The translations under genes and the position numbers were made by a program. Positions 1 through 64,000 of a stretch of 64,000 bases of DNA are shown here, piece by piece (position 1 is the first letter of the stretch; every line of letters starts with the position of its first letter). The DNA comes from a bacterium (lineage in GTDB: Bacteria > Vulcanimicrobiota > Vulcanimicrobiia > Vulcanimicrobiales > Vulcanimicrobiaceae): assembly GCA_021832345.1 (NCBI GenBank), contig JAKBKY010000006.1, forward strand, positions 62,001 to 126,000. Reading direction: 5' to 3'. The notes below the pieces were generated by a model. The model searched no databases, was not told the DNA's origin, and saw only the letters and a list, made by a program, of their open reading frames with translations.

Positions 1-1
1 C

Positions 2-964
2 AGGGTGCTCCCGCTCGTGCGTACGCAGCTCGCGCAGATCGAGCAGCACGCCCAGCGGATCCCCGACGGCCGCTTACGCACACAAGCCCTGGCGAGCTTA
101 CACCATAAGGCTTTCCACGTTGCAGGCGGCGCTATCCTAGCAACATTTCTTCCGGCGAGCCAAGCGCGAGAGTACGTCGGCGTGATCGCTCCGCTCGAAA
201 CGATCTACGACTATCTCGACAATCTCTGCGACCGCCACCCGGAGGTCGCGGCGCAGGCCTACCCGGTCTTGCATCAGGCGATCATCGACGCGCTCGATCC
301 GGACGCGCCGCTCCATGACTACCAGGCTCTAGGCCCGCCCGGCGATGACGGTGGCTACTTGGCCTATCTCGTCACCTGCGTACAAGATCGCTTGCGCCAG
401 ATCCCCGGGCATGCGTCGTTACGCCCGATCTTTGCCGAGGCGGCGACATTCTACGTTCGCATGCAAACCGTCGCCCATCTCGCGCCGGGCGAGCGCGAGT
501 CTGCCTGCCGGCGATGGTACGAGGCGCACCGCGAACGCTTTGCACACCTCACTTGGTTCGAGTTTGCCGCAGCCTCCGGCTCGCAGTGGCAGGTCTACGC
601 GCCGCTCTATCTCGCGATGTCGGGGCATCCGGAGTGCGCAAACGACGGATACAATGCCTACTTCCCCGATGCCGGCGCCATCCACGTGCTTCTGGACTCC
701 TTCATCGACCAGCGCGAAGATCGCGAGCACGACGACTTCAACTTTACGACCTGCTATCCGGATGCAGCGACACTGCGCACGCGAATGGCCGTGCTGGCGG
801 AGCGCGCAACCCAAGCCTTCGCGCATCTGCCGCACCCGCAGGAACACGGCTTCCTCTTGCGCATCATGGCCCTGTTCTACCTGACGCATCCCAAGGTCCG
901 CGCACAGCATCTCGATGCGCAGGCAAAATCGCTCCTGAAGGCCATCGGCGGGGGCCGCCCATGA
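2..964 (+). CDS. DUF2600 (YtpB-like) terpene synthase family protein, 5' partial
   Basis: Resembles the DUF2600 family, whose Bacillus member YtpB is tetraprenyl-beta-curcumene synthase, an all-helical isoprenoid cyclase. Counting from the in-frame GTG at 5, the Asp-rich motif DYLDNLCDR lies at residues 69-77 and a second acidic motif (DSFIDQREDREHDD) at 231-244; these are the usual Mg-diphosphate positions. The reading frame is open to the window edge, and known members have roughly 15-20 more N-terminal residues before the IP..LR.QAL segment, so the true start is probably outside. The stop overlaps the next start as ATGA (961-964), suggesting translational coupling. The substrate cannot be told from sequence. 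Confidence 0.82.
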   Translation, partial: RVLPLVRTQLAQIEQHAQRIPDGRLRTQALASLHHKAFHVAGGAILATFLPASQAREYVGVIAPLETIYDYLDNLCDRHPEVAAQAYPVLHQAIIDALDPDAPLHDYQALGPPGDDGGYLAYLVTCVQDRLRQIPGHASLRPIFAEAATFYVRMQTVAHLAPGERESACRRWYEAHRERFAHLTWFEFAAASGSQWQVYAPLYLAMSGHPECANDGYNAYFPDAGAIHVLLDSFIDQREDREHDDFNFTTCYPDAATLRTRMAVLAERATQAFAHLPHPQEHGFLLRIMALFYLTHPKVRAQHLDAQAKSLLKAIGGGRP

Positions 965-2802
965 TGCGACCGAAGGTCCTCGGCATGCGTATCGCCCGTC
1001 GTCGATGCATCGCACTTCTCGTTCTGGCGACGATGGGTCTGCGGAGCAGCGCTCCGGCCGACGCAGCGCTCACCGCCCTCGAACGCACGATGCTCGATAT
1101 TCCAAGTGCCGCGGGAGCGCTGGCCGACAGCCGGGTCCTCGCCAAGACCGTCCACTTTGCCGGTTCACCGGGTGACCACGCCGTCGCACGTTGGATGCGC
1201 GATCAGCTCTCAACCTACGGCTTCACCGCGCGCCTAGAACCGTTCCCGGCGCAGCTCTCGACACCGACGATCCGCTCGCTCACGCTGCTTGGACCCCGGC
1301 CTATCGCCTTGGATGTCAACGAAGCGGGGCTCAAGAACGCGCGATTACCGAACGCCGGGACGGCGTTTGCTGCCGGTAGCGGTAGCGGAACGGTGAGCGC
1401 GCCGGTTGTTTATGCAGATCGCGGACTCACCAGCGACTACCGCGTCCTTCACGCAGCGGGCGTCGTGGTGCGCGGAAAGATCGTCCTGGTGCGCTACGGC
1501 TCACAGTTTCGCGGCCGGCTCGCACGACGGGCACAGGCCCACGGCGCAGCCGGTGTCCTGTTCTATACCGATCCTGCCGATCTGCCGGCGCCACCCGGTG
1601 CGATTCAAAGTGGATACCTCGGTCGGCCGACCCTCTCGATCCCCGTTCTGCCGATCAGCGCTGCCGTGGCACAGCAGATCATGCGCCGGCTGCAGGGCAC
1701 ACCCGCGCCGCTGATCTGGCGCGGGGCACTGGCCGCGCCCTACCTGCTCGGGCAGACAGATGTGCCGCTACGCCTGGTCGTCAGCATGCAACGGCACAAT
1801 GTTACGTTGTGGAATACCGTCGCCGTCATTCGCGGCCGCACTCCGGAATCGGTGGTCCTCGGGGTACGACGAGATGCCTGGGTCTCCGGCGTGACGGATA
1901 GCGGATCAGGCATTTCGGCCCTCCTGGAAGCGGCGAGAGCGCTCGGATTCCTCCATCGCTCGGGATGGGTGCCCCGGCGCTCAATCATCGTCATCGGCTT
2001 CGACGGCGGCCAACTCGGCGGACTCGGCGCCTTGACCTATGTACGCAAACATCAGTTCGAACTGCGTAGAGACTGCATTGCCTACCTCAATGCGGACACG
2101 ATTGTGACCGGCGAGCGCTTTGCCGTCAATGCGGCAAACGCGCTGGACGACGTCATCACCTCGGCCACCAACGCTATCGCGGATCCCCGTAAAGCGACGC
2201 GCACGCTCTTCGAGCGCTGGCAAAGGCAACCAGACGGCGCACGGATCTATCCCCCGCTTGCAGGTCCGGGCGCAACGGACTTCTTGGACTATTTTGGAGT
2301 TCCCATCGCACAAGCCGGCCTCTACGGCCGTTTTGCTCGCGAGAACTCTGCCTACGACGATCTCACCTACGCGCGAAATACCACCGACCCAGACTTCGTC
2401 AATCATCGCGCGCTCGCCCAACTGCTCGCGCTGGTAACGATGCGCCTGGCAGACGATGCCGCACTGCCCTACCGGTTCGCTCCCTATGCCGGCACCTATC
2501 GCACGGCGCTCGCGCCGTACATGCACGCCCTCACCCCACGGCAAAGGCGCCATCTCGGATACGCTATCGAGAGATTCGAGGTCTCCGCCGATCGCTTCGA
2601 CGCCCGTTCCCACATGCATACGCGCGGCCTGATGCGCGTCGCGCGAGCACTCGACGTTGCGCTCTACGGGCGCAGTGATGAAACGATGATTCTCGTCCCT
2701 GCACTTGCCGCAGCGGTCCGCGCTCGCTCCCAGCCCGCAATCGCAGCGGCAGTGCACAACCTCGACCTCACACTCAATTGGTCGGCCTATGAACTCTACT
2801 GA
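961..2802 (+). CDS. M28/glutamate carboxypeptidase II-like secreted protein with degenerate metal site
   Basis: 613 residues: signal peptide or anchor (about 10-36), PA-like domain (about 140-250), then an M28 Zn-peptidase fold (about 280-480) and a helical C-terminal part. Compared with GCPII motifs, the first metal His (GGHRDSW) is Arg303, the catalytic and metal Glu pair (DAEEFG) is Gly350-Gln351, and the last His (YHSVYET) is Asn462. The bridging Asp313 and Asp379 are kept. It is therefore probably not a Zn peptidase, as in transferrin receptor, the non-catalytic GCPII relative. The start at 961 is chosen from the ATGA overlap and the signal peptide; an in-frame extension to 514 is antisense-like shadow. 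The 3' end overlaps the next gene by 14 bp. Confidence 0.85.
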   Translation: MMRPKVLGMRIARRRCIALLVLATMGLRSSAPADAALTALERTMLDIPSAAGALADSRVLAKTVHFAGSPGDHAVARWMRDQLSTYGFTARLEPFPAQLSTPTIRSLTLLGPRPIALDVNEAGLKNARLPNAGTAFAAGSGSGTVSAPVVYADRGLTSDYRVLHAAGVVVRGKIVLVRYGSQFRGRLARRAQAHGAAGVLFYTDPADLPAPPGAIQSGYLGRPTLSIPVLPISAAVAQQIMRRLQGTPAPLIWRGALAAPYLLGQTDVPLRLVVSMQRHNVTLWNTVAVIRGRTPESVVLGVRRDAWVSGVTDSGSGISALLEAARALGFLHRSGWVPRRSIIVIGFDGGQLGGLGALTYVRKHQFELRRDCIAYLNADTIVTGERFAVNAANALDDVITSATNAIADPRKATRTLFERWQRQPDGARIYPPLAGPGATDFLDYFGVPIAQAGLYGRFARENSAYDDLTYARNTTDPDFVNHRALAQLLALVTMRLADDAALPYRFAPYAGTYRTALAPYMHALTPRQRRHLGYAIERFEVSADRFDARSHMHTRGLMRVARALDVALYGRSDETMILVPALAAAVRARSQPAIAAAVHNLDLTLNWSAYELY

Positions 2803-3676
2803 GGCGTCTCGGCAGCGCCGCCGCGTCGCTATTTTCGGCGCCTCGGGATTCGTCGGCAAACATCTCCATAACGCACTGATCGCTCGCGGCAATAAGGTGC
2901 GATCGGTGAGCCTGCGCGATCCCGAGGCGGCGGCACACGCCGTCGCCGATGACGACGTGGTCGTCAACCTCGCAGGCGAACCGATCGCCCAACGCTGGAA
3001 CCAAGCCGTCAAAGAGCGCATCGCGCAGTCGCGCGTACAGGCACCGCGCGCGTTTATCGACGCGTTGGCGCGTCAGGAGAGTCGACCCAGCGCCTATATC
3101 TCGGCCTCCGCCGTCGGATACTACGGCCCGAGCGAGACCGCGACGTTCACGGAGCAGAGCCCGGCCGGCGAGGATTTCCTCGCGCGCGTCTGCGAGGGTT
3201 GGGAAAAGGAAGCCGAGCGCGCGAAGGCACTTGGGCTGCGCGTTGCCTGCATACGCACGGGGCTTGCGCTTGCCGGCGACGGCGGGGCGCTCGCCAAGAT
3301 GCTCCCGCTCTTCCGCTTGGGACTCGGCGGCAGGCTCGGCAGTGGCCGGCAATGGTTCTCATGGATCCACATCGCCGACCTCATCGGAATCTATCTCCTC
3401 GCCATCGACGGTGCGCAGGGCGCCATCAACGCAACGGCACCGCAGCCGGTCACGAACGCCGCGTTCACCCAGGCGCTGAGCGCCGCTCTGCATCGGAGGA
3501 CGCCGTTCCCCGTACCGGCAGCCGCGCTACGTCTGGTGCTCGGCGAAGGCGCCGATGTGTTGCTCTACGGCCAACGCGTCCTGCCACAGCGAGCCGGGAG
3601 CTTGGGCTACGCCTTCCACTACCCGAGCCTTGAGGCGGCTTTGGGCGATCTGCTCAATGCGCCGCTTGCCGGCTAA
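2789..3676 (+). CDS. TIGR01777 family NAD(P)-binding epimerase-like protein
   Basis: 295-residue extended-SDR protein of the YfcH/SULA/TIGR01777 family. The Rossmann motif GASGFVG is at residues 17-23, followed by VNLAGEPI, the SASAVGYYGP active-site region with the YYG of this family, the WFSWIHIADL segment, and a DUF1731-like C-terminus (PFPVPAAALRLVLGE, YGQRVLP). Such proteins are common but their substrate is generally unknown. The ATG at 2789 sits inside the end of the preceding gene (14-bp overlap), which makes a three-gene transcription unit with the terpene-synthase-like and M28-like genes likely. Confidence 0.88.
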   Translation: MNSTEASRQRRRVAIFGASGFVGKHLHNALIARGNKVRSVSLRDPEAAAHAVADDDVVVNLAGEPIAQRWNQAVKERIAQSRVQAPRAFIDALARQESRPSAYISASAVGYYGPSETATFTEQSPAGEDFLARVCEGWEKEAERAKALGLRVACIRTGLALAGDGGALAKMLPLFRLGLGGRLGSGRQWFSWIHIADLIGIYLLAIDGAQGAINATAPQPVTNAAFTQALSAALHRRTPFPVPAAALRLVLGEGADVLLYGQRVLPQRAGSLGYAFHYPSLEAALGDLLNAPLAG

Positions 3677-3721
3677 GATGAGACCGGCCACCGCGAACGC
3701 ACCTGGAGATCGAGGCCCTTA

Positions 3722-3739
3722 TATTGACAAAACTCAATA
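3722..3739. promoter_or_regulatory. Inverted repeat operator upstream of arsR
   Basis: Perfect dyad TATTGA-CAAAAC-TCAATA (6-bp arms, 6-bp spacer) 19 bp upstream of the arsR start. It contains a TTGACA match to the sigma-70 -35 box (3725-3730). ArsR/SmtB repressors typically bind such AT-rich dyads overlapping their own promoter, so this is a good candidate autoregulatory site for the arsR-acr3-arsC operon. The -10 box is not clear; if TTGACA is used, the transcript would be nearly leaderless. Confidence 0.6.
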
Positions 3740-3758
3740 AATCACCGAACATCGACCC

Positions 3759-4091
3759 ATGTCGATGCAACGTGCCTGTCGAGAGGCGACCATCCACACG
3801 GCCGATCTCAGTACCGAGGCGGCGCTCCTGCGAGCCTTGGCCGACCCTCATCGCCTGACCATCCTGGCGACCTTAGCCGGCACCGGCGATGCCGTCTGCG
3901 TCTGCGATTTCACCGCCGCCCTGCCCTTGAATCAACCGACGGTCTCGCATCACCTGAAGATTCTGCGTGAGGCTCACCTGGTGCGGGCGGAGCGCCGCGG
4001 CACCTGGATGCACTACCGCCTGGAGGACGACGCCTACGCGCGCCTGCGGGCGGCACTCGACGCGGTCTTTGCGGCCAGGGTTACCGCGTGA
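3759..4091 (+). CDS. arsR: ArsR/SmtB family metalloregulator
   Basis: 110-residue winged-helix repressor. RALADPHRLTIL leads into the wing-HTH, the recognition helix spans about 56-76 (LPLNQPTVSHHLKIL), and the thiol metal-binding motif CVCD (Cys47, Cys49) is the ArsR arsenite/antimonite site. It is expected to repress the downstream operon until As(III) binds. An ATG at 3765 is an alternative start. The stop overlaps the acr3 start as GTGA. The inverted repeat at 3722-3739 is the likely operator. Confidence 0.92.
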   Translation: MSMQRACREATIHTADLSTEAALLRALADPHRLTILATLAGTGDAVCVCDFTAALPLNQPTVSHHLKILREAHLVRAERRGTWMHYRLEDDAYARLRAALDAVFAARVTA

Positions 4092-5191
4092 GCGCCCCAT
4101 CGGTCTCGCTGCGGTTCGTTACCGGACGGCTCTCCTTGCTCGACCGTTTTCTGCCGCTCTGGATTCTCGCGGCGATGGCGCTCGGGATCGGTCTGGGTCG
4201 CTTCGCACCCGGCATCGCAGGAGTTCTGGGTGGACTGCAAGTGGGCTCCGTCTCGCTGCCGCTGGCGCTCGGGCTCTTGTGGATGATGTATCCGGTTCTC
4301 GCCCGGGTGAAGTACGAGGAGTTGGCCCATCTACGCCAAGCAGGCCGCCTCTTCGGCATCTCTCTGCTGCTCAACTGGATCGTTGGGCCCGCGCTGATGT
4401 TCGGCCTCGCGTGGATCTTCCTGGGCGATCTCCCGGGATACCGCACGGGGTTGATCCTGGTCGGCATCGCGCGCTGCATCGCGATGGTCCTGGTGTGGAA
4501 CGAGCTTGCCGGAGGGGACCGTGAGAGTGCCGCGATCCTCGTGGCGATCAACAGCATCTTTCAGGTCTTTGCCTACGCCTTCTATGCCTACGTGTTTCTC
4601 ACGGTGCTGCCCGGGTGGCTCCATCTCGGCGCAAGTCAACACGTCAACATCGGTTTTTCCGATGTCGCACGCAGTGTGCTCATCTTCTTAGGCATCCCCT
4701 TGCTGGCCGGTATCCTCACCCGCGCGATCGGCGTCCGCCTCAAAGGCCGAGCCTGGTACGACGACGTCGCGATGCCGAAGCTCGCTCCAACCGCTCTGCT
4801 TGCGCTCCTCTTCACGATCGTCGTCATGTTCTCGCTGCAGGGCGCTGCCATCCTGAGGCTTCCCTATGAAGTGCTCCGCATCGCCGTTCCGCTGCTCTTC
4901 TACTTCGCCATCATGTTTGGCTTGGCGTTCTGGTGGGCGCAACGATCCGGCTTCGACTATGCGCAGACCGCGACCCTGTCGTTCACCGCTGCCGGCAATA
5001 ACTTTGAACTCGCGATCGCCGTTGCCATCGGCACCTTCGGCATCGCCAGCTCCGCGGCGCTGGCAACCGTCGTCGGGCCGTTGATTGAAGTCCCCGCTCT
5101 CGTTGGGCTGGTCTACGTCGCGCTCTGGTTCAAGGAGCGCATCCACTTCGGAGCCAGAGGCCGCCTAGCGGCCGAGGAGACAGCCCCGTGA
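4088..5191 (+). CDS. acr3: ACR3 family arsenite efflux permease
   Basis: 367-residue, about ten-helix inner-membrane protein of the ACR3/BART superfamily that extrudes As(III). The conserved Cys130 sits in ARCIAMVLVWNEL (the essential helix-4 Cys of Acr3), and the helix-9 signature FTAAGNNFELAIAVAIGTFG with the conserved Glu is present. The GTG start overlaps arsR by 4 bp and the stop overlaps arsC by 4 bp (GTGA), so the three genes are translationally coupled. Confidence 0.94.
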   Translation: MSAPSVSLRFVTGRLSLLDRFLPLWILAAMALGIGLGRFAPGIAGVLGGLQVGSVSLPLALGLLWMMYPVLARVKYEELAHLRQAGRLFGISLLLNWIVGPALMFGLAWIFLGDLPGYRTGLILVGIARCIAMVLVWNELAGGDRESAAILVAINSIFQVFAYAFYAYVFLTVLPGWLHLGASQHVNIGFSDVARSVLIFLGIPLLAGILTRAIGVRLKGRAWYDDVAMPKLAPTALLALLFTIVVMFSLQGAAILRLPYEVLRIAVPLLFYFAIMFGLAFWWAQRSGFDYAQTATLSFTAAGNNFELAIAVAIGTFGIASSAALATVVGPLIEVPALVGLVYVALWFKERIHFGARGRLAAEETAP

Positions 5192-5580
5192 AGCGCCCGT
5201 CGGTCTTATTCGTTTGCAAGCACAACACCGGGCGCAGCCAGATGGCTGAAGCCTATCTTCGACACTTCTGCGGTGACGCGGTCGACGTGTCCAGCGCCGG
5301 CACGATCGCAGCGTCACTGCCGGACGCCGGCGTCGTCGCGGCGATGGCCGATGACGGCATCGATATCTCCGGCCAACGCCCAAAGCTGCTCGACCCCGCA
5401 CGGGTGGCCGCCGCCGACTACGTGATTACGATGGGCTGCGACGTCGCCGGTGTCGAGCGGATCGACGACGACTGGGGGCTCCCCGATCCTAAAGGCGCAC
5501 CATCCGATCGCATCCGCGAGATTCGCGATCTGGTCAAATCCAAGGCACAAGCACTCGCGGCGCGGCTGCAGTCAGGTTAG
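5188..5580 (+). CDS. arsC: Arsenate reductase, LMW-PTPase type
   Basis: 130 residues with the low-molecular-weight phosphatase P-loop C-X5-R-S (Cys10, CKHNTGRS), followed by QMAEAYLRHF, SSAGT and the general-acid Asp region DDWGLPDPKG. It reduces As(V) to As(III) for export by the adjacent Acr3. Thioredoxin-linked ArsC normally carries a Cys pair in the mobile segment after the TMGC motif. Here only Cys84 is present (MGCDVAGVERI), with another Cys at 28, so the usual intramolecular disulfide relay looks altered. The last 9 bp overlap trxB tail to tail. Confidence 0.88.
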   Translation: MKRPSVLFVCKHNTGRSQMAEAYLRHFCGDAVDVSSAGTIAASLPDAGVVAAMADDGIDISGQRPKLLDPARVAAADYVITMGCDVAGVERIDDDWGLPDPKGAPSDRIREIRDLVKSKAQALAARLQSG

Positions 5581-6516
5581 GGGCGCCGCTGACTCCATCT
5601 GATATTCGAGCGCTTCGAGATACCTCTCGGCATCCATCGCCGCCCTGCAGCCCGCTCCCGCAGCCGTAATTGCCTGGCGATAGCGCAGATCGCTCACGTC
5701 GCCGGCGATGAAGACTCCGTCCACGTTACTGCCGCTCTCGCCCGTCACGCGTACGTATCCGCGTTCGTCGAGGTCGAGCCGGCCACGAAAGATGCCGGTG
5801 TTCGGATCGTGGCCGATAGCGATAAAGACCGCATCGCAGGCAAACTCGAAGACCGACTCGTCGCGCAGATTGCGCAAGCGTAGCCCGGTGACGTGCTCTT
5901 GTCCCAAAATCTCTTCGATCACGGTATTCCAGATGAAGTCGATCTTCGGGTGACTGCGTACGCGCTGCGCCATAACCTTGCTTGCACGCAAGTCTTCGCG
6001 CCGATGGATCACGGTAACGCGCGTCCCAAAACGCGTGAGAAAGAGTGCCTCCTCCATCGCAGAGTCTCCGCCCCCGACCACGACGATATGCTTCTCGCGG
6101 AAGAACGCGCCGTCGCACGTGGCGCAGGTCGACACGCCACGGCCTCGCAACGCCTCCTCCCCGGGAACGCCCAGCCAGCGGGCGCTTGCGCCGGTCGCAA
6201 CGATCACCGTCTGGGCCTGATATTCGGCCTGCTCCGTGCGCACGATGAGCGGCCTCCCCGAGAAATCGACCTCGGTGACGTCGACATTCTCCACGCGCGC
6301 ACCAAAGCGTTCGGCCTGCTCGCGAAACTTGAGCATCAAGTCCGGCCCGAGGATCCCCTCGGGAAAGCCCGGATAGTTCTCAACCTCGGTGGTGAGCATC
6401 AACTGCCCTCCGTACATCCCGCCGGCCAGAACAAGGGGTTGAAGATTGGCACGCGCGGCATAGACCGCAGCGGTGAGCCCGGCCGGCCCCGAGCCGATGA
6501 TGATGACACGTTCCAT
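5572..6516 (-). CDS. trxB: Thioredoxin-disulfide reductase
   Basis: 314-residue FAD/NADPH flavoprotein. The FAD motif GSGPAG is at 8-13, the redox-active CATC (Cys131/Cys134) at 131-134, the NADPH motif GGGDSAMEEALFL follows, and the C-terminal FAD motif GVFIAGDVSD is present. It reduces thioredoxin in the cytosol. It lies convergent to the ars operon with a 9-bp overlap, so it is not co-transcribed with it, although thioredoxin is the usual reductant for this ArsC class. Confidence 0.94.
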   Translation of the reverse strand: MERVIIIGSGPAGLTAAVYAARANLQPLVLAGGMYGGQLMLTTEVENYPGFPEGILGPDLMLKFREQAERFGARVENVDVTEVDFSGRPLIVRTEQAEYQAQTVIVATGASARWLGVPGEEALRGRGVSTCATCDGAFFREKHIVVVGGGDSAMEEALFLTRFGTRVTVIHRREDLRASKVMAQRVRSHPKIDFIWNTVIEEILGQEHVTGLRLRNLRDESVFEFACDAVFIAIGHDPNTGIFRGRLDLDERGYVRVTGESGSNVDGVFIAGDVSDLRYRQAITAAGAGCRAAMDAERYLEALEYQMESAAPLT

Positions 6517-6595
6517 ACATCAGCTTCGACCACCGGTGGCGCACTCCGGTTTCAGCGCTCTGGGTAAAGGCCCCGGCAAGCGCGAATCATCGTCC

Positions 6596-7447
6596 ATGAT
6601 GCTCCCTCTCGAAGACGCGTTTGCTGACATCCTGCGTAAGGCAATGAGCGGGAACGGGGTTCCCGTGCACCAGCTCGCGCAGCGAACCGAGATCCCGGGT
6701 ACCGAGATCGAGCGCTGGTTGGACGGCCGAGACTGCCCGAACGACGGCCAAGCCCGAGTCATCGCTCCGGTGCTTCGCCTCGATCCCGGCAAACTCGCCG
6801 ATGCAGCGGCTGCACGATGGTATCCACCCGAGATCGAGCTACCTGAAGTGCGCCATCATCCGCAAGACCCGCACCCCAGCAACGGCTATGTCTTCTTTCT
6901 CGAAGGCGGCAGGCGCGCCGCCCTCGTCGACCCAGCCGGGATCCCGGCGAACTTGCTGCGCATGCTGCGAGCCGGCGCCTACCACTTGCAGTACATTCTG
7001 ATCACGCACAAGCACGCCGATCACTGTGACGCGACCGCCGAGGTCGCCGCAGCCTTTCCGCAGGCCCGCATCGTCATGCATCCGCTCGATGCGCACGCCA
7101 TCGGTCCGCTCGCCGGCCAAGCACTGCATCTGCCCGACGACGAGGAGCTCCCGTTCGGCGAGGGCGTCGGCATCCGCATGCTCCACACTCCCGGTCACAC
7201 CGACGGTTCCTCGTGCTACCTGCTTCACGCCACGGTCTTCTCGGGTGACACGCTCTTTGCGGGCAGCATCGGCGGCGCATACGGCGATGCAAGCACCTAC
7301 TCGGATATTCTCAACTCCATTCGCTCGAAGCTCTTTACGCTGCCCGACGACACGGTGGTGATGCCGGGACACGGGCCACCGACGACCGTCGCCCTCGAAC
7401 GCGATCACAACCCGTTCTTCCCAGGCGATCACGCTCGCAGCTTATAA
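6596..7447 (+). CDS. HTH-metallo-beta-lactamase fold fusion hydrolase
   Basis: 283 residues. The first 75 (GVPVHQLAQRTEIPGTEIERWLDGRDCPNDGQARVI and on) look like an XRE-type helix-turn-helix. From about 85 on there is a glyoxalase-II-like metallo-beta-lactamase domain with THKHADHCD (His138, His140, Asp142, His143), PGHTDGS, FSGDTLF and MPGHGPPT, so all metal ligands are present. The ATG at 6596 (or 6599) is chosen because it begins the HTH domain; an in-frame extension to 6473 overlaps trxB. The 3' end overlaps the ABC permease gene by 19 bp convergently. It could be a thiolester hydrolase or persulfide dioxygenase relative with self-regulation (inference). Confidence 0.8.
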   Translation: MMLPLEDAFADILRKAMSGNGVPVHQLAQRTEIPGTEIERWLDGRDCPNDGQARVIAPVLRLDPGKLADAAAARWYPPEIELPEVRHHPQDPHPSNGYVFFLEGGRRAALVDPAGIPANLLRMLRAGAYHLQYILITHKHADHCDATAEVAAAFPQARIVMHPLDAHAIGPLAGQALHLPDDEELPFGEGVGIRMLHTPGHTDGSSCYLLHATVFSGDTLFAGSIGGAYGDASTYSDILNSIRSKLFTLPDDTVVMPGHGPPTTVALERDHNPFFPGDHARSL

Positions 7448-8199
7448 CCCGTCGCGACCATGCGCAAGGCCGTGCCTAGGGCGATGAGCGCAAGCGCTCC
7501 AATGGCGGCCAGCGACACGCCGATCGGCAGATAGCTCTGCCCGGTGTAACTCGCACGAAAGGCGTCGATCGTGTAAAAGATGGGGTTGAAGAGTTCCAGG
7601 TTGCGCAAGAACGGCGGCAGCATGGTTGCCGCGGTAAAGACACCGCCTACAAAGACCAGCGGCGTAATGATAAAGGTCGTCAGCACCGCTAGATGATCGA
7701 ACTTCTCTGCCATAAGCCCGAAGATGATGCCAAGAGCAGAGAAGAGTACGCAGACAACGACCAAGACGCCCGCATAGAGCAGCCAGTTCTGCGGCAGAGT
7801 GTGGACCAGGATGAATCCCAACACGGTAATGATCCCGGCGATCGCCAGCGCTCTCGCCAGACTCCCCAGCACGAATCCGGCGACGATTTCGGTTGCGGAG
7901 AGCGGCGCGATGAGCAGCTCCTGAATGGAGTTCATGAAGCGCCCCTGGAAGATCGAGCTCGAGGTCTCTCCGTATGACGCGTCGATGACCTGCAGCATGA
8001 TCAGCCCGGGGATCAAGAACTGTGCGTAGGTCACGCCCTGAACCGATTGGATACGGCTTCCGATGGCCACGCCGAAGATAAAGACATAGAGCAACGTGGT
8101 GATGATCGGCGGCCAGATGACCTGATTGATCACCTTGAGCGTTCGAATGATCTCGCGCTTGACGACCGTCCACAGCCCGACGTAGTTCACGGTGTCCAT
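7429..8199 (-). CDS. ABC-2 type transporter permease
   Basis: 256-residue integral membrane protein with about six hydrophobic helices and the ABC-2 family look (NQVIWPPIITTLLYVFIFGVAIG at the start, EIVAGFVLGSLAR, LFNPIFYTIDAFRASYTG near the end). It is the membrane half of an exporter with the ATPase upstream. The ATG at 8199 overlaps the ATPase stop by one base (TGATG), and this start begins the conserved amphipathic N-terminus, so longer in-frame extensions into the ATPase gene are rejected. The substrate is unknown; the family includes drug, polysaccharide and lipid exporters. Confidence 0.9.
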   Translation of the reverse strand: MDTVNYVGLWTVVKREIIRTLKVINQVIWPPIITTLLYVFIFGVAIGSRIQSVQGVTYAQFLIPGLIMLQVIDASYGETSSSIFQGRFMNSIQELLIAPLSATEIVAGFVLGSLARALAIAGIITVLGFILVHTLPQNWLLYAGVLVVVCVLFSALGIIFGLMAEKFDHLAVLTTFIITPLVFVGGVFTAATMLPPFLRNLELFNPIFYTIDAFRASYTGQSYLPIGVSLAAIGALALIALGTALRMVATGYKLRA

Positions 8200-9122
8200 C
8201 ACGACCGCGTCAGCTCCAAGAAGACGTCCTGCAAGGTCGCTCGTTTGAAATCCACGGCCTCGACGATAAAGCCGGCAGCTTCCAGGGCCGCCAGCGCCGA
8301 GGCCACCTGCGATGCCGTCAAACCGTCGACCTGAACGAGCGTATCGCCAACCTCGAAGCGGGCGCCGCGCAGCACGGGGGTTGCAGGAAGCTCCCGAATC
8401 GGCCGATCGAGCCGCACCGCAAGCGTTGTCTCTCGGTGTCCATCTAAGAGCCCCTGGGTCGACTGCTGTGCGACGATCTTCCCGCCTCGAACGATGGCGA
8501 TGTTTCGGCAGAGCGCTTCGGCCTCTTCGAGGTAATGGGTGGTGAGAAAGATCGTGATGCCCTGTGCGTTGAGGACGCGTAACATCTCCCACAGCTCTAG
8601 CCGCAACTCCACGTCGACGCCTGCCGTAGGTTCATCTAAAATCAGTAGCTTCGGCTCGTGGATCAATGCCCGGGCAAGCATCAAGCGCCTCTTCTGCCCT
8701 CCTGAGATCTTCGTGTATTCGACGTGCGCCTTCGCAGTGAGGTCGAAACGCTCCAGCAACTCATCGACCCGCCGGCACACCACGCGCGGACGCAAACCGA
8801 AGTACCCAGCCTGGAAGAGCAGCACGTCGCGAATCGAAAGATAGCGGTCGAAATTAAACTCTTGGGGCGCCAAGCCGACCAACCTCCGGGCGACGCGCCA
8901 CTGCCGATCGATATCGTAGCCGAAGATCTGAATCGATCCTGCCGTCTTACGAAGCAGACCGACGATCGCGCCGATCGTCGTCGTCTTGCCCGCGCCGTTG
9001 GGCCCCAAGAAGCCGAAGAAGTCCCCGGCCTCAACCCGCAGTGAGATGCCGTCCACCGCCGTCAACTCGCCGTATCGCTTATAGAGTCCATCTATAGCGA
9101 TCGCCGGGTTCGCGAGAGTCAC
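8199..9122 (-). CDS. ABC transporter ATP-binding protein (YadG/CcmA-like)
   Basis: 307-residue ABC ATPase: Walker A GPNGAGKTT near residue 40, Q-loop APQEF, signature ISGGQKRR, Walker B LLILDEPTAGVD and switch His in TTHYLEEAE. A C-terminal extension (about 230-307) is typical of ABC-2 partner ATPases. It is coupled to the permease by a one-base overlap and to the upstream phosphoesterase by GTGA (9122-9119). The GTG start is supported by that overlap. Confidence 0.93.
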   Translation of the reverse strand: MTLANPAIAIDGLYKRYGELTAVDGISLRVEAGDFFGFLGPNGAGKTTTIGAIVGLLRKTAGSIQIFGYDIDRQWRVARRLVGLAPQEFNFDRYLSIRDVLLFQAGYFGLRPRVVCRRVDELLERFDLTAKAHVEYTKISGGQKRRLMLARALIHEPKLLILDEPTAGVDVELRLELWEMLRVLNAQGITIFLTTHYLEEAEALCRNIAIVRGGKIVAQQSTQGLLDGHRETTLAVRLDRPIRELPATPVLRGARFEVGDTLVQVDGLTASQVASALAALEAAGFIVEAVDFKRATLQDVFLELTRS

Positions 9123-9844
9123 GGAATGCTTGCCTTAAGACCCTTGTAACGATGCCGCCGCAACGTCGCCACCAAGTCCACCGCCCCGGGAATCCCGCAA
9201 TCGGCCAATTGCGTTGCCACCCGTTTGACGTCGAACGCCACGCGCCGATGCTTGACCTCCCATCCGCCGCTCCGTTCGGTGAGAATGGCATAACCGGCGC
9301 GCGCATCGCCGTCTTTGGGCAGGCCCGCAGAGGCCGCATTCACAAGCAATCTGCCGCGCCACAAGCGTGCGTAGGGAAGATGCAGATGGCCAAAAGCGAT
9401 GACCGTTGCGGGCTCCCGGCCGATCGACGCCTCCAAAGCCGCATCGTCGGCGTCCGGCCACATATGCAACTCGTCGCTGACGGGCGAGGCATGGACCACC
9501 AGCAACTGATTCTCAACGGAACCGAAGCGCAGCGATGCCGGCAGATCGCGCAGCCATGCCAGCCACTTCTCGCCAAGGTCGCGACGCGTCCATTCCATGC
9601 GCGTCCGCGCGACCCCGAGCGGTTCGTAGCTGACGTCGGCCAGGTAGCGATCGGTGTTCCCGCGGACGCAACGCGCGCCGACATCGGCCAATCGCTGCAA
9701 GACCTTCTTCGGCTTGGGGCCATCCATGCAAAGGTCGCCGGCCGCAACGATCACATCGGCACCGCCTTGCGCCTCAAGATCGGCAAGGCATGCGTCTAAG
9801 CCGACGAGATTCCCATGAATATCCGCGAGTAACGCAATGCGCAC
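9119..9844 (-). CDS. Calcineurin-like metallophosphoesterase (YfcE/MJ0936-type)
   Basis: 241 residues: metal ligands DIHGN (Asp8, His10), GDLCMDGP, GNTDRY, HASP and FGHLH give the full two-metal site of small phosphodiesterases. The GTG at 9844 is chosen because AAGGAG sits six bases upstream and the protein then begins directly with the first beta-strand (RIALLADIHGN); the longer in-frame extension is spurious. The stop overlaps the ABC ATPase start. The residues after about 190 (WEVKHRRVAFDVKRV) match the usual C-terminal strand of this group. The natural substrate is unknown. Confidence 0.88.
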   Translation of the reverse strand: MRIALLADIHGNLVGLDACLADLEAQGGADVIVAAGDLCMDGPKPKKVLQRLADVGARCVRGNTDRYLADVSYEPLGVARTRMEWTRRDLGEKWLAWLRDLPASLRFGSVENQLLVVHASPVSDELHMWPDADDAALEASIGREPATVIAFGHLHLPYARLWRGRLLVNAASAGLPKDGDARAGYAILTERSGGWEVKHRRVAFDVKRVATQLADCGIPGAVDLVATLRRHRYKGLKASIP

Positions 9845-9863
9845 AGTTCTCCTTGACTCTCGG

Positions 9864-10703
9864 CTAGCTGCGCCTGGAGGCAAGCGCCAAGAGCGCCGGC
9901 ACGAGACCGGCCTTATCGAACTCGTAGAGATCGATCGAGTCGACGGCGATCCCGGCTTTACGCAGCTTGGCAAGCGACGTGCGATATCGTATGTCGGCTA
10001 GAACATGGCGTTCTCCCAACAGGAGCGCGCCGGCCGCAAACTCCTCTCCTCGATCGAGTTCGATCCGCCTCAAGCGCGCAAACGCGGCGGGATCCACTTT
10101 GTGCGCAGCGATGACGACCGTATCGCGAGCGACCACGCCGGCGACGCAGCGTAGCGACGGTACGCCCGGTGCCAACCGAGCCTCGACGACATCGTATCCA
10201 CGCGCTCGGGCGGCCTGCGCGAAGCCCGCACGTCCGAGGTCGTTGCCGCGTGAACCGACGCCGATCACGGCAAGCCCCGGGAGGAGCAGGACGTCGCCTC
10301 CGTCGAGCAAGCCGGGCGCTTCGATCCCACCGGCACGCGGTATGCCCAGGTGTGCGATCTCAGATTCAAGACTCTCGGCCTCGGCCCGGCGAGCCATGCT
10401 CGTTTGGCGCATCATGAAGAGGCCGTCATCGAAGGTCACCGCAACATCGCCGATGGCGACCTCTCGAGCGTCGTCTCCGCTCGCTTCGAGGACCGTCACC
10501 TGCACGCCGAAGTACTGCAAGGTCTTCACCAGCGTCGCGTGCGCTTCGAGCGCCCGCGAATAGATCGGCGAGGGCTCGCCGAGGAGCGGCGCGGCGTCAA
10601 CAAGGGCCGCGCCGGGCTTGCGCAGGACGGCGGCGCGCAGCCGGCCCGTCGATGTGACGCCCTTCGCAGGGTGGTCGAGTCTCTGAGTTGTCATGCTCGT
10701 CAT
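9864..10703 (-). CDS. DDAH/arginine deiminase-fold protein lacking catalytic Cys and His
   Basis: 279-residue pentein-fold protein resembling dimethylarginine dimethylaminohydrolase: FDDGLFMMRQ (substrate Asp region), LLDGGDVL (GGD at 135-137), the GSRGND loop and C-terminal YEFDKAG. Active enzymes have His-Leu in the strand corresponding to PSLRCVAG (Ser183 here) and a nucleophilic Cys shortly after E-F-x-K-A-G. Here the end reads AGLVPALLALASRRS with no Cys, and the only Cys is 186. It is thus probably catalytically inert or uses other chemistry. Its ATG overlaps the stop of the upstream YncE/phosphoesterase gene (ATGA), so the two are co-translated. Confidence 0.75.
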   Translation of the reverse strand: MTSMTTQRLDHPAKGVTSTGRLRAAVLRKPGAALVDAAPLLGEPSPIYSRALEAHATLVKTLQYFGVQVTVLEASGDDAREVAIGDVAVTFDDGLFMMRQTSMARRAEAESLESEIAHLGIPRAGGIEAPGLLDGGDVLLLPGLAVIGVGSRGNDLGRAGFAQAARARGYDVVEARLAPGVPSLRCVAGVVARDTVVIAAHKVDPAAFARLRRIELDRGEEFAAGALLLGERHVLADIRYRTSLAKLRKAGIAVDSIDLYEFDKAGLVPALLALASRRS

Positions 10704-13045
10704 CGTTTCGCGTTATACGGCGCGTCATCCGCCGTGGTTGTGAAGCAATCGGCCATATCGGTTGCCAGCAGATCGCCGAGTGAGAGCGGCGGCAGTCCTA
10801 ACAGCTCTTCGACGGTCTTCACCTCGCTTGCGGTAGAAAGATGCACCATCGAAACGTAGCCGCGCCGCGCATACGGCGAGACGACTAATGCGTACGTGCG
10901 ATGCGCGTTGATGCGATCCGGCCCTGCGCCCGGATCTGCCGGCATCACAAAGATCACCGTGTGCGACCAACTGGCCGCGTGGCTCAAGAATGCGACCATC
11001 CGCCCGACGGCTTGATCCGCTTGGGCCGGATCGCGACCCGGAATCCACGCATAGGCGTACTCCGGAACGTGGCCCAAGCGCTCCAGGCGACCGTAATCTT
11101 GGATGAAGGCCTTGGCGCGAGCGATATCTCCTGCTCCGGTGCCGGTATTAGGATAGTTCACATCCACCGCGCCGCGTAGGGCCAGCGGTGCCGGGACATC
11201 GTAGGTGTAGCGTCCGCGCGTGTATCCGGAGAGATTCAAGAACTCGCCGTAATCGCGATAACTGCGCCGCGCCCGCGCCATCGCATCAAACAGGCTCCCC
11301 GCACGCGAGGCATCTTCCGGATCTTCGCCGGCCTTACCCAAGGGTTTGCCGGCACCCAACAGCGGCAGCGTTCGGTCGAGAAACGGCGTGGCGATGCCGG
11401 AGGTTGCGATCTGATGGCCGCTGGGTGCTGCATCAGCGTCGGAGTAGAAGTTCTTGGCGATGGTAAACATGTTGGCCAGCGCATGGAGATTCGGCGTGGC
11501 CGAGACAACCGCGTCAGGGCCGAAAACTTCATCGTAGGTCGCCTGTCCGACGACCAGCGTCACAACGTGCGTGATCACCGAACTCGGGGTCCCCGATCCC
11601 AACTGCGGCATCAGGGCGTTGGGCGCACGAACACCCACTACCCGGGCGTAGCGAAGCGCCGAGAGCGTCGTGCGCTGCAATGGGAGATGCCCGAGGCGAA
11701 TGCGCTCAAGGGTTGCCCAGTTGACGACGCTCGACGCATGCCTCGCCCCGGGCCCCTGACCTAGCCCCTTCGCATTGAGGACGTAGAGAAAACGGCCGTC
11801 GGGCGAGACCGCGAGCGCACTTGGAGACCATCCGGTTGGGATCAAGCCTAAGCGATGGAGGCGCACCGGGTTGCGTGAATCGAGAACCGCGACGGCGTTC
11901 ATCCCCGCCAAAGCGACGTAGAGCAGCTTGCCGTCATGATTGACGGCTAGCGCATCAGGCTGCGTACCGTAGGGCGCCAGCGGATAGAGCCGCAGGTCGA
12001 GACCGTCGGCCACATGCGGCGAGCCTTCCAGTGAGACCACCGCGATGCGGTCGACGTTGGTCATGGTAACGTAGGCAAAACGCCCGTCGTGCACGGGGAG
12101 AATCGCCGAAGGGTGCGCTCCACCCACCAGGCCGATGCCGTCGGGGATGACGTCCATGCGCACGAAGGCGCCGGGATCGCTCTGCGGACGCGATCGACCG
12201 TCGAGGGAGAGCAGGGCCAGCGACGAGGTGAGGTATGCATCGCCCGTGGGCGTGGAGAAGGCGGGCAGGCTCGCCGGTCGCGCCAGCACGGAGTAGCGCA
12301 TCGAGCCCTCGTTGGTGACGAGAACACGGTTCCCGGCAACCGCTATTCCGGAGGGAAAGTAGCCGACCGGAGCGGTTCTCACCAGGCGCCGTTTCGCCAC
12401 GTCGATCGTCGCTACGGTGTCGCCAAGGGTATCGACGACGTAGGCATAACGACCGCCGGCTCCCAGCGTCATGCTGCCTGGAAAAGCGTGACCGCGATCG
12501 GCGTACGAGCGATCGGTAGGAGCGGGAATGCGAATGGCGGCCTCGGGAGTCAAGCGCCCAGCCGGGGAGAGCGTGAAGACACGGATCAGGTTCGCCGGGC
12601 CGTCGGAGGCGAGGACGATGGTTCGTGACGGGTCGGCGGGATCGGCCAGAGCGACCACCCCCACGTAAAAATCTACGCCCGGCTTATGCCAGACGCTCAC
12701 CACTCGCATACTCGCCAGGTTCACGACGACAAGCGAAGGAACGGCGACGACGCCGGGGACGAGCCGTGAGACGGCCGGATTGCCCGGTACCCCTTCGTTG
12801 CTCACGATTGCATAGCGCCCGTTGGGGGTCATGGCTACGCCAAAGGCATTGACCCCGACGACCACGTTGCGCCCAACGGGCGCGACGATCCGGCCACTCG
12901 GCAGAATCGCATCATAGGGGCGAGCTCGATGGGGGTTGCCGGCGGGGCGATCACCTGCCGGTGCCGTGAAAGCGTACCGCGGCGGCGGCCCAGCACCCAA
13001 CAGAACGGCGACCGAGGCCGCCGCCAAGACTCTCCAAAACGTCAT
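10700..13045 (-). CDS. YncE-like beta-propeller fused to degenerate phosphoesterase domain, exported
   Basis: 781 residues with a signal peptide (1-26). A seven-bladed propeller of YncE/YVTN type follows (repeats such as GRYAYVVDTLGDTVATIDV, GKLLYVALAGMNAVAVLDS, GRFLYVLNAKGLG), then from about residue 485 a domain aligned with the acid-phosphatase/phospholipase C family. The family motif ENRTYDQVFG reads GQATYDEVFG (about 500), the SADGH region is APSGH, the LPNDHT motif reads IPGRDP, and VEDD near 700 is MPAD. Most metal ligands are therefore gone while AHR and SPYARRG are kept. Location is probably extracytoplasmic. It is coupled to the DDAH-like gene by ATGA. Confidence 0.82.
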   Translation of the reverse strand: MTFWRVLAAASVAVLLGAGPPPRYAFTAPAGDRPAGNPHRARPYDAILPSGRIVAPVGRNVVVGVNAFGVAMTPNGRYAIVSNEGVPGNPAVSRLVPGVVAVPSLVVVNLASMRVVSVWHKPGVDFYVGVVALADPADPSRTIVLASDGPANLIRVFTLSPAGRLTPEAAIRIPAPTDRSYADRGHAFPGSMTLGAGGRYAYVVDTLGDTVATIDVAKRRLVRTAPVGYFPSGIAVAGNRVLVTNEGSMRYSVLARPASLPAFSTPTGDAYLTSSLALLSLDGRSRPQSDPGAFVRMDVIPDGIGLVGGAHPSAILPVHDGRFAYVTMTNVDRIAVVSLEGSPHVADGLDLRLYPLAPYGTQPDALAVNHDGKLLYVALAGMNAVAVLDSRNPVRLHRLGLIPTGWSPSALAVSPDGRFLYVLNAKGLGQGPGARHASSVVNWATLERIRLGHLPLQRTTLSALRYARVVGVRAPNALMPQLGSGTPSSVITHVVTLVVGQATYDEVFGPDAVVSATPNLHALANMFTIAKNFYSDADAAPSGHQIATSGIATPFLDRTLPLLGAGKPLGKAGEDPEDASRAGSLFDAMARARRSYRDYGEFLNLSGYTRGRYTYDVPAPLALRGAVDVNYPNTGTGAGDIARAKAFIQDYGRLERLGHVPEYAYAWIPGRDPAQADQAVGRMVAFLSHAASWSHTVIFVMPADPGAGPDRINAHRTYALVVSPYARRGYVSMVHLSTASEVKTVEELLGLPPLSLGDLLATDMADCFTTTADDAPYNAKR

Positions 13046-13121
13046 GCCCGTAGGCTACGGACGCAACGGGCTCCCCACCTGCCGCAACGCCGCCGAAACC
13101 GGATTCTATCGGCCGTTTGGT

Positions 13122-13814
13122 TTACTTGCGATCGAGACGATACCCGATGCCGCGCACACTGGCGATCTCCAGTGGCGCATCCATCTCGGCCAGCTTCTTG
13201 CGAATGGCGGCGACGTGGACATCCACGACGCGGGTCGGCACCCCGGAGGTATCGTTCCACACCTCAGCAAGGATCTGGGCACGGGTGAGCAATCGGCCTT
13301 CGGACTCCCCGAGGAACCAGAGCAGACGAAACTCGAGGGCCGTCAGCACGGCACTGCGATCCCCGCTCGCGAGGACATGCAGATCGCGGTCGAGATGGGC
13401 GCTTCCGAGTGGAAGGAGGTCGGGGATATCATGTTGCTGGCGCAGTTTCGCCCGTCGCCGGAGGAACGAGGCCACGCGCGCCACGAGCTCGTTTCCCGAA
13501 AAAGGTTTGGTGATATAGTCGTCCGCACCGAGCCCAAGCCCAAGCAAGATATCCTGCTCGCGGGTATGGCCGCTGACCATGAGCACGAACGAATCGTTGG
13601 AGTTCGAGAGAGACGTACAGACGTCGAGGCCCGACATATCGGGCAGCCCGATGTCGAGAATAACGACATCGGGTCGATAACCATCGGCTAGCTCTAACCC
13701 CTCTGCGCCGCTACCGGTAACGCGGACCTCATGCCCCGCCTTTTCGAGTACCGTGCGCTCGAGTAACGCGACATCCTCATCGTCTTCGATGACCAGGATA
13801 CGAGCCTGAGCCAT
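13122..13814 (-). CDS. OmpR/PhoB-family response regulator
   Basis: 230 residues: receiver domain (acidic pair about 11-12, phospho-acceptor Asp54 in VVILDIGLPD, Lys in YITKPF) followed by a winged-helix DNA-binding domain (LTALEFRLLWFLGESEGRLLTRAQIL ... VDVHVAAIRKKL ... VRGIGYRL). No histidine kinase gene is adjacent, so it is an orphan here; the kinase gene at 59041-61689 is far away. The start has AGGTGTCATG context. Confidence 0.93.
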   Translation of the reverse strand: MAQARILVIEDDEDVALLERTVLEKAGHEVRVTGSGAEGLELADGYRPDVVILDIGLPDMSGLDVCTSLSNSNDSFVLMVSGHTREQDILLGLGLGADDYITKPFSGNELVARVASFLRRRAKLRQQHDIPDLLPLGSAHLDRDLHVLASGDRSAVLTALEFRLLWFLGESEGRLLTRAQILAEVWNDTSGVPTRVVDVHVAAIRKKLAEMDAPLEIASVRGIGYRLDRK

Positions 13815-13826
13815 GACACCTCCAAG

Positions 13827-15272
13827 TTAGGCGTTTGCCGGAACGTCCTCGCCCTCGCCCTTTACCATTGCGCGCCGTGCGATGCCTTCGTCCACCGCAG
13901 CCGCTGCAACCGCTTTGGCCACCACGTCGACGACCCTGGGGTCAAAGACGCTCGGCACGATATACTCGGCGTTCCGTTCCTCGTCGGAGATGACGGCCGC
14001 GATCGCTGCCGCAGCGGCTAGCTTCATCTTCTCGGAGATGCGGCTCGCCCGTACGTCGAGCGCCCCGCGAAAGATGCCGGGAAAGGCCAACAGGTTATTG
14101 ACTTGGTTGGGGAAGTCCGAACGACCTGTGGCGATCACCCCGACGTACGGTGCCGCCACATCGGGCATGATCTCGGGAGTAGGATTGGCCATGGCAAAAA
14201 CGATGGGATCGCGAGCCATTCGGCCCAGGTCTTCGGGCTGGAGAATCCCGGGCGCTGAGACCCCGATGAAAACATCGGCCCCGCTCAAGACATCCACGAG
14301 CGTTCCGCGGCGATTCTCGCGATTGGCATTCTCCGCCAACCAGCGCCAATGCGGATTCTCGTAGCGATCGGTTCGATTCAAGGCTCCCGCGCGATCCACG
14401 GGGATGACGTCGCGGACCCCGGCACCCAGCAGCATCTTCATCGTCGCAGTGCCCGCAGCACCGCTACCGGCGACGACCACCGTCAGGTCGCCCAGAGCCT
14501 TGCCGACGACCTTGGCGGCGTTGATCAACGCCGCCAAGATGACGATGGCGGTGCCATGCTGATCGTCGTGCATCACGGGGATGTCGAGCCGCTCGATCAG
14601 CTTTCGCTCAACTTCAAAGCAGCGAGGCGCCGAGATATCCTCCAGGTTGATCCCCCCGAAAACCGGCGCGATGCGAACGACGGTCTCGACGATCTCATCG
14701 ACATCCTTCGTGTCGAGGCAGATCGGAAAGGCGTCGATGTTGGCGAACTGCTTGAAGAGCATAGCCTTGCCTTCCATGACCGGCAACGCTCCCAGCGGAC
14801 CGATGTCGCCAAGACCCAACACGGCGGTCCCATCCGAGACGATCGCCACGCTGTTGCGCTTGATGGTCAGTTGAAACGCCTTGCTCGGGTCGGCAGCGAT
14901 CGCCATTGAGACGCGCGCGACTCCGGGCGTATACACCTTGGAGAGATCTTGGCGATTGGTGATCGGCATCTTTGGCTCGATGCGAATCTTTCCGCCCAAA
15001 TGCGCCAAAAAGGTCGCGTCGGAGGCGCTGATGACGCGCGCATGCTCGACCGATTCCACGGCTCGACGCACGGCATCTCCGATCGCGTCCGAGCTTACGT
15101 TTACCGTGAGATCGCGAACCGTGCGCGTCTTGGTTACCGATCGCATGTCGACGGCCGCGATCACGCCGCCGGCCTCACCGATAGCAGTGGCCAATTGCGC
15201 GAAGGCTCCTGCCGTATTGGGGGTTTCTACCCGCATGACGAGGGTGAAACTGATCGCTACTTGCGACATCAT
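13827..15272 (-). CDS. NAD(P)-dependent malic enzyme with N-terminal ACT domain
   Basis: 481 residues: an N-terminal ACT-like regulatory domain (about 1-80, SFTLVMRVETPNTAGAFAQLATAIGEAGG) precedes the malic enzyme body, with LSKVYTPGVARVSMAI, SDGTAVLGLGDIGPLGALPVMEGKAMLFKQFANIDAFPICL, the metal/Asp region FEVERKL...MHDDQHGTAIV and the NAD-binding motif VVAGSGAAGTATMKML. It decarboxylates malate to pyruvate and presumably is allosterically controlled through ACT. The ATG at 15272 (or 15269) is preceded by GGGAG. The N-terminal extension in the same frame overlaps the dacB-like gene and is not counted. Confidence 0.92.
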   Translation of the reverse strand: MMSQVAISFTLVMRVETPNTAGAFAQLATAIGEAGGVIAAVDMRSVTKTRTVRDLTVNVSSDAIGDAVRRAVESVEHARVISASDATFLAHLGGKIRIEPKMPITNRQDLSKVYTPGVARVSMAIAADPSKAFQLTIKRNSVAIVSDGTAVLGLGDIGPLGALPVMEGKAMLFKQFANIDAFPICLDTKDVDEIVETVVRIAPVFGGINLEDISAPRCFEVERKLIERLDIPVMHDDQHGTAIVILAALINAAKVVGKALGDLTVVVAGSGAAGTATMKMLLGAGVRDVIPVDRAGALNRTDRYENPHWRWLAENANRENRRGTLVDVLSGADVFIGVSAPGILQPEDLGRMARDPIVFAMANPTPEIMPDVAAPYVGVIATGRSDFPNQVNNLLAFPGIFRGALDVRASRISEKMKLAAAAAIAAVISDEERNAEYIVPSVFDPRVVDVVAKAVAAAAVDEGIARRAMVKGEGEDVPANA

Positions 15273-15399
15273 AACTCTCCCTTTAGAACGAATTTGACTT
15301 CCGTTTACAACCACTCGGCCACTCGAAACGGTGCTCTCTTCGACAGGATAGACGATTTCGCTGCTTTCGACAGCAGAGGGCATCTCGATAGATTTTCCA

Positions 15400-16953
15400 T
15401 TACATGGCGGCGATACGATCGACGGCAGCAATCATAGCGTCGTCGGGATCCGCGGGTGAATCGTTGACCGAGAAGGCGAAGATCACCCTCCCGTGGTGAG
15501 CGGTCCAAACGTAACCCGCCAACGCAGAGACGCCGTCCAGGTGGCCCGTCTTGGCGCGCACCCGGCCAAGCGCCGTGGTAAAGTCGTAGGAGGTTAAGGT
15601 TCCTTGCTTGCCGCCTTTCGGAAGCAGTCGCGCAAGCGCCGGATTTTTCAGCAAAATCGTCGCCAGCGTGATCGCCGCGATCCGATCCACGTGAGCCAAG
15701 CCGCTGCCGTCCACCAAGTGCAGCTCCGGGGTCGGAACGCCGGTACGCGCCAGGAAATGGCGTTCTACTCGCAGCCCGTGCGCGTCATCCGGAATGCCGT
15801 AGCGTACACCTCCCAGCGTTCGCATCAACTGTTCGGCATAATGGTTGTCGGAGACGATCAGCATGTGGTGCTCGAGCATCCAGCTCGGAGCCGACGCATG
15901 ATCCCAGAGTACGACGCTATCCAGCGGTGCCGAACCAACCCCGGGTGGTGCATCCGTCGAGACCCCGCGAGAGGCCAGTAACGACGCCAAAACATCGCCG
16001 GCGTAGTGCGCCACACCGTGTATCGGCAACGAGTACTTCTGAACGATCCCGGGCCGAATGTTTCCCGAAACGACAAAATGGTTGAGCGCCGTGCCCATCC
16101 CTACGATGACATTAGAAGGGATGCCGCCCTGCGTTACGACCTCGTCGTGTACGACCACGTCGTCTGCAGGCGGAGCCGACCAAACATGAGCGGGCGCGCC
16201 TGGGTTCGTCCCGGCCACAAGAATGTGCAGGTTGTCCTCGTCGAGCGATATGCCGCTGGTGGGAGGCTGATAATCGTCCTCGTCGTCGTTCTGATTCCAG
16301 AGCGGATTCACTCCAGGACCGGCGATACTGTGCGCGTCGACCGCTACGCCGCCATCCACTCGCCGCAACCCCCGGCGCACCAGATCGCTTACGCCGCGGG
16401 TGAGATCGCGATAGGTCAACGACGGATCGCCTGAACCGATGAGCCACAAGTCACCCGCAAGACTTCCGTCGGCCCGCGGGGGCGCCGACGCCGCCAGCAG
16501 CGTGTGGAAGCGATACTCGGGTCCGAGCACTGCCAGAGCCGTGCTCGCGACGATCAACTTCTGTGTCGAGGCCGGCGCTGACCCACGGCGCGCCCGATCG
16601 TGAAAGATCACGCGTCCGCGTTGTGAGAGGACCACTAAACTGTAACGCCGCGCGCCGTCGATGGACGCGGCGAAGCCGGCACGCAGTCCGCGATCCAACC
16701 GCGCGACCTGCGCACGCGTCCAGCGCGGCGCAGGAGCGAGCTGCGGCACGGCAGGCGGTGCCGGTACCGCAGCCGAGACCACCTTGACAGGTGCGGATAC
16801 GTCGGGGAGGCGCCCAGACGAATGTACGACACGCGCCAACACGAATGCAAACAGCAGCAAGAGCGGGAACCCAACGACGAGCAGACGCCTACGTCTGCGT
16901 CGCCGAACTCGCCAAACGCTCGATCTGCTCTTGGAGTTTGCGTTGTTCTTCAC
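15400..16953 (-). CDS. dacB: D-alanyl-D-alanine carboxypeptidase/endopeptidase (PBP4, S13 family)
   Basis: About 517 residues: basic N-terminus (RRRRRRR) followed by one membrane anchor, then a penicillin-binding domain with SxxK (STQK in SAPASTQKL), SxN (SDN in IVSDNHYAEQLM) and KTG (AKTGHLDGVSALAGY), plus the large inserted domains typical of S13 enzymes. It acts on peptidoglycan outside the membrane. The start is uncertain: GTG 16953 (weak AGG four bases upstream) or ATG 16968; both overlap the end of the M1 peptidase gene by 65-80 bp. Confidence 0.9.
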   Translation of the reverse strand: MKNNANSKSRSSVWRVRRRRRRRLLVVGFPLLLLFAFVLARVVHSSGRLPDVSAPVKVVSAAVPAPPAVPQLAPAPRWTRAQVARLDRGLRAGFAASIDGARRYSLVVLSQRGRVIFHDRARRGSAPASTQKLIVASTALAVLGPEYRFHTLLAASAPPRADGSLAGDLWLIGSGDPSLTYRDLTRGVSDLVRRGLRRVDGGVAVDAHSIAGPGVNPLWNQNDDEDDYQPPTSGISLDEDNLHILVAGTNPGAPAHVWSAPPADDVVVHDEVVTQGGIPSNVIVGMGTALNHFVVSGNIRPGIVQKYSLPIHGVAHYAGDVLASLLASRGVSTDAPPGVGSAPLDSVVLWDHASAPSWMLEHHMLIVSDNHYAEQLMRTLGGVRYGIPDDAHGLRVERHFLARTGVPTPELHLVDGSGLAHVDRIAAITLATILLKNPALARLLPKGGKQGTLTSYDFTTALGRVRAKTGHLDGVSALAGYVWTAHHGRVIFAFSVNDSPADPDDAMIAAVDRIAAM

Positions 16954-19456
16954 GTAACCTATCGACATCGTCGCGTAGCGTGCCCACTTGCGCCGGTACG
17001 CGTTGTGCTTGGGTAATCCGGATGAGCGCTTCTCCGGCATCGCGTCTCGCGCGGCCGTCTGCCGCGCCGCAGCTCAGGCGTTCCACGGTCGAGAGCAGGC
17101 GCCGATCGCCTAAACTCTCCGCAGCCTCGATTGCCGCGAGTTGCACTAAGAGCGCCCGGTCATCCAATCCTCGGTCGAGTGCTTCCACCACCCGAGTTCG
17201 CTCGCTCTCGAGAAGTTCGCCGATGCGGCCGAGCGCAGTCATGGCCGCCCGGCGTACGCCCTCATCGTTCCCCGGCTGCGCTGCCTCAAGCACGATGGCG
17301 GTCGCCCTGGGATCGGCCAACTCCGCCAATCCACGCACCGCGCCTGCCTCGACGATGCCGTTCCAGCTCCTACCCGCGGCAACGGCAGCCAGAACGTCGA
17401 ACGCTCGCTGGTCGCGGGTCTTCCCGAGAGCCTGGAGTGCGGCCGCCCGAACGAAATATGAAGCCTCACCGTGGGCGACGCCCACTAAGGCCGTTGCCGT
17501 TTGAGGATCGCGAAAGTTCCCCAGGGCAGCCGCCACGGCGACGCGCACCTTGGGATGCGCATGGCCGAGCGCGTCGCGCAAAAGAGCTGCGGCCCACGGC
17601 GCACGGGTCGCACCGACGGCCGCAGCCGCTTGCGCGAGGACTCCCCAGAACGGATCCTGGGCAAAGGCGCGTCGCAGTGCCGCTTGGGCGCTCGGCGAAC
17701 CGTCTTTGGCGAGAGCACGCGCGGCACGAATCCGGGCAACGACATCGGGATCACCCTGCAAGGTTGCGCCGGCGAACGCCGATCCCAGCTTGTAGGCGGC
17801 ATCGCTCAGTATCCAGGCGCCCGGATCGAAACGAACCAACTTCGGTTCAAACGGGAGCGCGATCGTCACCGTCTCATGCGAGCGTTCGACGCGCACCAGA
17901 ACCCGGCGTTCATCAGCCAGCGGTCCGGGGCCGGCATCGGAGGCCGGCTTCTCGGGCACCTCGGGCACGAAGCCGATCTCAAGCTGAAAAGCAAAGGCCG
18001 GTGAATCGTCGCTCACGCTCTGCTTCTGATCGATGGTCACCGTGGCGGCGCCGCGCTGCGCATCCCAAGTCACGACATATTCGATCTCGGGATGGCCGCC
18101 GGCAAAGATCCAGCGATCGAAGAATCCGCGCATATTGCGCCCTGTCGACTGTTCGATCGCTCGAATGAGATCGATGGTTTCGACGTTCTGCCCGGCATTA
18201 TCCGCCACATAGCGCCGTATGCTGCGCCAGAAACGAGCGTCACCGAGCTCGCCGCGCAGCATGTGCAGCACGGCACCTCCCTTCGCATAGAGGTGGCCGT
18301 CGAAGAGTTCGATCGGATCGCGAAATCGATTGCAGACGATCGGCCGGCGGTAGCGAGTGGCATCTTCTTCAATGTAACGCGCCACGCAGTCGAAGACGTC
18401 GTAGAGATACTCATCCCAGCCTAAGTCGGCTTCGCGCCAGATGCACTCAAAATACGTCGCAAAGCCTTCATTGAGCCACGCGTGCGACCAGTCACGACAC
18501 GTCAGCAGATCGCCGAACCATTGGTGCGCGAGCTCATGCGATACTAAAGGATCGCTCGAGAAATCCAGATGCGCCGTCGCATCGTGGAGCGTCCGATCGG
18601 TCTGCGTCGTCGCCGACGTATTCTCCATTCCACCGAAGATGAAATCGCTGACCGCAATCTGCGAATAACGAGCAAACGGATATGCGGTCCCCAGCTTCTC
18701 TTCGAAAAGTTCGATCATCCTCGGCGTGTTGCCGAAGGACCGCCCTCCGTCGTCACGACGGCCGGGCAATACATAGTAGAAGACCGGCACCCCATTCTTG
18801 CCCACCGTCCCCTGCTCGACTTCGAGGAACGGCCCCACCACCAGCGTCATCAGGTAGGTGGCATGGGGCACCTTCTGCTCGTAGCGAAAGATGGTGTGCG
18901 CGCCTTCATCGCGCCGCTCGACCAGCGCTCCATTGGCCAATGCAAACTGCCCAACAGGAACGATGATCGTGGTGGATGTCGTTTGTTTCTCATGTGGATA
19001 GTCTAAGCAGGGGAACCAGTATCGAGCGTTTTCATCTTGGCTCTGGGTCCACAGATGCGCGATCCTTTCGGGATACCCGGTGTTCGGCTCCACAAAGAAT
19101 AGACCGGCACGCGGCCGTTGCGCGCGATACGTCACCGAAAATGTCGCGTGGCTCCCGGCTGCAATAGCCGGCTTGAACGTAAGCGTCAGCTTGCCGTCGC
19201 GATGATGGAAGGGCACCGCCTGCCCCTCGCACTCGACCCGCGTAATCTGCAGATCGACGGCATCCAGCGACAGTTGGATGACATCCTCGTCGAGCGCTTG
19301 CACGGTGGTCGTGCATATCCCATCGAGCGTCTGCGCGCCGAGATCCGGTTGAAGACGTAAGTCGATATGTTCGACGTCGACCGTCTTGTCCGGACCATAT
19401 TGCAAGCGTGCCCCCGGCAGGGCGAAACTCCGGTGTGCCTCATCGATAAACGCCAT
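16889..19456 (-). CDS. M1 family aminopeptidase with HEAT-repeat tail
   Basis: 855 residues: gluzincin aminopeptidase with the exopeptidase motif GGMENTS (GAMEN variant), zinc site HELAHQW (near residue 305) plus the distal Glu in WLNEGFATYFE, and a Tyr-bearing helical region. After about 570 there are several HEAT-like repeats (ARAALRRAFAQDPFWGVLAQAA..., PKVRVAVAAALGNFRDPQTATAL..., RAAALQALGKTRDQRAF). It ends in a short coiled coil (DDVDRLREEQRKLQEQIERL). No signal peptide is seen. It sits eight bases after the SDR gene and overlaps the dacB-like gene. Confidence 0.93.
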   Translation of the reverse strand: MAFIDEAHRSFALPGARLQYGPDKTVDVEHIDLRLQPDLGAQTLDGICTTTVQALDEDVIQLSLDAVDLQITRVECEGQAVPFHHRDGKLTLTFKPAIAAGSHATFSVTYRAQRPRAGLFFVEPNTGYPERIAHLWTQSQDENARYWFPCLDYPHEKQTTSTTIIVPVGQFALANGALVERRDEGAHTIFRYEQKVPHATYLMTLVVGPFLEVEQGTVGKNGVPVFYYVLPGRRDDGGRSFGNTPRMIELFEEKLGTAYPFARYSQIAVSDFIFGGMENTSATTQTDRTLHDATAHLDFSSDPLVSHELAHQWFGDLLTCRDWSHAWLNEGFATYFECIWREADLGWDEYLYDVFDCVARYIEEDATRYRRPIVCNRFRDPIELFDGHLYAKGGAVLHMLRGELGDARFWRSIRRYVADNAGQNVETIDLIRAIEQSTGRNMRGFFDRWIFAGGHPEIEYVVTWDAQRGAATVTIDQKQSVSDDSPAFAFQLEIGFVPEVPEKPASDAGPGPLADERRVLVRVERSHETVTIALPFEPKLVRFDPGAWILSDAAYKLGSAFAGATLQGDPDVVARIRAARALAKDGSPSAQAALRRAFAQDPFWGVLAQAAAAVGATRAPWAAALLRDALGHAHPKVRVAVAAALGNFRDPQTATALVGVAHGEASYFVRAAALQALGKTRDQRAFDVLAAVAAGRSWNGIVEAGAVRGLAELADPRATAIVLEAAQPGNDEGVRRAAMTALGRIGELLESERTRVVEALDRGLDDRALLVQLAAIEAAESLGDRRLLSTVERLSCGAADGRARRDAGEALIRITQAQRVPAQVGTLRDDVDRLREEQRKLQEQIERLASSATQT

Positions 19457-19464
19457 GAGGAGCG

Positions 19465-20208
19465 TTAGGTTCGCTCGTACGCCCCGAGCAACCCCCCGGT
19501 GACGCTAAGGACGGCCCCGGTGACGAAGTCACGATCCGGATCAACGAGAAAGCGCACCGCCGCCGCGACATCCTCTCCGGTGCCCGGTCGTCCGACGGGA
19601 TTCTTTGCCGTACGAGCGCGAGCCTCAACCTGCGAAAGCGACTTTTCGCGGATGTCTCCGGGTTCGACGACGTTCACGGTAACTCCATGCGGCGCTTCCT
19701 CGAGCGCCAGCGTCCGCGCGAACGCTACAAGCGCACTCTTGGCCGCAAGGTGGAGCGACAGGCCGACCGCAGGGCGAGTGACGCTGGAACCGTTGGCTCC
19801 GAAGAGTACGATGCGACCAAACTGCCGCTGCCGCATGGACGGCAGCACGGCCTGGACCGCCAGAAGTGCGCTGCGCACGTTGCCGTCGAACATCTCGCGA
19901 TACGCATCCATTGTCATCTCGGCGAATCGACCGACGACCATCGGCCCGACACCATGCACGAGGACATCGAAAGGGCCATCGCCGACGACGATCTGCGCAA
20001 GGGTCACCCGCAAGCCGGCCGCATCGCCGAGAAAATCAACTCGGTGCGCACCCGCCGCGACGCCGTTCGAGGCGATCTCATCGAGGATGCTCTGGGGCGA
20101 GGCGTTGCGATAGGTGAGTACGATGCGCTCGAATCCGCCTCCGCGGGCCAGACTCACGGCAACGGCAGCCGCCAGGCCCTTGGCCGCACCGGTGACGAGC
20201 GCATTCAT
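19465..20208 (-). CDS. SDR-fold protein (FabG-like) with His in place of catalytic Tyr
   Basis: 247-residue short-chain dehydrogenase/reductase-like protein. The nucleotide motif is TGAAKGLA (6-13; the last Gly of TGxxxGxG is Ala), the NNAG motif reads VHGVG, and the catalytic Asn110 and Ser (GANGSS, about 141) and Lys157 are kept, but the YxxxK Tyr is His153 (HLAAK). The C-terminal TGAVLSVTGGLLG is FabG-like. Catalysis may be weakened or lost. It lies just upstream of the M1 peptidase gene in the same transcription unit. Confidence 0.82.
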   Translation of the reverse strand: MNALVTGAAKGLAAAVAVSLARGGGFERIVLTYRNASPQSILDEIASNGVAAGAHRVDFLGDAAGLRVTLAQIVVGDGPFDVLVHGVGPMVVGRFAEMTMDAYREMFDGNVRSALLAVQAVLPSMRQRQFGRIVLFGANGSSVTRPAVGLSLHLAAKSALVAFARTLALEEAPHGVTVNVVEPGDIREKSLSQVEARARTAKNPVGRPGTGEDVAAAVRFLVDPDRDFVTGAVLSVTGGLLGAYERT

Positions 20209-20253
20209 GCGTCACTCTTTCACCACCGGCAGGCCGATAGCCCCGTTAGCTTA

Positions 20254-23200
20254 CTAGACGCGCAAGATCAACGGCATGTCGAGCTGCGCCGCCAAGGTTC
20301 GCCGCTCGGCACGCCGCTCCAGAGCCCCCATCCAGGTATCGTAGATCATCGGAACGAGGAAGAGCGTCAAGATGAGCGAGGAGAGCAGTCCGCCGATGAT
20401 GACCGTGCCCATCGCCTGGCGCCAGGCCGCACCCTCCGCATAGCCCAAGGCCAACGGGAGCATCCCGAAAACCATCGCACTGGTCGTCATCAAGATGGGA
20501 CGAAACCGGGTTGAGGCCGCGGCCACCACAGCGTCGCGCACGCGCATCCCCCGCTTACAGAGCGTATTTGAATAGTCCACCAAGAGAATTCCATTCTTGG
20601 CGACCAAACCGAAGAGCATCACGATACCGATCATCGAGATGATGTTCAGCGACTGTCCTCCCTGTGGATCGAGTACGTGCATGACTGCCAGCGCCATAAG
20701 CGCGCCCACGAGCGCGACGGGAATCGAGAACATGATGATAAACGGCTCGATAAAGGAACCGTAGAGGATGACCATCAGCATATAGACCAGCATGAACGAG
20801 GTTGCAAGGGCTATCCCCATGTTCTGCAGCGTTTCGATCATATATTTGGTGTCACCCTGGGCTTGCAGATGGACCCCGGCCGGCAGAAAGCCCGGTTCCC
20901 GCAACTTGCGTTCCAGCGGAGCGGTCACGGCGCCGAGCGAGTATCCCGGCAAGACCCCACCTAAGACGTTCACGACGCGGCGACGATTGAGCCGCTCGAT
21001 CTTCGTCGGAGCGGTTGTCCATGTAAAGCGCGCGAGGCTTGCAAGCGGCACCAGCGTTCCATCGGAGGCCCGCACCCGCGCCTGCGCGAGTTGCTGCGTT
21101 GAGGTTCGCTCCCCCTTCGGCAGTTGGACTCGCACGTCGATGAGACCGTCGCGCGTACGCACCCTCGTCGCGACTGCCCCTCCGACGGTCAACCGTGCCA
21201 CTTCGGCTGCAGCGGCGGGAGAGACGCCCAAGAGCGCCGCCTTGCCCGGATCGATGTGAATCTGGAGTTGCGGGGCGCCGCCCTGCGCGTTGCTCTGCAC
21301 GTTGACCGAACCCGGTGTCTTGCGCAGATATGCGGCCACCTTCTCTGCGGCCGCGTCGATCTCGCTGTCGGGGCCCGTCAGCGCGTAGAAAATCTGCGCT
21401 CCGGAGCCTCCACCGCCATCGCCCGAGACTTGCAGATTCCCGCCCGGTGCCAGATAGGCCAGTCTGCGAATCTTGGCAATGAGGGCATTGGTATCGTGAC
21501 GACGGTTGGGATAGGTCTGGGCGTTCAACGTTGCATAGTTCCCACCCACCGACGAACCCCAGCCTGAGGGCTTGCGCCCCACCGTGGAGCTAACCGACTC
21601 GATCCCGGCGAGCTGCAATATCCCACGATCCAGCGCATCGACATAGTGCGAGGTCATGCGAATCGGCGTCCCGGGCGGATAGGTCAGCGTCATCGCGATA
21701 GCGCCGGTTTGGGTCTGTGGAACGAAGTCGAAGCTGATGCCGTGCAAGAACGGCATGACGGTTGCCAGCACCAGTGGAACTCCAAGCGTCCAGGCGGCCA
21801 CCCGGCGATGCTCCCCGAACGCCCGCAGGCTTCGCAGAGCAAAGCGCGCGCCGTTGCCCAGCCATACTCCGGCACCGCGCAACGGTTGCATCGCTGCGGC
21901 GCCCGCCGTTCGAACGCGACGCGCGGAGAGATCGGTCGTCGGCAAGGTCCTGCGGAGCATCCAGCCAAGCAATGCGCCGGCCAGCAGCGCGGCCAGGGCG
22001 ATGAGATCGAACGACGCGGCGACGCGGCCGCCGGCCAAGAGCAGCAGCGCATTGACGACGAGCATCCCGCAGAGGAAGACGACGAAGTACCCATGGGCGA
22101 GCGCCTTGGGCAAAAGTCGATGCTGATAACGCGTGAGTACGCCCTCATACCAGGCGGTAAACCACGCCAACCACCTAGGCGGCTCCAGCGAGCGTTCTTT
22201 GACGCTCCACGTAGCGGCGAGCAACGGCGTCAACGTGAAGGAGACCAAGAGTGAGAAGAGCGTGGCCAGCACCACGACGAGGCCGAACTCCTTGAGATAT
22301 TCGCCGACAATTCCCGAAAGAAACGCAATGGGAAGAAAGACCACGACATCGACCATCGTGATCGCCAGGGCCGCTCCCCCGATCTCGCTGCGGCCGTTGA
22401 TCGCGGCATCCATAGGCGTTTCGCCGGCATCGCGATGCCGAGTGATGTTCTCCAAGACCACAATAGAATCGTCGACCAATATGCCGATGATCAACGATAA
22501 CCCCATCATGGACATCATATCGAGATGGAATCCCAACAGGTTCATGACGATGAACGTTGAGAGAATCGAAGTGGGGATAGCCACCATGACGACCGCCGCG
22601 TTACGCCACGCATGAAGAAAGAGCATCATCACGATGGCCGTCAAGAAGATGCCCTCAAAGAGCGACTGCCATACTCCGTCCAGAGAAGCCTGCGTATAAT
22701 CGGCAGGAGCGTCGATTTCGTGAATGTGGAGCTGCGGGAACTCCTGTTCGATCGTTAGGAGGTGTGCCCGAGCAATGGCAGTGGCGTGAATTTCGTCCGC
22801 ATTGATGCTTCGATTGAGGCTCACGTACACGCGAGGCCGGTCGTTGTATTTGGAGATGTAGCGTTGCTCCACGTGACCGTCGATGGTCGAGGCCACATCG
22901 CCTACGCGCAGAATGCGGTTGGCGTTTCCGGGCACGGGAAGCGGAATCGAGGCTAGGTCCCTTGCATGCCGCACGTTGGCGCGGATGGCGACCGACGCTT
23001 CGCGCGTCGGTTCGTAAAGCAGGCCGCCCGGGAGATTCGCATTGTTGCCGGCGACGGCGTTGAACACATCGGGGAGCGTGGCGTTGGCGCCGGCGAGCGC
23101 CAGCGGATTCACGTCGACGTGAAACTCACGCCGTGCGGCACCGTAGACGTCCACCGTCTGGATATCCGGAATCTCCCTGAGCAACGGCTCGAGTTGGTTC

Positions 23201-23673
23201 CGGACGACATTACCAAGTTGCGTTGGCGAGAGCGACCTTGAACTCACCGCAAGATCGAGCAGCGGTCGATCGGCTCCATTCTTAAAGACATAGGGCGGAT
23301 TGAGATCGGAGGGCATGAAGACACTGGCCGTGTTAACCCTGCGCTGCACGTTGACGGCAGCCAAATCGAGGTTCGTACCGAGCTTAAACTGCGCGACAAT
23401 CGACGCCACGCCTTCTTGCGCCGTCGAGGTCAGTTGGTCGAGATGATTCATCCCGTCGATCTGGTCTTCGATCGGTTTGACGATCAGCTTCTCCATGGTG
23501 TGCGGCGAAGCGCCCGGATACCGGGCCTCGACCACGACCACGGGGAACGACGTCCCGGGAGGATTCTGGCTGCGCCCGAGCTTGAAGTACGCGATGGTGC
23601 CGAAGACGGCGAGCGCAACGAAAACCATCGCCGTAACAACCGGTCGACTCAAAGCAAAGCGGGTCAGCCACAC
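20254..23673 (-). CDS. RND/HAE1 efflux transporter permease with inserted membrane segment
   Basis: 1139-residue AcrB/HAE-type resistance-nodulation-division pump: WLTRFALSRPVVTAMVFVAL (TM1), the two large periplasmic loops, the TM4 proton-relay region GILVDDSIVVLENITRHRDAGETPMDAAINGRSEIG, and the second-half LFGLVAKNGILLVDYSN. Compared with the usual 1030-1050 residues there is an insertion at about 520-640, with extra hydrophobic stretches (FVVFLCGMLVVNALLLLAGG, IALAALLAGALLGWML), between the two halves. GTG 23673 has GGAGGA ten bases upstream. No membrane-fusion or outer-membrane partner is next to it. Confidence 0.9.
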   Translation of the reverse strand: MWLTRFALSRPVVTAMVFVALAVFGTIAYFKLGRSQNPPGTSFPVVVVEARYPGASPHTMEKLIVKPIEDQIDGMNHLDQLTSTAQEGVASIVAQFKLGTNLDLAAVNVQRRVNTASVFMPSDLNPPYVFKNGADRPLLDLAVSSRSLSPTQLGNVVRNQLEPLLREIPDIQTVDVYGAARREFHVDVNPLALAGANATLPDVFNAVAGNNANLPGGLLYEPTREASVAIRANVRHARDLASIPLPVPGNANRILRVGDVASTIDGHVEQRYISKYNDRPRVYVSLNRSINADEIHATAIARAHLLTIEQEFPQLHIHEIDAPADYTQASLDGVWQSLFEGIFLTAIVMMLFLHAWRNAAVVMVAIPTSILSTFIVMNLLGFHLDMMSMMGLSLIIGILVDDSIVVLENITRHRDAGETPMDAAINGRSEIGGAALAITMVDVVVFLPIAFLSGIVGEYLKEFGLVVVLATLFSLLVSFTLTPLLAATWSVKERSLEPPRWLAWFTAWYEGVLTRYQHRLLPKALAHGYFVVFLCGMLVVNALLLLAGGRVAASFDLIALAALLAGALLGWMLRRTLPTTDLSARRVRTAGAAAMQPLRGAGVWLGNGARFALRSLRAFGEHRRVAAWTLGVPLVLATVMPFLHGISFDFVPQTQTGAIAMTLTYPPGTPIRMTSHYVDALDRGILQLAGIESVSSTVGRKPSGWGSSVGGNYATLNAQTYPNRRHDTNALIAKIRRLAYLAPGGNLQVSGDGGGGSGAQIFYALTGPDSEIDAAAEKVAAYLRKTPGSVNVQSNAQGGAPQLQIHIDPGKAALLGVSPAAAAEVARLTVGGAVATRVRTRDGLIDVRVQLPKGERTSTQQLAQARVRASDGTLVPLASLARFTWTTAPTKIERLNRRRVVNVLGGVLPGYSLGAVTAPLERKLREPGFLPAGVHLQAQGDTKYMIETLQNMGIALATSFMLVYMLMVILYGSFIEPFIIMFSIPVALVGALMALAVMHVLDPQGGQSLNIISMIGIVMLFGLVAKNGILLVDYSNTLCKRGMRVRDAVVAAASTRFRPILMTTSAMVFGMLPLALGYAEGAAWRQAMGTVIIGGLLSSLILTLFLVPMIYDTWMGALERRAERRTLAAQLDMPLILRV

Positions 23674-23795
23674 GATCCGGCATCCTCCATCGTTCTGCTC
23701 ACTATACGCCGCTCGCCCACTCCGGGTTTCACCGCCGATAGGACACACTTACAACAAGAAGGACGGCGCGCCGATCGTTCGACGGCCGTCCGATA

Positions 23796-23882
23796 TGGTG
23801 CGCGAGACTGGGCTCGAACCAGCACGAGGTTGCCCCCGCTAGCCCCTCAAGCTAGTGCGTCTACCAATTCCGCCACTCGCGC
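23796..23882 (-). tRNA. tRNA-Leu (GAG anticodon)
   Basis: Class II tRNA of 87 bases including encoded CCA. The acceptor stem GCGCGAG/CTCGCGC has discriminator A and the D-arm carries GGTAGAC. The anticodon stem CTAGC/GCTAG closes a 7-base loop TTGAGGG with anticodon GAG, followed by a long variable arm and a T-arm GGTTCGAGCC. It reads CUC/CUU leucine codons. It lies alone between the RND pump and the oppC-like gene. Confidence 0.95.
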
Positions 23883-23939
23883 ATGAGGGAGATACTTCCG
23901 GCGAGCGCCCCGCATTCGAGGCGGTCGCCCCAACCCCTT

Positions 23940-24884
23940 TCAGATCCGCATATTGGGGTCGAGCGCATCGCGCAGCCCGTCCCCGATGTAGTTGATCGAA
24001 AGCACCGTCACCAGAATGCACAGGCCCGGGAACACCGCGGCCCACCATGCGTTCTGAAGATTCGCCTGCGCATCGGAGAGCATATTCCCCCACGACGCCG
24101 TCGGCGGCTGAATCCCAAAACCCAAGAACGACAGTGTCGACTCCAACACGATCACGCTCGCCACATCGAGGGTCGCCTGGACGACGATCGGGGCGACGGC
24201 ATTCGGCAGCAGGTGCCGGAAGATGATCCGCAGGTCTCCGCAGCCGATAGCCCGCGCCGCCTCGGCAAACTCCCGTTCGCGCAACGTCAGGAACGACGCA
24301 CGTACCAGGCGAGCGACGTTCGGCCAAGAGAGCACTCCGATGATGAGGACGATGACGCCGAAGTTCAAGGCGGCCTTCGAGGAACTGGCGGCGACGATAG
24401 CCGTGAGCACCAACAACAACGGCAGCAGCGGAATCGAGAGAAAGACATCCGTGACGCGCATGATGGCGTAGTCGATCCATCCGCCGTAGTAACCGGAGAG
24501 AGCGCCCAGAATCGTGCCGATCATGATCTCCATCAGCACCGCGAAGACCCCGATCGTGAGCGAGACCCGAGCGCCGAACAGCAAGCGCGAGAGCAGATCG
24601 CGTCCCAATCCGTCGGTGCCCAAGAGATGGCCGCCGCAAGCGGTCGCACTCTGAAAACACGGTGGTAGGGCGTAGCCATGCCAATGGAAATTGTCGATGG
24701 AGTTGGGATCGAAGGGCGAGATCTGTTTGGCGAATACGGCCGCCAGAACCATGATCGTCAGGACGATCATGCCGGCCAGCGCCAGCTTATGCCGGCGAAA
24801 ACGCTTCCCAAAGGTGACCTTCGAGAAGACCATGTCATCGTCGTAAGCGATGGGAGTAGGAGCGGTAGGTGCGCTTGCGGCCAT
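23940..24884 (-). CDS. Dipeptide/oligopeptide ABC transporter permease (DppC/OppC type)
   Basis: 314 residues: OppC_N-like N-terminal segment with TM1 (KLALAGMIVLTIMVLAAVFA), the conserved HLLGTDGLGRDLLSRLLFGARVSL stretch, five further helices and the EAA loop EFAEAARAIGCGDLRIIFRHLLPN that docks the ATPase. It pairs with the oppB-like gene ten bases upstream. No binding protein or ATPase gene lies in the window, so the remaining subunits must be elsewhere. Confidence 0.92.
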   Translation of the reverse strand: MAASAPTAPTPIAYDDDMVFSKVTFGKRFRRHKLALAGMIVLTIMVLAAVFAKQISPFDPNSIDNFHWHGYALPPCFQSATACGGHLLGTDGLGRDLLSRLLFGARVSLTIGVFAVLMEIMIGTILGALSGYYGGWIDYAIMRVTDVFLSIPLLPLLLVLTAIVAASSSKAALNFGVIVLIIGVLSWPNVARLVRASFLTLREREFAEAARAIGCGDLRIIFRHLLPNAVAPIVVQATLDVASVIVLESTLSFLGFGIQPPTASWGNMLSDAQANLQNAWWAAVFPGLCILVTVLSINYIGDGLRDALDPNMRI

Positions 24885-24894
24885 CGTCTCGCTC

Positions 24895-25869
24895 CTAATC
24901 GTATTTCACGCGCGGATCGAGCCACGCGTAGGCAACATCTGCTAAGAGATTCGAAAAGACCACCAGAAACGCAACCAACGTAAGGTAGCCCATCAACAGC
25001 GCGATGTCGTTCTGCGTGAGGGCGTTGATAAAGAGCCGTCCCATGCCGGGCCACGCAAAGATGGTCTCGGTCACGATGGCTCCGGCGATAATGCCGGGCA
25101 ACGAAAGGGCGATCACCGTCACCACCGGGATCATCGCGTTCTTCAAGCCGTGTTTGACGATGATCATCCGAGAATCGAGTCCCTTGGCGGCCGCAGTTCG
25201 CATGTAATCGGTTTTGGTGACCTCAAGCATCGACGAGCGCATGAAACGACTAAAGAGCGCCAACTGCAAGAGCGCAAGCACGATGGTCGGCAGCACCAAG
25301 TGTTCTAAGCGATCCCCAAGGTTGAAATGCTCGCCGCTGGAGAGACCGGCGGCCGGTAGCTGGATCACATAGCCAAAGGGTAGCGGAACCCCGTGCACGG
25401 CGAAGAGCAGTTGCATCATCAAGGCAAACCAGAAGACCGGCATCGACTGACCGAAGAAGGCCAGCGTCGTAATGAAGTAATCGGAGAACGAATACGGATG
25501 AATCGCCGAGAATATCCCAGCCGAGAGCCCGATGATCAACGCGACGACGAACGCCGAGCCCATCAGTTCGAGCGTAGCTGGCATCCGCTGGAGAATCGCT
25601 TGGAGCACCGGCTCGGCGTTGCTGGTCGAGTACCCGAAGTTCCCCTGCAAGACGAGCCAGAGCCAGTGCACGTAGCGAACGGGGAGCGGCTGATCCAGAC
25701 CGAGGTTGTGCTTCAGCCGCGCAATATCCGCCGGCGTGATATGCGGATTCTGTAGGTATGGCGCAAGCGGCCCACCCGGAGCCTTGTCCAGGATGAGATA
25801 GAGGATCATCGAGATCAAGATGAGCAGCGGTATCGCTTGCAGCGTGCGCCGGATCGTGTAGTTGAACAG
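24895..25869 (-). CDS. Dipeptide/oligopeptide ABC transporter permease (DppB/OppB type), probable CTG start
   Basis: Inner-membrane permease with the DppB pattern: DKAPGGPLAPY, HNLGLDQPLPVRYVHWL, and EAA loop DYMRTAAAKGLDSRMIIVKHGLKNAMIPV. The conserved N-terminus (FNYTIRRTLQAIPLLILISMILY) is encoded upstream of the first ATG/GTG/TTG. Between the in-frame TAG at 25911 and the TTG at 25818 there is no standard start, but a CTG at 25869 follows GGAGG by ten bases and gives LFNYTIRR, matching the usual M-x-x-Y-x-x-R-R start. I therefore place the start at CTG 25869 (324 aa); TTG 25818 would cut into TM1. Confidence 0.85.
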   Translation of the reverse strand: MFNYTIRRTLQAIPLLILISMILYLILDKAPGGPLAPYLQNPHITPADIARLKHNLGLDQPLPVRYVHWLWLVLQGNFGYSTSNAEPVLQAILQRMPATLELMGSAFVVALIIGLSAGIFSAIHPYSFSDYFITTLAFFGQSMPVFWFALMMQLLFAVHGVPLPFGYVIQLPAAGLSSGEHFNLGDRLEHLVLPTIVLALLQLALFSRFMRSSMLEVTKTDYMRTAAAKGLDSRMIIVKHGLKNAMIPVVTVIALSLPGIIAGAIVTETIFAWPGMGRLFINALTQNDIALLMGYLTLVAFLVVFSNLLADVAYAWLDPRVKYD

Positions 25870-25912
25870 GGACTCGAACCCTCCGAGGGTCTGGGAGAAG
25901 GACCGCCGCTAG

Positions 25913-26755
25913 TTAGGGTCCGAGAGCGCCTTCTCCTACCAGGATCGGCGCCAGACCGAGGATCGCGCGCGCTTGGTCCGGGGAGGCGACCGGACGACCG
26001 GCCTCCGCCGCGATGCGGGCAACGCGAGCGACCAACTCCTCGTTGCGCGCCAAGCGACCTTTTTCGTAGTACAGGTTATCTTCCAGCCCCACCCGGACGT
26101 GACCGCCCATGGCGATTGCGGCCATCGCCATATGCAACTGCGCCCGGCCGACTCCGGCCACCGACCAGGTGCATCCGCCGGGCAGGTCTGCGACCAAATC
26201 GCAGAGGTTCGCAACGCTCGCTTCCAAACCGCCTGGAACGCCGAGCACGAAGTCGACGTGCGCAGGAAACGTCAGCAAGCCGTCTTTGGCGAGACGGCGA
26301 GCGTTGGCTAGGTGCCCCTTATCGAAAATCTCAAGCTCCGGGCGCACGCCGTATTCGTGCATACGCTTGAGGATACCGCGCATGATCGGGAAGCTGTTCT
26401 CAAAGATCTCGTCGCCGAAGTTCACCGTTCCGCAGGTGAGCGTCGCCATCTCCGGGCGCAGCGCTAAGGGTCGCGCGCGCTCGTCGGGCGACATCCCGAT
26501 CGCTCCGCCGGTCGAAAATTGGACGATGAGGTCGCTCGCGCCGCGAATCGCCCGATAGGCCTGAGCAAATCGCTCGACCTCATGGGTGTTGCTGCCGTCA
26601 TCGTTACGGCAATGAACGTGAACGATCGAAGCCCCGGCGTCACGGATCGCGCGCGCGGTCTCGCCGAGCGCTTGCGGCGTCACCGGCAGATAGGGCGTCT
26701 GCTCCGGGAGGACCTCCGCACCCACCGGCGCGCAGGTAATAATCAATGGCTCCAT
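25913..26755 (-). CDS. 3-keto-5-aminohexanoate cleavage enzyme family protein (BKACE, DUF849)
   Basis: 280-residue TIM-barrel beta-keto acid cleavage enzyme. Zn ligands His46 and His48 (SIVHVHCR) and the later Glu in GLEDNLYY are present, with STGG and LEIFDKGHL also conserved. The prototype Kce condenses 3-keto-5-aminohexanoate with acetyl-CoA in lysine fermentation, though the family uses many beta-keto acids. Its location directly after kamC supports the lysine assignment. ATG 26755 overlaps the kamC stop by one base (TGATG); GTG 26758 is the alternative. Confidence 0.9.
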   Translation of the reverse strand: MEPLIITCAPVGAEVLPEQTPYLPVTPQALGETARAIRDAGASIVHVHCRNDDGSNTHEVERFAQAYRAIRGASDLIVQFSTGGAIGMSPDERARPLALRPEMATLTCGTVNFGDEIFENSFPIMRGILKRMHEYGVRPELEIFDKGHLANARRLAKDGLLTFPAHVDFVLGVPGGLEASVANLCDLVADLPGGCTWSVAGVGRAQLHMAMAAIAMGGHVRVGLEDNLYYEKGRLARNEELVARVARIAAEAGRPVASPDQARAILGLAPILVGEGALGP

Positions 26756-28404
26756 CACTGGTCCACGTGGCTTCGCGCTTGATGCACCGGCGCCTTCGCA
26801 GCGGAATCGCAGAGCGCTGCGCTGGCCGCCGCCACAAGTTCGTCATCCAAACCCAGCAGACGCGCTAGGGCCAGCGCATCGGTCTGCCCGGGATCGTCCG
26901 CTCCGACTTCCAGCAAGGTGTAGTCCATCGCCGCGGCAAGCGCCTCCAGGGCCGCCGCAAGATCGCCGTTCAGCGGACGGCTTGGAACGGTACGCAATCC
27001 GCGTACCGCCAGATGCGCGACGCCGGCAGCGCGCGCGACTCCGCTCAGATGGGTCGCGACCAGCGCGCATATTCCGCGTTGGCGCAGCCGTCCGATCACC
27101 GCCACAAGCAACGCTTGCCCTTCATGCGGCGTCGTCGTTCTGGCGAACTCATCGATGAGCAAGAACATCCGCCGCTGCTCATCTTCAAGGAGGTCCCGCA
27201 GACGCACCACTTCGCCGGCGAAGGACGAGAGCAGACCTCCTCGGTCGGCCTGCACGCCGATGCCCAGCCACGCGATGCGGTCGAAGAGCCCGACCGTCGC
27301 CCTCGTCGCCGGCACGGGCAACCCAAAAGCCGCACAGAGCGCGATCGTCCCGCAGGTGCGCAGTCCGGCACTCTTCCCTCCCATATTGGGACCCGTGACC
27401 ACCGCCACGCCGGTGAGTCGCACGTCGATCGGCACATACGATGCTCCGACCCGCTCGAGCTCTGCGGCCAGCGGCAGATAGCGTGCGCCCACACAATCGA
27501 TGCATCCGCGATCGACGATCGCAGGCACCGTGCAGCGATACCGCACGGCAAAACGCGCTGCGGCAACCAGCACGTCGAGTTCGCCTAAGCGCCGCATCGC
27601 CGCTGCGAGCGCTCCCGCACGTTCGCCGACCCTGCCTGCCAACTTCGCGCGAACAGCGTACTCCAGAGCGGCAACCGTCTGCGCCGCTTCGTCGCGCCGC
27701 TGGAGCGCCGCGCGCGAGGCTTCGTCAAGCTCCAATTCGCAGAGATAATAGGTGGGGGCTTCGCGCACGACGCGCACGTGGCTCGGCACACCCCCGAGCA
27801 GGTCGCCGCGCATCAGGATAAACTCGCCCCAGGCGGGCTCATCGCGTCCCAACTGCCGGGCAACCGCCCCTGCCAAGCGCCCACGAGCGGCCTCAAACTC
27901 CGCCGCAGTTTCGTCGAGCCGTACGCGTGCCTCGGCGAGTTGCGGATCGAATGCGTCGTCGAGGTAGAACCCGCGCCTCCCGCAGCGACCGCGTTCCAAG
28001 TCTGCTCCCAGCGTCCGCACCGCATCATCGGCACACGGTTCAACGTCGACATCGCCCAGGTGCGCGTCGATCTGCTTCGCCCCGTCACAGAAGCGCAGCA
28101 GCTCTAGAAACGCCGCGTCGTCCGGCAGATCACCCATCGCGGCGGTCGCGACGGCATGGCGTGCATCGGGCATCGTATGCAGGATCTCCCGAAGGAGTTC
28201 CAGGCGCGCTTGCCCCATACGGGCGCCAAACGCGGCAACGCGTTGCGCGCGATCTTGGGCTAGCGTCTCTTCACCGGGAACGAAGGCACACAACTCGGCA
28301 AAGACGGATCGGCCATAGTCGCCGGCCGGTTCGAGTTCCGCGATAAACCAAGGCGCGTCGAGCGCGAGCGCGCTCTGCTCGTCGAGAATGCCGTGCAGCT
28401 TCAT
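26755..28404 (-). CDS. kamC: MutS-like ATPase, KamC-type (lysine 5,6-aminomutase reactivase ATPase)
   Basis: 549 residues with a C-terminal MutS-family ATPase: Walker A GPNMGGKS (about 338-346), Walker B MFLLIDEF (about 415), then ATHLSGVARAAG. There is no MutS mismatch-recognition domain. A MutS-like gene beside a small P-loop gene and a BKACE gene is the kamB-kamC-kce arrangement known from lysine-fermenting bacteria, where KamB/KamC are taken to reactivate the B12-dependent aminomutase. The assignment rests on this context plus domain layout. It is coupled to kamB by ATGA (28404-28401). Confidence 0.8.
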   Translation of the reverse strand: MKLHGILDEQSALALDAPWFIAELEPAGDYGRSVFAELCAFVPGEETLAQDRAQRVAAFGARMGQARLELLREILHTMPDARHAVATAAMGDLPDDAAFLELLRFCDGAKQIDAHLGDVDVEPCADDAVRTLGADLERGRCGRRGFYLDDAFDPQLAEARVRLDETAAEFEAARGRLAGAVARQLGRDEPAWGEFILMRGDLLGGVPSHVRVVREAPTYYLCELELDEASRAALQRRDEAAQTVAALEYAVRAKLAGRVGERAGALAAAMRRLGELDVLVAAARFAVRYRCTVPAIVDRGCIDCVGARYLPLAAELERVGASYVPIDVRLTGVAVVTGPNMGGKSAGLRTCGTIALCAAFGLPVPATRATVGLFDRIAWLGIGVQADRGGLLSSFAGEVVRLRDLLEDEQRRMFLLIDEFARTTTPHEGQALLVAVIGRLRQRGICALVATHLSGVARAAGVAHLAVRGLRTVPSRPLNGDLAAALEALAAAMDYTLLEVGADDPGQTDALALARLLGLDDELVAAASAALCDSAAKAPVHQARSHVDQ

Positions 28405-29297
28405 GCGGCCGTCGACGCGTCGGCGTAGATGTCAAAGGTGGGTAAACCCGTCGCCGCTGCCACCGCACGCAGGAACGCCCCGGGTTCGAAGGAGCGATCG
28501 CGACCGATCGATGCAACGGTCGCGGCTACCACGCGGAGGGGGCGTTCACAGCGCAGATCCAGGCGCGCGGCAACGTTGCAAAACGCCTTTCCCGAGAGCG
28601 CGATCTGCGTCGGATCCCGCACGACGATCTGGCGCCTTTCACGCGCCTGCAGATAGACGGCCGCACCTGCGGCCGTCAGTGCGCCCGCATGGTGCAGCGC
28701 AGGCGCACTCGCGTCGTATGCAGGGGTACGTAGCCGAGCAACGAGCGCGCCGATCTGCGCGAGCGCCTCCTCTTGCGTCGGAGCCGCAGCCGCGCCGGCG
28801 GCGACGATGATCGCGTCGTTGCCACCGCAGACCGCCGCAATCCGATCGACGGAACCATCCACCAGCACCTGCTCTGCGCCCAGTTCTTGAAATCGTTCGA
28901 TGCAACGCCGCATGCCGGAGGCGGTCGGCGGGCCGAGCAACTCGTAGTAGGCACTGCGACGAGCACGCACAAAGAGCAAGGTTCCGGCGGCCGTCTGCTC
29001 GCGCGAGAGATCGAGCACTTCGCACGCAGGCGATGCCGGGAGGAGCGCGCGCGCCGTCGCCAGGATCGTTCCGGGCCGCAAGAAGAGCCGGGGCTTGGGC
29101 TGCGCGTCCGACACGTCGACCTGCTCGCCATCGCGGCCGGTCGAGGCGACTGCTACGCCCAAGCCCACGCGATACGCCGCCTCGAGAAGCGCGCGCAGCG
29201 TCACCGTCTTGCCGACATTCTTGGCGATGCCGACGACGAAAACCGACCGCACGCCGTCGCGTCGCGCAAGGTCCAGGAGCGTCTCACCGACCGGCAT
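28401..29297 (-). CDS. kamB: P-loop protein, KamB-type (lysine 5,6-aminomutase reactivase subunit)
   Basis: 298 residues. A P-loop occurs at 23-31 (GIAKNVGKT) in a SIMIBI-like context (VASTGRDGE; GAEQVLVDGSVDRIAAV). It has the size and gene position of KamB, the partner of KamC. The aminomutase genes (kamD/kamE), the diaminohexanoate dehydrogenase and the ammonia-lyase of the pathway are not in the window; the next gene upstream is mntP-like. The function is inferred mainly from the cluster. Confidence 0.75.
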   Translation of the reverse strand: MPVGETLLDLARRDGVRSVFVVGIAKNVGKTVTLRALLEAAYRVGLGVAVASTGRDGEQVDVSDAQPKPRLFLRPGTILATARALLPASPACEVLDLSREQTAAGTLLFVRARRSAYYELLGPPTASGMRRCIERFQELGAEQVLVDGSVDRIAAVCGGNDAIIVAAGAAAAPTQEEALAQIGALVARLRTPAYDASAPALHHAGALTAAGAAVYLQARERRQIVVRDPTQIALSGKAFCNVAARLDLRCERPLRVVAATVASIGRDRSFEPGAFLRAVAAATGLPTFDIYADASTAA

Positions 29298-29347
29298 GCC
29301 GGTGGCGTTCGCGCCGGCGCTCCCGGGTTCCTAAAGGGAACCTCGCC

Positions 29348-29914
29348 CTAAAGGCCCCAGCCGGCCATCCGGGCAGCAGCAAAGCCAAGGCCGGTACAGG
29401 CCAGCAAGATGCCTGCGGTACGAGCTGCCGCCAGCTCCGCGCGTACGCCGAGCGCGCCGCCGAAGAACAGCCCCAGGGTGGTGGCCGCCACCGATGCGCA
29501 GGCAATCGCCGCCAAACACAGGAACACCGGCACTCCGATATAGAGGATTGAGAAACCGATGCCCAGCGAATCCAGACTGATAGAGAGTGCAGCCACAAAC
29601 AGCCCCCACCCTCGCGCCAGATCGATGGGCTCCTTCTCGTCGCCGATCCGGTAACTCTCAACGATCATATAGAGCCCGACGGCGATCAGTGCACCGAGAC
29701 CCAGGTATCCCGCGGCCCCCCCGACCAAGCGGCCCACGACCGCGCCCAAGGCTGCGCCGATGAGGACCATGCTCACTTCAGCGGCGGCAAATGCGACGCC
29801 GATGCGCACCTTGTCGCGCGCAACGACCCCCCGAATGCCGACGCCGATACTCACGGCGAAGACATCGAGCGCCAACGAAACGGCGATGATGAGGATGCGG
29901 AGAGCGGCCGCCAC
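29348..29914 (-). CDS. mntP: MntP-type manganese efflux protein
   Basis: 188-residue, six-helix membrane protein with two internal repeats. The conserved acidic motifs are SLALDVFAVSIGVG in helix 1 and SISLDSLGIGFS in helix 4. MntP exports Mn(II). The GTG start follows AAAGG, five bases after the stop of the receiver-domain gene, so the two are probably co-transcribed. There is no room upstream for the yybP-ykoY riboswitch that often precedes mntP. Confidence 0.9.
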   Translation of the reverse strand: MAAALRILIIAVSLALDVFAVSIGVGIRGVVARDKVRIGVAFAAAEVSMVLIGAALGAVVGRLVGGAAGYLGLGALIAVGLYMIVESYRIGDEKEPIDLARGWGLFVAALSISLDSLGIGFSILYIGVPVFLCLAAIACASVAATTLGLFFGGALGVRAELAAARTAGILLACTGLGFAAARMAGWGL

Positions 29915-29919
29915 TGCCT

Positions 29920-30333
29920 TTAGGGTTGTCGGCCTGACAAACCGATGCCGTGCGCCTGCGCCAAGAGGCTGTTCACGGCGGTGCGCAGTTGCGAGATCGT
30001 AAACGGTTTATTCAAGAAAAGGTTGGCGCCGGCGTTCTTTGCGCGTCCGTCCATAGCGTAGTTGGTATGCCCGCTGATCATCAGCACCGGAACACCGCGC
30101 GTCTTCTCGGCCGCTCGCAAGCGTTCGATGAGATCCAGACCCGATATCCCCGGCAACATGAAGTCACAGATGATGATATCGAAGGGTGCATCCCGATCGA
30201 TCGCGACCAGCGCGCTCTCGGCATCGTTGCACGTGATCATCTCGTAGGGTCCCTTGCGCAACACCGTGTCGATGAGTGTGCAGATCGCCGGGTCGTCGTC
30301 AGCGATCAAGACCCGCCAGTTCCTCTGCGCCAT
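29920..30333 (-). CDS. Single-domain response regulator (CheY-like receiver)
   Basis: 137 residues, receiver domain only: acidic cluster DDD (12-14), phospho-acceptor Asp57 (IIICDFMLPGISG), Ser in MISGHTN and Lys in FLNKPF. ATG 30333 follows AAGGAG by seven bases, so the upstream in-frame extension is unnecessary. It is divergent from the permease gene at 30405 and runs into mntP. No kinase is adjacent; it could be a phosphorelay intermediate or a motility regulator. Confidence 0.9.
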   Translation of the reverse strand: MAQRNWRVLIADDDPAICTLIDTVLRKGPYEMITCNDAESALVAIDRDAPFDIIICDFMLPGISGLDLIERLRAAEKTRGVPVLMISGHTNYAMDGRAKNAGANLFLNKPFTISQLRTAVNSLLAQAHGIGLSGRQP

Positions 30334-30380
30334 AGGTGGGCTCCTTCGCGTCATCTGCGCGTGTGCCTCGCGCTCGGAGC

Positions 30381-30397
30381 CTAAGTTCTGCTAAGTT
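30381..30397. repeat. Short direct repeat in divergent promoter region
   Basis: CTAAGTT-CTG-CTAAGTT: two identical 7-mers with a 10-bp period (one helical turn) between the divergent receiver gene and the molybdate-type permease gene, ending eight bases before the permease ATG. The period suggests a regulator half-site pair, but two 7-mers can arise by chance. Confidence 0.35.
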
Positions 30398-30404
30398 TCA
30401 ACGG

Positions 30405-31178
30405 ATGAGAGATTATGCAACGCCACGCCCCTTCGTACTGGCGACGATCCTCCTGGTCGGGGCGATGGCCGGGCCCGTGCTCGTCCTCCTCGCCACGCTA
30501 CCTCCGAGCGCCGCCGTGGCTGCCTTCGCGCTCCCGGCGGCCCGTTCGGCCGTACAAACATCGCTTCTCGCCTCGGCCTTGGCAACCGGAATCGCTAGCC
30601 TTCTCGGCATACCGGCAGGCTACTGGCTCGCACGCTCGCATTCGCGCTTGCGGCCGGCGGCGCTCGCTGCCCTAGCGCTACCGCTCGCCTTCCCGCCGGT
30701 CGCCTCGGGGATCCTCCTGCTCCAGGTGATCGGCACGAGAGAGCCGCTGGGCGCTTGGCTGGCGCTGCACGGTGTCCGGCTCGTCGACGCCTTCGGGGGC
30801 GTTACGCTCGCCGAGTTCTTCGTCGCCGGCTCCTTTGTAGCGCTGGCGGCAACCGCAGCCTTCGCTTCGCTCGACCGGCTCCCCGAGGAAGCGGCGCGCA
30901 CGCTCGGAGCGGGCGAATGGCGCATATTTACGCGCATCGCGCTGCCGGCTGCATTGGGCAACGTCGCCGCCGGAATCGCCTTTGCCTGGTTGCGAGCCCT
31001 GGGTGAGTATGGCGCCACCAGCGTGGTCGCTTACCATCCAACGGCGCTACCGGTCGCAGTCTACATCGCTCTAGCGGCCAGCGGCGTTCGCGCAGCCCTA
31101 GCTCTCTGTTACGGCTTTGTGATTCTGGCGATCGTCGTCCTCGGGTTGCAGTGGGTTTTGCGCCGTCACGTCGTATAG
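30405..31178 (+). CDS. Molybdate/tungstate/sulfate-type ABC transporter permease, orphan
   Basis: 257 residues with about six helices and the BPD_transp EAA loop EEAARTLGAGEWRIFTRIALPAALGNVAAGIAFAWLRALGEYGAT, closest in pattern to ModB/WtpB/CysT permeases (LRALGEYGAT, TALPVAVYIAL). No substrate-binding protein or ATPase is adjacent, so the anion is a guess. ATG 30405 is chosen; the longer in-frame extension overlaps the divergent receiver gene. The PRODH gene begins eight bases after its stop. Confidence 0.85.
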   Translation: MRDYATPRPFVLATILLVGAMAGPVLVLLATLPPSAAVAAFALPAARSAVQTSLLASALATGIASLLGIPAGYWLARSHSRLRPAALAALALPLAFPPVASGILLLQVIGTREPLGAWLALHGVRLVDAFGGVTLAEFFVAGSFVALAATAAFASLDRLPEEAARTLGAGEWRIFTRIALPAALGNVAAGIAFAWLRALGEYGATSVVAYHPTALPVAVYIALAASGVRAALALCYGFVILAIVVLGLQWVLRRHVV

Positions 31179-31186
31179 GCCTCGGC

Positions 31187-32041
31187 ATGACGAAGCATCT
31201 CTTCTTTCTCGCCAAGCGCTTTGTCGCCGGAGAGAGCATCGGCTCGGCCCTCGAGGCGGTCTCCCGTCTCAACGCCGCCGGCATGAGCGCGACGCTCGAT
31301 TTCCTGGGGGAAGACGTCCTCGAACGGGACGCGGCCCGGCAGACCCGTGATACGTACCTGGCGATGCTCGACGCGATGCGCGCAGCGGGCGTCGATGCGA
31401 ACGTTTCGGTGAAACTCACCGCAATGGGCCTGCTGGTGGACACAGATTTTGCGCTGAGCAATCTGGTCGCCATCCTCGAGCGGGCCACGCACAATCACGA
31501 TCCTTTCGTGCGGGTCGACATGGAAGGCAGCTCGGTAACGGCGAGAACACTGGAACTCGTCGAGGCAGCCTACGCGTCGCATCCCAACGTAGGCATCGTG
31601 CTTCAAGCCTATTTGAAACGGACCGGCGACGACATCGAGCGTGCCATCGCACGCAGCATGCGCGTTCGGCTCTGCAAGGGCGCATACAACGAGCCGGCGA
31701 CGATCGCCTACAAAAAGATGCCCGTCATTCGCGAGCATTTTCTCACAAACGCCCAACGCTTGCTGGAGTACGGCCGCTACCCCGGCATCGCCACGCACGA
31801 CCGCGCGCTTATCGCCGCCATCGAGCAGTTCGTCACCCGCCGCTCCATAGGAGCCGATCGCTTCGAGTTCCAAATGCTCTATGGCTGCCGGCCCCAGCTC
31901 CAACGCGAACTCGTGGCTAAGGGCTATCGCGTTCGCGTCTACGTTCCCTTTGGCACACACTGGGCCGGCTACTTCTACCGGCGGGTCCTCGAGCGGCGAG
32001 AGAACGCGCTCTTCGCAGTCTCGTCGATCTTCTCCAAATAA
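31187..32041 (+). CDS. Proline dehydrogenase
   Basis: 284-residue monofunctional PRODH: FAD-binding beta/alpha barrel with FVRVDMEGSS, VGIVLQAYLKRT, the RLCKGAYNEP motif and the C-terminal substrate-lid signature EFQMLYGCRPQLQRELVAKGYRVRVYVPFGTHWAGYFYRRVLERREN. It oxidises proline to pyrroline-5-carboxylate at the membrane. The second enzyme (P5C dehydrogenase) is not adjacent. Start at ATG 31187, eight bases after the permease gene. Confidence 0.93.
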   Translation: MTKHLFFLAKRFVAGESIGSALEAVSRLNAAGMSATLDFLGEDVLERDAARQTRDTYLAMLDAMRAAGVDANVSVKLTAMGLLVDTDFALSNLVAILERATHNHDPFVRVDMEGSSVTARTLELVEAAYASHPNVGIVLQAYLKRTGDDIERAIARSMRVRLCKGAYNEPATIAYKKMPVIREHFLTNAQRLLEYGRYPGIATHDRALIAAIEQFVTRRSIGADRFEFQMLYGCRPQLQRELVAKGYRVRVYVPFGTHWAGYFYRRVLERRENALFAVSSIFSK

Positions 32042-32045
32042 CCGA

Positions 32046-32061
32046 CCGAGCGCGAGCTCGG
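32046..32061 (+). terminator. GC-rich hairpin after proline dehydrogenase
   Basis: CCGAGC-GCGA-GCTCGG: 6-bp stem with a GNRA tetraloop starting five bases after the PRODH stop. No T-run follows, so it is at best a weak or Rho-assisted terminator or an mRNA 3'-end stabiliser. Confidence 0.35.
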
Positions 32062-32153
32062 CATGGAGGCTTCGGACGCCACCTAGAGTATCCCGTACAC
32101 TTCATCACTCGCCCGTCCACATCAGCGTTTGTACTCTAAGGAGAGCGTTGCAC

Positions 32154-33701
32154 TTGAAGAACCTTCGCCCGCTCGTCATCATGGCGCTGCTGGCAACATC
32201 CGTAGCGCCGGCCCTTGCCGTGCAACCGTCACACGCAAAGGCACCGCAAGCCAAAGCAACCGCCCCACCTATTCCGTTCATCCCCGACGCGGTTACGAAG
32301 CACACGATTAGCCTCAACGGCAAGACGATTGCCTACACGGCACGAGCCGGGACGATTCAACTCCGCAACAAGAACCATCAGCCGACGGCGCGCATGTTCT
32401 ACGTTGCGTATACGAAAGATCACGCCGATGCCATGAAACGGCCGATCACCTTCCTCTATAACGGAGGACCGGGTAGCTCGTCGATGTGGCTCGCGATGGG
32501 ATCTTGGGGACCGGTTCGCGTGCGGATCGGCAACGGGACGCTCACCGGTCCGCCGCCCTATCAGATCGTCACCAACAAGTATAGCCTGCTGAATAAGACG
32601 GACCTCGTCTTCATCGATATGCCCGACAGCGGCTTTGGCCGTATTGACGGCGTCGGTAAGCCGAAAGACTTCTTCGGCGTCGATCAAGATGTCGCGGCTT
32701 TCGGACAGTTCGTCGCGCGATACCTCTCCAAGTTTGACCGATGGAACTCGCCGAAATTTCTCTATGGGGAAAGCTACGGCACGACTCGCTCCGCGGCGCT
32801 CGTCAACTACCTGCAGAACAAGGGCGTCGGCATTAACGGAGTGGTCTTGCAATCCTCGATCCTAAACTTCGGCCTAGATTTTACCAACGCTTCTCCGATC
32901 GGAGGTGGCGACTGGCCGTACGCATTTTACCTTCCTACGGAAGCGGCGACGGCCTGGTATCACAACGCGTTGCCGAAGCGCCCCGCGAAGTTCAAACCAT
33001 TTCTCGCGCAAGTCGTACACTTTGCGATGCACACCTACATGACGGCGCTGGCGCGCGGCGCGCAGATTTCGCCGGCTCAGTACAACACTGTTGTTGCAAA
33101 ACTCCACGAATTTACGGGGCTTCCGCCTCAATACATCCGCAACAACAACCTGCGCGTACCGTATTGGCGCTTTGAGAGCGAACTGCTCCGCGGGCAAGAT
33201 ATGGAGGTCGGCCGACTCGATTCGCGCTTTGAGACGCCCTCAACCAACCAGGTTGAAAACTCCCCAAGGTGGGACCCGACGGATGCCGCTATCGACTACC
33301 CATTCACAACGGCCGTCAACTCCTATCTGCGCCACACGTTGAAATACCACTCCCCGCTACGCTATCGCACGCAGGTGTACGGCATTATTCAAAAGAGCGG
33401 TGGATGGGATAATACGCATCGTCACAACCCGACCACCAACGTGGCTCCCGATCTCGCCGACGCGATGAGCTATAACCCGAGCTTGAAAATCTTCTCGGCG
33501 AATGGATACTTCGACTTCGCCACGCCGTTCTTGGCGACCGTCTACACACTCAATCACCTCGGCATCAAGCCCTCGCTCCTCAAGAACATCACCTACGGCT
33601 TCTACCCGTCCGGGCATATGATCTACATTGCACCCAGGGCATTAAAGCTTTACCACGCAGCTCTGGAGCGTTGGTACTCTACCACGCTGGCTGGGCGCTA
33701 G
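32154..33701 (+). CDS. S10 family serine carboxypeptidase, exported (paralogue 1)
   Basis: 515 residues: signal peptide (KNLRPLVIMALLATSVAPALA), then a serine carboxypeptidase domain with FLYNGGPGSSS (oxyanion region), nucleophile Ser near 207 in YGESYGT, and C-terminal catalytic His near 487 in GHMIY. It removes C-terminal residues from peptides outside the cytoplasm. The start is TTG 32154 (AAGGAG at 32138, ten-base spacing; TTG 32148 also possible); the first ATG would remove most of the signal peptide. It is followed 22 bases later by a close paralogue. Confidence 0.9.
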   Translation: MKNLRPLVIMALLATSVAPALAVQPSHAKAPQAKATAPPIPFIPDAVTKHTISLNGKTIAYTARAGTIQLRNKNHQPTARMFYVAYTKDHADAMKRPITFLYNGGPGSSSMWLAMGSWGPVRVRIGNGTLTGPPPYQIVTNKYSLLNKTDLVFIDMPDSGFGRIDGVGKPKDFFGVDQDVAAFGQFVARYLSKFDRWNSPKFLYGESYGTTRSAALVNYLQNKGVGINGVVLQSSILNFGLDFTNASPIGGGDWPYAFYLPTEAATAWYHNALPKRPAKFKPFLAQVVHFAMHTYMTALARGAQISPAQYNTVVAKLHEFTGLPPQYIRNNNLRVPYWRFESELLRGQDMEVGRLDSRFETPSTNQVENSPRWDPTDAAIDYPFTTAVNSYLRHTLKYHSPLRYRTQVYGIIQKSGGWDNTHRHNPTTNVAPDLADAMSYNPSLKIFSANGYFDFATPFLATVYTLNHLGIKPSLLKNITYGFYPSGHMIYIAPRALKLYHAALERWYSTTLAGR

Positions 33702-33723
33702 AGTGTATAAAGGGATGTATTCT

Positions 33724-35253
33724 GTGAAGATCCTCCGCCTATTGACCTGCGCTACGCTCGCCGCAGCTTCGATGTCTCTGCCTGCTCTTGCGGCCAAGGC
33801 GCAAGCCACGCCGGCCTGGCTCAAAGTCCCCGATTCCGTCACGCAGCACTCCATGATGTTACGCGGCAAGAAGCTCAACTATACCGCGCGCGCGGGGACC
33901 ATTGTGCTGCGCAACTCCAAGCAGCAACCTCTTACGACCATGTTCTACACGGCGTATACCGTCGGCGGGATACCGGCGCGCAAACGGCCGATCACTTTTC
34001 TCTACAACGGCGGTCCCGGCAGTTCCACCATTTACCTGCGTATGGGATCCTGGGGGCCGATCAGAGCCCAGATCACGCGCAATGGTGGAATCACGCCGCC
34101 CGCTCCCTACACCCTGGTCTCCAACCAATACACGCTCCTCAACAAGACCGATCTCGTCTTCGTCGACATGCCCGCGAGCGGCTATGGGCGCATTTGGCCG
34201 GGTGCCGATGCCAAAAAAGTCTTCGGCAGCGACAATGACGTCCGCATGTTCGCCCAGTTTATCGATCGCTACCTGAAGAAATTCGATCGGTGGAACTCCC
34301 CGAAGTTTCTTTACGGCGAGTCCTACGGAACGCCGCGTAGCGCCATGCTCGTCAACTATCTGCAGCACCATGGCGTATCGATCAACGGCGTCGTGCTCCA
34401 GTCCTCCATCCTGAACTACAACCTCGCCTCTCCGGATATTTACGGCGGGGCCTCCACCGACGATTGGCAGTACGTCTTTCAAATGGCGACGGAGGCTGCC
34501 ACGGCCTGGTACTACCACGCCGTTCCCGGAGCCCCCGCCAATCTCTCGACCTACATGCAACAGGTTCAAGCCTTTGCCATGGGCCAGTATCGCGAAGCGC
34601 TCTTAAAGGGCGCCCAGATATCGCCGGTCCAGTACAACGCGGTAGTCGCGAAGCTGCACTACTATCTCGCCATCCCCAAACGATACATTCGCGATTCAAA
34701 TCTACGCATTCCGGCAGAACACTATATTGCGGAGTTCCGGCGTTCTTCGGGAAAGATCGAAGATATCTACGATTCGCGCTATCAGCTCTATACGCTCGAT
34801 CGCGGAGAAGAGTATCCGAGCATGACGCCGAGCAACGCATCGATCGCCTCGCCGTTCTTTATGCTCCAGAATGAGTACATGCAGAAAAATTTGAAATATC
34901 ACACACCGCTGATGTACCGCATGGGCGCGTATAAGGAAATTCAAAAGGTCGGCCCGTGGAACTTTAAACATGACGGATCGCTGCCGCTCAATACGGCCCC
35001 GGACCTGGCGCAAGCGCTCACCTACAACCCGCATCTGCGCGTCTTCTCGGCCAACGGCTACTTTGATTCGGTGACCCCGTTTCTGGCAACCGTCTATACC
35101 CTCAACCACCTCAACCTCGCCCCGCAGCTACAGAGCCACATCAGCTATGGCTTCTATCCCTCGGGGCACATGATCTATCTCAACGTGGTGGCGTTGGCGC
35201 AGCTCCATCGGGCGCTAGAGCGCTGGTATACCTCCGTCTTGGCCATACGCTAA
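33724..35253 (+). CDS. S10 family serine carboxypeptidase, exported (paralogue 2)
   Basis: 509 residues, collinear with the preceding gene through its whole length: signal peptide (ILRLLTCATLAAASMSLPALA), FLYNGGPGSST, nucleophile Ser near 200 (YGESYGTPRS) and His near 481 (GHMIY). GTG 33724 is chosen because AAAGGG lies nine bases upstream; ATG 33715 would be too close to it. The tandem arrangement indicates local duplication. It ends convergently with the cyclophilin gene (4-bp overlap). Confidence 0.9.
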   Translation: MKILRLLTCATLAAASMSLPALAAKAQATPAWLKVPDSVTQHSMMLRGKKLNYTARAGTIVLRNSKQQPLTTMFYTAYTVGGIPARKRPITFLYNGGPGSSTIYLRMGSWGPIRAQITRNGGITPPAPYTLVSNQYTLLNKTDLVFVDMPASGYGRIWPGADAKKVFGSDNDVRMFAQFIDRYLKKFDRWNSPKFLYGESYGTPRSAMLVNYLQHHGVSINGVVLQSSILNYNLASPDIYGGASTDDWQYVFQMATEAATAWYYHAVPGAPANLSTYMQQVQAFAMGQYREALLKGAQISPVQYNAVVAKLHYYLAIPKRYIRDSNLRIPAEHYIAEFRRSSGKIEDIYDSRYQLYTLDRGEEYPSMTPSNASIASPFFMLQNEYMQKNLKYHTPLMYRMGAYKEIQKVGPWNFKHDGSLPLNTAPDLAQALTYNPHLRVFSANGYFDSVTPFLATVYTLNHLNLAPQLQSHISYGFYPSGHMIYLNVVALAQLHRALERWYTSVLAIR

Positions 35254-36740
35254 GGCAGGCGGTCGAACCTCTGGTCCGGCACGCGCTCGACCCGCAGAAT
35301 GCGGTCGCTCTCGACCAATCGTGAGAGCACTGCAAAACCGCCGGTGACGCGCCCGAATACCGTAAACGCACGATCGAGATGATACTGCGGCGAGAGCGTG
35401 ATATAGAACTGCGTCCCGGCTGAATCTCGAATCGCGTGGGCGTGCGGCGGGTTCGTGTAGTTCAGCCCCATGGAGATCACGTACGAACGTTGCTCCAGCG
35501 GATTCTCTTCGGCTGGAATCGTGTAGCCGGCGTCGGCGTTGCCGTCGCGGCTGCCGGGACCGGCGCCCGTCTGAACGACAAAGTCCGGGACGACGCGAAA
35601 CCACGGATCACCATCGTAGAAGCCACGGTTTGCTAGGTTTAAAAAGTTTTCAACGGTGAGCGGCGCCCACTCCGGATAGAGCATCACATAGAGCTCGCCT
35701 TTCGTCGTAACGATGCGCACGCGCGGATGTGGCCCCGAGGCCGGCCCGTTCATGGACGCAGCGGTGCTTGGCAGCAACACGGGCCCTTGAGAGGCGCGAT
35801 TGGGTTGGGGCGCACCGAGCTTGCCCGGTTGCATGCTGCGCGGCAAAGCCGGCAGGCCGGCCAGCGGATCCGCCCGCAAGGGGGGAAGATGCACGTAGGC
35901 GGGGATGGCCCTCCAGTTCGCCGTCAGCGGCTTGCCCTCCAACTGCCGAATCGATTGCGCGGCCTGCTCGGCGATGCGCCAGGAAGCCGCGTGGAGAAAC
36001 GGACGCAACGCCGGGATGACGGCACGATCGCCGGTGCGGCCGTAGGCCCGGATCGCCTGTAGAGAAACCTCAGGATCGCGATCGCGCAGACCGGCCGCCA
36101 GAACGCCACGCCCGACTCGGCGGGCAAAGCCGCGAAAGATGCTCCACATGGCGTGCTCGCGCACCTCGCCGCTGCGGTCCCGCGTAGCCGCATCCGCCAG
36201 CGCCGCGGCAATCCTCGTTGCCTGCGGTGCATCCCGAAACGTCTCAAGGGCGATCGCCGCCCGAGCGCGCACGATCGCGCTTGGGTCCTTCACCAGACGT
36301 TCGATGAGGGCATCGACGGCAAAGCCCTTCCACGGGGCAGGCAGACGGTGAGCAGCCTCATAGCGCCCCAAGGCATCTAAGGCCGCGACGCGCACCGCGC
36401 CGCGTGGATCCGCCGTCGCCTGGATGAGGGCCCGGCGTGCCCTACCCGTCGCCAGAAGCCCCAGGCCGTAGACGGCGAGCGCCCGCACGGGTGTACGAGG
36501 ATCCTGCAGATGCGCGATCAACAGTGGGGCGCCGGCTGCCTGCTTGGTACGGCCGATCGCCAGCGCCGCCCGAGCCGCGATACGCGGGTTCTTCGACGAG
36601 AGGTAGAACGCGAGCTGCCCGTGGCCGAGCGAGCGAGCTGCCTCCAAGCTCAAGATGCGGACGTAGGGACTGGGCGCCGCGCCGCTGCCGAGCAGCAGCG
36701 GCAACAGCGCAATACTAAGAAGACCCGACACGATTTTCAC
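35250..36740 (-). CDS. HEAT-repeat/cyclophilin-type peptidyl-prolyl isomerase, exported
   Basis: 496 residues: signal peptide (1-25), a HEAT-repeat region (about 30-300: PRIAARAALAIGRT, PRTPVRALAVYGLGL, PRGAVRVAALDALGRYE, PEVSLQAIRAYGRTGD), a Pro-rich linker, then a cyclophilin domain (about 330-496: KGELYVMLYPEWAPLTVENFLNLA, FYDGDPWFRVVPDFVVQTG, TQFYITLSPQYHLDRAFTVFGRVTGG). It is likely an extracytoplasmic folding factor. GTG 36740 gives the signal peptide and has GGGGG five bases upstream. Confidence 0.9.
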   Translation of the reverse strand: MKIVSGLLSIALLPLLLGSGAAPSPYVRILSLEAARSLGHGQLAFYLSSKNPRIAARAALAIGRTKQAAGAPLLIAHLQDPRTPVRALAVYGLGLLATGRARRALIQATADPRGAVRVAALDALGRYEAAHRLPAPWKGFAVDALIERLVKDPSAIVRARAAIALETFRDAPQATRIAAALADAATRDRSGEVREHAMWSIFRGFARRVGRGVLAAGLRDRDPEVSLQAIRAYGRTGDRAVIPALRPFLHAASWRIAEQAAQSIRQLEGKPLTANWRAIPAYVHLPPLRADPLAGLPALPRSMQPGKLGAPQPNRASQGPVLLPSTAASMNGPASGPHPRVRIVTTKGELYVMLYPEWAPLTVENFLNLANRGFYDGDPWFRVVPDFVVQTGAGPGSRDGNADAGYTIPAEENPLEQRSYVISMGLNYTNPPHAHAIRDSAGTQFYITLSPQYHLDRAFTVFGRVTGGFAVLSRLVESDRILRVERVPDQRFDRLP

Positions 36741-36753
36741 AGAGACCCCCAAC

Positions 36754-36781
36754 TTTCGACGGTGCTTCGGCGTTCTAGTAT
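36754..36781 (+). promoter_or_regulatory. Candidate sigma-70 promoter for the KGG gene
   Basis: TTTCGA (36754-36759), 16-bp spacer, TAGTAT (36776-36781), in the divergent region between the cyclophilin and KGG genes. Both boxes are imperfect. It would give a 5' leader of roughly 45-50 bases. Confidence 0.3.
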
Positions 36782-36835
36782 ATGCATCACGGTTGCCGTC
36801 CTTCCAGGGCGGACAAAGATGCCCCAAGGATGACG

Positions 36836-37186
36836 ATGCTCATGTCAAGTTCACAGAATACCCCAAAGAAACCCGGCGGGATGTCCGTCCGCGAAGCCGG
36901 CAAAAAAGGCGGCCAGACCGTCAAGAGTAAGTACGGCCCCTCATTCTACGAAGAGATCGGGCGCAAGGGCGGACTCGCGACAAAACAGGCCCACGGCCAC
37001 GAATTCTACGAAGAGATCGGGAAAAAGGGCGGCAAGAAGGGCGGCGAAGCTACCCGTGACCGCTATGGCTCCGACTTCTACGAACGCATCGGCCAGAAGG
37101 GCGGACAACGCGTCAGGGAACTCATTGAGGAAGGCAAACGTGCCGCTGCCGACGCCAAGGACGAGTTGGAACGACGCGCGAGTTAA
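36836..37186 (+). CDS. KGG-repeat stress-induced protein
   Basis: 116-residue, Lys/Gly-rich hydrophilic protein with four repeats of the Stress-induced/KGG type ([84 protein letters not shown]), as in GsiB-like general stress proteins. Candidate ATGs lie at 36830, 36836 and 36842; 36836 has AAGGA five bases upstream. It overlaps the next gene by 47 bp if that starts at 37140. Confidence 0.9.
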   Translation: MLMSSSQNTPKKPGGMSVREAGKKGGQTVKSKYGPSFYEEIGRKGGLATKQAHGHEFYEEIGKKGGKKGGEATRDRYGSDFYERIGQKGGQRVRELIEEGKRAAADAKDELERRAS

Positions 37187-37916
37187 CGCGCTGCGCTGCG
37201 CCGGTGCGAGCCTCTGCGCGCTAGCACTGCTGCTCTCGTTGTCGGCTCGCCCGGGGGCCGCCTCCGTCACGCCGCCCGTCGCGGCCGCCGGCAGGACGCC
37301 GGCCTCCAATCGGCTGCCCTTCAATTCAAGCCTGCTCTTCGTGCTCGATGCGCCGATCTCGTCGGCCGCGTCGCACCCGGGAGAGCTCGTCCCGGTCCAC
37401 CTCAAGGATCCGCTGGTCGTCGGCGGCCGCACCGTTGCGCCCGCCGGTACGCCGGGGGCGATTGCCATTCTGCACGCACAGGGCGCGCAGTCAGGCGACG
37501 TGTACGGCTACGTCGACATCTACTTTGAGCCGCTCCATCTGCCCGGCGGCGGCGTGCTCCCCTTGAGTACGCCGACATCCCATTTGACCGTGCGGGTCTC
37601 GGTCGGGCATACGTCGACCGTCGCCCTCGAAGACGAGGTAGAGAATATCCTGATCCCAGGACACTCCCTGTTCGCGATGTTTCGACGGGGTCGTAACTTT
37701 GTGCTGGGACGCGGTGCCGTCGTGCGAGCCCGTACTGCCGCAACGGTCGATCTGCTCGGCAGCGGCATCGTTGCCGTCGCAACACCCGCGCCGTTACCGG
37801 CGGCTCGATGGACTCCCCGGGTCGAGTTCTCGCCGCTGCCCTTCGACGCCGTACCCGGCGCACCGACGGCGGGGCCAAGCAAGCGCCCCTCGGCAGATTA
37901 TTCGGTACTCCAGTAA
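37140..37916 (+). CDS. Unrecognised secreted protein
   Basis: 258 residues. A hydrophobic signal-like stretch ([26 protein letters not shown]) is followed by a beta-rich domain ([56 protein letters not shown]) and a Pro-rich tail. I recognise no family. GTG 37140 is the only in-frame standard start near the signal sequence, with AGGAAGG five bases upstream; it lies inside the end of the KGG gene, so the two are probably co-expressed. The 3' end overlaps rpoD by 19 bp convergently. Confidence 0.65.
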
Positions 37917-39061
37917 TCCTTGAGCGCTTTTCCGCGCGAAGGATGACGGAGTTTACGCAACGCTTTAGCTTCGATCTGCCGGATGCGTTCGCGCGTAACG
38001 CCGAACTCCTGACCGACTTCCTCAAGCGTGCGTTGGTGGCCATCCTCCAGGCCAAAACGCAGGACCAGCACCTTGCGCTCGCGGTCGGTAAGATTTTGGA
38101 GAACATCGGCCATCTTCTCCTTGAGCAACATCACCGAAGCGGCTTCAGCCGGAGCGACAGCCTCCTGGTCTTCGATGAAGTCCCCCAGGTGCGAATCTTC
38201 CTCTTCGCCGATCGGCGTCTCGAGCGAGATCGGTTCTTGTGAGATCTTCATGACCTCACGCACCTTTTCGGGACTGAGCCCCATCGCTTGCGCGATCTCG
38301 TCGACCGCCGGTTCACGACCAAGTTCCTGGAGGAGCTGGCGCGAAATCTTGATCAACCGATTGATCGTCTCGACCATATGCACCGGAATTCTGATGGTGC
38401 GCGCCTGATCGGCTAATGCCCGCGTAATCGCTTGACGAATCCACCACGTTGCGTACGTCGAGAATTTATAGCCTTTATGATAATCGAACTTTTCGACGGC
38501 CCGGATCAGGCCAAGATTACCCTCCTGAATCAAATCCAAAAAGAGCATCCCGCGACCCACGTATTTCTTCGCGATCGAAACGACGAGCCGTAAGTTCGCC
38601 TCGGTGAGCGCTCGTCTCGCTTCTTCCGCGTTCACGATCGTCGCCGCGTCACGAGCGCCGTTCTTGACCAACTCAAACTCGCCCGCTTCGATCCGCATCG
38701 CGAGCGACTTCTCTTGTTCCATGGTCAGCAGCGGTACCCGCCCGATCTCCTTGAGATACATGCGGACGGGGTCTTCAAGGGAGAGGTTCTCCGAGATGGC
38801 GATCTCGCTGTCGGTCGCCTTTTCGCCCTTCGGCTCTTCCTTCTGCTCATCGACGATCTCGATCCCGGCTGCCGTGATCTCCTCAAACAGATCATCAATC
38901 AACTCTGAACCGACGTCTTCAAGCGCTTCGAAAGCGAGGTTGATCTCTTCGTAGGACAACGTCCCGCTCGGGCGGCCGCGCGCGATGAGCTTCTTCTTCA
39001 GCTCGTCGAGGGCTACGTGGGTCACCGGCACGGATACCACCGCAGATTTCTTTCGTGTCAT
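37898..39061 (-). CDS. rpoD: RNA polymerase primary sigma factor RpoD
   Basis: 387 residues: short region 1.1, region 1.2 ([17 protein letters not shown]), region 2 ([58 protein letters not shown]), region 3 ([26 protein letters not shown]) and region 4 ([51 protein letters not shown]). It follows dnaG as in the macromolecular-synthesis operon. The start is ambiguous: ATG 39061 has AGGAGG 16 bases upstream (too far), while in-frame GTG 39100 overlaps the dnaG stop as GTGA and would add 13 residues. Confidence 0.95.
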
Positions 39062-39096
39062 GGGCTTGTTCGTTTCACCTCCTCTCTGTGGCGATT

Positions 39097-40881
39097 TCAC
39101 TTCTTTAACTTGGCGACGAGCGCGTCATACTCGGAACGCAGATCGGTTGGGACTGGGGCACCGGCCGTGACGAGTTCGTCGATTCTCAAGGACAACTCCT
39201 GATAACGCGCTCGCACGTCTTCGAGTTGCAAACGCGCAACTACTTGCTCGAGGTGGAGCCGCCGCTGCCCGCCGTCCGGGTATCGGGCGGTGGCGCTCCG
39301 ATCGCGTCGCCCAAGCTCGACTAAGACCTCCGTTGCCGCTGGATCGTCGCCGAAGAGTGCGAAGACATCGCCCGTATCACCCAAGCGATCGGCCTCTTCG
39401 ACGATCCGGCTATAGATACGCCGATAGACCTCGTTACGAAATCGTGCCGGCGCGATCGACGTTCCATACTCCGCAGCGAGGGCGGGCGCTTCGAGGACGA
39501 TCGCCAGGACCTCGCGTTCAAAGGAGACGGATTGAGCACTGGCCGGGGCGTGGCGACTGGCCGCCGACGTTCCGGCACGCGGCGCAAAGTTCGCCCCGTT
39601 TGCGAAGAACCGGCTATTCCGAAGGTCATCCGGGTTCACCTTCAGCCGCCCGGCAACGTAGACCCGCCAGCGATCCCACTCCTCACGCGGAGCAAGCTCA
39701 CGAATTAGGGCCTCCGCCTTGCGAGCGATGATGGCCGGCGATTCGAAACGCTGTAGCTCGTCAATCTGTGGATCGAGCCGGAACTCCAGCGCCGACTTCG
39801 AGGTGGACAAGAGATCCGCGAATGCCGATGCACCCCGCGCGCGAACGAATGAATCCGGGTCTTCGCCCGGAGGGAGCACGACGACGCGAACGCTCAAGCC
39901 GGCTTCGGCGACGAACGTGCCGGCAGTTTGAATCGCCTTTCCGGCAGCGGCGCTTCCCGCTGCGTCCCCATCAAAACAGAGATAGACCCGGTCGGCGTAC
40001 TTGCGCAACTGTGCGGCCTGCTCGGCCGTGAACGAGGTGCCGAGCGACGCGACCGTATTCTCAATCCCAGCCTGGTGAAGCGCAATGCAGTCCAGGTAGC
40101 CTTCGACCACGATCAAGGTCCGATCGCGCGCTGCCGCCCGCCGCGCCACGTTGAGGGCAAAGAGATGGTGCCCCTTGGTGTAGACGGGGGTCGTCGCGGT
40201 GTTGAGATACTTCGGCTCGGCCGGCCCGAGGGCGCGGCCGCCGAAGGCGATCGTCTCACCGGTCGTAGCAAGCGTCGGAATCATCAGCCGATCGCGATAG
40301 AAATCGTAGTACCCGCGCTGCCCGGCCTTCAGGAGCCCCGCCCTGGCGGCCAGCGCCGGATCGACACCGGCGCCGCGCAGCTCCTCCGTGAGGCCGTCCC
40401 ACCTATCGGGCGCGTAGCCCAAGGTGAAGCGTTCGAGCGTCTCCGGCAGAAGGCCACGCTGCTGACAGTATTGCCGAGCGCGGCTGCCGAGATCCTCGGC
40501 CAGCATCCGTGCGAAGAACGCCGCCGCGAGACGATTGGCTTCGTAGATGGCCTGCCGCTCGCCGCGCATCCGGGTGATCTGCGCGTCCTCCGGTGCAAGC
40601 TCGACGCCGGCCGCCTCGGCGAGCACCCGGACTGCATCGGGAAAGTCCAACTGCTCGTGCTTCTGCAGAAAGCTGATGATGTCACCGCCGGCGCCGCAAC
40701 CGAAGCACTTGAAGAAGCCGCGGTCGGGATGCACGTGGAACGAAGGCGTCCGCTCGCTGTGAAACGGACAGAGCCCGATCAGGTCGTTGCCGCGCTTACG
40801 GAGCTGCACGTACTGCCCGATGAACTGCGCAATGTCGATGCGCGCGTGAATCTCGCGGATGGCTGCTTGGTCGAATCGCAT
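39097..40881 (-). CDS. dnaG: DNA primase
   Basis: 594 residues: CHC2 zinc finger (Cys38, His41, Cys59, Cys62), primase core ([12 protein letters not shown]-like [10 protein letters not shown]), Toprim motifs [13 protein letters not shown] and [12 protein letters not shown], and a variable C-terminal DnaB-interaction region. It makes RNA primers at the replication fork. ATG 40881 starts the conserved N-terminus ([24 protein letters not shown]). It is divergent from the HD gene with only 30 bases between starts. Confidence 0.96.
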
Positions 40882-40911
40882 GACGTTGGCTGCTTTCGGG
40901 GGAGAAGATTC

Positions 40912-42147
40912 GTGCGCAACGGCGAAGGGGCCCCTATCGTGAAACGGATCTTCGACCCGGTTCACCGCTTTATCGAACTGAGCGAACCGGAAGCGCGATT
41001 GCTCGATACGCCGGCGATGCAACGGCTGCGCCGCTTGCGCCAGCTCGGTCTGGCCTACTTGGCCTTCCCTTCAGCCGAACACTCGCGGTTTACCCATGCC
41101 CTGGGGGCGCTCGCCATGGGGACGCGGGCCTTCGACCAGTTGGTCGCCGTGGGACGGGAGTTCTTCGCCGACGAGGCCGACATCGCCCGGCAGCGCCGCT
41201 TGCTCCGGGCCGCGCTCCTCCTGCACGACATCGGGCACGGACCCTTCAGCCATGCCTGCGAAGCCATCCTCGGCATCCGGCACGAGGCACGCACGGAAGC
41301 CATCCTGCTCACCCCCGAGCTCTCCGCTCGCATCGCCGAACTCGATGTCGATCCGCACGAGGTCCTCGCGCTCATCCTGGGCGAGCGCTCCGGCCGCTAT
41401 CCGGCGTTGCGCGAACTGGTCAGCGGCCCGAACCTCGATGCCGACCGCATGGATTACCTTTTGCGCGATGCCTACTTCACCGGCGTGGCCGGCGGTCACT
41501 ACGATACCGATCAACTGATCGCCTCGCTGCGGCTGATCGAGCGCGACGGCGAGATGGTGCTCGGAATCGACTCCCGCGGGGTGGTTGCGCTCGAATCCTT
41601 CGTCCTAGCACGCTACATGATGTTTGCGTCGGTCTACTTCCACCACACGACGCGAATGTTCGAACGCATCCTCCAAGACGTGCTGCGACAACTCTGGCCC
41701 GACCCGCATTGCCTTGACGACATCGACGCGTTCCTGGACTGGGACGACTTTCGCGTCCTGCGCGACGTCAGCACCGTTCACACGGATGCGGCGCGAGCCC
41801 TACGCGAGCGCCAACGCGTCTACGCCATTGCCGCGGAGTTCAATGCAGAACGCGATCTTCGCGCATATACCGCGTGCGAACGCGCGCTGCGCACGCGCTT
41901 CGGCGATGAGAACGTCTGGGCCGACGCGCAGGAGCAGGTGCTCCATCGCCTGCCGCTGGCTGCCGACACGAACGAGCCGACCGTCTGGGTACGTGGCCCC
42001 GGTGGGATCGTCGACGCTCGCGATGCCTCGGATCTCATCGCCAAACTCGTCGGCAAGGCCTACTGGCGCAAACTCTTCGTCGTCCGGGCACAGGTGGACG
42101 TAGCCCAGGCGCGACGCCTCTGCGCTCCCATCGCCGCTCTGCGCTAG
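40912..42147 (+). CDS. HD-domain phosphohydrolase (dGTPase-like)
   Basis: 411 residues of the SAMHD1/YwfO-like HD superfamily: SAEHSRFTHALGALAMGTRAF (His57), LLLHDIGHGPFSHACE (His105-Asp106 of HD), then LVSGPNLDADRMDYLLRDAYFTGV. It probably hydrolyses (d)NTPs or another phosphate ester. GTG 40912 has GGGGGAG seven bases upstream; the very long in-frame extension back to 39928 is antisense to dnaG and is rejected. The last 4 bp overlap ppdK convergently. Confidence 0.88.
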   Translation: MRNGEGAPIVKRIFDPVHRFIELSEPEARLLDTPAMQRLRRLRQLGLAYLAFPSAEHSRFTHALGALAMGTRAFDQLVAVGREFFADEADIARQRRLLRAALLLHDIGHGPFSHACEAILGIRHEARTEAILLTPELSARIAELDVDPHEVLALILGERSGRYPALRELVSGPNLDADRMDYLLRDAYFTGVAGGHYDTDQLIASLRLIERDGEMVLGIDSRGVVALESFVLARYMMFASVYFHHTTRMFERILQDVLRQLWPDPHCLDDIDAFLDWDDFRVLRDVSTVHTDAARALRERQRVYAIAAEFNAERDLRAYTACERALRTRFGDENVWADAQEQVLHRLPLAADTNEPTVWVRGPGGIVDARDASDLIAKLVGKAYWRKLFVVRAQVDVAQARRLCAPIAALR

Positions 42148-44843
42148 CTCAGCGCTCCCGTTGCCGCTTGCGCGGCGGCCAAGCGCGCGATCGGCACCCG
42201 GTAGGGGGAACACGACACGTAGTCGAGACCAAGCTGATGGCAGAACGCCACGCTTGAAGGCTCGCCGCCGTGCTCTCCGCAGATGCCGATCTTCAGTTGC
42301 GCATGCGCTGCTCGCCCGCGACGAATGGCCTCCTCCATGAGCGCCCCGACCCCTCGCCGGTCGAGAACCTGGAACGGATCGTCGGCCAGAATCTTCTCCT
42401 CCAAGTAACGCGGGATGAAGGATGCTTCGGCATCATCGCGGCTGTACCCATAGGTCGTCTGCGTGAGATCGTTGGTTCCAAACGAGAAGAACTGCGCGTA
42501 GGCGGCAATCTCGTCAGCGACGATACACGCCCGAGGCAGTTCGATCATGGTGCCGATCCGGTACTCCAGCGTCATGCCGCGCTCGGCCAGCACCGTATCG
42601 GCCACGGACTTGGCGGCCTCGTACGTGATGCGCATCTCCTCTTTTGTCCCAACTCCGGGAATCATCACCTCCGGGCAAGCGTCGATGCCCCTTCCGAGCA
42701 GATCGCACGCGGCTTCGAAGATCGCGCGCACCTGCATCGCATAGATCTCCGGATACAGGATGCCGAGACGACACACCCGCAGGCCGAGCATGGGGTTCTG
42801 CTCGTGCAACTGACGGACGCGTCGCAGCACCTGCATCTTGGCTTGATACTCCGGGGATGACTCGCCGTCGCGAACGCGCAGCTCCGTCGTTTCGACTAAC
42901 AGGGCTTCCAGCGATGGGAGAAACTCGTGGAGGGGAGGATCGAGCAGACGAATCGTCACCGGCAGTCCAGCCATCGCTTCCAAGATTCCGGCAAAGTCGT
43001 CGCGCTGGAAAGGCAGCAGCTTGGTAAGGGCTTCGGTTCGCGCCTGTACCGTGTCGGCCAGGATCATCCCTTGGACGACCGGCAAGCGCTCGCGCTGCAT
43101 GAACATGTGCTCGGTCCGGCACAGCCCGATACCGTGTGCGCCCAGCTCACGCGCCTTGCGTGCATCGGCCGGCGTATCGGCGTTTGCCCAGACATCCAAA
43201 CGTCGAACGTCGTCTGCCCAAGCTAGAAATCGTTGCAACCACTCGGGGAGTTCGCTTGGTGGATCCACGAGCGTAAAACGACCGAGCATCACATTCCCGC
43301 TCGAACCGTCGATGGTGAGCCAATCACCCTGTTCGATCCGATGACCGGCGAGCGTGGCGCGCCGGAGACGGCGCGAGATCTCCAACGACTCGCAACCGGA
43401 GACACACGGGATCCCCATGCCGCGGGCGACGACCGCCGCGTGCGAGGTTGCGCCGCCTTTGGCCGTCAAGACGCCGCGAGCTGCGATCATCCCATGCACG
43501 TCATCGGGCGTCGTCTCGACGCGCACGAGAAGAACGTCTTTGCCCTCCTTCGCCCATTCCACCGCGGTGTCTGCATCGAAGACCACCTGCCCCGTCGCCG
43601 CACCGGGCGAGGCGTTCAGCCCGTGCGCCACGACCTCAAAGTGTTCGCCGACGTCGATCCGAGGATGAAACAGGTGATCGAGCACCCCGGCGTCGACGCG
43701 CCCGAGTGCTTCCCGCCGGTCGAGAATACCCTCATCGACCAGTGCCAGCGCGATCTTTACCGCGGCTTCGGCGCTACGCTTGGCGCTACGCGTCTGGAGC
43801 ATGTAGAGCTTGCCCCGCTCCACGGTAAACTCGAGGTCCTGCACGTCGCGATAGTGCCGTTCGAGCGTTGCGGCGATTTCGACGAACTGGCGATAGACCT
43901 CCGGCTGAATCCGCTCCAAGTCCGCAATGCGTTCCGGCGTACGAATCCCCGCAACCACATCCTCTCCTTGCGCGTTGCGGAGATACTCGCCGAAGAGGTG
44001 TTTCTCGCCGGTGTTCGGATCGCGGGTAAACGCAACACCCGTCCCTGAATCCTCGCCGAGATTGCCGAACACCATCGACACGACGCTGACCGCCGTTCCC
44101 CAGTCGTCAGGGATCTTATTGAAGCGCCGGTAATCGATAGCACGTTTGGAGTACCACGAGTGAAAGACCGCGCCGATTGCCAGGGTCAACTGTTCGTGCA
44201 CATCTTGTGGAAACGGAACTCCGGCATCTTGCTCGATGACGGCAAAGAAACGACTCGCAAGATCTTGCCACGAGCCGGCATCGATCTCGGGGTCGGTTTT
44301 TACCCCAAGGCTGTGTTTTTTCTCCTCGATGAGCTCCTCAAAACGAGATTTCTCGACGCCCATCACGATGTTCCCGAACATCGAGATAAAACGCCGATAC
44401 GCATCCCAAGCAAAACGATCGTTCTTCGTCAGCGCGGCCAGGCCCAGCACCGTCGCGTCGTTGAGCCCGAGGTTCAGAATGGTATCCATCATGCCCGGCA
44501 TCGAGGCGCGCGCGCCGCTGCGGACAGAGACGAGCAATGGATTCGCCGGGTCGCCGAAGCGTTTGCCGGTCCGCCCTTCCAGCGTGCGCATCGCGGCCTC
44601 CACCTGTTCGTGCAGGCCATCCGGAAAGCGGTCACCGGCCGCATAGTACGCCAGACACGCTTGCGTGGTAATCGTGAACCCGCTGGGCACCGGCAGCCCT
44701 GCGGCCGTCATCTCCGCCAGGCCGGCCCCTTTACCGCCGAGCAGGTCCAGCATCGATGCATTGCCCTCCTCGAAGAAGTAGAGGTACTTCGCGGCGCTAG
44801 AGCCGTTGGTCGAGGTAGCGGTCGATACTTTCGATTGCAACAC
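42144..44843 (-). CDS. ppdK: Pyruvate, phosphate dikinase
   Basis: 899 residues: N-terminal ATP-grasp domain (KYLYFFEEGNASMLDLLGGKGAGLAEMTAAGLPVPSGFTIT), central swivelling domain with the phospho-His in GGATSHAAVVARGMGIPCVSG, and C-terminal PEP/pyruvate barrel with GLCRTEHMF and KIGICGEHGGEP (catalytic Cys). It interconverts pyruvate and PEP and, with malic enzyme in the same window, could feed gluconeogenesis. The GTG start at 44843 lies 47 bp inside the end of glyS. Confidence 0.95.
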   Translation of the reverse strand: MLQSKVSTATSTNGSSAAKYLYFFEEGNASMLDLLGGKGAGLAEMTAAGLPVPSGFTITTQACLAYYAAGDRFPDGLHEQVEAAMRTLEGRTGKRFGDPANPLLVSVRSGARASMPGMMDTILNLGLNDATVLGLAALTKNDRFAWDAYRRFISMFGNIVMGVEKSRFEELIEEKKHSLGVKTDPEIDAGSWQDLASRFFAVIEQDAGVPFPQDVHEQLTLAIGAVFHSWYSKRAIDYRRFNKIPDDWGTAVSVVSMVFGNLGEDSGTGVAFTRDPNTGEKHLFGEYLRNAQGEDVVAGIRTPERIADLERIQPEVYRQFVEIAATLERHYRDVQDLEFTVERGKLYMLQTRSAKRSAEAAVKIALALVDEGILDRREALGRVDAGVLDHLFHPRIDVGEHFEVVAHGLNASPGAATGQVVFDADTAVEWAKEGKDVLLVRVETTPDDVHGMIAARGVLTAKGGATSHAAVVARGMGIPCVSGCESLEISRRLRRATLAGHRIEQGDWLTIDGSSGNVMLGRFTLVDPPSELPEWLQRFLAWADDVRRLDVWANADTPADARKARELGAHGIGLCRTEHMFMQRERLPVVQGMILADTVQARTEALTKLLPFQRDDFAGILEAMAGLPVTIRLLDPPLHEFLPSLEALLVETTELRVRDGESSPEYQAKMQVLRRVRQLHEQNPMLGLRVCRLGILYPEIYAMQVRAIFEAACDLLGRGIDACPEVMIPGVGTKEEMRITYEAAKSVADTVLAERGMTLEYRIGTMIELPRACIVADEIAAYAQFFSFGTNDLTQTTYGYSRDDAEASFIPRYLEEKILADDPFQVLDRRGVGALMEEAIRRGRAAHAQLKIGICGEHGGEPSSVAFCHQLGLDYVSCSPYRVPIARLAAAQAATGALS

Positions 44844-46137
44844 GTTCTTGCCTCATGGTGTCGCGCTCACGAACGGTCACGGCGCCGTCGTCGAGCGTTT
44901 CGAAGTCGATCGTCAAACAAAACGGCGTCCCGATCTCATCTTGACGACGATAGAGCTGCCCAATATTTCCTTCATCGTACTGCGACCGGCATCGCAGACG
45001 CAGACGACTTTCGAGGCTTCGCGCACGTTCGACAAGGTCCTGCCTGTTGCGCGCCAAGGAGAAGACGGCTACCTGCACCGGGGCGATCCTCGGATGGAAT
45101 CGCAACACGACGCGCTCCGTTGGTTTTCCGGCGGGATCGACGCCGCGCTCGCGCTCGTAGGCATCGACTAAGAAGGTCAGCGCCGTACGGTCCATCCCGG
45201 CGGAGCTTTCGATTAAGATCGGCGTATAGTGCGTCTTCCCGGCCTCATCGAAGAAGCGCAGGTCTTTGCCGGAGAGACGCATGTGCGCGTCGAGATCGTA
45301 CGTTCCGCGGTTGGCGATCGATTCGAGCTCTCCCCAACCCCATGGGAAGAGGTACTCGACGTCCGTTCCGGCCTTGGCATAGTGTGGACGCTCCTGCGGC
45401 GTCAACTCGTAGAAACGCAGCCGTTCGGCCTTGATTCCGTACGAGCTATACCATGCCTTGCGCACCTCCACCCAGCGATCGAACCATGCGCTGTCGCTGC
45501 CGTCGTCGGGAACAAAATATTCAAGCTCGGCTTGTTCGAACTCACGCACGCGATAGGTGAGATTCCCCGGAGTAATCTCGTTCCGAAAAGCTTTCCCGAT
45601 CTGCGCAATGCCGAAGGGTGGCTTCTTGCGCGCACTTTGGAAGACATTCTTAAAATTGACGAAGATTCCCTGAGCGGTCTCCGGGCGCAGGTACGCAAGC
45701 GATGCCGTATCTTCCATCGGCCCGACGGAAGTCTTGAGCATGAGATTAAAAGCGCGAGGCTCCGTAAAGGAGGCCTTGCTTCCGCAGTCCGGACACTGCG
45801 TTACATCTTTGAGATGATCGTGGCGGAAACGATGTTTGCAGATCTTACAATCGACAAAGATGTCATGGAAGGCATCGACGTGCCCCGATGCCTTCCAGGC
45901 CAGCGGATGCATGATGATCGATGAATCAAAGGCCACGACGTCGTCGCGCAGCTCAACGGTATCACGCCACCATGCGTTCTTCACATTGCGCTTGAGCACC
46001 GCACCAAGAGGTCCGTAATCATAGAACCCGCCGATGCCGCCGTAGATTTCGCTGGATTGGAAGATGAAACCGCGACGCTTGGCTAAAGCGGCGATCTCAT
46101 CCATGCTGACGCGTGGTTCGTTGGGCGTACTTTCCAT
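44797..46137 (-). CDS. glyS: Glycine--tRNA ligase (alpha2 type)
   Basis: 446-residue single-chain class II glycyl-tRNA synthetase: RGFIFQSSEIYGGIGGFYDYGPLGAVLKRN, a zinc-type CKICKHRFRHDHL...CPDCG insertion, motif 2 KAFRNEITPGNLTYRVREFEQAELEYF, motif 3 SSAGMDRTALTFLV and an anticodon-binding C-terminus (RFHPRIAPVQVAVF ... RRQDEIGTPFCLTIDFET). ATG 46137 is preferred; the upstream in-frame stretch overlaps the GT2 gene end and is not family-like. Confidence 0.95.
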   Translation of the reverse strand: MESTPNEPRVSMDEIAALAKRRGFIFQSSEIYGGIGGFYDYGPLGAVLKRNVKNAWWRDTVELRDDVVAFDSSIIMHPLAWKASGHVDAFHDIFVDCKICKHRFRHDHLKDVTQCPDCGSKASFTEPRAFNLMLKTSVGPMEDTASLAYLRPETAQGIFVNFKNVFQSARKKPPFGIAQIGKAFRNEITPGNLTYRVREFEQAELEYFVPDDGSDSAWFDRWVEVRKAWYSSYGIKAERLRFYELTPQERPHYAKAGTDVEYLFPWGWGELESIANRGTYDLDAHMRLSGKDLRFFDEAGKTHYTPILIESSAGMDRTALTFLVDAYERERGVDPAGKPTERVVLRFHPRIAPVQVAVFSLARNRQDLVERARSLESRLRLRCRSQYDEGNIGQLYRRQDEIGTPFCLTIDFETLDDGAVTVRERDTMRQERVAIESIDRYLDQRL

Positions 46138-46154
46138 ATCTGAGCGCCGTGAGT

Positions 46155-47318
46155 TCACCGGGAGAGAGGCCGAGCCCCGCCGTAGCGCCGCCCGCGCCAC
46201 TGGACCCCATCACCGGCATGGAGCCGTATCGAGTTCAGCAGGATTGCGAGGGCACCGCTCATCCCAAGAGGGAGAGCGGCTGCGCTCGTTGCGGGTAGCC
46301 CAAAGCTGCGCATCCCGAGTGCCGCACCCAGGATGGCGACGAGAATGGCACCGGCGCAGGCCCATGCAATCGCCCAGGCCCGCATCACGAGCGCAGCGAG
46401 CAACACCGCCTCCGGCAAGGGCGCGATACACATGAGGGCAACGACGCCCAAGACGAGCACCGCGCGATCTCCCCTGGCGCCCAGCGCAAAGTTCTTCGAA
46501 AACCCGTTCCATATTTCACGCAGATTGCGGTACATCCGCGTACGCACGAGGCCGCCCGCATCGACCAGCGCCAGCCGAAAGCGCCCATCCGCCTTCAATC
46601 GCCTGGCCAGTTCATAATCTTCGGCGATCTCCGCGCTCACCAACGCGTGCCCTCCGAAAGCCTCGTACGCCGTGCGACGCGCCAGGAGATACTGGCCGTT
46701 GAAGAGCGCGCTCTGCGGTTTCGCCGGATCGTTCACGTCGCGCAGGGGGCCCACCACGAGCGCTATCGTCCAGAGGATGGCCGGCAGCACGATCCACTCA
46801 GCCGGCGAATCCATCTCTTGCGCGGTCAGCAGGCTCAAGAGATCGAGCCGGCGGCGCAGCGCGTACGTGACGGCGCTTGCACAGGCGTCGGGAGCGTGAA
46901 TCGTGTCGGCATCGGTACAGAGAATCCACTCGCCCTGCGCGCGACGACTCCCTTGAACCAGCGCCCACGGCTTTCCAACCCAACCCTGCGGCAGAGGCTC
47001 GCCGCGCAGCACCTGCAGGCGCGGGTCCTCCCGTGCAAGCCGCACGAGTATCTGCGGCGTCGCGTCATCCGAGCGATCGTCCACGACGATGACTTCGAGG
47101 CTGGGATAGCGTTGTGCCAAGAGCGATCGAATGCAGCCTTCGATCTGTCGCGCTTCGTTGCGCGCGGGGACCACGATGGAGAGCATCGGGAGGGCATTCC
47201 CACTTCCATCGGCGCGCACGATCGATTCCCGTGATCCGATCGCGACTTGCAGCGATCGAGCGGCGAAGACGAGCGCGGCGGCGATGGATACACCGGCGCC
47301 CAAAGCGAGCAAGAGCAT
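46155..47318 (-). CDS. Family 2 glycosyltransferase, membrane-associated
   Basis: 387 residues: N-terminal hydrophobic helix, GT-A domain (LSIVVPARNEARQIEGCIRSLLAQRYPSLEVIVVDDRSDD, TDADTIHAP for the metal-binding DxD, LVSAEIAEDYELARRLKADG) and three or four C-terminal helices. The layout matches CrtQ/hopene-associated (HpnB-like) glycosyltransferases, but the acceptor is not determinable. ATG 47318 is four bases after the rlmN stop. Confidence 0.9.
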   Translation of the reverse strand: MLLLALGAGVSIAAALVFAARSLQVAIGSRESIVRADGSGNALPMLSIVVPARNEARQIEGCIRSLLAQRYPSLEVIVVDDRSDDATPQILVRLAREDPRLQVLRGEPLPQGWVGKPWALVQGSRRAQGEWILCTDADTIHAPDACASAVTYALRRRLDLLSLLTAQEMDSPAEWIVLPAILWTIALVVGPLRDVNDPAKPQSALFNGQYLLARRTAYEAFGGHALVSAEIAEDYELARRLKADGRFRLALVDAGGLVRTRMYRNLREIWNGFSKNFALGARGDRAVLVLGVVALMCIAPLPEAVLLAALVMRAWAIAWACAGAILVAILGAALGMRSFGLPATSAAALPLGMSGALAILLNSIRLHAGDGVQWRGRRYGGARPLSR

Positions 47319-47322
47319 GGAA

Positions 47323-48414
47323 CTATGCGCCCCTGCGTGCGGCCTTCGGTTGCGTCTGAGCACGCAGTTGCCCGCAGGCAGCCGCGATATCGCTCCCCAT
47401 ACTATGACGCACGGTCGTCGGCACACCCGCTTCGTCAAGGATCTTGGCGAAGATCCAAATGCGTTCTTTCGAGGAGCCTTGGAACGGGCCGTCCGGCGTC
47501 GCATTGTAGGGGATCAGGTTCACATGGTAGAGGTGGCCCGTCATGATGCGGGCGAGCGCCCGGGCGCTCTCATCCGAATCGTTGACACCGGCTAACATGA
47601 CATACTCGAAGAACACCTTGCGATGGGTCTTCTCGACGTACCGCTCGCAGGCGGCCAAGAGCTGCGCGAGCGGATACCGGCGATTGACCGGCATGATCGT
47701 GGCGCGGATGGCGTCGGTCGGCGCATGCAAGGAGATCGCCAAGTTCACCTGGAGATGCTCGTCGGCAAACGCATCGATGCGATTGACCATGCCGACGGTG
47801 GAGATCGTAATGTGCCGATGGCCTAAGCCGAACCCATGCGGATCGTTGAGCAAGGCGACGGCACCCATGACATTCTCGTAGTTGTGGAACGGTTCGCCCA
47901 TGCCCATGAAGACGATGTTCGTCACTCGCTTGCCCCGCGCGGCAAGCTCGAGCGCAAAGAAACGTGCCTGATCGAAGATTTCGCTCGCGACGAGGTTGCG
48001 CGTATAACCGGCCTGCCCCGTGGAGCAGAACCTGCAGGCAAAGGCGCATCCGGCCTGCGAGGAGATGCAGACCGTGGTCCGTTCTTCACGGTGCTCCATG
48101 AGTACCGCTTCGACTTCGTTGCCGTCGCGCAGACGAAAGAGTCCCTTGCTGGTCTGCCCGTCTCTAGAGCGCTGGATCGTCACCGGCTCGACGCAGCCAA
48201 GCGCAAACCCCGATGCCGTAAGGGAGGCGCGCAACTCCTTGGGCAGGGTGGTCAGCGCCTCGACGTCACGGGCCAGTTCCTTGGTTGCGCCGCGATAGAT
48301 CTGCGCTAAGCGATACGGCTTCAGCGCGAAGCGTAGCGCAAGCTGCGTTTCGTCGGAGAGGCCGATGCGCGCGGAGGCTTCGTTGAACCAGATGGAGCGG
48401 GCGTCGCGGGTCAT
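47323..48414 (-). CDS. rlmN: 23S rRNA (adenine2503-C2)-methyltransferase
   Basis: 363-residue radical-SAM methylase. The CX3CX2C cluster motif is CAFACRFC, with FMGMGEPFHNYENVMGAV, ISTVGMV, and the conserved methyl-carrying Cys in MGSDIAAACGQL near the C-terminus. It also methylates A37 of some tRNAs in known members. ATG 48414 is chosen; an in-frame extension reaching 48957 is antisense-like and overlaps the udg gene. Confidence 0.95.
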   Translation of the reverse strand: MTRDARSIWFNEASARIGLSDETQLALRFALKPYRLAQIYRGATKELARDVEALTTLPKELRASLTASGFALGCVEPVTIQRSRDGQTSKGLFRLRDGNEVEAVLMEHREERTTVCISSQAGCAFACRFCSTGQAGYTRNLVASEIFDQARFFALELAARGKRVTNIVFMGMGEPFHNYENVMGAVALLNDPHGFGLGHRHITISTVGMVNRIDAFADEHLQVNLAISLHAPTDAIRATIMPVNRRYPLAQLLAACERYVEKTHRKVFFEYVMLAGVNDSDESARALARIMTGHLYHVNLIPYNATPDGPFQGSSKERIWIFAKILDEAGVPTTVRHSMGSDIAAACGQLRAQTQPKAARRGA

Positions 48415-48427
48415 GGCCGCGATTGTA

Positions 48428-49096
48428 TCACGAGCCTTCTTCGAAGAGCCCGACTTGGGTGGGCGGCGCGTGGTGGGGCACCGGCACTTCGTCGAGGCGC
48501 GCACGCACCTGCAGGAGGTCGTGCCAGACGAGGCGCTTGACCGCCTCCAGCTCCCCTCCTGTCTGACGCAACAGGTAGGCGGGATGGAAGGTCGCGATGA
48601 GCGCAGCCCCAGCCGGCCCCTCGTACCAGCGCCCGCGTTGCTTGCTGATGAGAAAGTCGCGCCCGAGAAAAGACTTCGCGGCAGCCGCCCCGAGCGCCAC
48701 GATGACGGCCGGGCGGATGGTCGCAATCTGCTCGTCCAGGAACGGACGACAGTTCTCCATCTCACTCGGCTCCGGCGCTCGATTGCGGGGCCCGCGCGGA
48801 CCGGGTGAGGTCGGCCGGCACTTGACGGTGTTACAGATATAGACCTGGTCGCGAGCCAGCCCGATGGCGCCCAGCATCCTGTCCAGGAGCGCGCCGGCAC
48901 GACCCACAAACGGCCGCCCCAGGGCATCCTCGGTCTCCCCGGGACCCTCGCCGACAAGCATCACGCGAGCGCTGGGGTCGCCCTCTCCAAAGACCGCGTT
49001 GCGCCGCTGCTCGCCGATCGCGCAGCGACGGCAGGCGCGGACGCGGTGCGCAGCCTCCTCAAGGGATGCCTGGCAAGCGGCGCGATCGAGCTCCAT
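48428..49096 (-). CDS. udg: Type 4 (Fe-S) uracil-DNA glycosylase
   Basis: 222 residues: Fe-S cysteines Cys22 and Cys25 (ACRRCAIG) with two more in NTVKC and MENC, motif A GEGPGETEDALGRPFVGRAG, and motif B region TFHPAYLLR. It removes uracil from DNA in base-excision repair. The start ATG overlaps the YbjQ-like stop by one base (TGATG). The C-terminal 25 residues are Pro-rich and extra. Confidence 0.93.
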   Translation of the reverse strand: MELDRAACQASLEEAAHRVRACRRCAIGEQRRNAVFGEGDPSARVMLVGEGPGETEDALGRPFVGRAGALLDRMLGAIGLARDQVYICNTVKCRPTSPGPRGPRNRAPEPSEMENCRPFLDEQIATIRPAVIVALGAAAAKSFLGRDFLISKQRGRWYEGPAGAALIATFHPAYLLRQTGGELEAVKRLVWHDLLQVRARLDEVPVPHHAPPTQVGLFEEGS

Positions 49097-49443
49097 CAGC
49101 CGGTTGCTCCTTCTCGATGATCCAATCGCACGGCCTGGCCGAAGGCCACCAGCGCACACGTTCCATCGTCCGAGTAAGCGGCATGGAACTGCACCCCGAT
49201 GACGGCGTCCGCGCCGAGCGCCTCGGCCTGCGCGCAGAGAGCATCGAGGGCGTCGCTCCGCAGCCGGTCGAGGTCGCTCATGAGCTGGCCTGGGCCCAGA
49301 CCAACCAGCGCACTCAAGGTCCGCCAGGTCGCCCGCCAGGGATCCTGCTGCTGCTGGGCCTGGCCGCTCACGTAGCCCAGCTCGCCCAGAACACGGCAGC
49401 CCTCGACGGTGTCGAACGTGACCAGCGCCTCATGCGCGATCAT
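49096..49443 (-). CDS. YbjQ/UPF0145-like heavy-metal-binding domain protein
   Basis: 115-residue small protein of the YbjQ/DUF74 type (VLGELGYVSGQA..., ALGADAVIGVQFHAAY); members form pentamers of unknown role. It is coupled to the udg gene by a one-base overlap and divergent from the GT9 gene, 42 bases away. The family assignment rests on the ADAVIGV motif and overall size. Confidence 0.75.
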   Translation of the reverse strand: MIAHEALVTFDTVEGCRVLGELGYVSGQAQQQQDPWRATWRTLSALVGLGPGQLMSDLDRLRSDALDALCAQAEALGADAVIGVQFHAAYSDDGTCALVAFGQAVRLDHREGATG

Positions 49444-49485
49444 CGGCAGGCGCCGGCCAGGCGAGACCTGGAAACGTGAAGGACC

Positions 49486-50517
49486 ATGACGCAGGCTTCA
49501 CCGTCCGCGCTCGTCATCCGCCTCGACGCACTCGGCGACGCCGTCGCGCTGACGCCGCTCCTGCTGGCGCTGCGCGAGCGGGCGATCCCCACGGACCTTG
49601 TCGGCAGCGCGGCCAACGCGGCGCTCTTTACCTCCGCGGCGCTTGGGCAAGCGTTCGTCCCTCCGTTCTCCCTGCGCGACGGGTCGCCCGCAAATCTCGC
49701 AGCGATCGACGCCTTCGGCGCGCAACTACGAGAGCGCAACTACACCAGCGTCCTCGTCGCCACGGAGGACCCCGCGGGCTATCGGCTCGCGCGCATGACG
49801 GAAGCCCCCGTACGCATCGGGTTTGAGAACGGCTGGGCCAAACCGCTGAAATCGCTCTGGATCCGCTCGACCTTGACCCACGCCGTCCATCGCAGCGCAG
49901 GGTTGGATCCTCGCGCTCCGCACGAATGTGAAACGCTCTTTCGCCTCGGCGCACCGCTGCTCGACGAGGCCGCGCGGCCCACGCGCGACCCGCAACGACT
50001 CACCCCGCTCCTGCTCGATGAACGTCCGCCCATCGAGCGGCGCATCGTCTTTCAAGTCACCGATAAGTGGGTTCGCCTGGGCATCGACGACGATGCCGTC
50101 GTCCACTTGGCGCGGAGCCTCGCCGCGCGCTACGGCCTGCGATGCGTCGCAACGTGTGCGGAGGCGGCTTTCGCCCAACGATTCGAACGCAGTACCGGCC
50201 TTGCGGTCGAATGCTTCGGCGAGCTCGCGCCCTGGAAATCTGCGCTGGCGGCAGCGCAAGCGCTCGTCGCCCCGGACTGTGGCGCGATCCACGTTGCAGG
50301 TATGCTCGGAACGCCGACCGTCGCGATCTTCCCGCCGCAACCGAACTTCGCTCTGCACGTCGCGCGCTGGGCTCCGTGGGCAGCCCGCGCCGAGATCGTC
50401 CGCGCCGGCGCCGGCTGGCCGAGCGACGCCCTCAAGCGCCTCGCGCGCCTGATCGACACTTCGCCGTCCGGCGATAGAGCGCGCAACCGCTCCAGAGCAG
50501 GCGATCCCGTACGCTAG
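49486..50517 (+). CDS. Family 9 glycosyltransferase (heptosyltransferase-like)
   Basis: 343-residue GT-B enzyme: N-terminal ALVIRLDALGDAVALTPLLLAL (nucleotide-sugar/LPS heptosyltransferase pattern), and C-terminal LVAPDCGAIHVAGMLGTPTVAIFPPQPN donor-binding signature. It is likely to add a sugar to an envelope glycan. ATG 49486 follows GAAGG. Its end overlaps prfB by 4 bp convergently. Confidence 0.9.
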   Translation: MTQASPSALVIRLDALGDAVALTPLLLALRERAIPTDLVGSAANAALFTSAALGQAFVPPFSLRDGSPANLAAIDAFGAQLRERNYTSVLVATEDPAGYRLARMTEAPVRIGFENGWAKPLKSLWIRSTLTHAVHRSAGLDPRAPHECETLFRLGAPLLDEAARPTRDPQRLTPLLLDERPPIERRIVFQVTDKWVRLGIDDDAVVHLARSLAARYGLRCVATCAEAAFAQRFERSTGLAVECFGELAPWKSALAAAQALVAPDCGAIHVAGMLGTPTVAIFPPQPNFALHVARWAPWAARAEIVRAGAGWPSDALKRLARLIDTSPSGDRARNRSRAGDPVR

Positions 50518-51642
50518 GGAGCCTGGCTCGAGGCTCGATGCTGCAACGAGCGGCGCACCTGGAGGTACGGGCGAATGAAGACATCGATATCGCCGTCGAG
50601 AACAGCGGGCACATTGCCGGTCTCAACGCCCGTTCGATGGTCTTTCACGAGCTGATACGGAGCCAGAACGTAGGAGCGAATCTGCGATCCCCATTCGTTG
50701 GCCTGACGCTCTCCCCGCAGCGACGCCAACTTCTCGCCCCGCTGCTCGATTTCGCGAGCGACGAGTCGTGCGCGCAGGATCGTCATTGCAACCTCGCGGT
50801 TCTGCGCCTGCGAGCGCTCCTGCTGCGAAGCGACGATCAGCCCGCTCGGCAGGTGAATGATGCGGACCGCCGACTCGGTTTTATTGACGTACTGCCCCCC
50901 CGCGCCACCGGATTTAAACGTTTCAACCCGCAGGTCGTCGGGCTTCATCTGAATCTCACGAGATTCGTCTGCCTCGATCTCCGGGATGATGTCAACCGCC
51001 GCAAAGGACGTGTGCCGGCGATGCGCCGCGTCGAACGGCGACATGCGCACGAGGCGGTGTACGCCGCGCTCACCTTCGAGCAATCCGTACGCATTGCGCC
51101 CACGCACGAAGAACGTGATCGATTTTAGGCCGGCTTCCTCGGCCGGCGACTCCTCGACGATCTGGGTTGAAAAGCCGGCGCTCTCAGCCCAGCGAAGGTA
51201 CATGCGGCTGAGCATTTGAGCCCAGTCCGCGGCATCGACGCCGCCGGCACCGGCATAGACGCTCAGGATAACGTTGTGCGCGTCAAACTCGCCGTCGAAG
51301 TTCGCCTCGACTTCCAACGCATCGAGCGCGGCTTCGGCAGTGCCGATCCCTTCGGCGATCTCGGCCGCAGCCGGCTCATCGTCACCGAAGAGCGCCAGCA
51401 ACTCGCCCGCATCGTGCAGCGAACGGTCGACGGCGTCGAGCCGATCGATCTCCGAGCGCAGCCCGGCGAGATCTTTCATCACCCGCTGCGCGCCTGCAGG
51501 ATCATCCCAGAAACCGCCGGCGCGCGATTGCGCCTCAAGCTCGATCAGGCGGCGCGATTTCCCCGCATAGTCAAAGCCGCTCCTTGAGCGCGTTCAATCG
51601 TTCGCAGAGTCGAGCTATGGTCGTGAGTTGTGAGTCGCTCAT
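50514..51642 (-). CDS. prfB: Peptide chain release factor 2 with programmed +1 frameshift
   Basis: Start ATG 51642; after 23 codons the zero frame meets TGA (51573-51571). The rest of RF2 is in the +1 frame (DYAGKSRRLIELEAQ...), giving 375 residues in total. RF2 signatures follow: SPF codon-recognition motif (RMSPFDAAHRRHTSFA) and catalytic GGQ (SGGAGGQYVNKTESAVRI). The recoding site CTT TGA C with AGGAG three bases upstream is the classic autoregulatory arrangement: low RF2 means slow termination at UGA and more frameshifting. Confidence 0.96.
51570..51585 (-). promoter_or_regulatory. prfB: RF2 programmed +1 frameshift signal
   Basis: AAGGAGCGGCTTTGAC on the minus strand: internal Shine-Dalgarno (AGGAG) three bases before the slippery CUU codon, followed by the in-frame UGA and C, the poor-terminator context known from RF2 genes. 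Confidence 0.95.
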
Positions 51643-51759
51643 GGCGGCGCTTCCGATTCGCGGCCATCGCCCCTACCCCTTGCCGAGTCACCGCTCCGCG
51701 GGATGGGGAGACGAGCGCATCGCGATTGGCGCGCTCGTTCCTATGAGAGGAGGTCCACG

Positions 51760-52713
51760 ATGTTGGTTCAACCCCAAGGCTCCCCCATGGCCACGCTAGA
51801 GTCGTGGCTCACCGGCACCCCGGTCGACGGCGCCGGCGGCGGTTTCCCCCAGGGCGGCCTGCCCGCAAACGACGGCATCTCGCGACTGCTTCCACCTTCG
51901 ATGGGCGGCACGAACGGTGCCCATCAAGCAGGCTCGCCGGCGGCGTTTCCGTGGTTGCCGCAGTTCGGCGACGGCAATCCGCTGGCGTCGATTCTCAACT
52001 CGCTCATGCAGGTCGTCGGCGCACTGATGCAACTGATGGGCGGCACACCCCCGAACGGGCCCGGCACGCCGCCCCTGCCCGGCAACGAAACCGCGTTCAA
52101 TAACGCGACCGCAAGCTCCACCGGCGATCCGCATCTCGCCTTTAACGGGACGGCCAGCGATGGGAGCTCCGAAAACGCGCACTGGGACAGCATGGCCGGC
52201 CACGCCGATCTCCTCGACTCCGATTCCATCCCGGGCGGCTTTCAAATCTCCACGACCGCAACGCCCCCAAACGCGCAAGGCATCTCCTGGAACCAGAACG
52301 CTACGGTGACGACCAATAACGGCGCAACCCAAGTGACGCTGGACGCCGGCGGCAACGCGTCGATCGTCGACGGCGGTCAACAATACCGACTCAGCAACGG
52401 ACAATCCGCAACGTTGAGCAACGGCGAGACGGTAACGCGCAATGCCGACGGATATCTTGCCATCACGGCCACCGACGGGCAAGGCGGCAGTATCACCACC
52501 ACGCTCAGTGACAACGGCACGGGAGTCGACGTCCATGTGAGCGCTCAAGGCGTGGACCTCGGTGGAGACCTGGTCAACCAAACGCCGGCCGGGCCAACGC
52601 CCCCTCCCACGAACGGCCCGTTCCCTCCGATTCACATCATCCCACCGTGGCGCCGTCTGGGCAACGCAGTCCAAGGGCCTCCCACGCATTGGGGTTCGGT
52701 CAATCTCGAATAG
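51760..52713 (+). CDS. GDPH-motif repeat-rich protein (possible autocleavage/VWD-like)
   Basis: 317 residues, no classical signal peptide, strong AGGAGG seven bases before ATG 51760. Residues 1-115 are Gly/Pro-rich with one short hydrophobic stretch (SILNSLMQVVGALMQLMG); then TGDPHLAFNG at 121-130 and a beta-rich Asn/Thr/Gly repeat region (VTLDAGGNASIVDGGQQYRLSNGQSATLSNGETVTRNADGYLAITATDGQGGS). GDPH is the hallmark of VWF type D and of DUF1521/MIIA domains, where cleavage occurs at Asp-Pro on metal binding. The Asp-rich stretch after it (DLLDSDS) could bind Ca. The function is unproven. Confidence 0.6.
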   Translation: MLVQPQGSPMATLESWLTGTPVDGAGGGFPQGGLPANDGISRLLPPSMGGTNGAHQAGSPAAFPWLPQFGDGNPLASILNSLMQVVGALMQLMGGTPPNGPGTPPLPGNETAFNNATASSTGDPHLAFNGTASDGSSENAHWDSMAGHADLLDSDSIPGGFQISTTATPPNAQGISWNQNATVTTNNGATQVTLDAGGNASIVDGGQQYRLSNGQSATLSNGETVTRNADGYLAITATDGQGGSITTTLSDNGTGVDVHVSAQGVDLGGDLVNQTPAGPTPPPTNGPFPPIHIIPPWRRLGNAVQGPPTHWGSVNLE

Positions 52714-52805
52714 GAAGCGATGAGCGCCTCGAAGGCAGGCCAATGGGGCGGGAGTGGGGGTAAGTAGAATGTAATCAACGGCAGCCCTTGAAGAAACGAG
52801 GCATT

Positions 52806-53261
52806 ATGAAACGTACACTACTCGCGCTCTTCCTCGCTCTCGCGTTACCCATCATCACGAGCGCGCAACAATCCTCCGTTCCGGCCGCCGGCATGATGCA
52901 GATGCACGCGCAGATGCGCACGAAAATCCTAGGCCTGCTGACGCCGGAGCAGAAAACGCTGCTCGCTAAGGTCGTCGGTCAGCTTGCAATCGCGCCCAAC
53001 CCCGATCTCGGTGCAGCCGCAAGTCAACTCGACGCAGCGCTCTCGCCAACCCAAAAGCAAACGATCCTTAGCCGGCACCAAGCTATGATGAAGCAGATGC
53101 AATCGATGCGCGACGGCATGATGGCCCACAGTATGGGCGGCATGAAGACCGGCGGCATGAAGGCCGGCGGCATGTGCGGTGGCAAGCACGGCATGAACGA
53201 TCCCGGCGTGATCCTGATCATGATGGCGACGCATTGGGGGCCGATGGGCCCCGGCAAGTAA
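52806..53261 (+). CDS. Periplasmic Met-rich LTXXQ/Spy-like protein
   Basis: 151 residues: signal peptide (KRTLLALFLALALPIITSA), a Spy/CpxP-like helical segment (LGLLTPEQKTLLAKVV; LSPTQKQTILSRHQAMMKQMQSM, two LTxxQ-type motifs), then a Met/Gly-rich tail (MGGMKTGGMKAGGMCGGKHGM) that could bind Cu or Ag. ATG 52806 has GAGG about five bases upstream. Roles in chaperoning or metal tolerance are inferred from the family. Confidence 0.7.
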   Translation: MKRTLLALFLALALPIITSAQQSSVPAAGMMQMHAQMRTKILGLLTPEQKTLLAKVVGQLAIAPNPDLGAAASQLDAALSPTQKQTILSRHQAMMKQMQSMRDGMMAHSMGGMKTGGMKAGGMCGGKHGMNDPGVILIMMATHWGPMGPGK

Positions 53262-53557
53262 GCGGTTCTTTGTGGGCGTTTCCGACGCGGCCGCTCGAGG
53301 TTCTCACCAACAGCGGCCTCTCCGAGATCATGCAACTGCGTGTGCCGATTCGCCAACTCGGTGAGGCTAGCGGGCTCCACAAGGACGCCGTCACCTATAA
53401 CCACAAACCCTGGCCGGGCGGCTGATGTATGGGCAGACGGCTTTTCTGCCCATAAAAGGCGGCGCAATCCTAGGCCACTGAGGTGGAAGCAAGGATGGTG
53501 CCGGGCGAAAGAGACAGAACAAGTGCTCCAAGACGTCTCGAACGAAGGAGCGCAGCG
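53262..53557. other. Intergenic region of 296 bases
   Basis: No convincing gene. A short plus-strand frame (53330-53425) lacks family resemblance. It holds a perfect hairpin at 53428-53454 and the AAGGAG of the following VOC gene. It may be a decayed gene or untranslated leader. Confidence 0.5.
53428..53454. repeat. Perfect 10-bp-stem hairpin
   Basis: TATGGGCAGA-CGGCTTT-TCTGCCCATA. The stem is strong, but the plus strand continues with AAAAGG instead of T-residues, so it is not a standard intrinsic terminator in either direction. It could stabilise or process the upstream mRNA. Confidence 0.5.
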
Positions 53558-53931
53558 ATGGTGACTCAACGTCCGTTCAACGTCGCCGGAATGGACCTCA
53601 GCGGCTACATGGTCAAGGATGCGCCTCGGGCGATCGCCTTCTATCGCGACGTGCTGGGACTCGAACCGGTAACCGTGTATCCCGACGACCGCGGGGCGGA
53701 GTATGAACTGCCCGACGGGACGACGTTCGGCCTGTGGGGCGGAGGCGGTCGCGTGATGCCGTTCCAGCCCAGCAACGGCATCCTGTTTGCGATCGACGAT
53801 CTCGATGCGGCCGTCGCGGCGGTAAAAGAGCCCCGGTCCTGATGGAAACCGAGACGACGATGTGCCGGATGGCGATGATCAACGATACGGAAGGCAACCT
53901 CATAACCTTACACAAACGCAAAGCTTCGTGA
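53558..53931 (+). pseudogene. VOC/glyoxalase superfamily protein, frameshifted
   Basis: ATG 53558 has AAGGAG eight bases upstream. The first frame encodes a VOC domain (DLSGYMVKDAPRAIAFYRDVLGLEPVTVYPDDRGAEYELPDGTTFGLW...) but stops at 53842 just after VAAVKE. The expected end (APVLMETETTMCRMAMINDTEGNLITLHKRK) continues in another frame to 53931. The lesion is around 53826-53834 (GTAAAAGAGCCCC): one base too many or two too few. It could be a real pseudogene, an assembly error at the C-run, or recoding. Confidence 0.8.
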
Positions 53932-53978
53932 CGCGTTTGTGGTAGATTCGTAAACGTGTGTGATTGTCGGAGGGATGC

Positions 53979-54173
53979 ATGACATTGAAGTGTTTGGGCA
54001 CCCTATCAACAATCCTAGCGGTTATGTTTACAGCGGCTGGCTGTGCTTCTCGCTCCTCTAGCGGCACGCACGCATCTGCATCTGCAAGGAGCCATGGCGA
54101 CTCAACGAACAACTATTCTCTCGCTAGTAATAGGAGGGAACTTAATCTACGACTTTACGTGCGGGATCATTAA
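53979..54173 (+). CDS. Putative small lipoprotein
   Basis: 64 residues: hydrophobic leader with a lipobox-like FTAAGC (MTLKCLGTLSTILAVMFTAAGC) and a Ser-rich polar tail. GGAGGG sits four bases before ATG 53979. The base composition is low-GC like the following restriction-modification genes. It overlaps the end of the HTH gene on the other strand by 32 bp. It may be a chance open frame. Confidence 0.4.
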   Translation: MTLKCLGTLSTILAVMFTAAGCASRSSSGTHASASARSHGDSTNNYSLASNRRELNLRLYVRDH

Positions 54174-54360
54174 AGAGCGCCTCAATACGCCGCTTCTGAT
54201 CTGGCTTGGGTTCTTGGCCGATGGAAAGGTTATAGAAAACGTTCCGCGTTATCCCTGCGCGCGTTCGGAACTCTTCCTGCGTTAGGCCAGTTGCCCTAAA
54301 GCGCGCCTTAAACTCCTCGGCCCGCTTTCTTTTCGCAAGTGTCTTGGGATCGTCGGCCAT
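54142..54360 (-). CDS. XRE-family HTH regulator linked to restriction-modification system
   Basis: 72 residues: basic leader then a Cro/C1-type HTH (LTQEEFRTRAGITRNVFYNLSIGQEPKPDQKRRIEALF). The size matches controller (C) proteins of type II systems, but here it is the last gene of the M-R-HTH unit instead of preceding R. It overlaps the endonuclease stop by one base (TAATG). Confidence 0.78.
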   Translation of the reverse strand: MADDPKTLAKRKRAEEFKARFRATGLTQEEFRTRAGITRNVFYNLSIGQEPKPDQKRRIEALFNDPARKVVD

Positions 54361-55091
54361 TATTTCACCTTCTGAGTCGCGAGGAATGTCCTAATGTGCC
54401 CCTCCAGTTGAGTTGCGAACTTGACGAAAGTCATATCCTCGGCCTGGTGCGTCAAGACAGTTGGCTTGGCGTTGGTCGCTAGCGTAAGGCATACCGCCTG
54501 GTACTTACGCTCCAGCATAAGTCGACGCAAAAGCCATTCATAACGTTGAGCGTAAGATGCGCGTTTGAATACGGAGTCAACTTGGAAATGAGGCTCCGCG
54601 TTCTTCAGAGGCTTGTGGACCGCAGCGCAATCCTCCAAGATGAAAGCGTAACCAATCAAGGGGGCGATGACGCTCTTACCAAGCCTTCCCTCGCGATACG
54701 CCGTCCACAAATCCTCCGCTACGCCGACAGCTTCTTCAGCCCTGTTGTTCGCGTTGTTCCCGAACGACGGGCCAACCTGTGCCTTGAACTCGATAGCTGC
54801 CACGAGGTGGGAATCTACCAGAACGAGTAGATCCCATTTTTTCTCAGGTCGATAGTAGCCGGGCAGTTCCAATGTGGCGCGGATGTGAATATGTCCGTCC
54901 AGGCACCCGGCGTCTCGAACGATGTCCTTAGCCAACGCGATAATCTCATTCATGTGGAGGCCGCCGGTGACCTGAGAACGCGCCCCAGCGTCGCTGCGTC
55001 CGGCAGCAGCCTGGCGTGCTGCTTGGTCCGACCGCTGATCCCAAAAATGCTGCACGGCGGCCTGGTACCGTGCGAGTATATCAGCCAACAC
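54360..55091 (-). CDS. Type II restriction endonuclease, PaeR7I/XhoI family
   Basis: 243 residues. The block PGYYRPEKKWDLLVLVDSHLVAAIEFKAQVGPSFGNNANNRAEEAVGVAEDLWTAYREG is the PaeR7I/XhoI core, with PD-(D/E)xK-type residues Asp (KKWDLL) and Glu-x-Lys (EFK). Relatives cut C/TCGAG. The GTG start (55091) is six bases after the methyltransferase stop; TTG 55088 is an alternative. No good ribosome-binding site is seen, so translation is probably coupled. Confidence 0.88.
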   Translation of the reverse strand: MLADILARYQAAVQHFWDQRSDQAARQAAAGRSDAGARSQVTGGLHMNEIIALAKDIVRDAGCLDGHIHIRATLELPGYYRPEKKWDLLVLVDSHLVAAIEFKAQVGPSFGNNANNRAEEAVGVAEDLWTAYREGRLGKSVIAPLIGYAFILEDCAAVHKPLKNAEPHFQVDSVFKRASYAQRYEWLLRRLMLERKYQAVCLTLATNAKPTVLTHQAEDMTFVKFATQLEGHIRTFLATQKVK

Positions 55092-55097
55092 GACGCT

Positions 55098-56030
55098 TTA
55101 TTCTTTTCGAAGAACTTCGAGGGTCGGCCCTTTGCCGAACAATGATTCCTGCGCGACCTCGTCTCTTATACGATCGAGCGCAAGTCTGAAGTATTTCGGG
55201 TCGAGTTCGCTCCCAATGCTGTTGCGACCAGCGCGCATCGCGGCCAACGTTGTTGTTCCAGTTCCTAGGAATGGATCAAGAACCGTATCTTCGGTAAACG
55301 AGAACATACGGACTAGCCGATAGGCAAGTTCAATCGGAAAAGGCGCGGGATGCTCCTTGGTGGATGCGCCCGTGACGCCCATCCACGCCGATTTGAACCA
55401 GTCCTTATATTCCTCCTTAGTCATCTTCGAGCGCTTGCGCTGTTCATCGGTCGGCTTACGATAGCCCCCGGGTTTGCGGAGCATGAGGATATACTCGGTA
55501 TCGTTCTTCAGTATTGCGTTCGGTTCAAACGGTTTCCCAAGGAAGGAGGAACCATTTTCTACTTCATAGCTTGCGTTTGTAATCTTGTGCCAATAGATCG
55601 GCGTGAGATAATCAAAGCCAATTCGACGAGCGCGTACAGAGATGTCAGCATGAAGTGGAACGACCTGATGGCGACCCTTGTTGCGCCGCCGCGACAGACA
55701 GACGTCTCCGACAACACAAACCAAACGCCCGCCGGGCACCAGCGCACGATAACAATGGCGCCAGACTTGGTCGAGTTCGTCGTGAAAGCGCTCGTAGTCA
55801 ACAACGTCCCCAAGTTGACCCGGATAGTCATTGTATTTTTTTAGGGTCCAGTATGGCGGCGACGTGACAACGAGGTGCACGGACTCGCCTCCGATCCAAT
55901 CCAAGTGCCGAGCATCGCCTTGCCGAAGAATATGCCTAGTTGCAGTCAAAGATTTTGTATCGACGCGCGAGTTAGCGCACCGCGGTTTCCTGGGCGTCTC
56001 GGACGCGAGCTCCCCAAGCGTTTCTAACAT
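55098..56030 (-). CDS. Type II DNA adenine methyltransferase (PaeR7I/XhoI partner)
   Basis: 310 residues from ATG 56030 (TTG 56057 is an alternative). Beta-class amino-methyltransferase order: catalytic motif IV TSPPYW near the N-terminus and SAM-binding motif I DPFLGTGTTTLAAMRAGRNSIGSELD near the C-terminus. It is presumed to protect the same site as the adjacent endonuclease. Base composition is lower in GC than the flanking core genes. Confidence 0.9.
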   Translation of the reverse strand: MLETLGELASETPRKPRCANSRVDTKSLTATRHILRQGDARHLDWIGGESVHLVVTSPPYWTLKKYNDYPGQLGDVVDYERFHDELDQVWRHCYRALVPGGRLVCVVGDVCLSRRRNKGRHQVVPLHADISVRARRIGFDYLTPIYWHKITNASYEVENGSSFLGKPFEPNAILKNDTEYILMLRKPGGYRKPTDEQRKRSKMTKEEYKDWFKSAWMGVTGASTKEHPAPFPIELAYRLVRMFSFTEDTVLDPFLGTGTTTLAAMRAGRNSIGSELDPKYFRLALDRIRDEVAQESLFGKGPTLEVLRKE

Positions 56031-56350
56031 TGATATCGTATTTCGACGAATCCGCAATTTTCGCCTTGCACTTAAACGCTCACACCGCTAATGAACGACG
56101 ATGATCGTCGAGCGACTTTGAGCGCTGGCCGTGATCGCTCGCACGACGGGCCTATCGCTCGCGGCCTGCTCGCGCTTCCGCGCTGGAATCCGTGTGCCGC
56201 ACCCGCGCCATTGGCCGGCCTCGAGGCGCTCGTCGGGTGAGAGCCGGAGTGAGGACTCAGCGTCGAAGTCTAGGCCCAGCGCGCAGGCGGCGCCGATCGC
56301 AGGCGCCGCACCTGCGGGCACCCCCCGCCTAGCGGCCCGCGCCGAGCCCG
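56031..56350. other. Intergenic region between methyltransferase and secA
   Basis: 320 bases. GC-rich on the secA side, AT-richer near the methyltransferase, so the composition boundary of the island is about 56090-56110. A minus-strand open frame (56088-56372) runs into the secA end but shows no family motif. It likely contains the methyltransferase promoter. Confidence 0.45.
56096..56110. repeat. 15-bp palindrome upstream of the methyltransferase
   Basis: CGACGAT-G-ATCGTCG, 7-bp perfect arms around one base, 66 bases before the methyltransferase ATG and at the composition boundary. It is a candidate operator for the HTH protein. Confidence 0.4.
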
Positions 56351-58993
56351 CTAGGGAGCGGCTCCGTGGCACTTCTTGAATTTTTTGCCGCTTCCGCAGG
56401 GGCAGAGGTCGTTGCGCCCGACCTTCGGTTGATCGCGATGCACCGGTTTCTGTGGTTCTCCGTCACCCAAATTGGTGTGCAACGCTGCGGGCCGGCGGCC
56501 GGAACCCGGCATCGGCCCAAGCAAGGCCTCCGCTTCGCTCCCCGAGAGGTATCCAGCCGGCACAGCAGGCTGCGCAAACATCGCGCCGCTGGGAATCTCT
56601 TCGTAGCCGGGCATGTTCGCCGTAAACTCTTCCGGCGACTGTGATTGCTCGATCACGACGTGGAAGACGCCCTTGATCGCTTCATCCGCAATGTTATTCT
56701 TGAGGTCTTCAAAGATCTCGTATGCCTCTTTTTCGTATTCGACACGCGGATCTTTTTGACCGTACCCTCGTAGGCCGATCCCATTCTTGAGATGGTCCAT
56801 CACGTAGAGATGATCCACCCACTGCCGATCGATGATCGGCAGGAGCAGATAGCGTTGCTCCACGATGCGCATGATCTCGGGCCCCACTTCCCGCTCTTTT
56901 GCCTCGTAGAGATCGAGAGCCACGGTGTTGAGGGCGCGGCGAATCTCCTCGCGATCTTTTCCGTCAAGGTCCGCAACGCTGATGCGTTCCTTGATGGGGA
57001 AGATCACTTCGAGTTCGTTGAGCATCTCGGCGAGATCCCACTCACTCGGGTGCGCATTCTCCGGCGCGTTCTGGGAGAGAGTTTCGTCAATCTTGGCTTC
57101 AAGTGTTTGCAGCATGAACGCACGGGAATCAAACGTCCCTTCCAGAATCGCTCGACGATCGGCGTAGATGATCTCACGCTGCTTATTCATCACGTCGTCA
57201 TACTCAAGGACATGCTTACGCGCTTCGTAGTTATGATTCTCAACTTTCCCCTGTGCGCGTTCGATCGATTTCGTCACCAGCCCGGATTCGATCGGCATCT
57301 CGTCCGTAAAGCCCACCCGCTCCATGATCGAATTCATGCGCTCGCCTCCGAAGAGACGCATGACTTCATCTTCTAAGGATGCGTAGTAGCGCGTGGAACC
57401 GGGGTCGCCCTGGCGGCCGGCGCGGCCGCGCAATTGATTGTCGATGCGCCGCGCTTCATGGCGCTCCGTCCCGATGATGTGCAGACCACCCTTCTGCGCG
57501 ACGCCCTCGCCCAGTTTGATATCGGTTCCTCGGCCTGCCATATTCGTCGCGATGGTAACCTGGTGCTCTTGCCCGGCATCTTTAATGATTTCGGCCTCTT
57601 GCTCGTGATACTTTGCGTTGAGGACCTTACATTCGACGCCCTTGCGACGCAACATCGATGCCAGCAGTTCGCTCTTCTCGATCGAACGCGTGCCGACGAG
57701 TACCGGGCGACCCTTCTGATGCTCCTGGATAATCTCACCGACGACGGCGTTGAACTTCGCCTTCTCCGTCTTATAAACGATATCCGAGAAGTCTTTGCGA
57801 ACCATCGGCATATTCGTCGGGATGACCACGACATCCAAGCCGTAGATGTCGCGAAACTCGCGTTCTTCGGTCTTCGCGGTACCCGTCATGCCGGCCAGGT
57901 GCTTGTACAGGCGAAAGAGATTCTGAAAGGTAATCGTGGCCAAGGTCTGATCCTCGCCTCGAACTTTGATGCCTTCCTTGGCCTCAATGGCTTGGTGGAT
58001 TCCATCCGAATAACGCCGCCCGTACATCAATCGGCCGGTAAACTCGTCAACGATGACCACCTCGCCATCCTTGATGATGTACTGCTGGTCGAGATGGAAG
58101 AGATGCCACGCCTTCAGTGCGGCGGTGAGTTGGTGGGTGAGTTCAATGTTGCGCTGATCGTAGAGATTGCCGACGCTCAGCATCTTCTCAACCTTGGCCA
58201 CACCGGCCTCGGTAATGGGAACGGCGTGAGCTTTCTCGTCGACGGTGAAATCTTCGCCCTTCTTCAGCCGTGGGATGATCTGCGCGAACTTGGCATACAG
58301 TTCGGTTGACTCTTGGGCGGGCCCACTGATGATGAGCGGAGTACGAGCCTCGTCGATAAGGATCGAGTCGACTTCATCGACTAAGGCAAAGTAGAGTTCG
58401 CGCTGCACGAGATCTTCGAGCTGCCAGGCCATATTATCGCGCAGATAATCGAAACCAACTTCGTTGTTGGTCACATAGGTCACGTCGGAGTGGTAGACCG
58501 CACGACGCTCCGCCGGATCGAGATCGTGCTGGATAATCCCAACCGACAGCCCGAGAAATTGGTAGAGCGGTCCCATCCAGTCGGCATCACGCCGGGCCAG
58601 ATAATCGTTGACGGTCACCACGTGCACGCCGCGTCCCTCAAGCGCTCTGGCATAGACGGGCAGCGTCGCGCCGAGCGTCTTGCCTTCGCCGGTCCGCATC
58701 TCGGCGATGCGCCCTTCGTAGAGAACCTGACCGCCCATGATCTGGACATCGAAGTGGCGCATGGAGAGAACGCGCCGGCCGGCCTCGCGCACGACCGCAA
58801 AGACCTCCGCAAGCATCGAGTCGAGCGTCTCGCCCCGCTCCAGACGCCCGCGAAACTCCGCCGTCTTGCCTTGCAAGGCCTCATCGGAGAGCGCCTGGAT
58901 ATCCGGCTCCAGTGCGTTGACGCGTTGCGCCGTTCGGCGCAGACGAGCGACCTCGCGCTCGTTGCCGTCGAATATTGCCTTGAGAAATGCCAT
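56351..58993 (-). CDS. secA: Preprotein translocase subunit SecA
   Basis: 880 residues: DEAD-like motor with Walker [27 protein letters not shown], the preprotein cross-linking domain, [13 protein letters not shown] and [24 protein letters not shown], a helical scaffold, and a C-terminal SEC-C zinc motif ([16 protein letters not shown]) that binds SecB or ribosomes. It drives Sec export. In many bacteria prfB follows directly; here about 4.7 kb of other genes intervene. Confidence 0.96.
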
Positions 58994-59040
58994 ACTGATC
59001 TGTCTGTTCTCCGGAATGAGTGGTTCTGCCCGCGCGCCGG

Positions 59041-61689
59041 CTATGCTGGGCGTGGCAGAGACGGAAGCAACTCGCTTGCGCAGAGGGGCAAGGAGACAGT
59101 AAAGGTACTGCCTTCCTGCTCCTTGGAGGTAACGGTGATCGTGCCGCCGTGAACGTCCACGACCTTACGGGCGGTATAGAGGCCGATCCCGGTACCGGCG
59201 ATGCCGAGCCGTTTGGCGTTGCTAGCGCGACCGAAGCGTGTAAAGAGTCCCTCCATCTCGCCGACTGGAATACCGATCCCATGATCGGTCACGCGCAAGA
59301 GTACCCGGTCGGCTTCGCGCAGGAGCGAGACGTTCACGCCGTCGGTAGAGTACTTTAGTGCATTGGAGAACAGGTTATCGAGCACATGGCGGAAGCGTGA
59401 CGGGTCGATCGAAACGGGAAGCCTTTCGCACGGCAACTCGAACTCGATCCGCTCGGCCTCTCGCCCGAACGACTCAACGGCCAGTGCAACAAAATCCCCC
59501 AGATCGACAACGGAACGGTCCAGCGAGAAGCCTTCGGCCTGCGTACGAGCCAGAATCAGCGCATCGTCCGAGAGACGCACCAGGCGCTGCGTCTGCATGG
59601 CGATGGTTTCGATCTCCTCCCGGCGATCGGTATCTTCTTCAAGCAACAGTTCGCAGTAGCCGAGAATGACGGTGAGCGGCCCCCGAAAGTCGTGGGCCAG
59701 CATGGCGATGAGGTCGTCCTTGAACTGACTGGACTCACGTAGCGCGGCGTTGGCATGGGAGGTGGCCTCAAAGAGATCGAGGTTGCGGACCGCTAGCGCA
59801 AAGAGTATCCCTAGTTCCTGCAACAGCCGAAGCTCATCGCGTGAGAAGCGGCGCTCGCCGTCTTTGCCGACAATGAGGTAAGCCCCGGCAAACTCTCGCC
59901 CGCCCTCAGCCGGCGAGCGCACCAGGGGAATGACGGCAAACCCATCGCCTTCGATCAAGCGTTGCACGCGCCGTTCGACCGACGTGACGTTCGCGGCTGC
60001 GACCGATGGCTCGCGCAGCTCCGGCGGCAAGGTCTCAGCCAAGCGATCGAGATCGTCCCCGAACGAACCGATGCGTTCGATCAACCCATCGGTCACCGTC
60101 AGCGCCACGGCGCGATGGGCGTCCACCAGCGTGGCTGCCAACCGGCACATCGCATCGGCAAGCGGCGTCCGTTGCGTATGACTAAGAATGGTTCGCGCCG
60201 CTTCGGCCAACGTCGCACGCTCTTGCCCTCGACGCAGTTCGCGTTCGAATGCACGGGCATTGGCCAGCGCTAGTTCAAGATGCGAGCCGAGCGTTCGAAA
60301 GAACGTCCCCCGCTCCGCCGCGCTCACATCGAAGGCCTCTTGATCGTAGGTGAGCGCCAACATCCCCCAGAGCGACCCTTCGACGCGCAGCGGTACAACG
60401 ACGCCGGTCCGATCCGCGAACACGGCGACGCGGTCTTCACGGGGAAGCAGCCTCGCCTCGGATGGCTCCTCGACGCTGAGAAACGGCATCAATCCGTCGA
60501 GACGGATGCGCTCGACAGGCGAGAAGCCGCCGATGTTGCGCATCCGAACGGCCCGGCGAACCAGGCGATCGCCTTCGATTGCATAGGCTGCGCCGTCCAC
60601 AGGGAGTTCGTGTGACACGGTGACGACGAAGACCAGCAAGACTTCGTCCACATACTGCGTGTCGCGCAATATCCGCACGACTCGCTCAAGCGCTTCTGCA
60701 CGCCCGCGGCCGGAACGCTCGCGTTCATAGAGGCGTGCATTGGTCAGCGCGAGACCCGCATGCACCGCAGCCGAGCGCAGCGCGGCGACATCGGTATCGG
60801 CCATGCCGCGCTCGCGCACAAACTGCAGGTCTAAAACGTGCTCGATGTGCCCCTCGGTGACGAGCGGAACCATGACCGCACTTGCGATCCCTTGCGTGCT
60901 CAGCAACGCATCCAGACCGGCCGGCTCAAGTTGGTCTCGTCGCACCGTCGCTCCACCAAGGACACGGCGCAAGAGCGAGTCCATCGGCACGTGACTCGGC
61001 CAGGGCGAGAGGCCCTCGTCCTGACTCACCGTAACGCAGCTTACAAAGGCATGATCGTCATCCGGGCGCCTGAGGATCACACACCGCGCGGCCGCAAACG
61101 ACTCGCGCATCGCCGAGGCCACCGCTTCGAGCAGGCGGGCGGGCTCGAGAGAACTCTGCATCCGTTCGTCGATGAGGGCCAGCACGTGCCCTTCGCGCGA
61201 CCGGCGGGTCGCAGCAACGACGCGGCGCGCAGCGCCGATCAACCGCGTCGCCACGTCGAGGTAACCGCGCAGCGTGGTACGCATCGCCTCATCAGTCAGC
61301 GCCTCGCCTTCGATGACCGCATAGCCCAAGAGATCGTCGTCCCAACGCATCTCAAGAAAGAGCAGATCGCCGATCGCGGGTGCCCCTGCGATGACGCCCG
61401 CCAAGGCGCGGCGCTGGGCGCGCGGCACAAACGCGCCGCCGGGTACGGCAAACTTGCCGAGGGCGTGAACGAACAACTTGCGCAGTTTTGCCGAACCGTC
61501 ACGCAGCGCAAACCCTCCACCCGGGGGATCGCTTTCGGTGAGCAGGCCGTCGTCTTCGAACAGCAGCACCGTCGCGCAGGCACAGGCCACGATGTCGCGC
61601 AGCCCGGCAGCGATCGAGGCCGCTCTCTGCGTCGGCGACTCGGCGTCGGCGCACGCTGAGAGCGAAGAGAGCCAGGCGGCGCTCGGCAT
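59041..61689 (-). CDS. Multi-GAF sensor histidine kinase
   Basis: 882 residues, no obvious membrane segments: several GAF-like domains (about 10-620), HisKA with phospho-His in [23 protein letters not shown], and HATPase_c with N-box [14 protein letters not shown]1 VTDHGIGIP, a short F-box-like FTRFGRA and G2 [13 protein letters not shown]. It probably senses a soluble or light/redox signal. No response regulator lies next to it. Its start is nine bases after the NHL lipoprotein stop. Confidence 0.92.
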
Positions 61690-61697
61690 GGGATCGC

Positions 61698-62849
61698 CTA
61701 CGGGGAGAGGCCGATCCCGACGATGTTCCCGCTAATGGCGATCTTCACGATCGGCGCAACGTTCCCGTTCGCCCCAGCCGTAAACTCGAAGATGGCGTCT
61801 GCCCCGGAATCGGCGACATACATATTCATCTTCCCATCGAGTTTGATATCCGTCGGCAACTCCAGACCGGTATTGCTGCCTGCAATGACCCGCATCGGCA
61901 CGACGTTTCCGTTTGCGCCTGCAGCGAAGACGCGGATGCTCGGAGCGATGCCCATCGCTTGGTTCCCGGCATCGGCGACGTAGATGTTCCCGGTCGCATC
62001 CAAGGCAATGCCCGTCGGGTCGACCAAGCCGGTCTGCGATCCTGCGATAACCGTCGCGGGCGACAGGTTCAGCGCCGGAGACGGGGTTGGAGAGGGGGAG
62101 GGGGTCGCAGTGGGGCTGCCTGACGGCACCGCCGTCGGGGTTGGGGTGGGCGCCGGCGAAGGCGTGCTCGACGGCACGGGCGACGGGGAGGGGGTCACGA
62201 AGGACTCAACCGAGGCGCCGCCGCTGTTGGCCACGTAAATCTGCCCCGTCGGAGCATAGGCCACGCCGGTCGGCGTATTGATGCCCGTACTCGGGCCACC
62301 GATGGCCATGACCAGGCCCGGGGGGCCACCCGGGGCGGTGGAGTAGAGCTGTACCTGGTACGCGGCGGCGCTGGAGGGGACGAATGCCGCAACCGCCATG
62401 TTTTGGACATTCTGCACGGTTCCAGGGCTAGCAGTCGGGCTCGGCGACGAGAAGGCGATGCCGCGCGGCTGCCCGTTAAACGAAAGGGTATTCAGCGGGT
62501 AGACGCTGCCCGTCGCCAGGGCTTGGAAGATCAACAGCCCCGTTTGACCGGTTGCCGAGTTGTCGTCGGTCACCCAGAGATTGCCGGCCGAATCGAAGGC
62601 GAGGTACTGCGGCCCGTTGAGCTGCGTGGTGCCTCCGCCAATCTGGTAGCTAGCCGGCATGCCGCTCTTGAAGGGTGCCGAGTAGATCTGTACGGCGTTC
62701 TGCGTAGAGTTCGCCGCATAGAGCGTCCCGGTCGGGAAGTTGGGCCCGATGCCGAGCCCGCCGTTGAGCGAGGTAGTGCTCGAGCTGCATGCGGCAGCGG
62801 CCGCAACGAAACTCAAGGCTATCAGGGCGAGGGTAAGCCTACGCAGCAT
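61698..62849 (-). CDS. NHL/SMP-30-like repeat lipoprotein
   Basis: 383 residues: lipoprotein signal (LALIALSFVAAAAAC, lipobox Cys at about 21), then beta-propeller-type repeats (GPQYLAFDSAGNLWVTDDN, TPTGVAYAPTGQIYVANSGG, DPTGIALDATGNIYVADAGN, LPTDIKLDGKMNMYVADSGAD). A Pro/Ser/Thr linker of about 40 residues (PSPSPVPSSTPSPAPTPTPT and so on) interrupts the blades. It is anchored outside the cytoplasmic membrane. The gene is co-directional with the kinase gene and may form one operon with it. Confidence 0.85.
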   Translation of the reverse strand: MLRRLTLALIALSFVAAAAACSSSTTSLNGGLGIGPNFPTGTLYAANSTQNAVQIYSAPFKSGMPASYQIGGGTTQLNGPQYLAFDSAGNLWVTDDNSATGQTGLLIFQALATGSVYPLNTLSFNGQPRGIAFSSPSPTASPGTVQNVQNMAVAAFVPSSAAAYQVQLYSTAPGGPPGLVMAIGGPSTGINTPTGVAYAPTGQIYVANSGGASVESFVTPSPSPVPSSTPSPAPTPTPTAVPSGSPTATPSPSPTPSPALNLSPATVIAGSQTGLVDPTGIALDATGNIYVADAGNQAMGIAPSIRVFAAGANGNVVPMRVIAGSNTGLELPTDIKLDGKMNMYVADSGADAIFEFTAGANGNVAPIVKIAISGNIVGIGLSP

Positions 62850-62889
62850 CGACTCTCCTAGTGGACATGGGAAGCTCCTTCAATGCGAC

Positions 62890-63105
62890 TCACGGGACCG
62901 AAGTTCCTGGATGGAGGGGCGCCTGGCTGGCCGTCCCGGCCGGAGCCGAGCCCGAGCTAGGCTTGGTCGGCGTGCGCGAGGCGACGATCATCACCCCTAG
63001 CGCCAGCAACACCGCGAGCACGGCGGCCACCAGCGCGACGGAGCGAACCCGGCGACGCACGTAGGCAGGGCGACTGGATTCAACGTCGATGATCGGACGA
63101 GGCAT
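62890..63105 (-). CDS. Small single-pass membrane protein
   Basis: 71 residues: basic N-terminus (SSRPAYVRRRVRS), one helix (VALVAAVLAVLLALGVMIVA) and a Ser/Pro-rich external tail. A strong AAGGAG lies six bases before ATG 63105. No family is recognised. It lies between the deacetylase and the NHL lipoprotein. Confidence 0.7.
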   Translation of the reverse strand: MPRPIIDVESSRPAYVRRRVRSVALVAAVLAVLLALGVMIVASRTPTKPSSGSAPAGTASQAPLHPGTSVP

Positions 63106-63119
63106 CGGTCTCCTTCCGG

Positions 63120-63926
63120 CTAACCGCGCAGCGGGCGGCGCACCGGGTGGTTGATAGTAGCCAGCGGCACAATACGCAGCATCTGCCTCACCGTAACGAA
63201 GCGATACCCGGCAGCCCGGAAGGCCGCCACGATCGTGGGCAAGGCTTCAATCGTGGGCAGGCGACCATTATGCATGAGCAGGATCTCGGGCCGCGTGGCG
63301 CGCGCGACGACATGCTGCTCGATGGAGCTAGGCGTAAGCGGACGCCAATCCCCGGTGTCGTCGCTCCACAAGACCACGGAATAGCCAAGCGCGCCGATCG
63401 CTCGTAGCGTGGCGGCCCGATATCGCCCGTGGGGCGGCCGCATCAAGCTCCGCTCAGCCGGGTCGGGCGCGATCTTCCAGAGCGCGTTGCGCCCGCGCAG
63501 AACCTCAGATTGAATCGCCGCCGGCGATTCGCGATCGAGTTCGGGGTGCGTGTAGGTGTGATCTCCAATCTCGATGCCGTCGCGTGCCGTACGCTCGACG
63601 ATGCCCGGCCACTGCACCGCGTCTCGCCCGATGTAAAAGAACGTCGCCGGAACGCCCAAGCGGCGCAACTGCGCGAGTAACAACGGCGTGGTGACCGGAT
63701 AGGGCCCATCGTCGAAGGTTAACGCAACGATCTTGGGCGCGCTCTTCGGCCGGTAGAGCAGCGCCGCCAGGCGTCTCCGCCATCCCGGCGAGACAACTTC
63801 ATGCGCATTCATCGCCGGTGTCACGATGACGGGGCGTGCCAGGTAGCCCGCGTGCCGATAGAGCCGCCACCCGGCGTAGCCCAGCGATACCACAAAGACG
63901 ACCGCAACAAGCCGGCGCATCCACAT
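63120..63926 (-). CDS. Polysaccharide deacetylase (NodB homology, CE4)
   Basis: 268 residues: N-terminal anchor (RRLVAVVFVVSLGYAGWRLY), then NodB motifs TFDDGP (catalytic Asp), DHTYTHPEL (metal HxxxH), RPPHGRY and LLMHNG (usually LLHD-like). It deacetylates peptidoglycan or another N-acetylated glycan outside the membrane. ATG 63926 (or 63920) is chosen because the previous gene stops at 63931; ATG 63962 would overlap it. Confidence 0.9.
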   Translation of the reverse strand: MWMRRLVAVVFVVSLGYAGWRLYRHAGYLARPVIVTPAMNAHEVVSPGWRRRLAALLYRPKSAPKIVALTFDDGPYPVTTPLLLAQLRRLGVPATFFYIGRDAVQWPGIVERTARDGIEIGDHTYTHPELDRESPAAIQSEVLRGRNALWKIAPDPAERSLMRPPHGRYRAATLRAIGALGYSVVLWSDDTGDWRPLTPSSIEQHVVARATRPEILLMHNGRLPTIEALPTIVAAFRAAGYRFVTVRQMLRIVPLATINHPVRRPLRG

Positions 63927-63930
63927 ACGA

Positions 63931-64000
63931 TCAGCGCTTCCGGGAAGCGTCAGGCACCGCATCGCTGCCGACGATGACGGTCACGTCGCTACGCACCGGT
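63931..64000 (-). CDS. C-terminal end of an upstream protein (possible LytR_C domain), partial
   Basis: Open to the window edge; the last 22 residues read PVRSDVTVIVGSDAVPDASRKR followed by TGA (63933-63931). VTVIVGSD resembles the end of LytR C-terminal domains found in LCP-family envelope proteins, which would fit the neighbouring deacetylase, but the fragment is too short to be sure. Confidence 0.45.
   Translation of the reverse strand, partial: PVRSDVTVIVGSDAVPDASRKR

Follow-up and report, generated by a model that had tools for sequence, protein, structure and literature searches.

Two overlapping genes on the reverse strand of a 64,000-nucleotide stretch of DNA from a bacterium of the phylum Eremiobacterota, here called the window, encode proteins that keep recognisable enzyme folds and have lost most or all of their catalytic residues. 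The question raised by this locus is whether the losses reflect decay in a single genome or a condition that has been preserved, and, if the latter, what the two proteins might do. A preliminary description had proposed that the absence of chemistry is selected, and that the two genes, referred to below as D and Y, form a functional unit with one cytosolic and one exported member. Its starting point is correct: both genes and their ATGA overlap are present (Table 1), D has neither the Cys nor the His of its enzymatic relatives, and Y retains two of eight active-site residues.

Table 1. Positions in the window of D, Y, selected codons and the neighbouring genes.
Feature	Position	Strand	Evidence
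ABC-2 type membrane permease (PF01061)	7429..8199	-	
ABC transporter ATPase, 4 bp overlap with MPE	8199..9122	-	
Calcineurin-like metallophosphoesterase (MPE), motifs intact by eye, 19 bp after D	9119..9844	-	
D: DDAH-fold (pentein) protein, 279 aa, catalytic Cys and His missing	9864..10703	-	ORF, NCBIfam, PDB sequence match, alignment, predicted structure
D L271 codon, at the position of DDAH catalytic Cys249	9891..9893	-	Position derived from alignment
D S183 codon, at the position of DDAH catalytic His162	10155..10157	-	Position derived from alignment
Y stop / D start overlap, ATGA	10700..10703	-	Read in sequence
Y: YncE-like beta-propeller and degenerate Phosphoesterase (PF04185) domain, 781 aa	10700..13045	-	ORF, Pfam, alignment, predicted structure
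Y G500-Q501 codons, at the E-N positions of intact relatives	11543..11548	-	Position derived from alignment
Response regulator, C-terminal DNA-binding domain, upstream of Y	13122..13814	-	
Malic enzyme, at the upstream limit of the conserved block; weak ACT-domain match, under the cut-off	13827..15431	-	

Folds and reading frames

D matches two NCBIfam dimethylargininase models (E 1.7e-21 and 1.3e-19), with scores far under their curated cut-offs (77 vs 340 bits and 71 vs 450 bits). The nearest solved structure by sequence is the DDAH of P. aeruginosa (PDB; E 2e-14), and DDAH is also the nearest by fold. The AlphaFold2 model of D (pLDDT 92) adopts the pentein fold over its full length, and superimposes on DDAH (PDB 1h70) with Z 33.8 and an rmsd of 2.0 Å over 253 residues at 23% identity. 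The numbering of the catalytic residues of DDAH used here, Cys249 and His162, is confirmed by PDB titles. We take D60, E65, D66, R85 and R132 of DDAH to be substrate residues, the last three of which correspond to D86, R105 and R152 in the D of the window.

The propeller of Y is closest to E. coli YncE (PDB 3vh0; Z 35.7, rmsd 3.1 Å, 316 aligned residues). The C-terminal domain, known here from sequence alone, matches the Pfam Phosphoesterase family (PF04185) at 24.8 bits, just over the cut-off of 23, and the same domain is matched in 45 of 58 Y members at E 0.001. As judged by eye, Y begins with a hydrophobic N-terminus resembling a signal peptide and is probably exported, while none was seen in D.

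Neither reading frame in the window contains an internal stop, and the codon-position GC of both genes resembles that of their neighbours. The D profile matches 97 of 99 genomes of the same family and all four genomes sampled from elsewhere in the order; of the 97, two are fragments at the edges of contigs, and the state of the catalytic residues was read solely in aligned rows. The two same-family genomes with no match are G013, where Y runs up to the end of its contig, and G133, which is 68% complete. On the basis of the open frames, the neighbour-like composition and the wide distribution of D, the observation is neither chance nor local decay.

Inherited losses in D

The alignment of D contained 60 rows from the same family, four from the same order, and eight homologues from outside the clade (three paralogues from same-family genomes, three proteins from the same class and two from the same phylum). 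Cys is absent from the Cys249 column in all 60 same-family and all four same-order rows, and none of the 64 has a Cys within four columns of the site. At the His162 column, His is missing from all 60 same-family rows and present in all four same-order rows. Both residues are kept in the eight aligned outside homologues, and also in seven further ones from members and non-members of the phylum, read from the alignment, giving 15 out of 15. A further 26 D loci came from named records and were considered distinct from those already aligned; His and Cys are missing from the two columns in these as well. The losses in D are inherited, and by parsimony the Cys would have gone first, in an ancestor of the order, and the His later. 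The expectation of the preliminary description that relatives share the same losses is borne out for D, in that the Cys is absent from every orthologue examined (60 + 4 rows and the 26 further loci), and no unlinked, catalytically intact relative of D, the case named there as the sign of merely local decay, was seen.

The named records were scanned using one peptide pattern. D alone found no relative; alignment A1 found 64 loci, of which 54 by manual count are labelled Eremiobacterota, Eremiobacteria, Vulcanimicrobiota or WPS-2, eight only 'bacterium', one UBP12 and one Rhodospirillales. Homologues in four genomes outside the phylum (L205, L206, L207 and L209) all keep His and Cys. The highest-scoring homologues outside the order are arginine deiminase or DDAH-like hydrolases such as L102 and L205, which share with D a similar C-terminal pattern ending in Arg but differ in keeping the His and the cysteine of the GGPTC motif. 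The closest relatives of the window's D are about 60% identical to it, and across the two families identity to it falls to 28–30%.

D differs from DDAH by more than the two catalytic residues, since D60 and E65 are also lost in 60 of 60 same-family rows. Other features of the DDAH site are retained in these rows: D66 in 54, R85 in 59, an Asp at the E/D114 position in 55 and R132 in 45. In the four same-order rows, D66 and R132 are missing. D has also acquired constraints of its own, with R239 and G266 invariant in all 64 rows and absent from the eight outside homologues.

It is conceivable that D is not dead, but has been re-tooled to catalyse a different reaction with other residues. The invariant Arg at residue 239 replaces a Gly found in the eight outside homologues, E43 is invariant in 64 of 64 D rows and present in one of the eight, and the Asp and Arg residues of the pocket mostly persist, all of which would suit a new activity. 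Against this, 11 different amino acids stand at the Cys position among the 60 same-family rows (including M 22, S 17, L 7 and Q 4), the His is replaced variously by S, R, A, C and P, and no alternative nucleophile is conserved at either column. We consider a re-tooled enzyme decidedly improbable, and continue to treat D as non-catalytic.

Selection was measured as dN/dS in 15 hand-chosen within-genus pairs of relatives, 12 of which have a dead Y. The ratios are 0.03–0.25 for D and 0.06–0.26 for the whole of Y, with the propeller reaching 0.28. These values, well under 1 as the preliminary description had anticipated, bear directly on the idea that D and Y are simply pseudogenes in the genome of the window. 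The catalytic residues are indeed missing from the window copies, and its branch is long (0.66 changes per column), but the losses in D are identical in orthologues, the frames are open and dN/dS in relatives is 0.03–0.26, so that pseudogenes are scarcely credible.

Intact and dead forms of Y

The active site of Y was scored at eight positions where five intact paralogues show no variation (E, N, S, H, H, D, D, H), presumably the metal ligands and nucleophile by comparison with AcpA-type phosphatases. The sample consisted of 59 same-family and four same-order copies. All eight residues are kept in 18 of the 59, and one further copy has seven together with one unread residue; the remaining 40 keep between none and six, one of these (L083) being a fragment. 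Each of the four same-order copies keeps one of the eight. The expectation of shared losses therefore does not extend to Y, for which relatives that are both linked to D and fully intact are common.

The two states differ also at the C-terminus. In all 17 intact copies in the tree, the protein runs 72–80 residues past the C-terminus of the window's Y, while all 41 dead copies run only 0–18 residues past it, with no tail of about 75 residues in any of them. Seven phylogenetically independent pairs agree on the direction (7:0, p 0.0156). Given this division and the agreement of the independent pairs, the tail is tied to the active state. The Y of the window resembles other proteins that combine a YncE-like propeller with a PF04185 domain recognised by sequence, and differs from them in lacking six of eight active-site residues as well as the tail of its intact orthologues.

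Two trees were calculated, one from D and the propeller (58 rows) and one from the C-terminal domain of Y with the active-site columns removed. Both were quick trees with many weak forks, and with long-branch warnings for the L059, L048 and L061 group. In the first, intact copies are scattered, and a tree constrained to unite them is worse by 963 log-likelihood units (AU p 4e-79). Intact copies do not form one clade, and eight identical residues are unlikely to return once lost, which means that Y was disabled repeatedly, in different lineages. The minimum number of unordered changes of state is seven on the tree of D and propeller and six on that of the C-terminal domain. If regain is disallowed, the number of losses is about 11 (the script gave 12, two of which split the outgroup and were taken as one). 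Some dead lineages do group together in the tree of the C-terminal domain, namely L052 with L074, and L065, L090, L056 and L082, which lowers the count. Transfer of a single dead domain is rejected as a general explanation, as dead copies of several lineages lie among intact relatives in that tree.

Many relatives carry a Y paralogue at 30–37% identity; three of these, L103, L112 and L113, were read from genomes of the same family, and all are intact. Redundancy fails as the cause of the losses in the case of the window, because only one match for Y occurs in the window's genome. The presence of an intact Y showed no significant link with the presence of the MocR gene, and nothing was seen, by eye only, in relation to genome size.

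Constraint on the dead domain was followed over Y residues 490–770, where dN/dS is 0.03–0.22 in the same 15 pairs. In pairs with a dead Y the ratio is 0.05–0.22, compared to 0.03, 0.08 and 0.10 in the three intact pairs, and branches are mostly longer in the dead domains. By both measures, constraint on the dead domain is relaxed, but it is far from gone.

We are highly confident of the following description. D belongs to a clade within the DDAH-fold proteins that this analysis encountered in Eremiobacterota alone. Its members have lost the catalytic Cys in the two families of the order that were sampled, and the His in one of these two. Purifying selection maintains the clade, which is encoded in a conserved block together with Y, usually MPE, and the ABC-2 exporter. 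Y is either intact or dead and has been disabled several times, and its dead copies lack the C-terminal tail and are conserved nevertheless.

The conserved block and a possible role for D and Y

The genes of the block lie on one strand in the order malic enzyme, response regulator, (MocR), Y, D, (MPE), ABC-2 ATPase and permease. At 64 loci, D is accompanied by Y in 62, the ATPase in 61, MPE and permease in 56 each, malic enzyme in 50, the response regulator in 48 and MocR in 35, some of the misses being due to contig ends. Setting contig ends aside, D is found with the ATPase in 61 of 63 loci and with MPE in 56 of 63, Y with the response regulator in 47 of 54, the response regulator with malic enzyme in 45 of 45, and the permease with a downstream MBL gene in 37 of 38. 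None of the four same-order loci has MPE.

The linkage of the pair in other genomes, which the preliminary description had put forward as a check, is therefore clear: D is preceded by Y on the same strand in 62 of the 64 loci, with 0.5–2.9 kb between them in seven. As a separate, closed unit, the pair does not stand up, since the block also holds the exporter and the response regulator, and two same-family loci have D beside the ATPase with no Y. In L058 the MocR gene, and in L070 the malic enzyme gene, directly precedes D; elsewhere in the two genomes (91% and 77% complete), Y is matched only more weakly (at best E 2.5e-21 and 1.2e-32, respectively). D occurs with no ATPase at the expected place in same-order L101 and same-family L054. 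As gene order is conserved across the whole region, being adjacent does not by itself set D and Y apart as a pair, nor D and the exporter.

This raises the possibility that D and Y are functionally independent, and merely share a slowly rearranging region. Such an explanation would account for the conservation of order over the entire block, for the persistence of D at the two loci lacking Y, and for the repeated changes of state in Y that are not seen in D. It sits less well with an order that is kept between two families whose D proteins have diverged as far as noted above, and with an NTGA overlap between Y and D in 15 of 62 Y-D loci. Furthermore, the conserved order fades upstream of the malic enzyme (whose next gene is the same in only 11 of 19 testable loci), and the block was not found around the malic enzyme in the stretches read from three same-class genomes. 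We regard independence as quite improbable.

That relatives keep both genes and their order suggests instead that D and Y may be binding or scaffold parts rather than catalysts. Exporter genes stay with D where Y or MPE has been lost, and on this basis D would be linked to the ABC-2 exporter as a cytosolic, non-catalytic subunit, for binding or as a scaffold. The same-family proteins may still hold a small ligand by means of the retained DDAH residues (D86, R105 and R152 in the window). Y would act on the exported product outside the cytoplasm, or merely bind it, and in lineages such as that of the window would only bind it. Direct contact between D and Y is unlikely, as they are expected in different compartments. 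It is also doubtful that a single ligand would serve the whole order, given the loss of D60 and E65 throughout the family and the absence of D66 and R132 from the four same-order rows. D, the exporter and a probably exported partner together suggest a system for ABC-2 export in which a cytosolic subunit is non-catalytic. The explanation as a whole, observations and mechanism together, in which a non-catalytic D is tied to the exporter with Y as its exported partner, is offered tentatively and may well be wrong; the mechanistic part, with D as a binding or scaffold subunit of the exporter and Y meeting the product, is taken by itself on the unlikely side.

A more specific version can be imagined, in which the dead DDAH-fold protein is a cytosolic sensor that gates the exporter and has as its ligand an amidino or carboxylate compound. 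Its exported partner would have made the change from enzyme to pseudoenzyme on perhaps ten separate occasions, shedding the same C-terminal tail along with the active site, because the system needs the binding of the partner and not its chemistry. This version is speculative, and we think it unlikely.

Another explanation is that D is purely a protein scaffold, with no small-molecule ligand and with the exporter as a mere neighbour. IF6 is a similarly folded factor that is a pure protein scaffold, and RESC5 may be one too. The closest parallel to D is RESC5 of Trypanosoma brucei (PDB 8dpk and 8fnc), named a DDAH pseudoenzyme (as described in PMC12936278), which has the DDAH fold with Ala and Pro in place of the Cys and His and keeps several binding residues (PMC9980740), just as D has both residues replaced and several binding residues kept. 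In the thermal shift assay described in the text of that paper, RESC5 bound neither citrulline nor dimethylarginine; the wording 'does bind' in its abstract is evidently a slip (PMC9980740). The model of D matches RESC5 with Z 25.2 (rmsd 2.9 Å, 252 aligned), lower than the Z of 33.8 to DDAH. The new constraints in D, R239 and G266, would also be in keeping with a scaffold, but the conservation of the DDAH contacts D66 and R85 in most same-family rows would then be surprising. A pure scaffold is rather unlikely, and we retain the reading in which D is a subunit tied to the exporter and may bind a ligand.

RESC5 differs from D in being a component of a eukaryotic RNA-editing complex, and clear RESC5 proteins are described as occurring only in kinetoplastids (in the account given in PMC9980740). 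We infer that D and RESC5 arose independently. The trypanosome protein is the only DDAH-fold pseudoenzyme that we came across in searches of the open-licence literature, and no description of the present system was found in the open-licence literature in PMC. D is thus known in kind, as pseudoenzymes are familiar and include one with this fold, and new in place, since it would be a bacterial DDAH-fold pseudoenzyme.

Pseudoenzymes are often known from single cases. Here there is a series within one clade, with D found in nearly all sampled genomes of one family. D is dead throughout, with a resolvable order of loss from Cys to His, while Y is found intact in some lineages and dead in their sisters, and its tail goes with the active state. 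The record of repeated loss is unusually clear, and such a series lets one ask what a catalytic site is traded for.

Gene order around the pair

The interval between Y (the YncE-like propeller with a degenerate phosphoesterase domain) and D (the DDAH-fold protein lacking the catalytic Cys and His) holds different genes in different lineages (loci L041, L046, L074, L075, L078, L090 and L097), which by eye include zinc alcohol dehydrogenase, serine protease, DoxX-like proteins and a Uma2-like protein. In 35 of the 64 loci compared, three of these being same-order loci, a gene for a MocR-type regulator precedes Y, or precedes D at locus L058; the window carries no such gene upstream of Y. The regulator combines GntR with an aminotransferase fold, as seen in the one example whose domains were checked (L044).

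The Y-D pair is also present in CAJCIN010000072.1 (locus L177), a record titled Rhodospirillales. This title is probably wrong, because the record is identical to a stretch of a genome from the same family as the window (G015).

Paralogues elsewhere in related genomes

Three same-family relatives additionally encode, at another genomic site, a DDAH that keeps both His and Cys. No second match was found in the window's own genome.

Five same-class genomes have a malic enzyme gene and a Y paralogue on one contig, approximately 20–25 kb apart, and in all three of these that were read an ABC ATPase gene lies at most about 6 kb from the Y paralogue. This arrangement may be due to chance or to an old linkage.

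Locations of features in related genomes
Feature	Location	Strand	Remark
MocR-type regulator	L044, 8321-9862	minus	one of 35 loci
Intact DDAH	L103 (G043)		His and Cys both present
Intact DDAH	L107 (G042)		His and Cys both present
Intact DDAH	L108 (G009)		His and Cys both present
Y paralogue and malic enzyme	G065 contig 11
Y paralogue and malic enzyme	G067 contig 89
Y paralogue and malic enzyme	G069 contig 7
Y paralogue and malic enzyme	G071 contig 25
Y paralogue and malic enzyme	G074 contig 55
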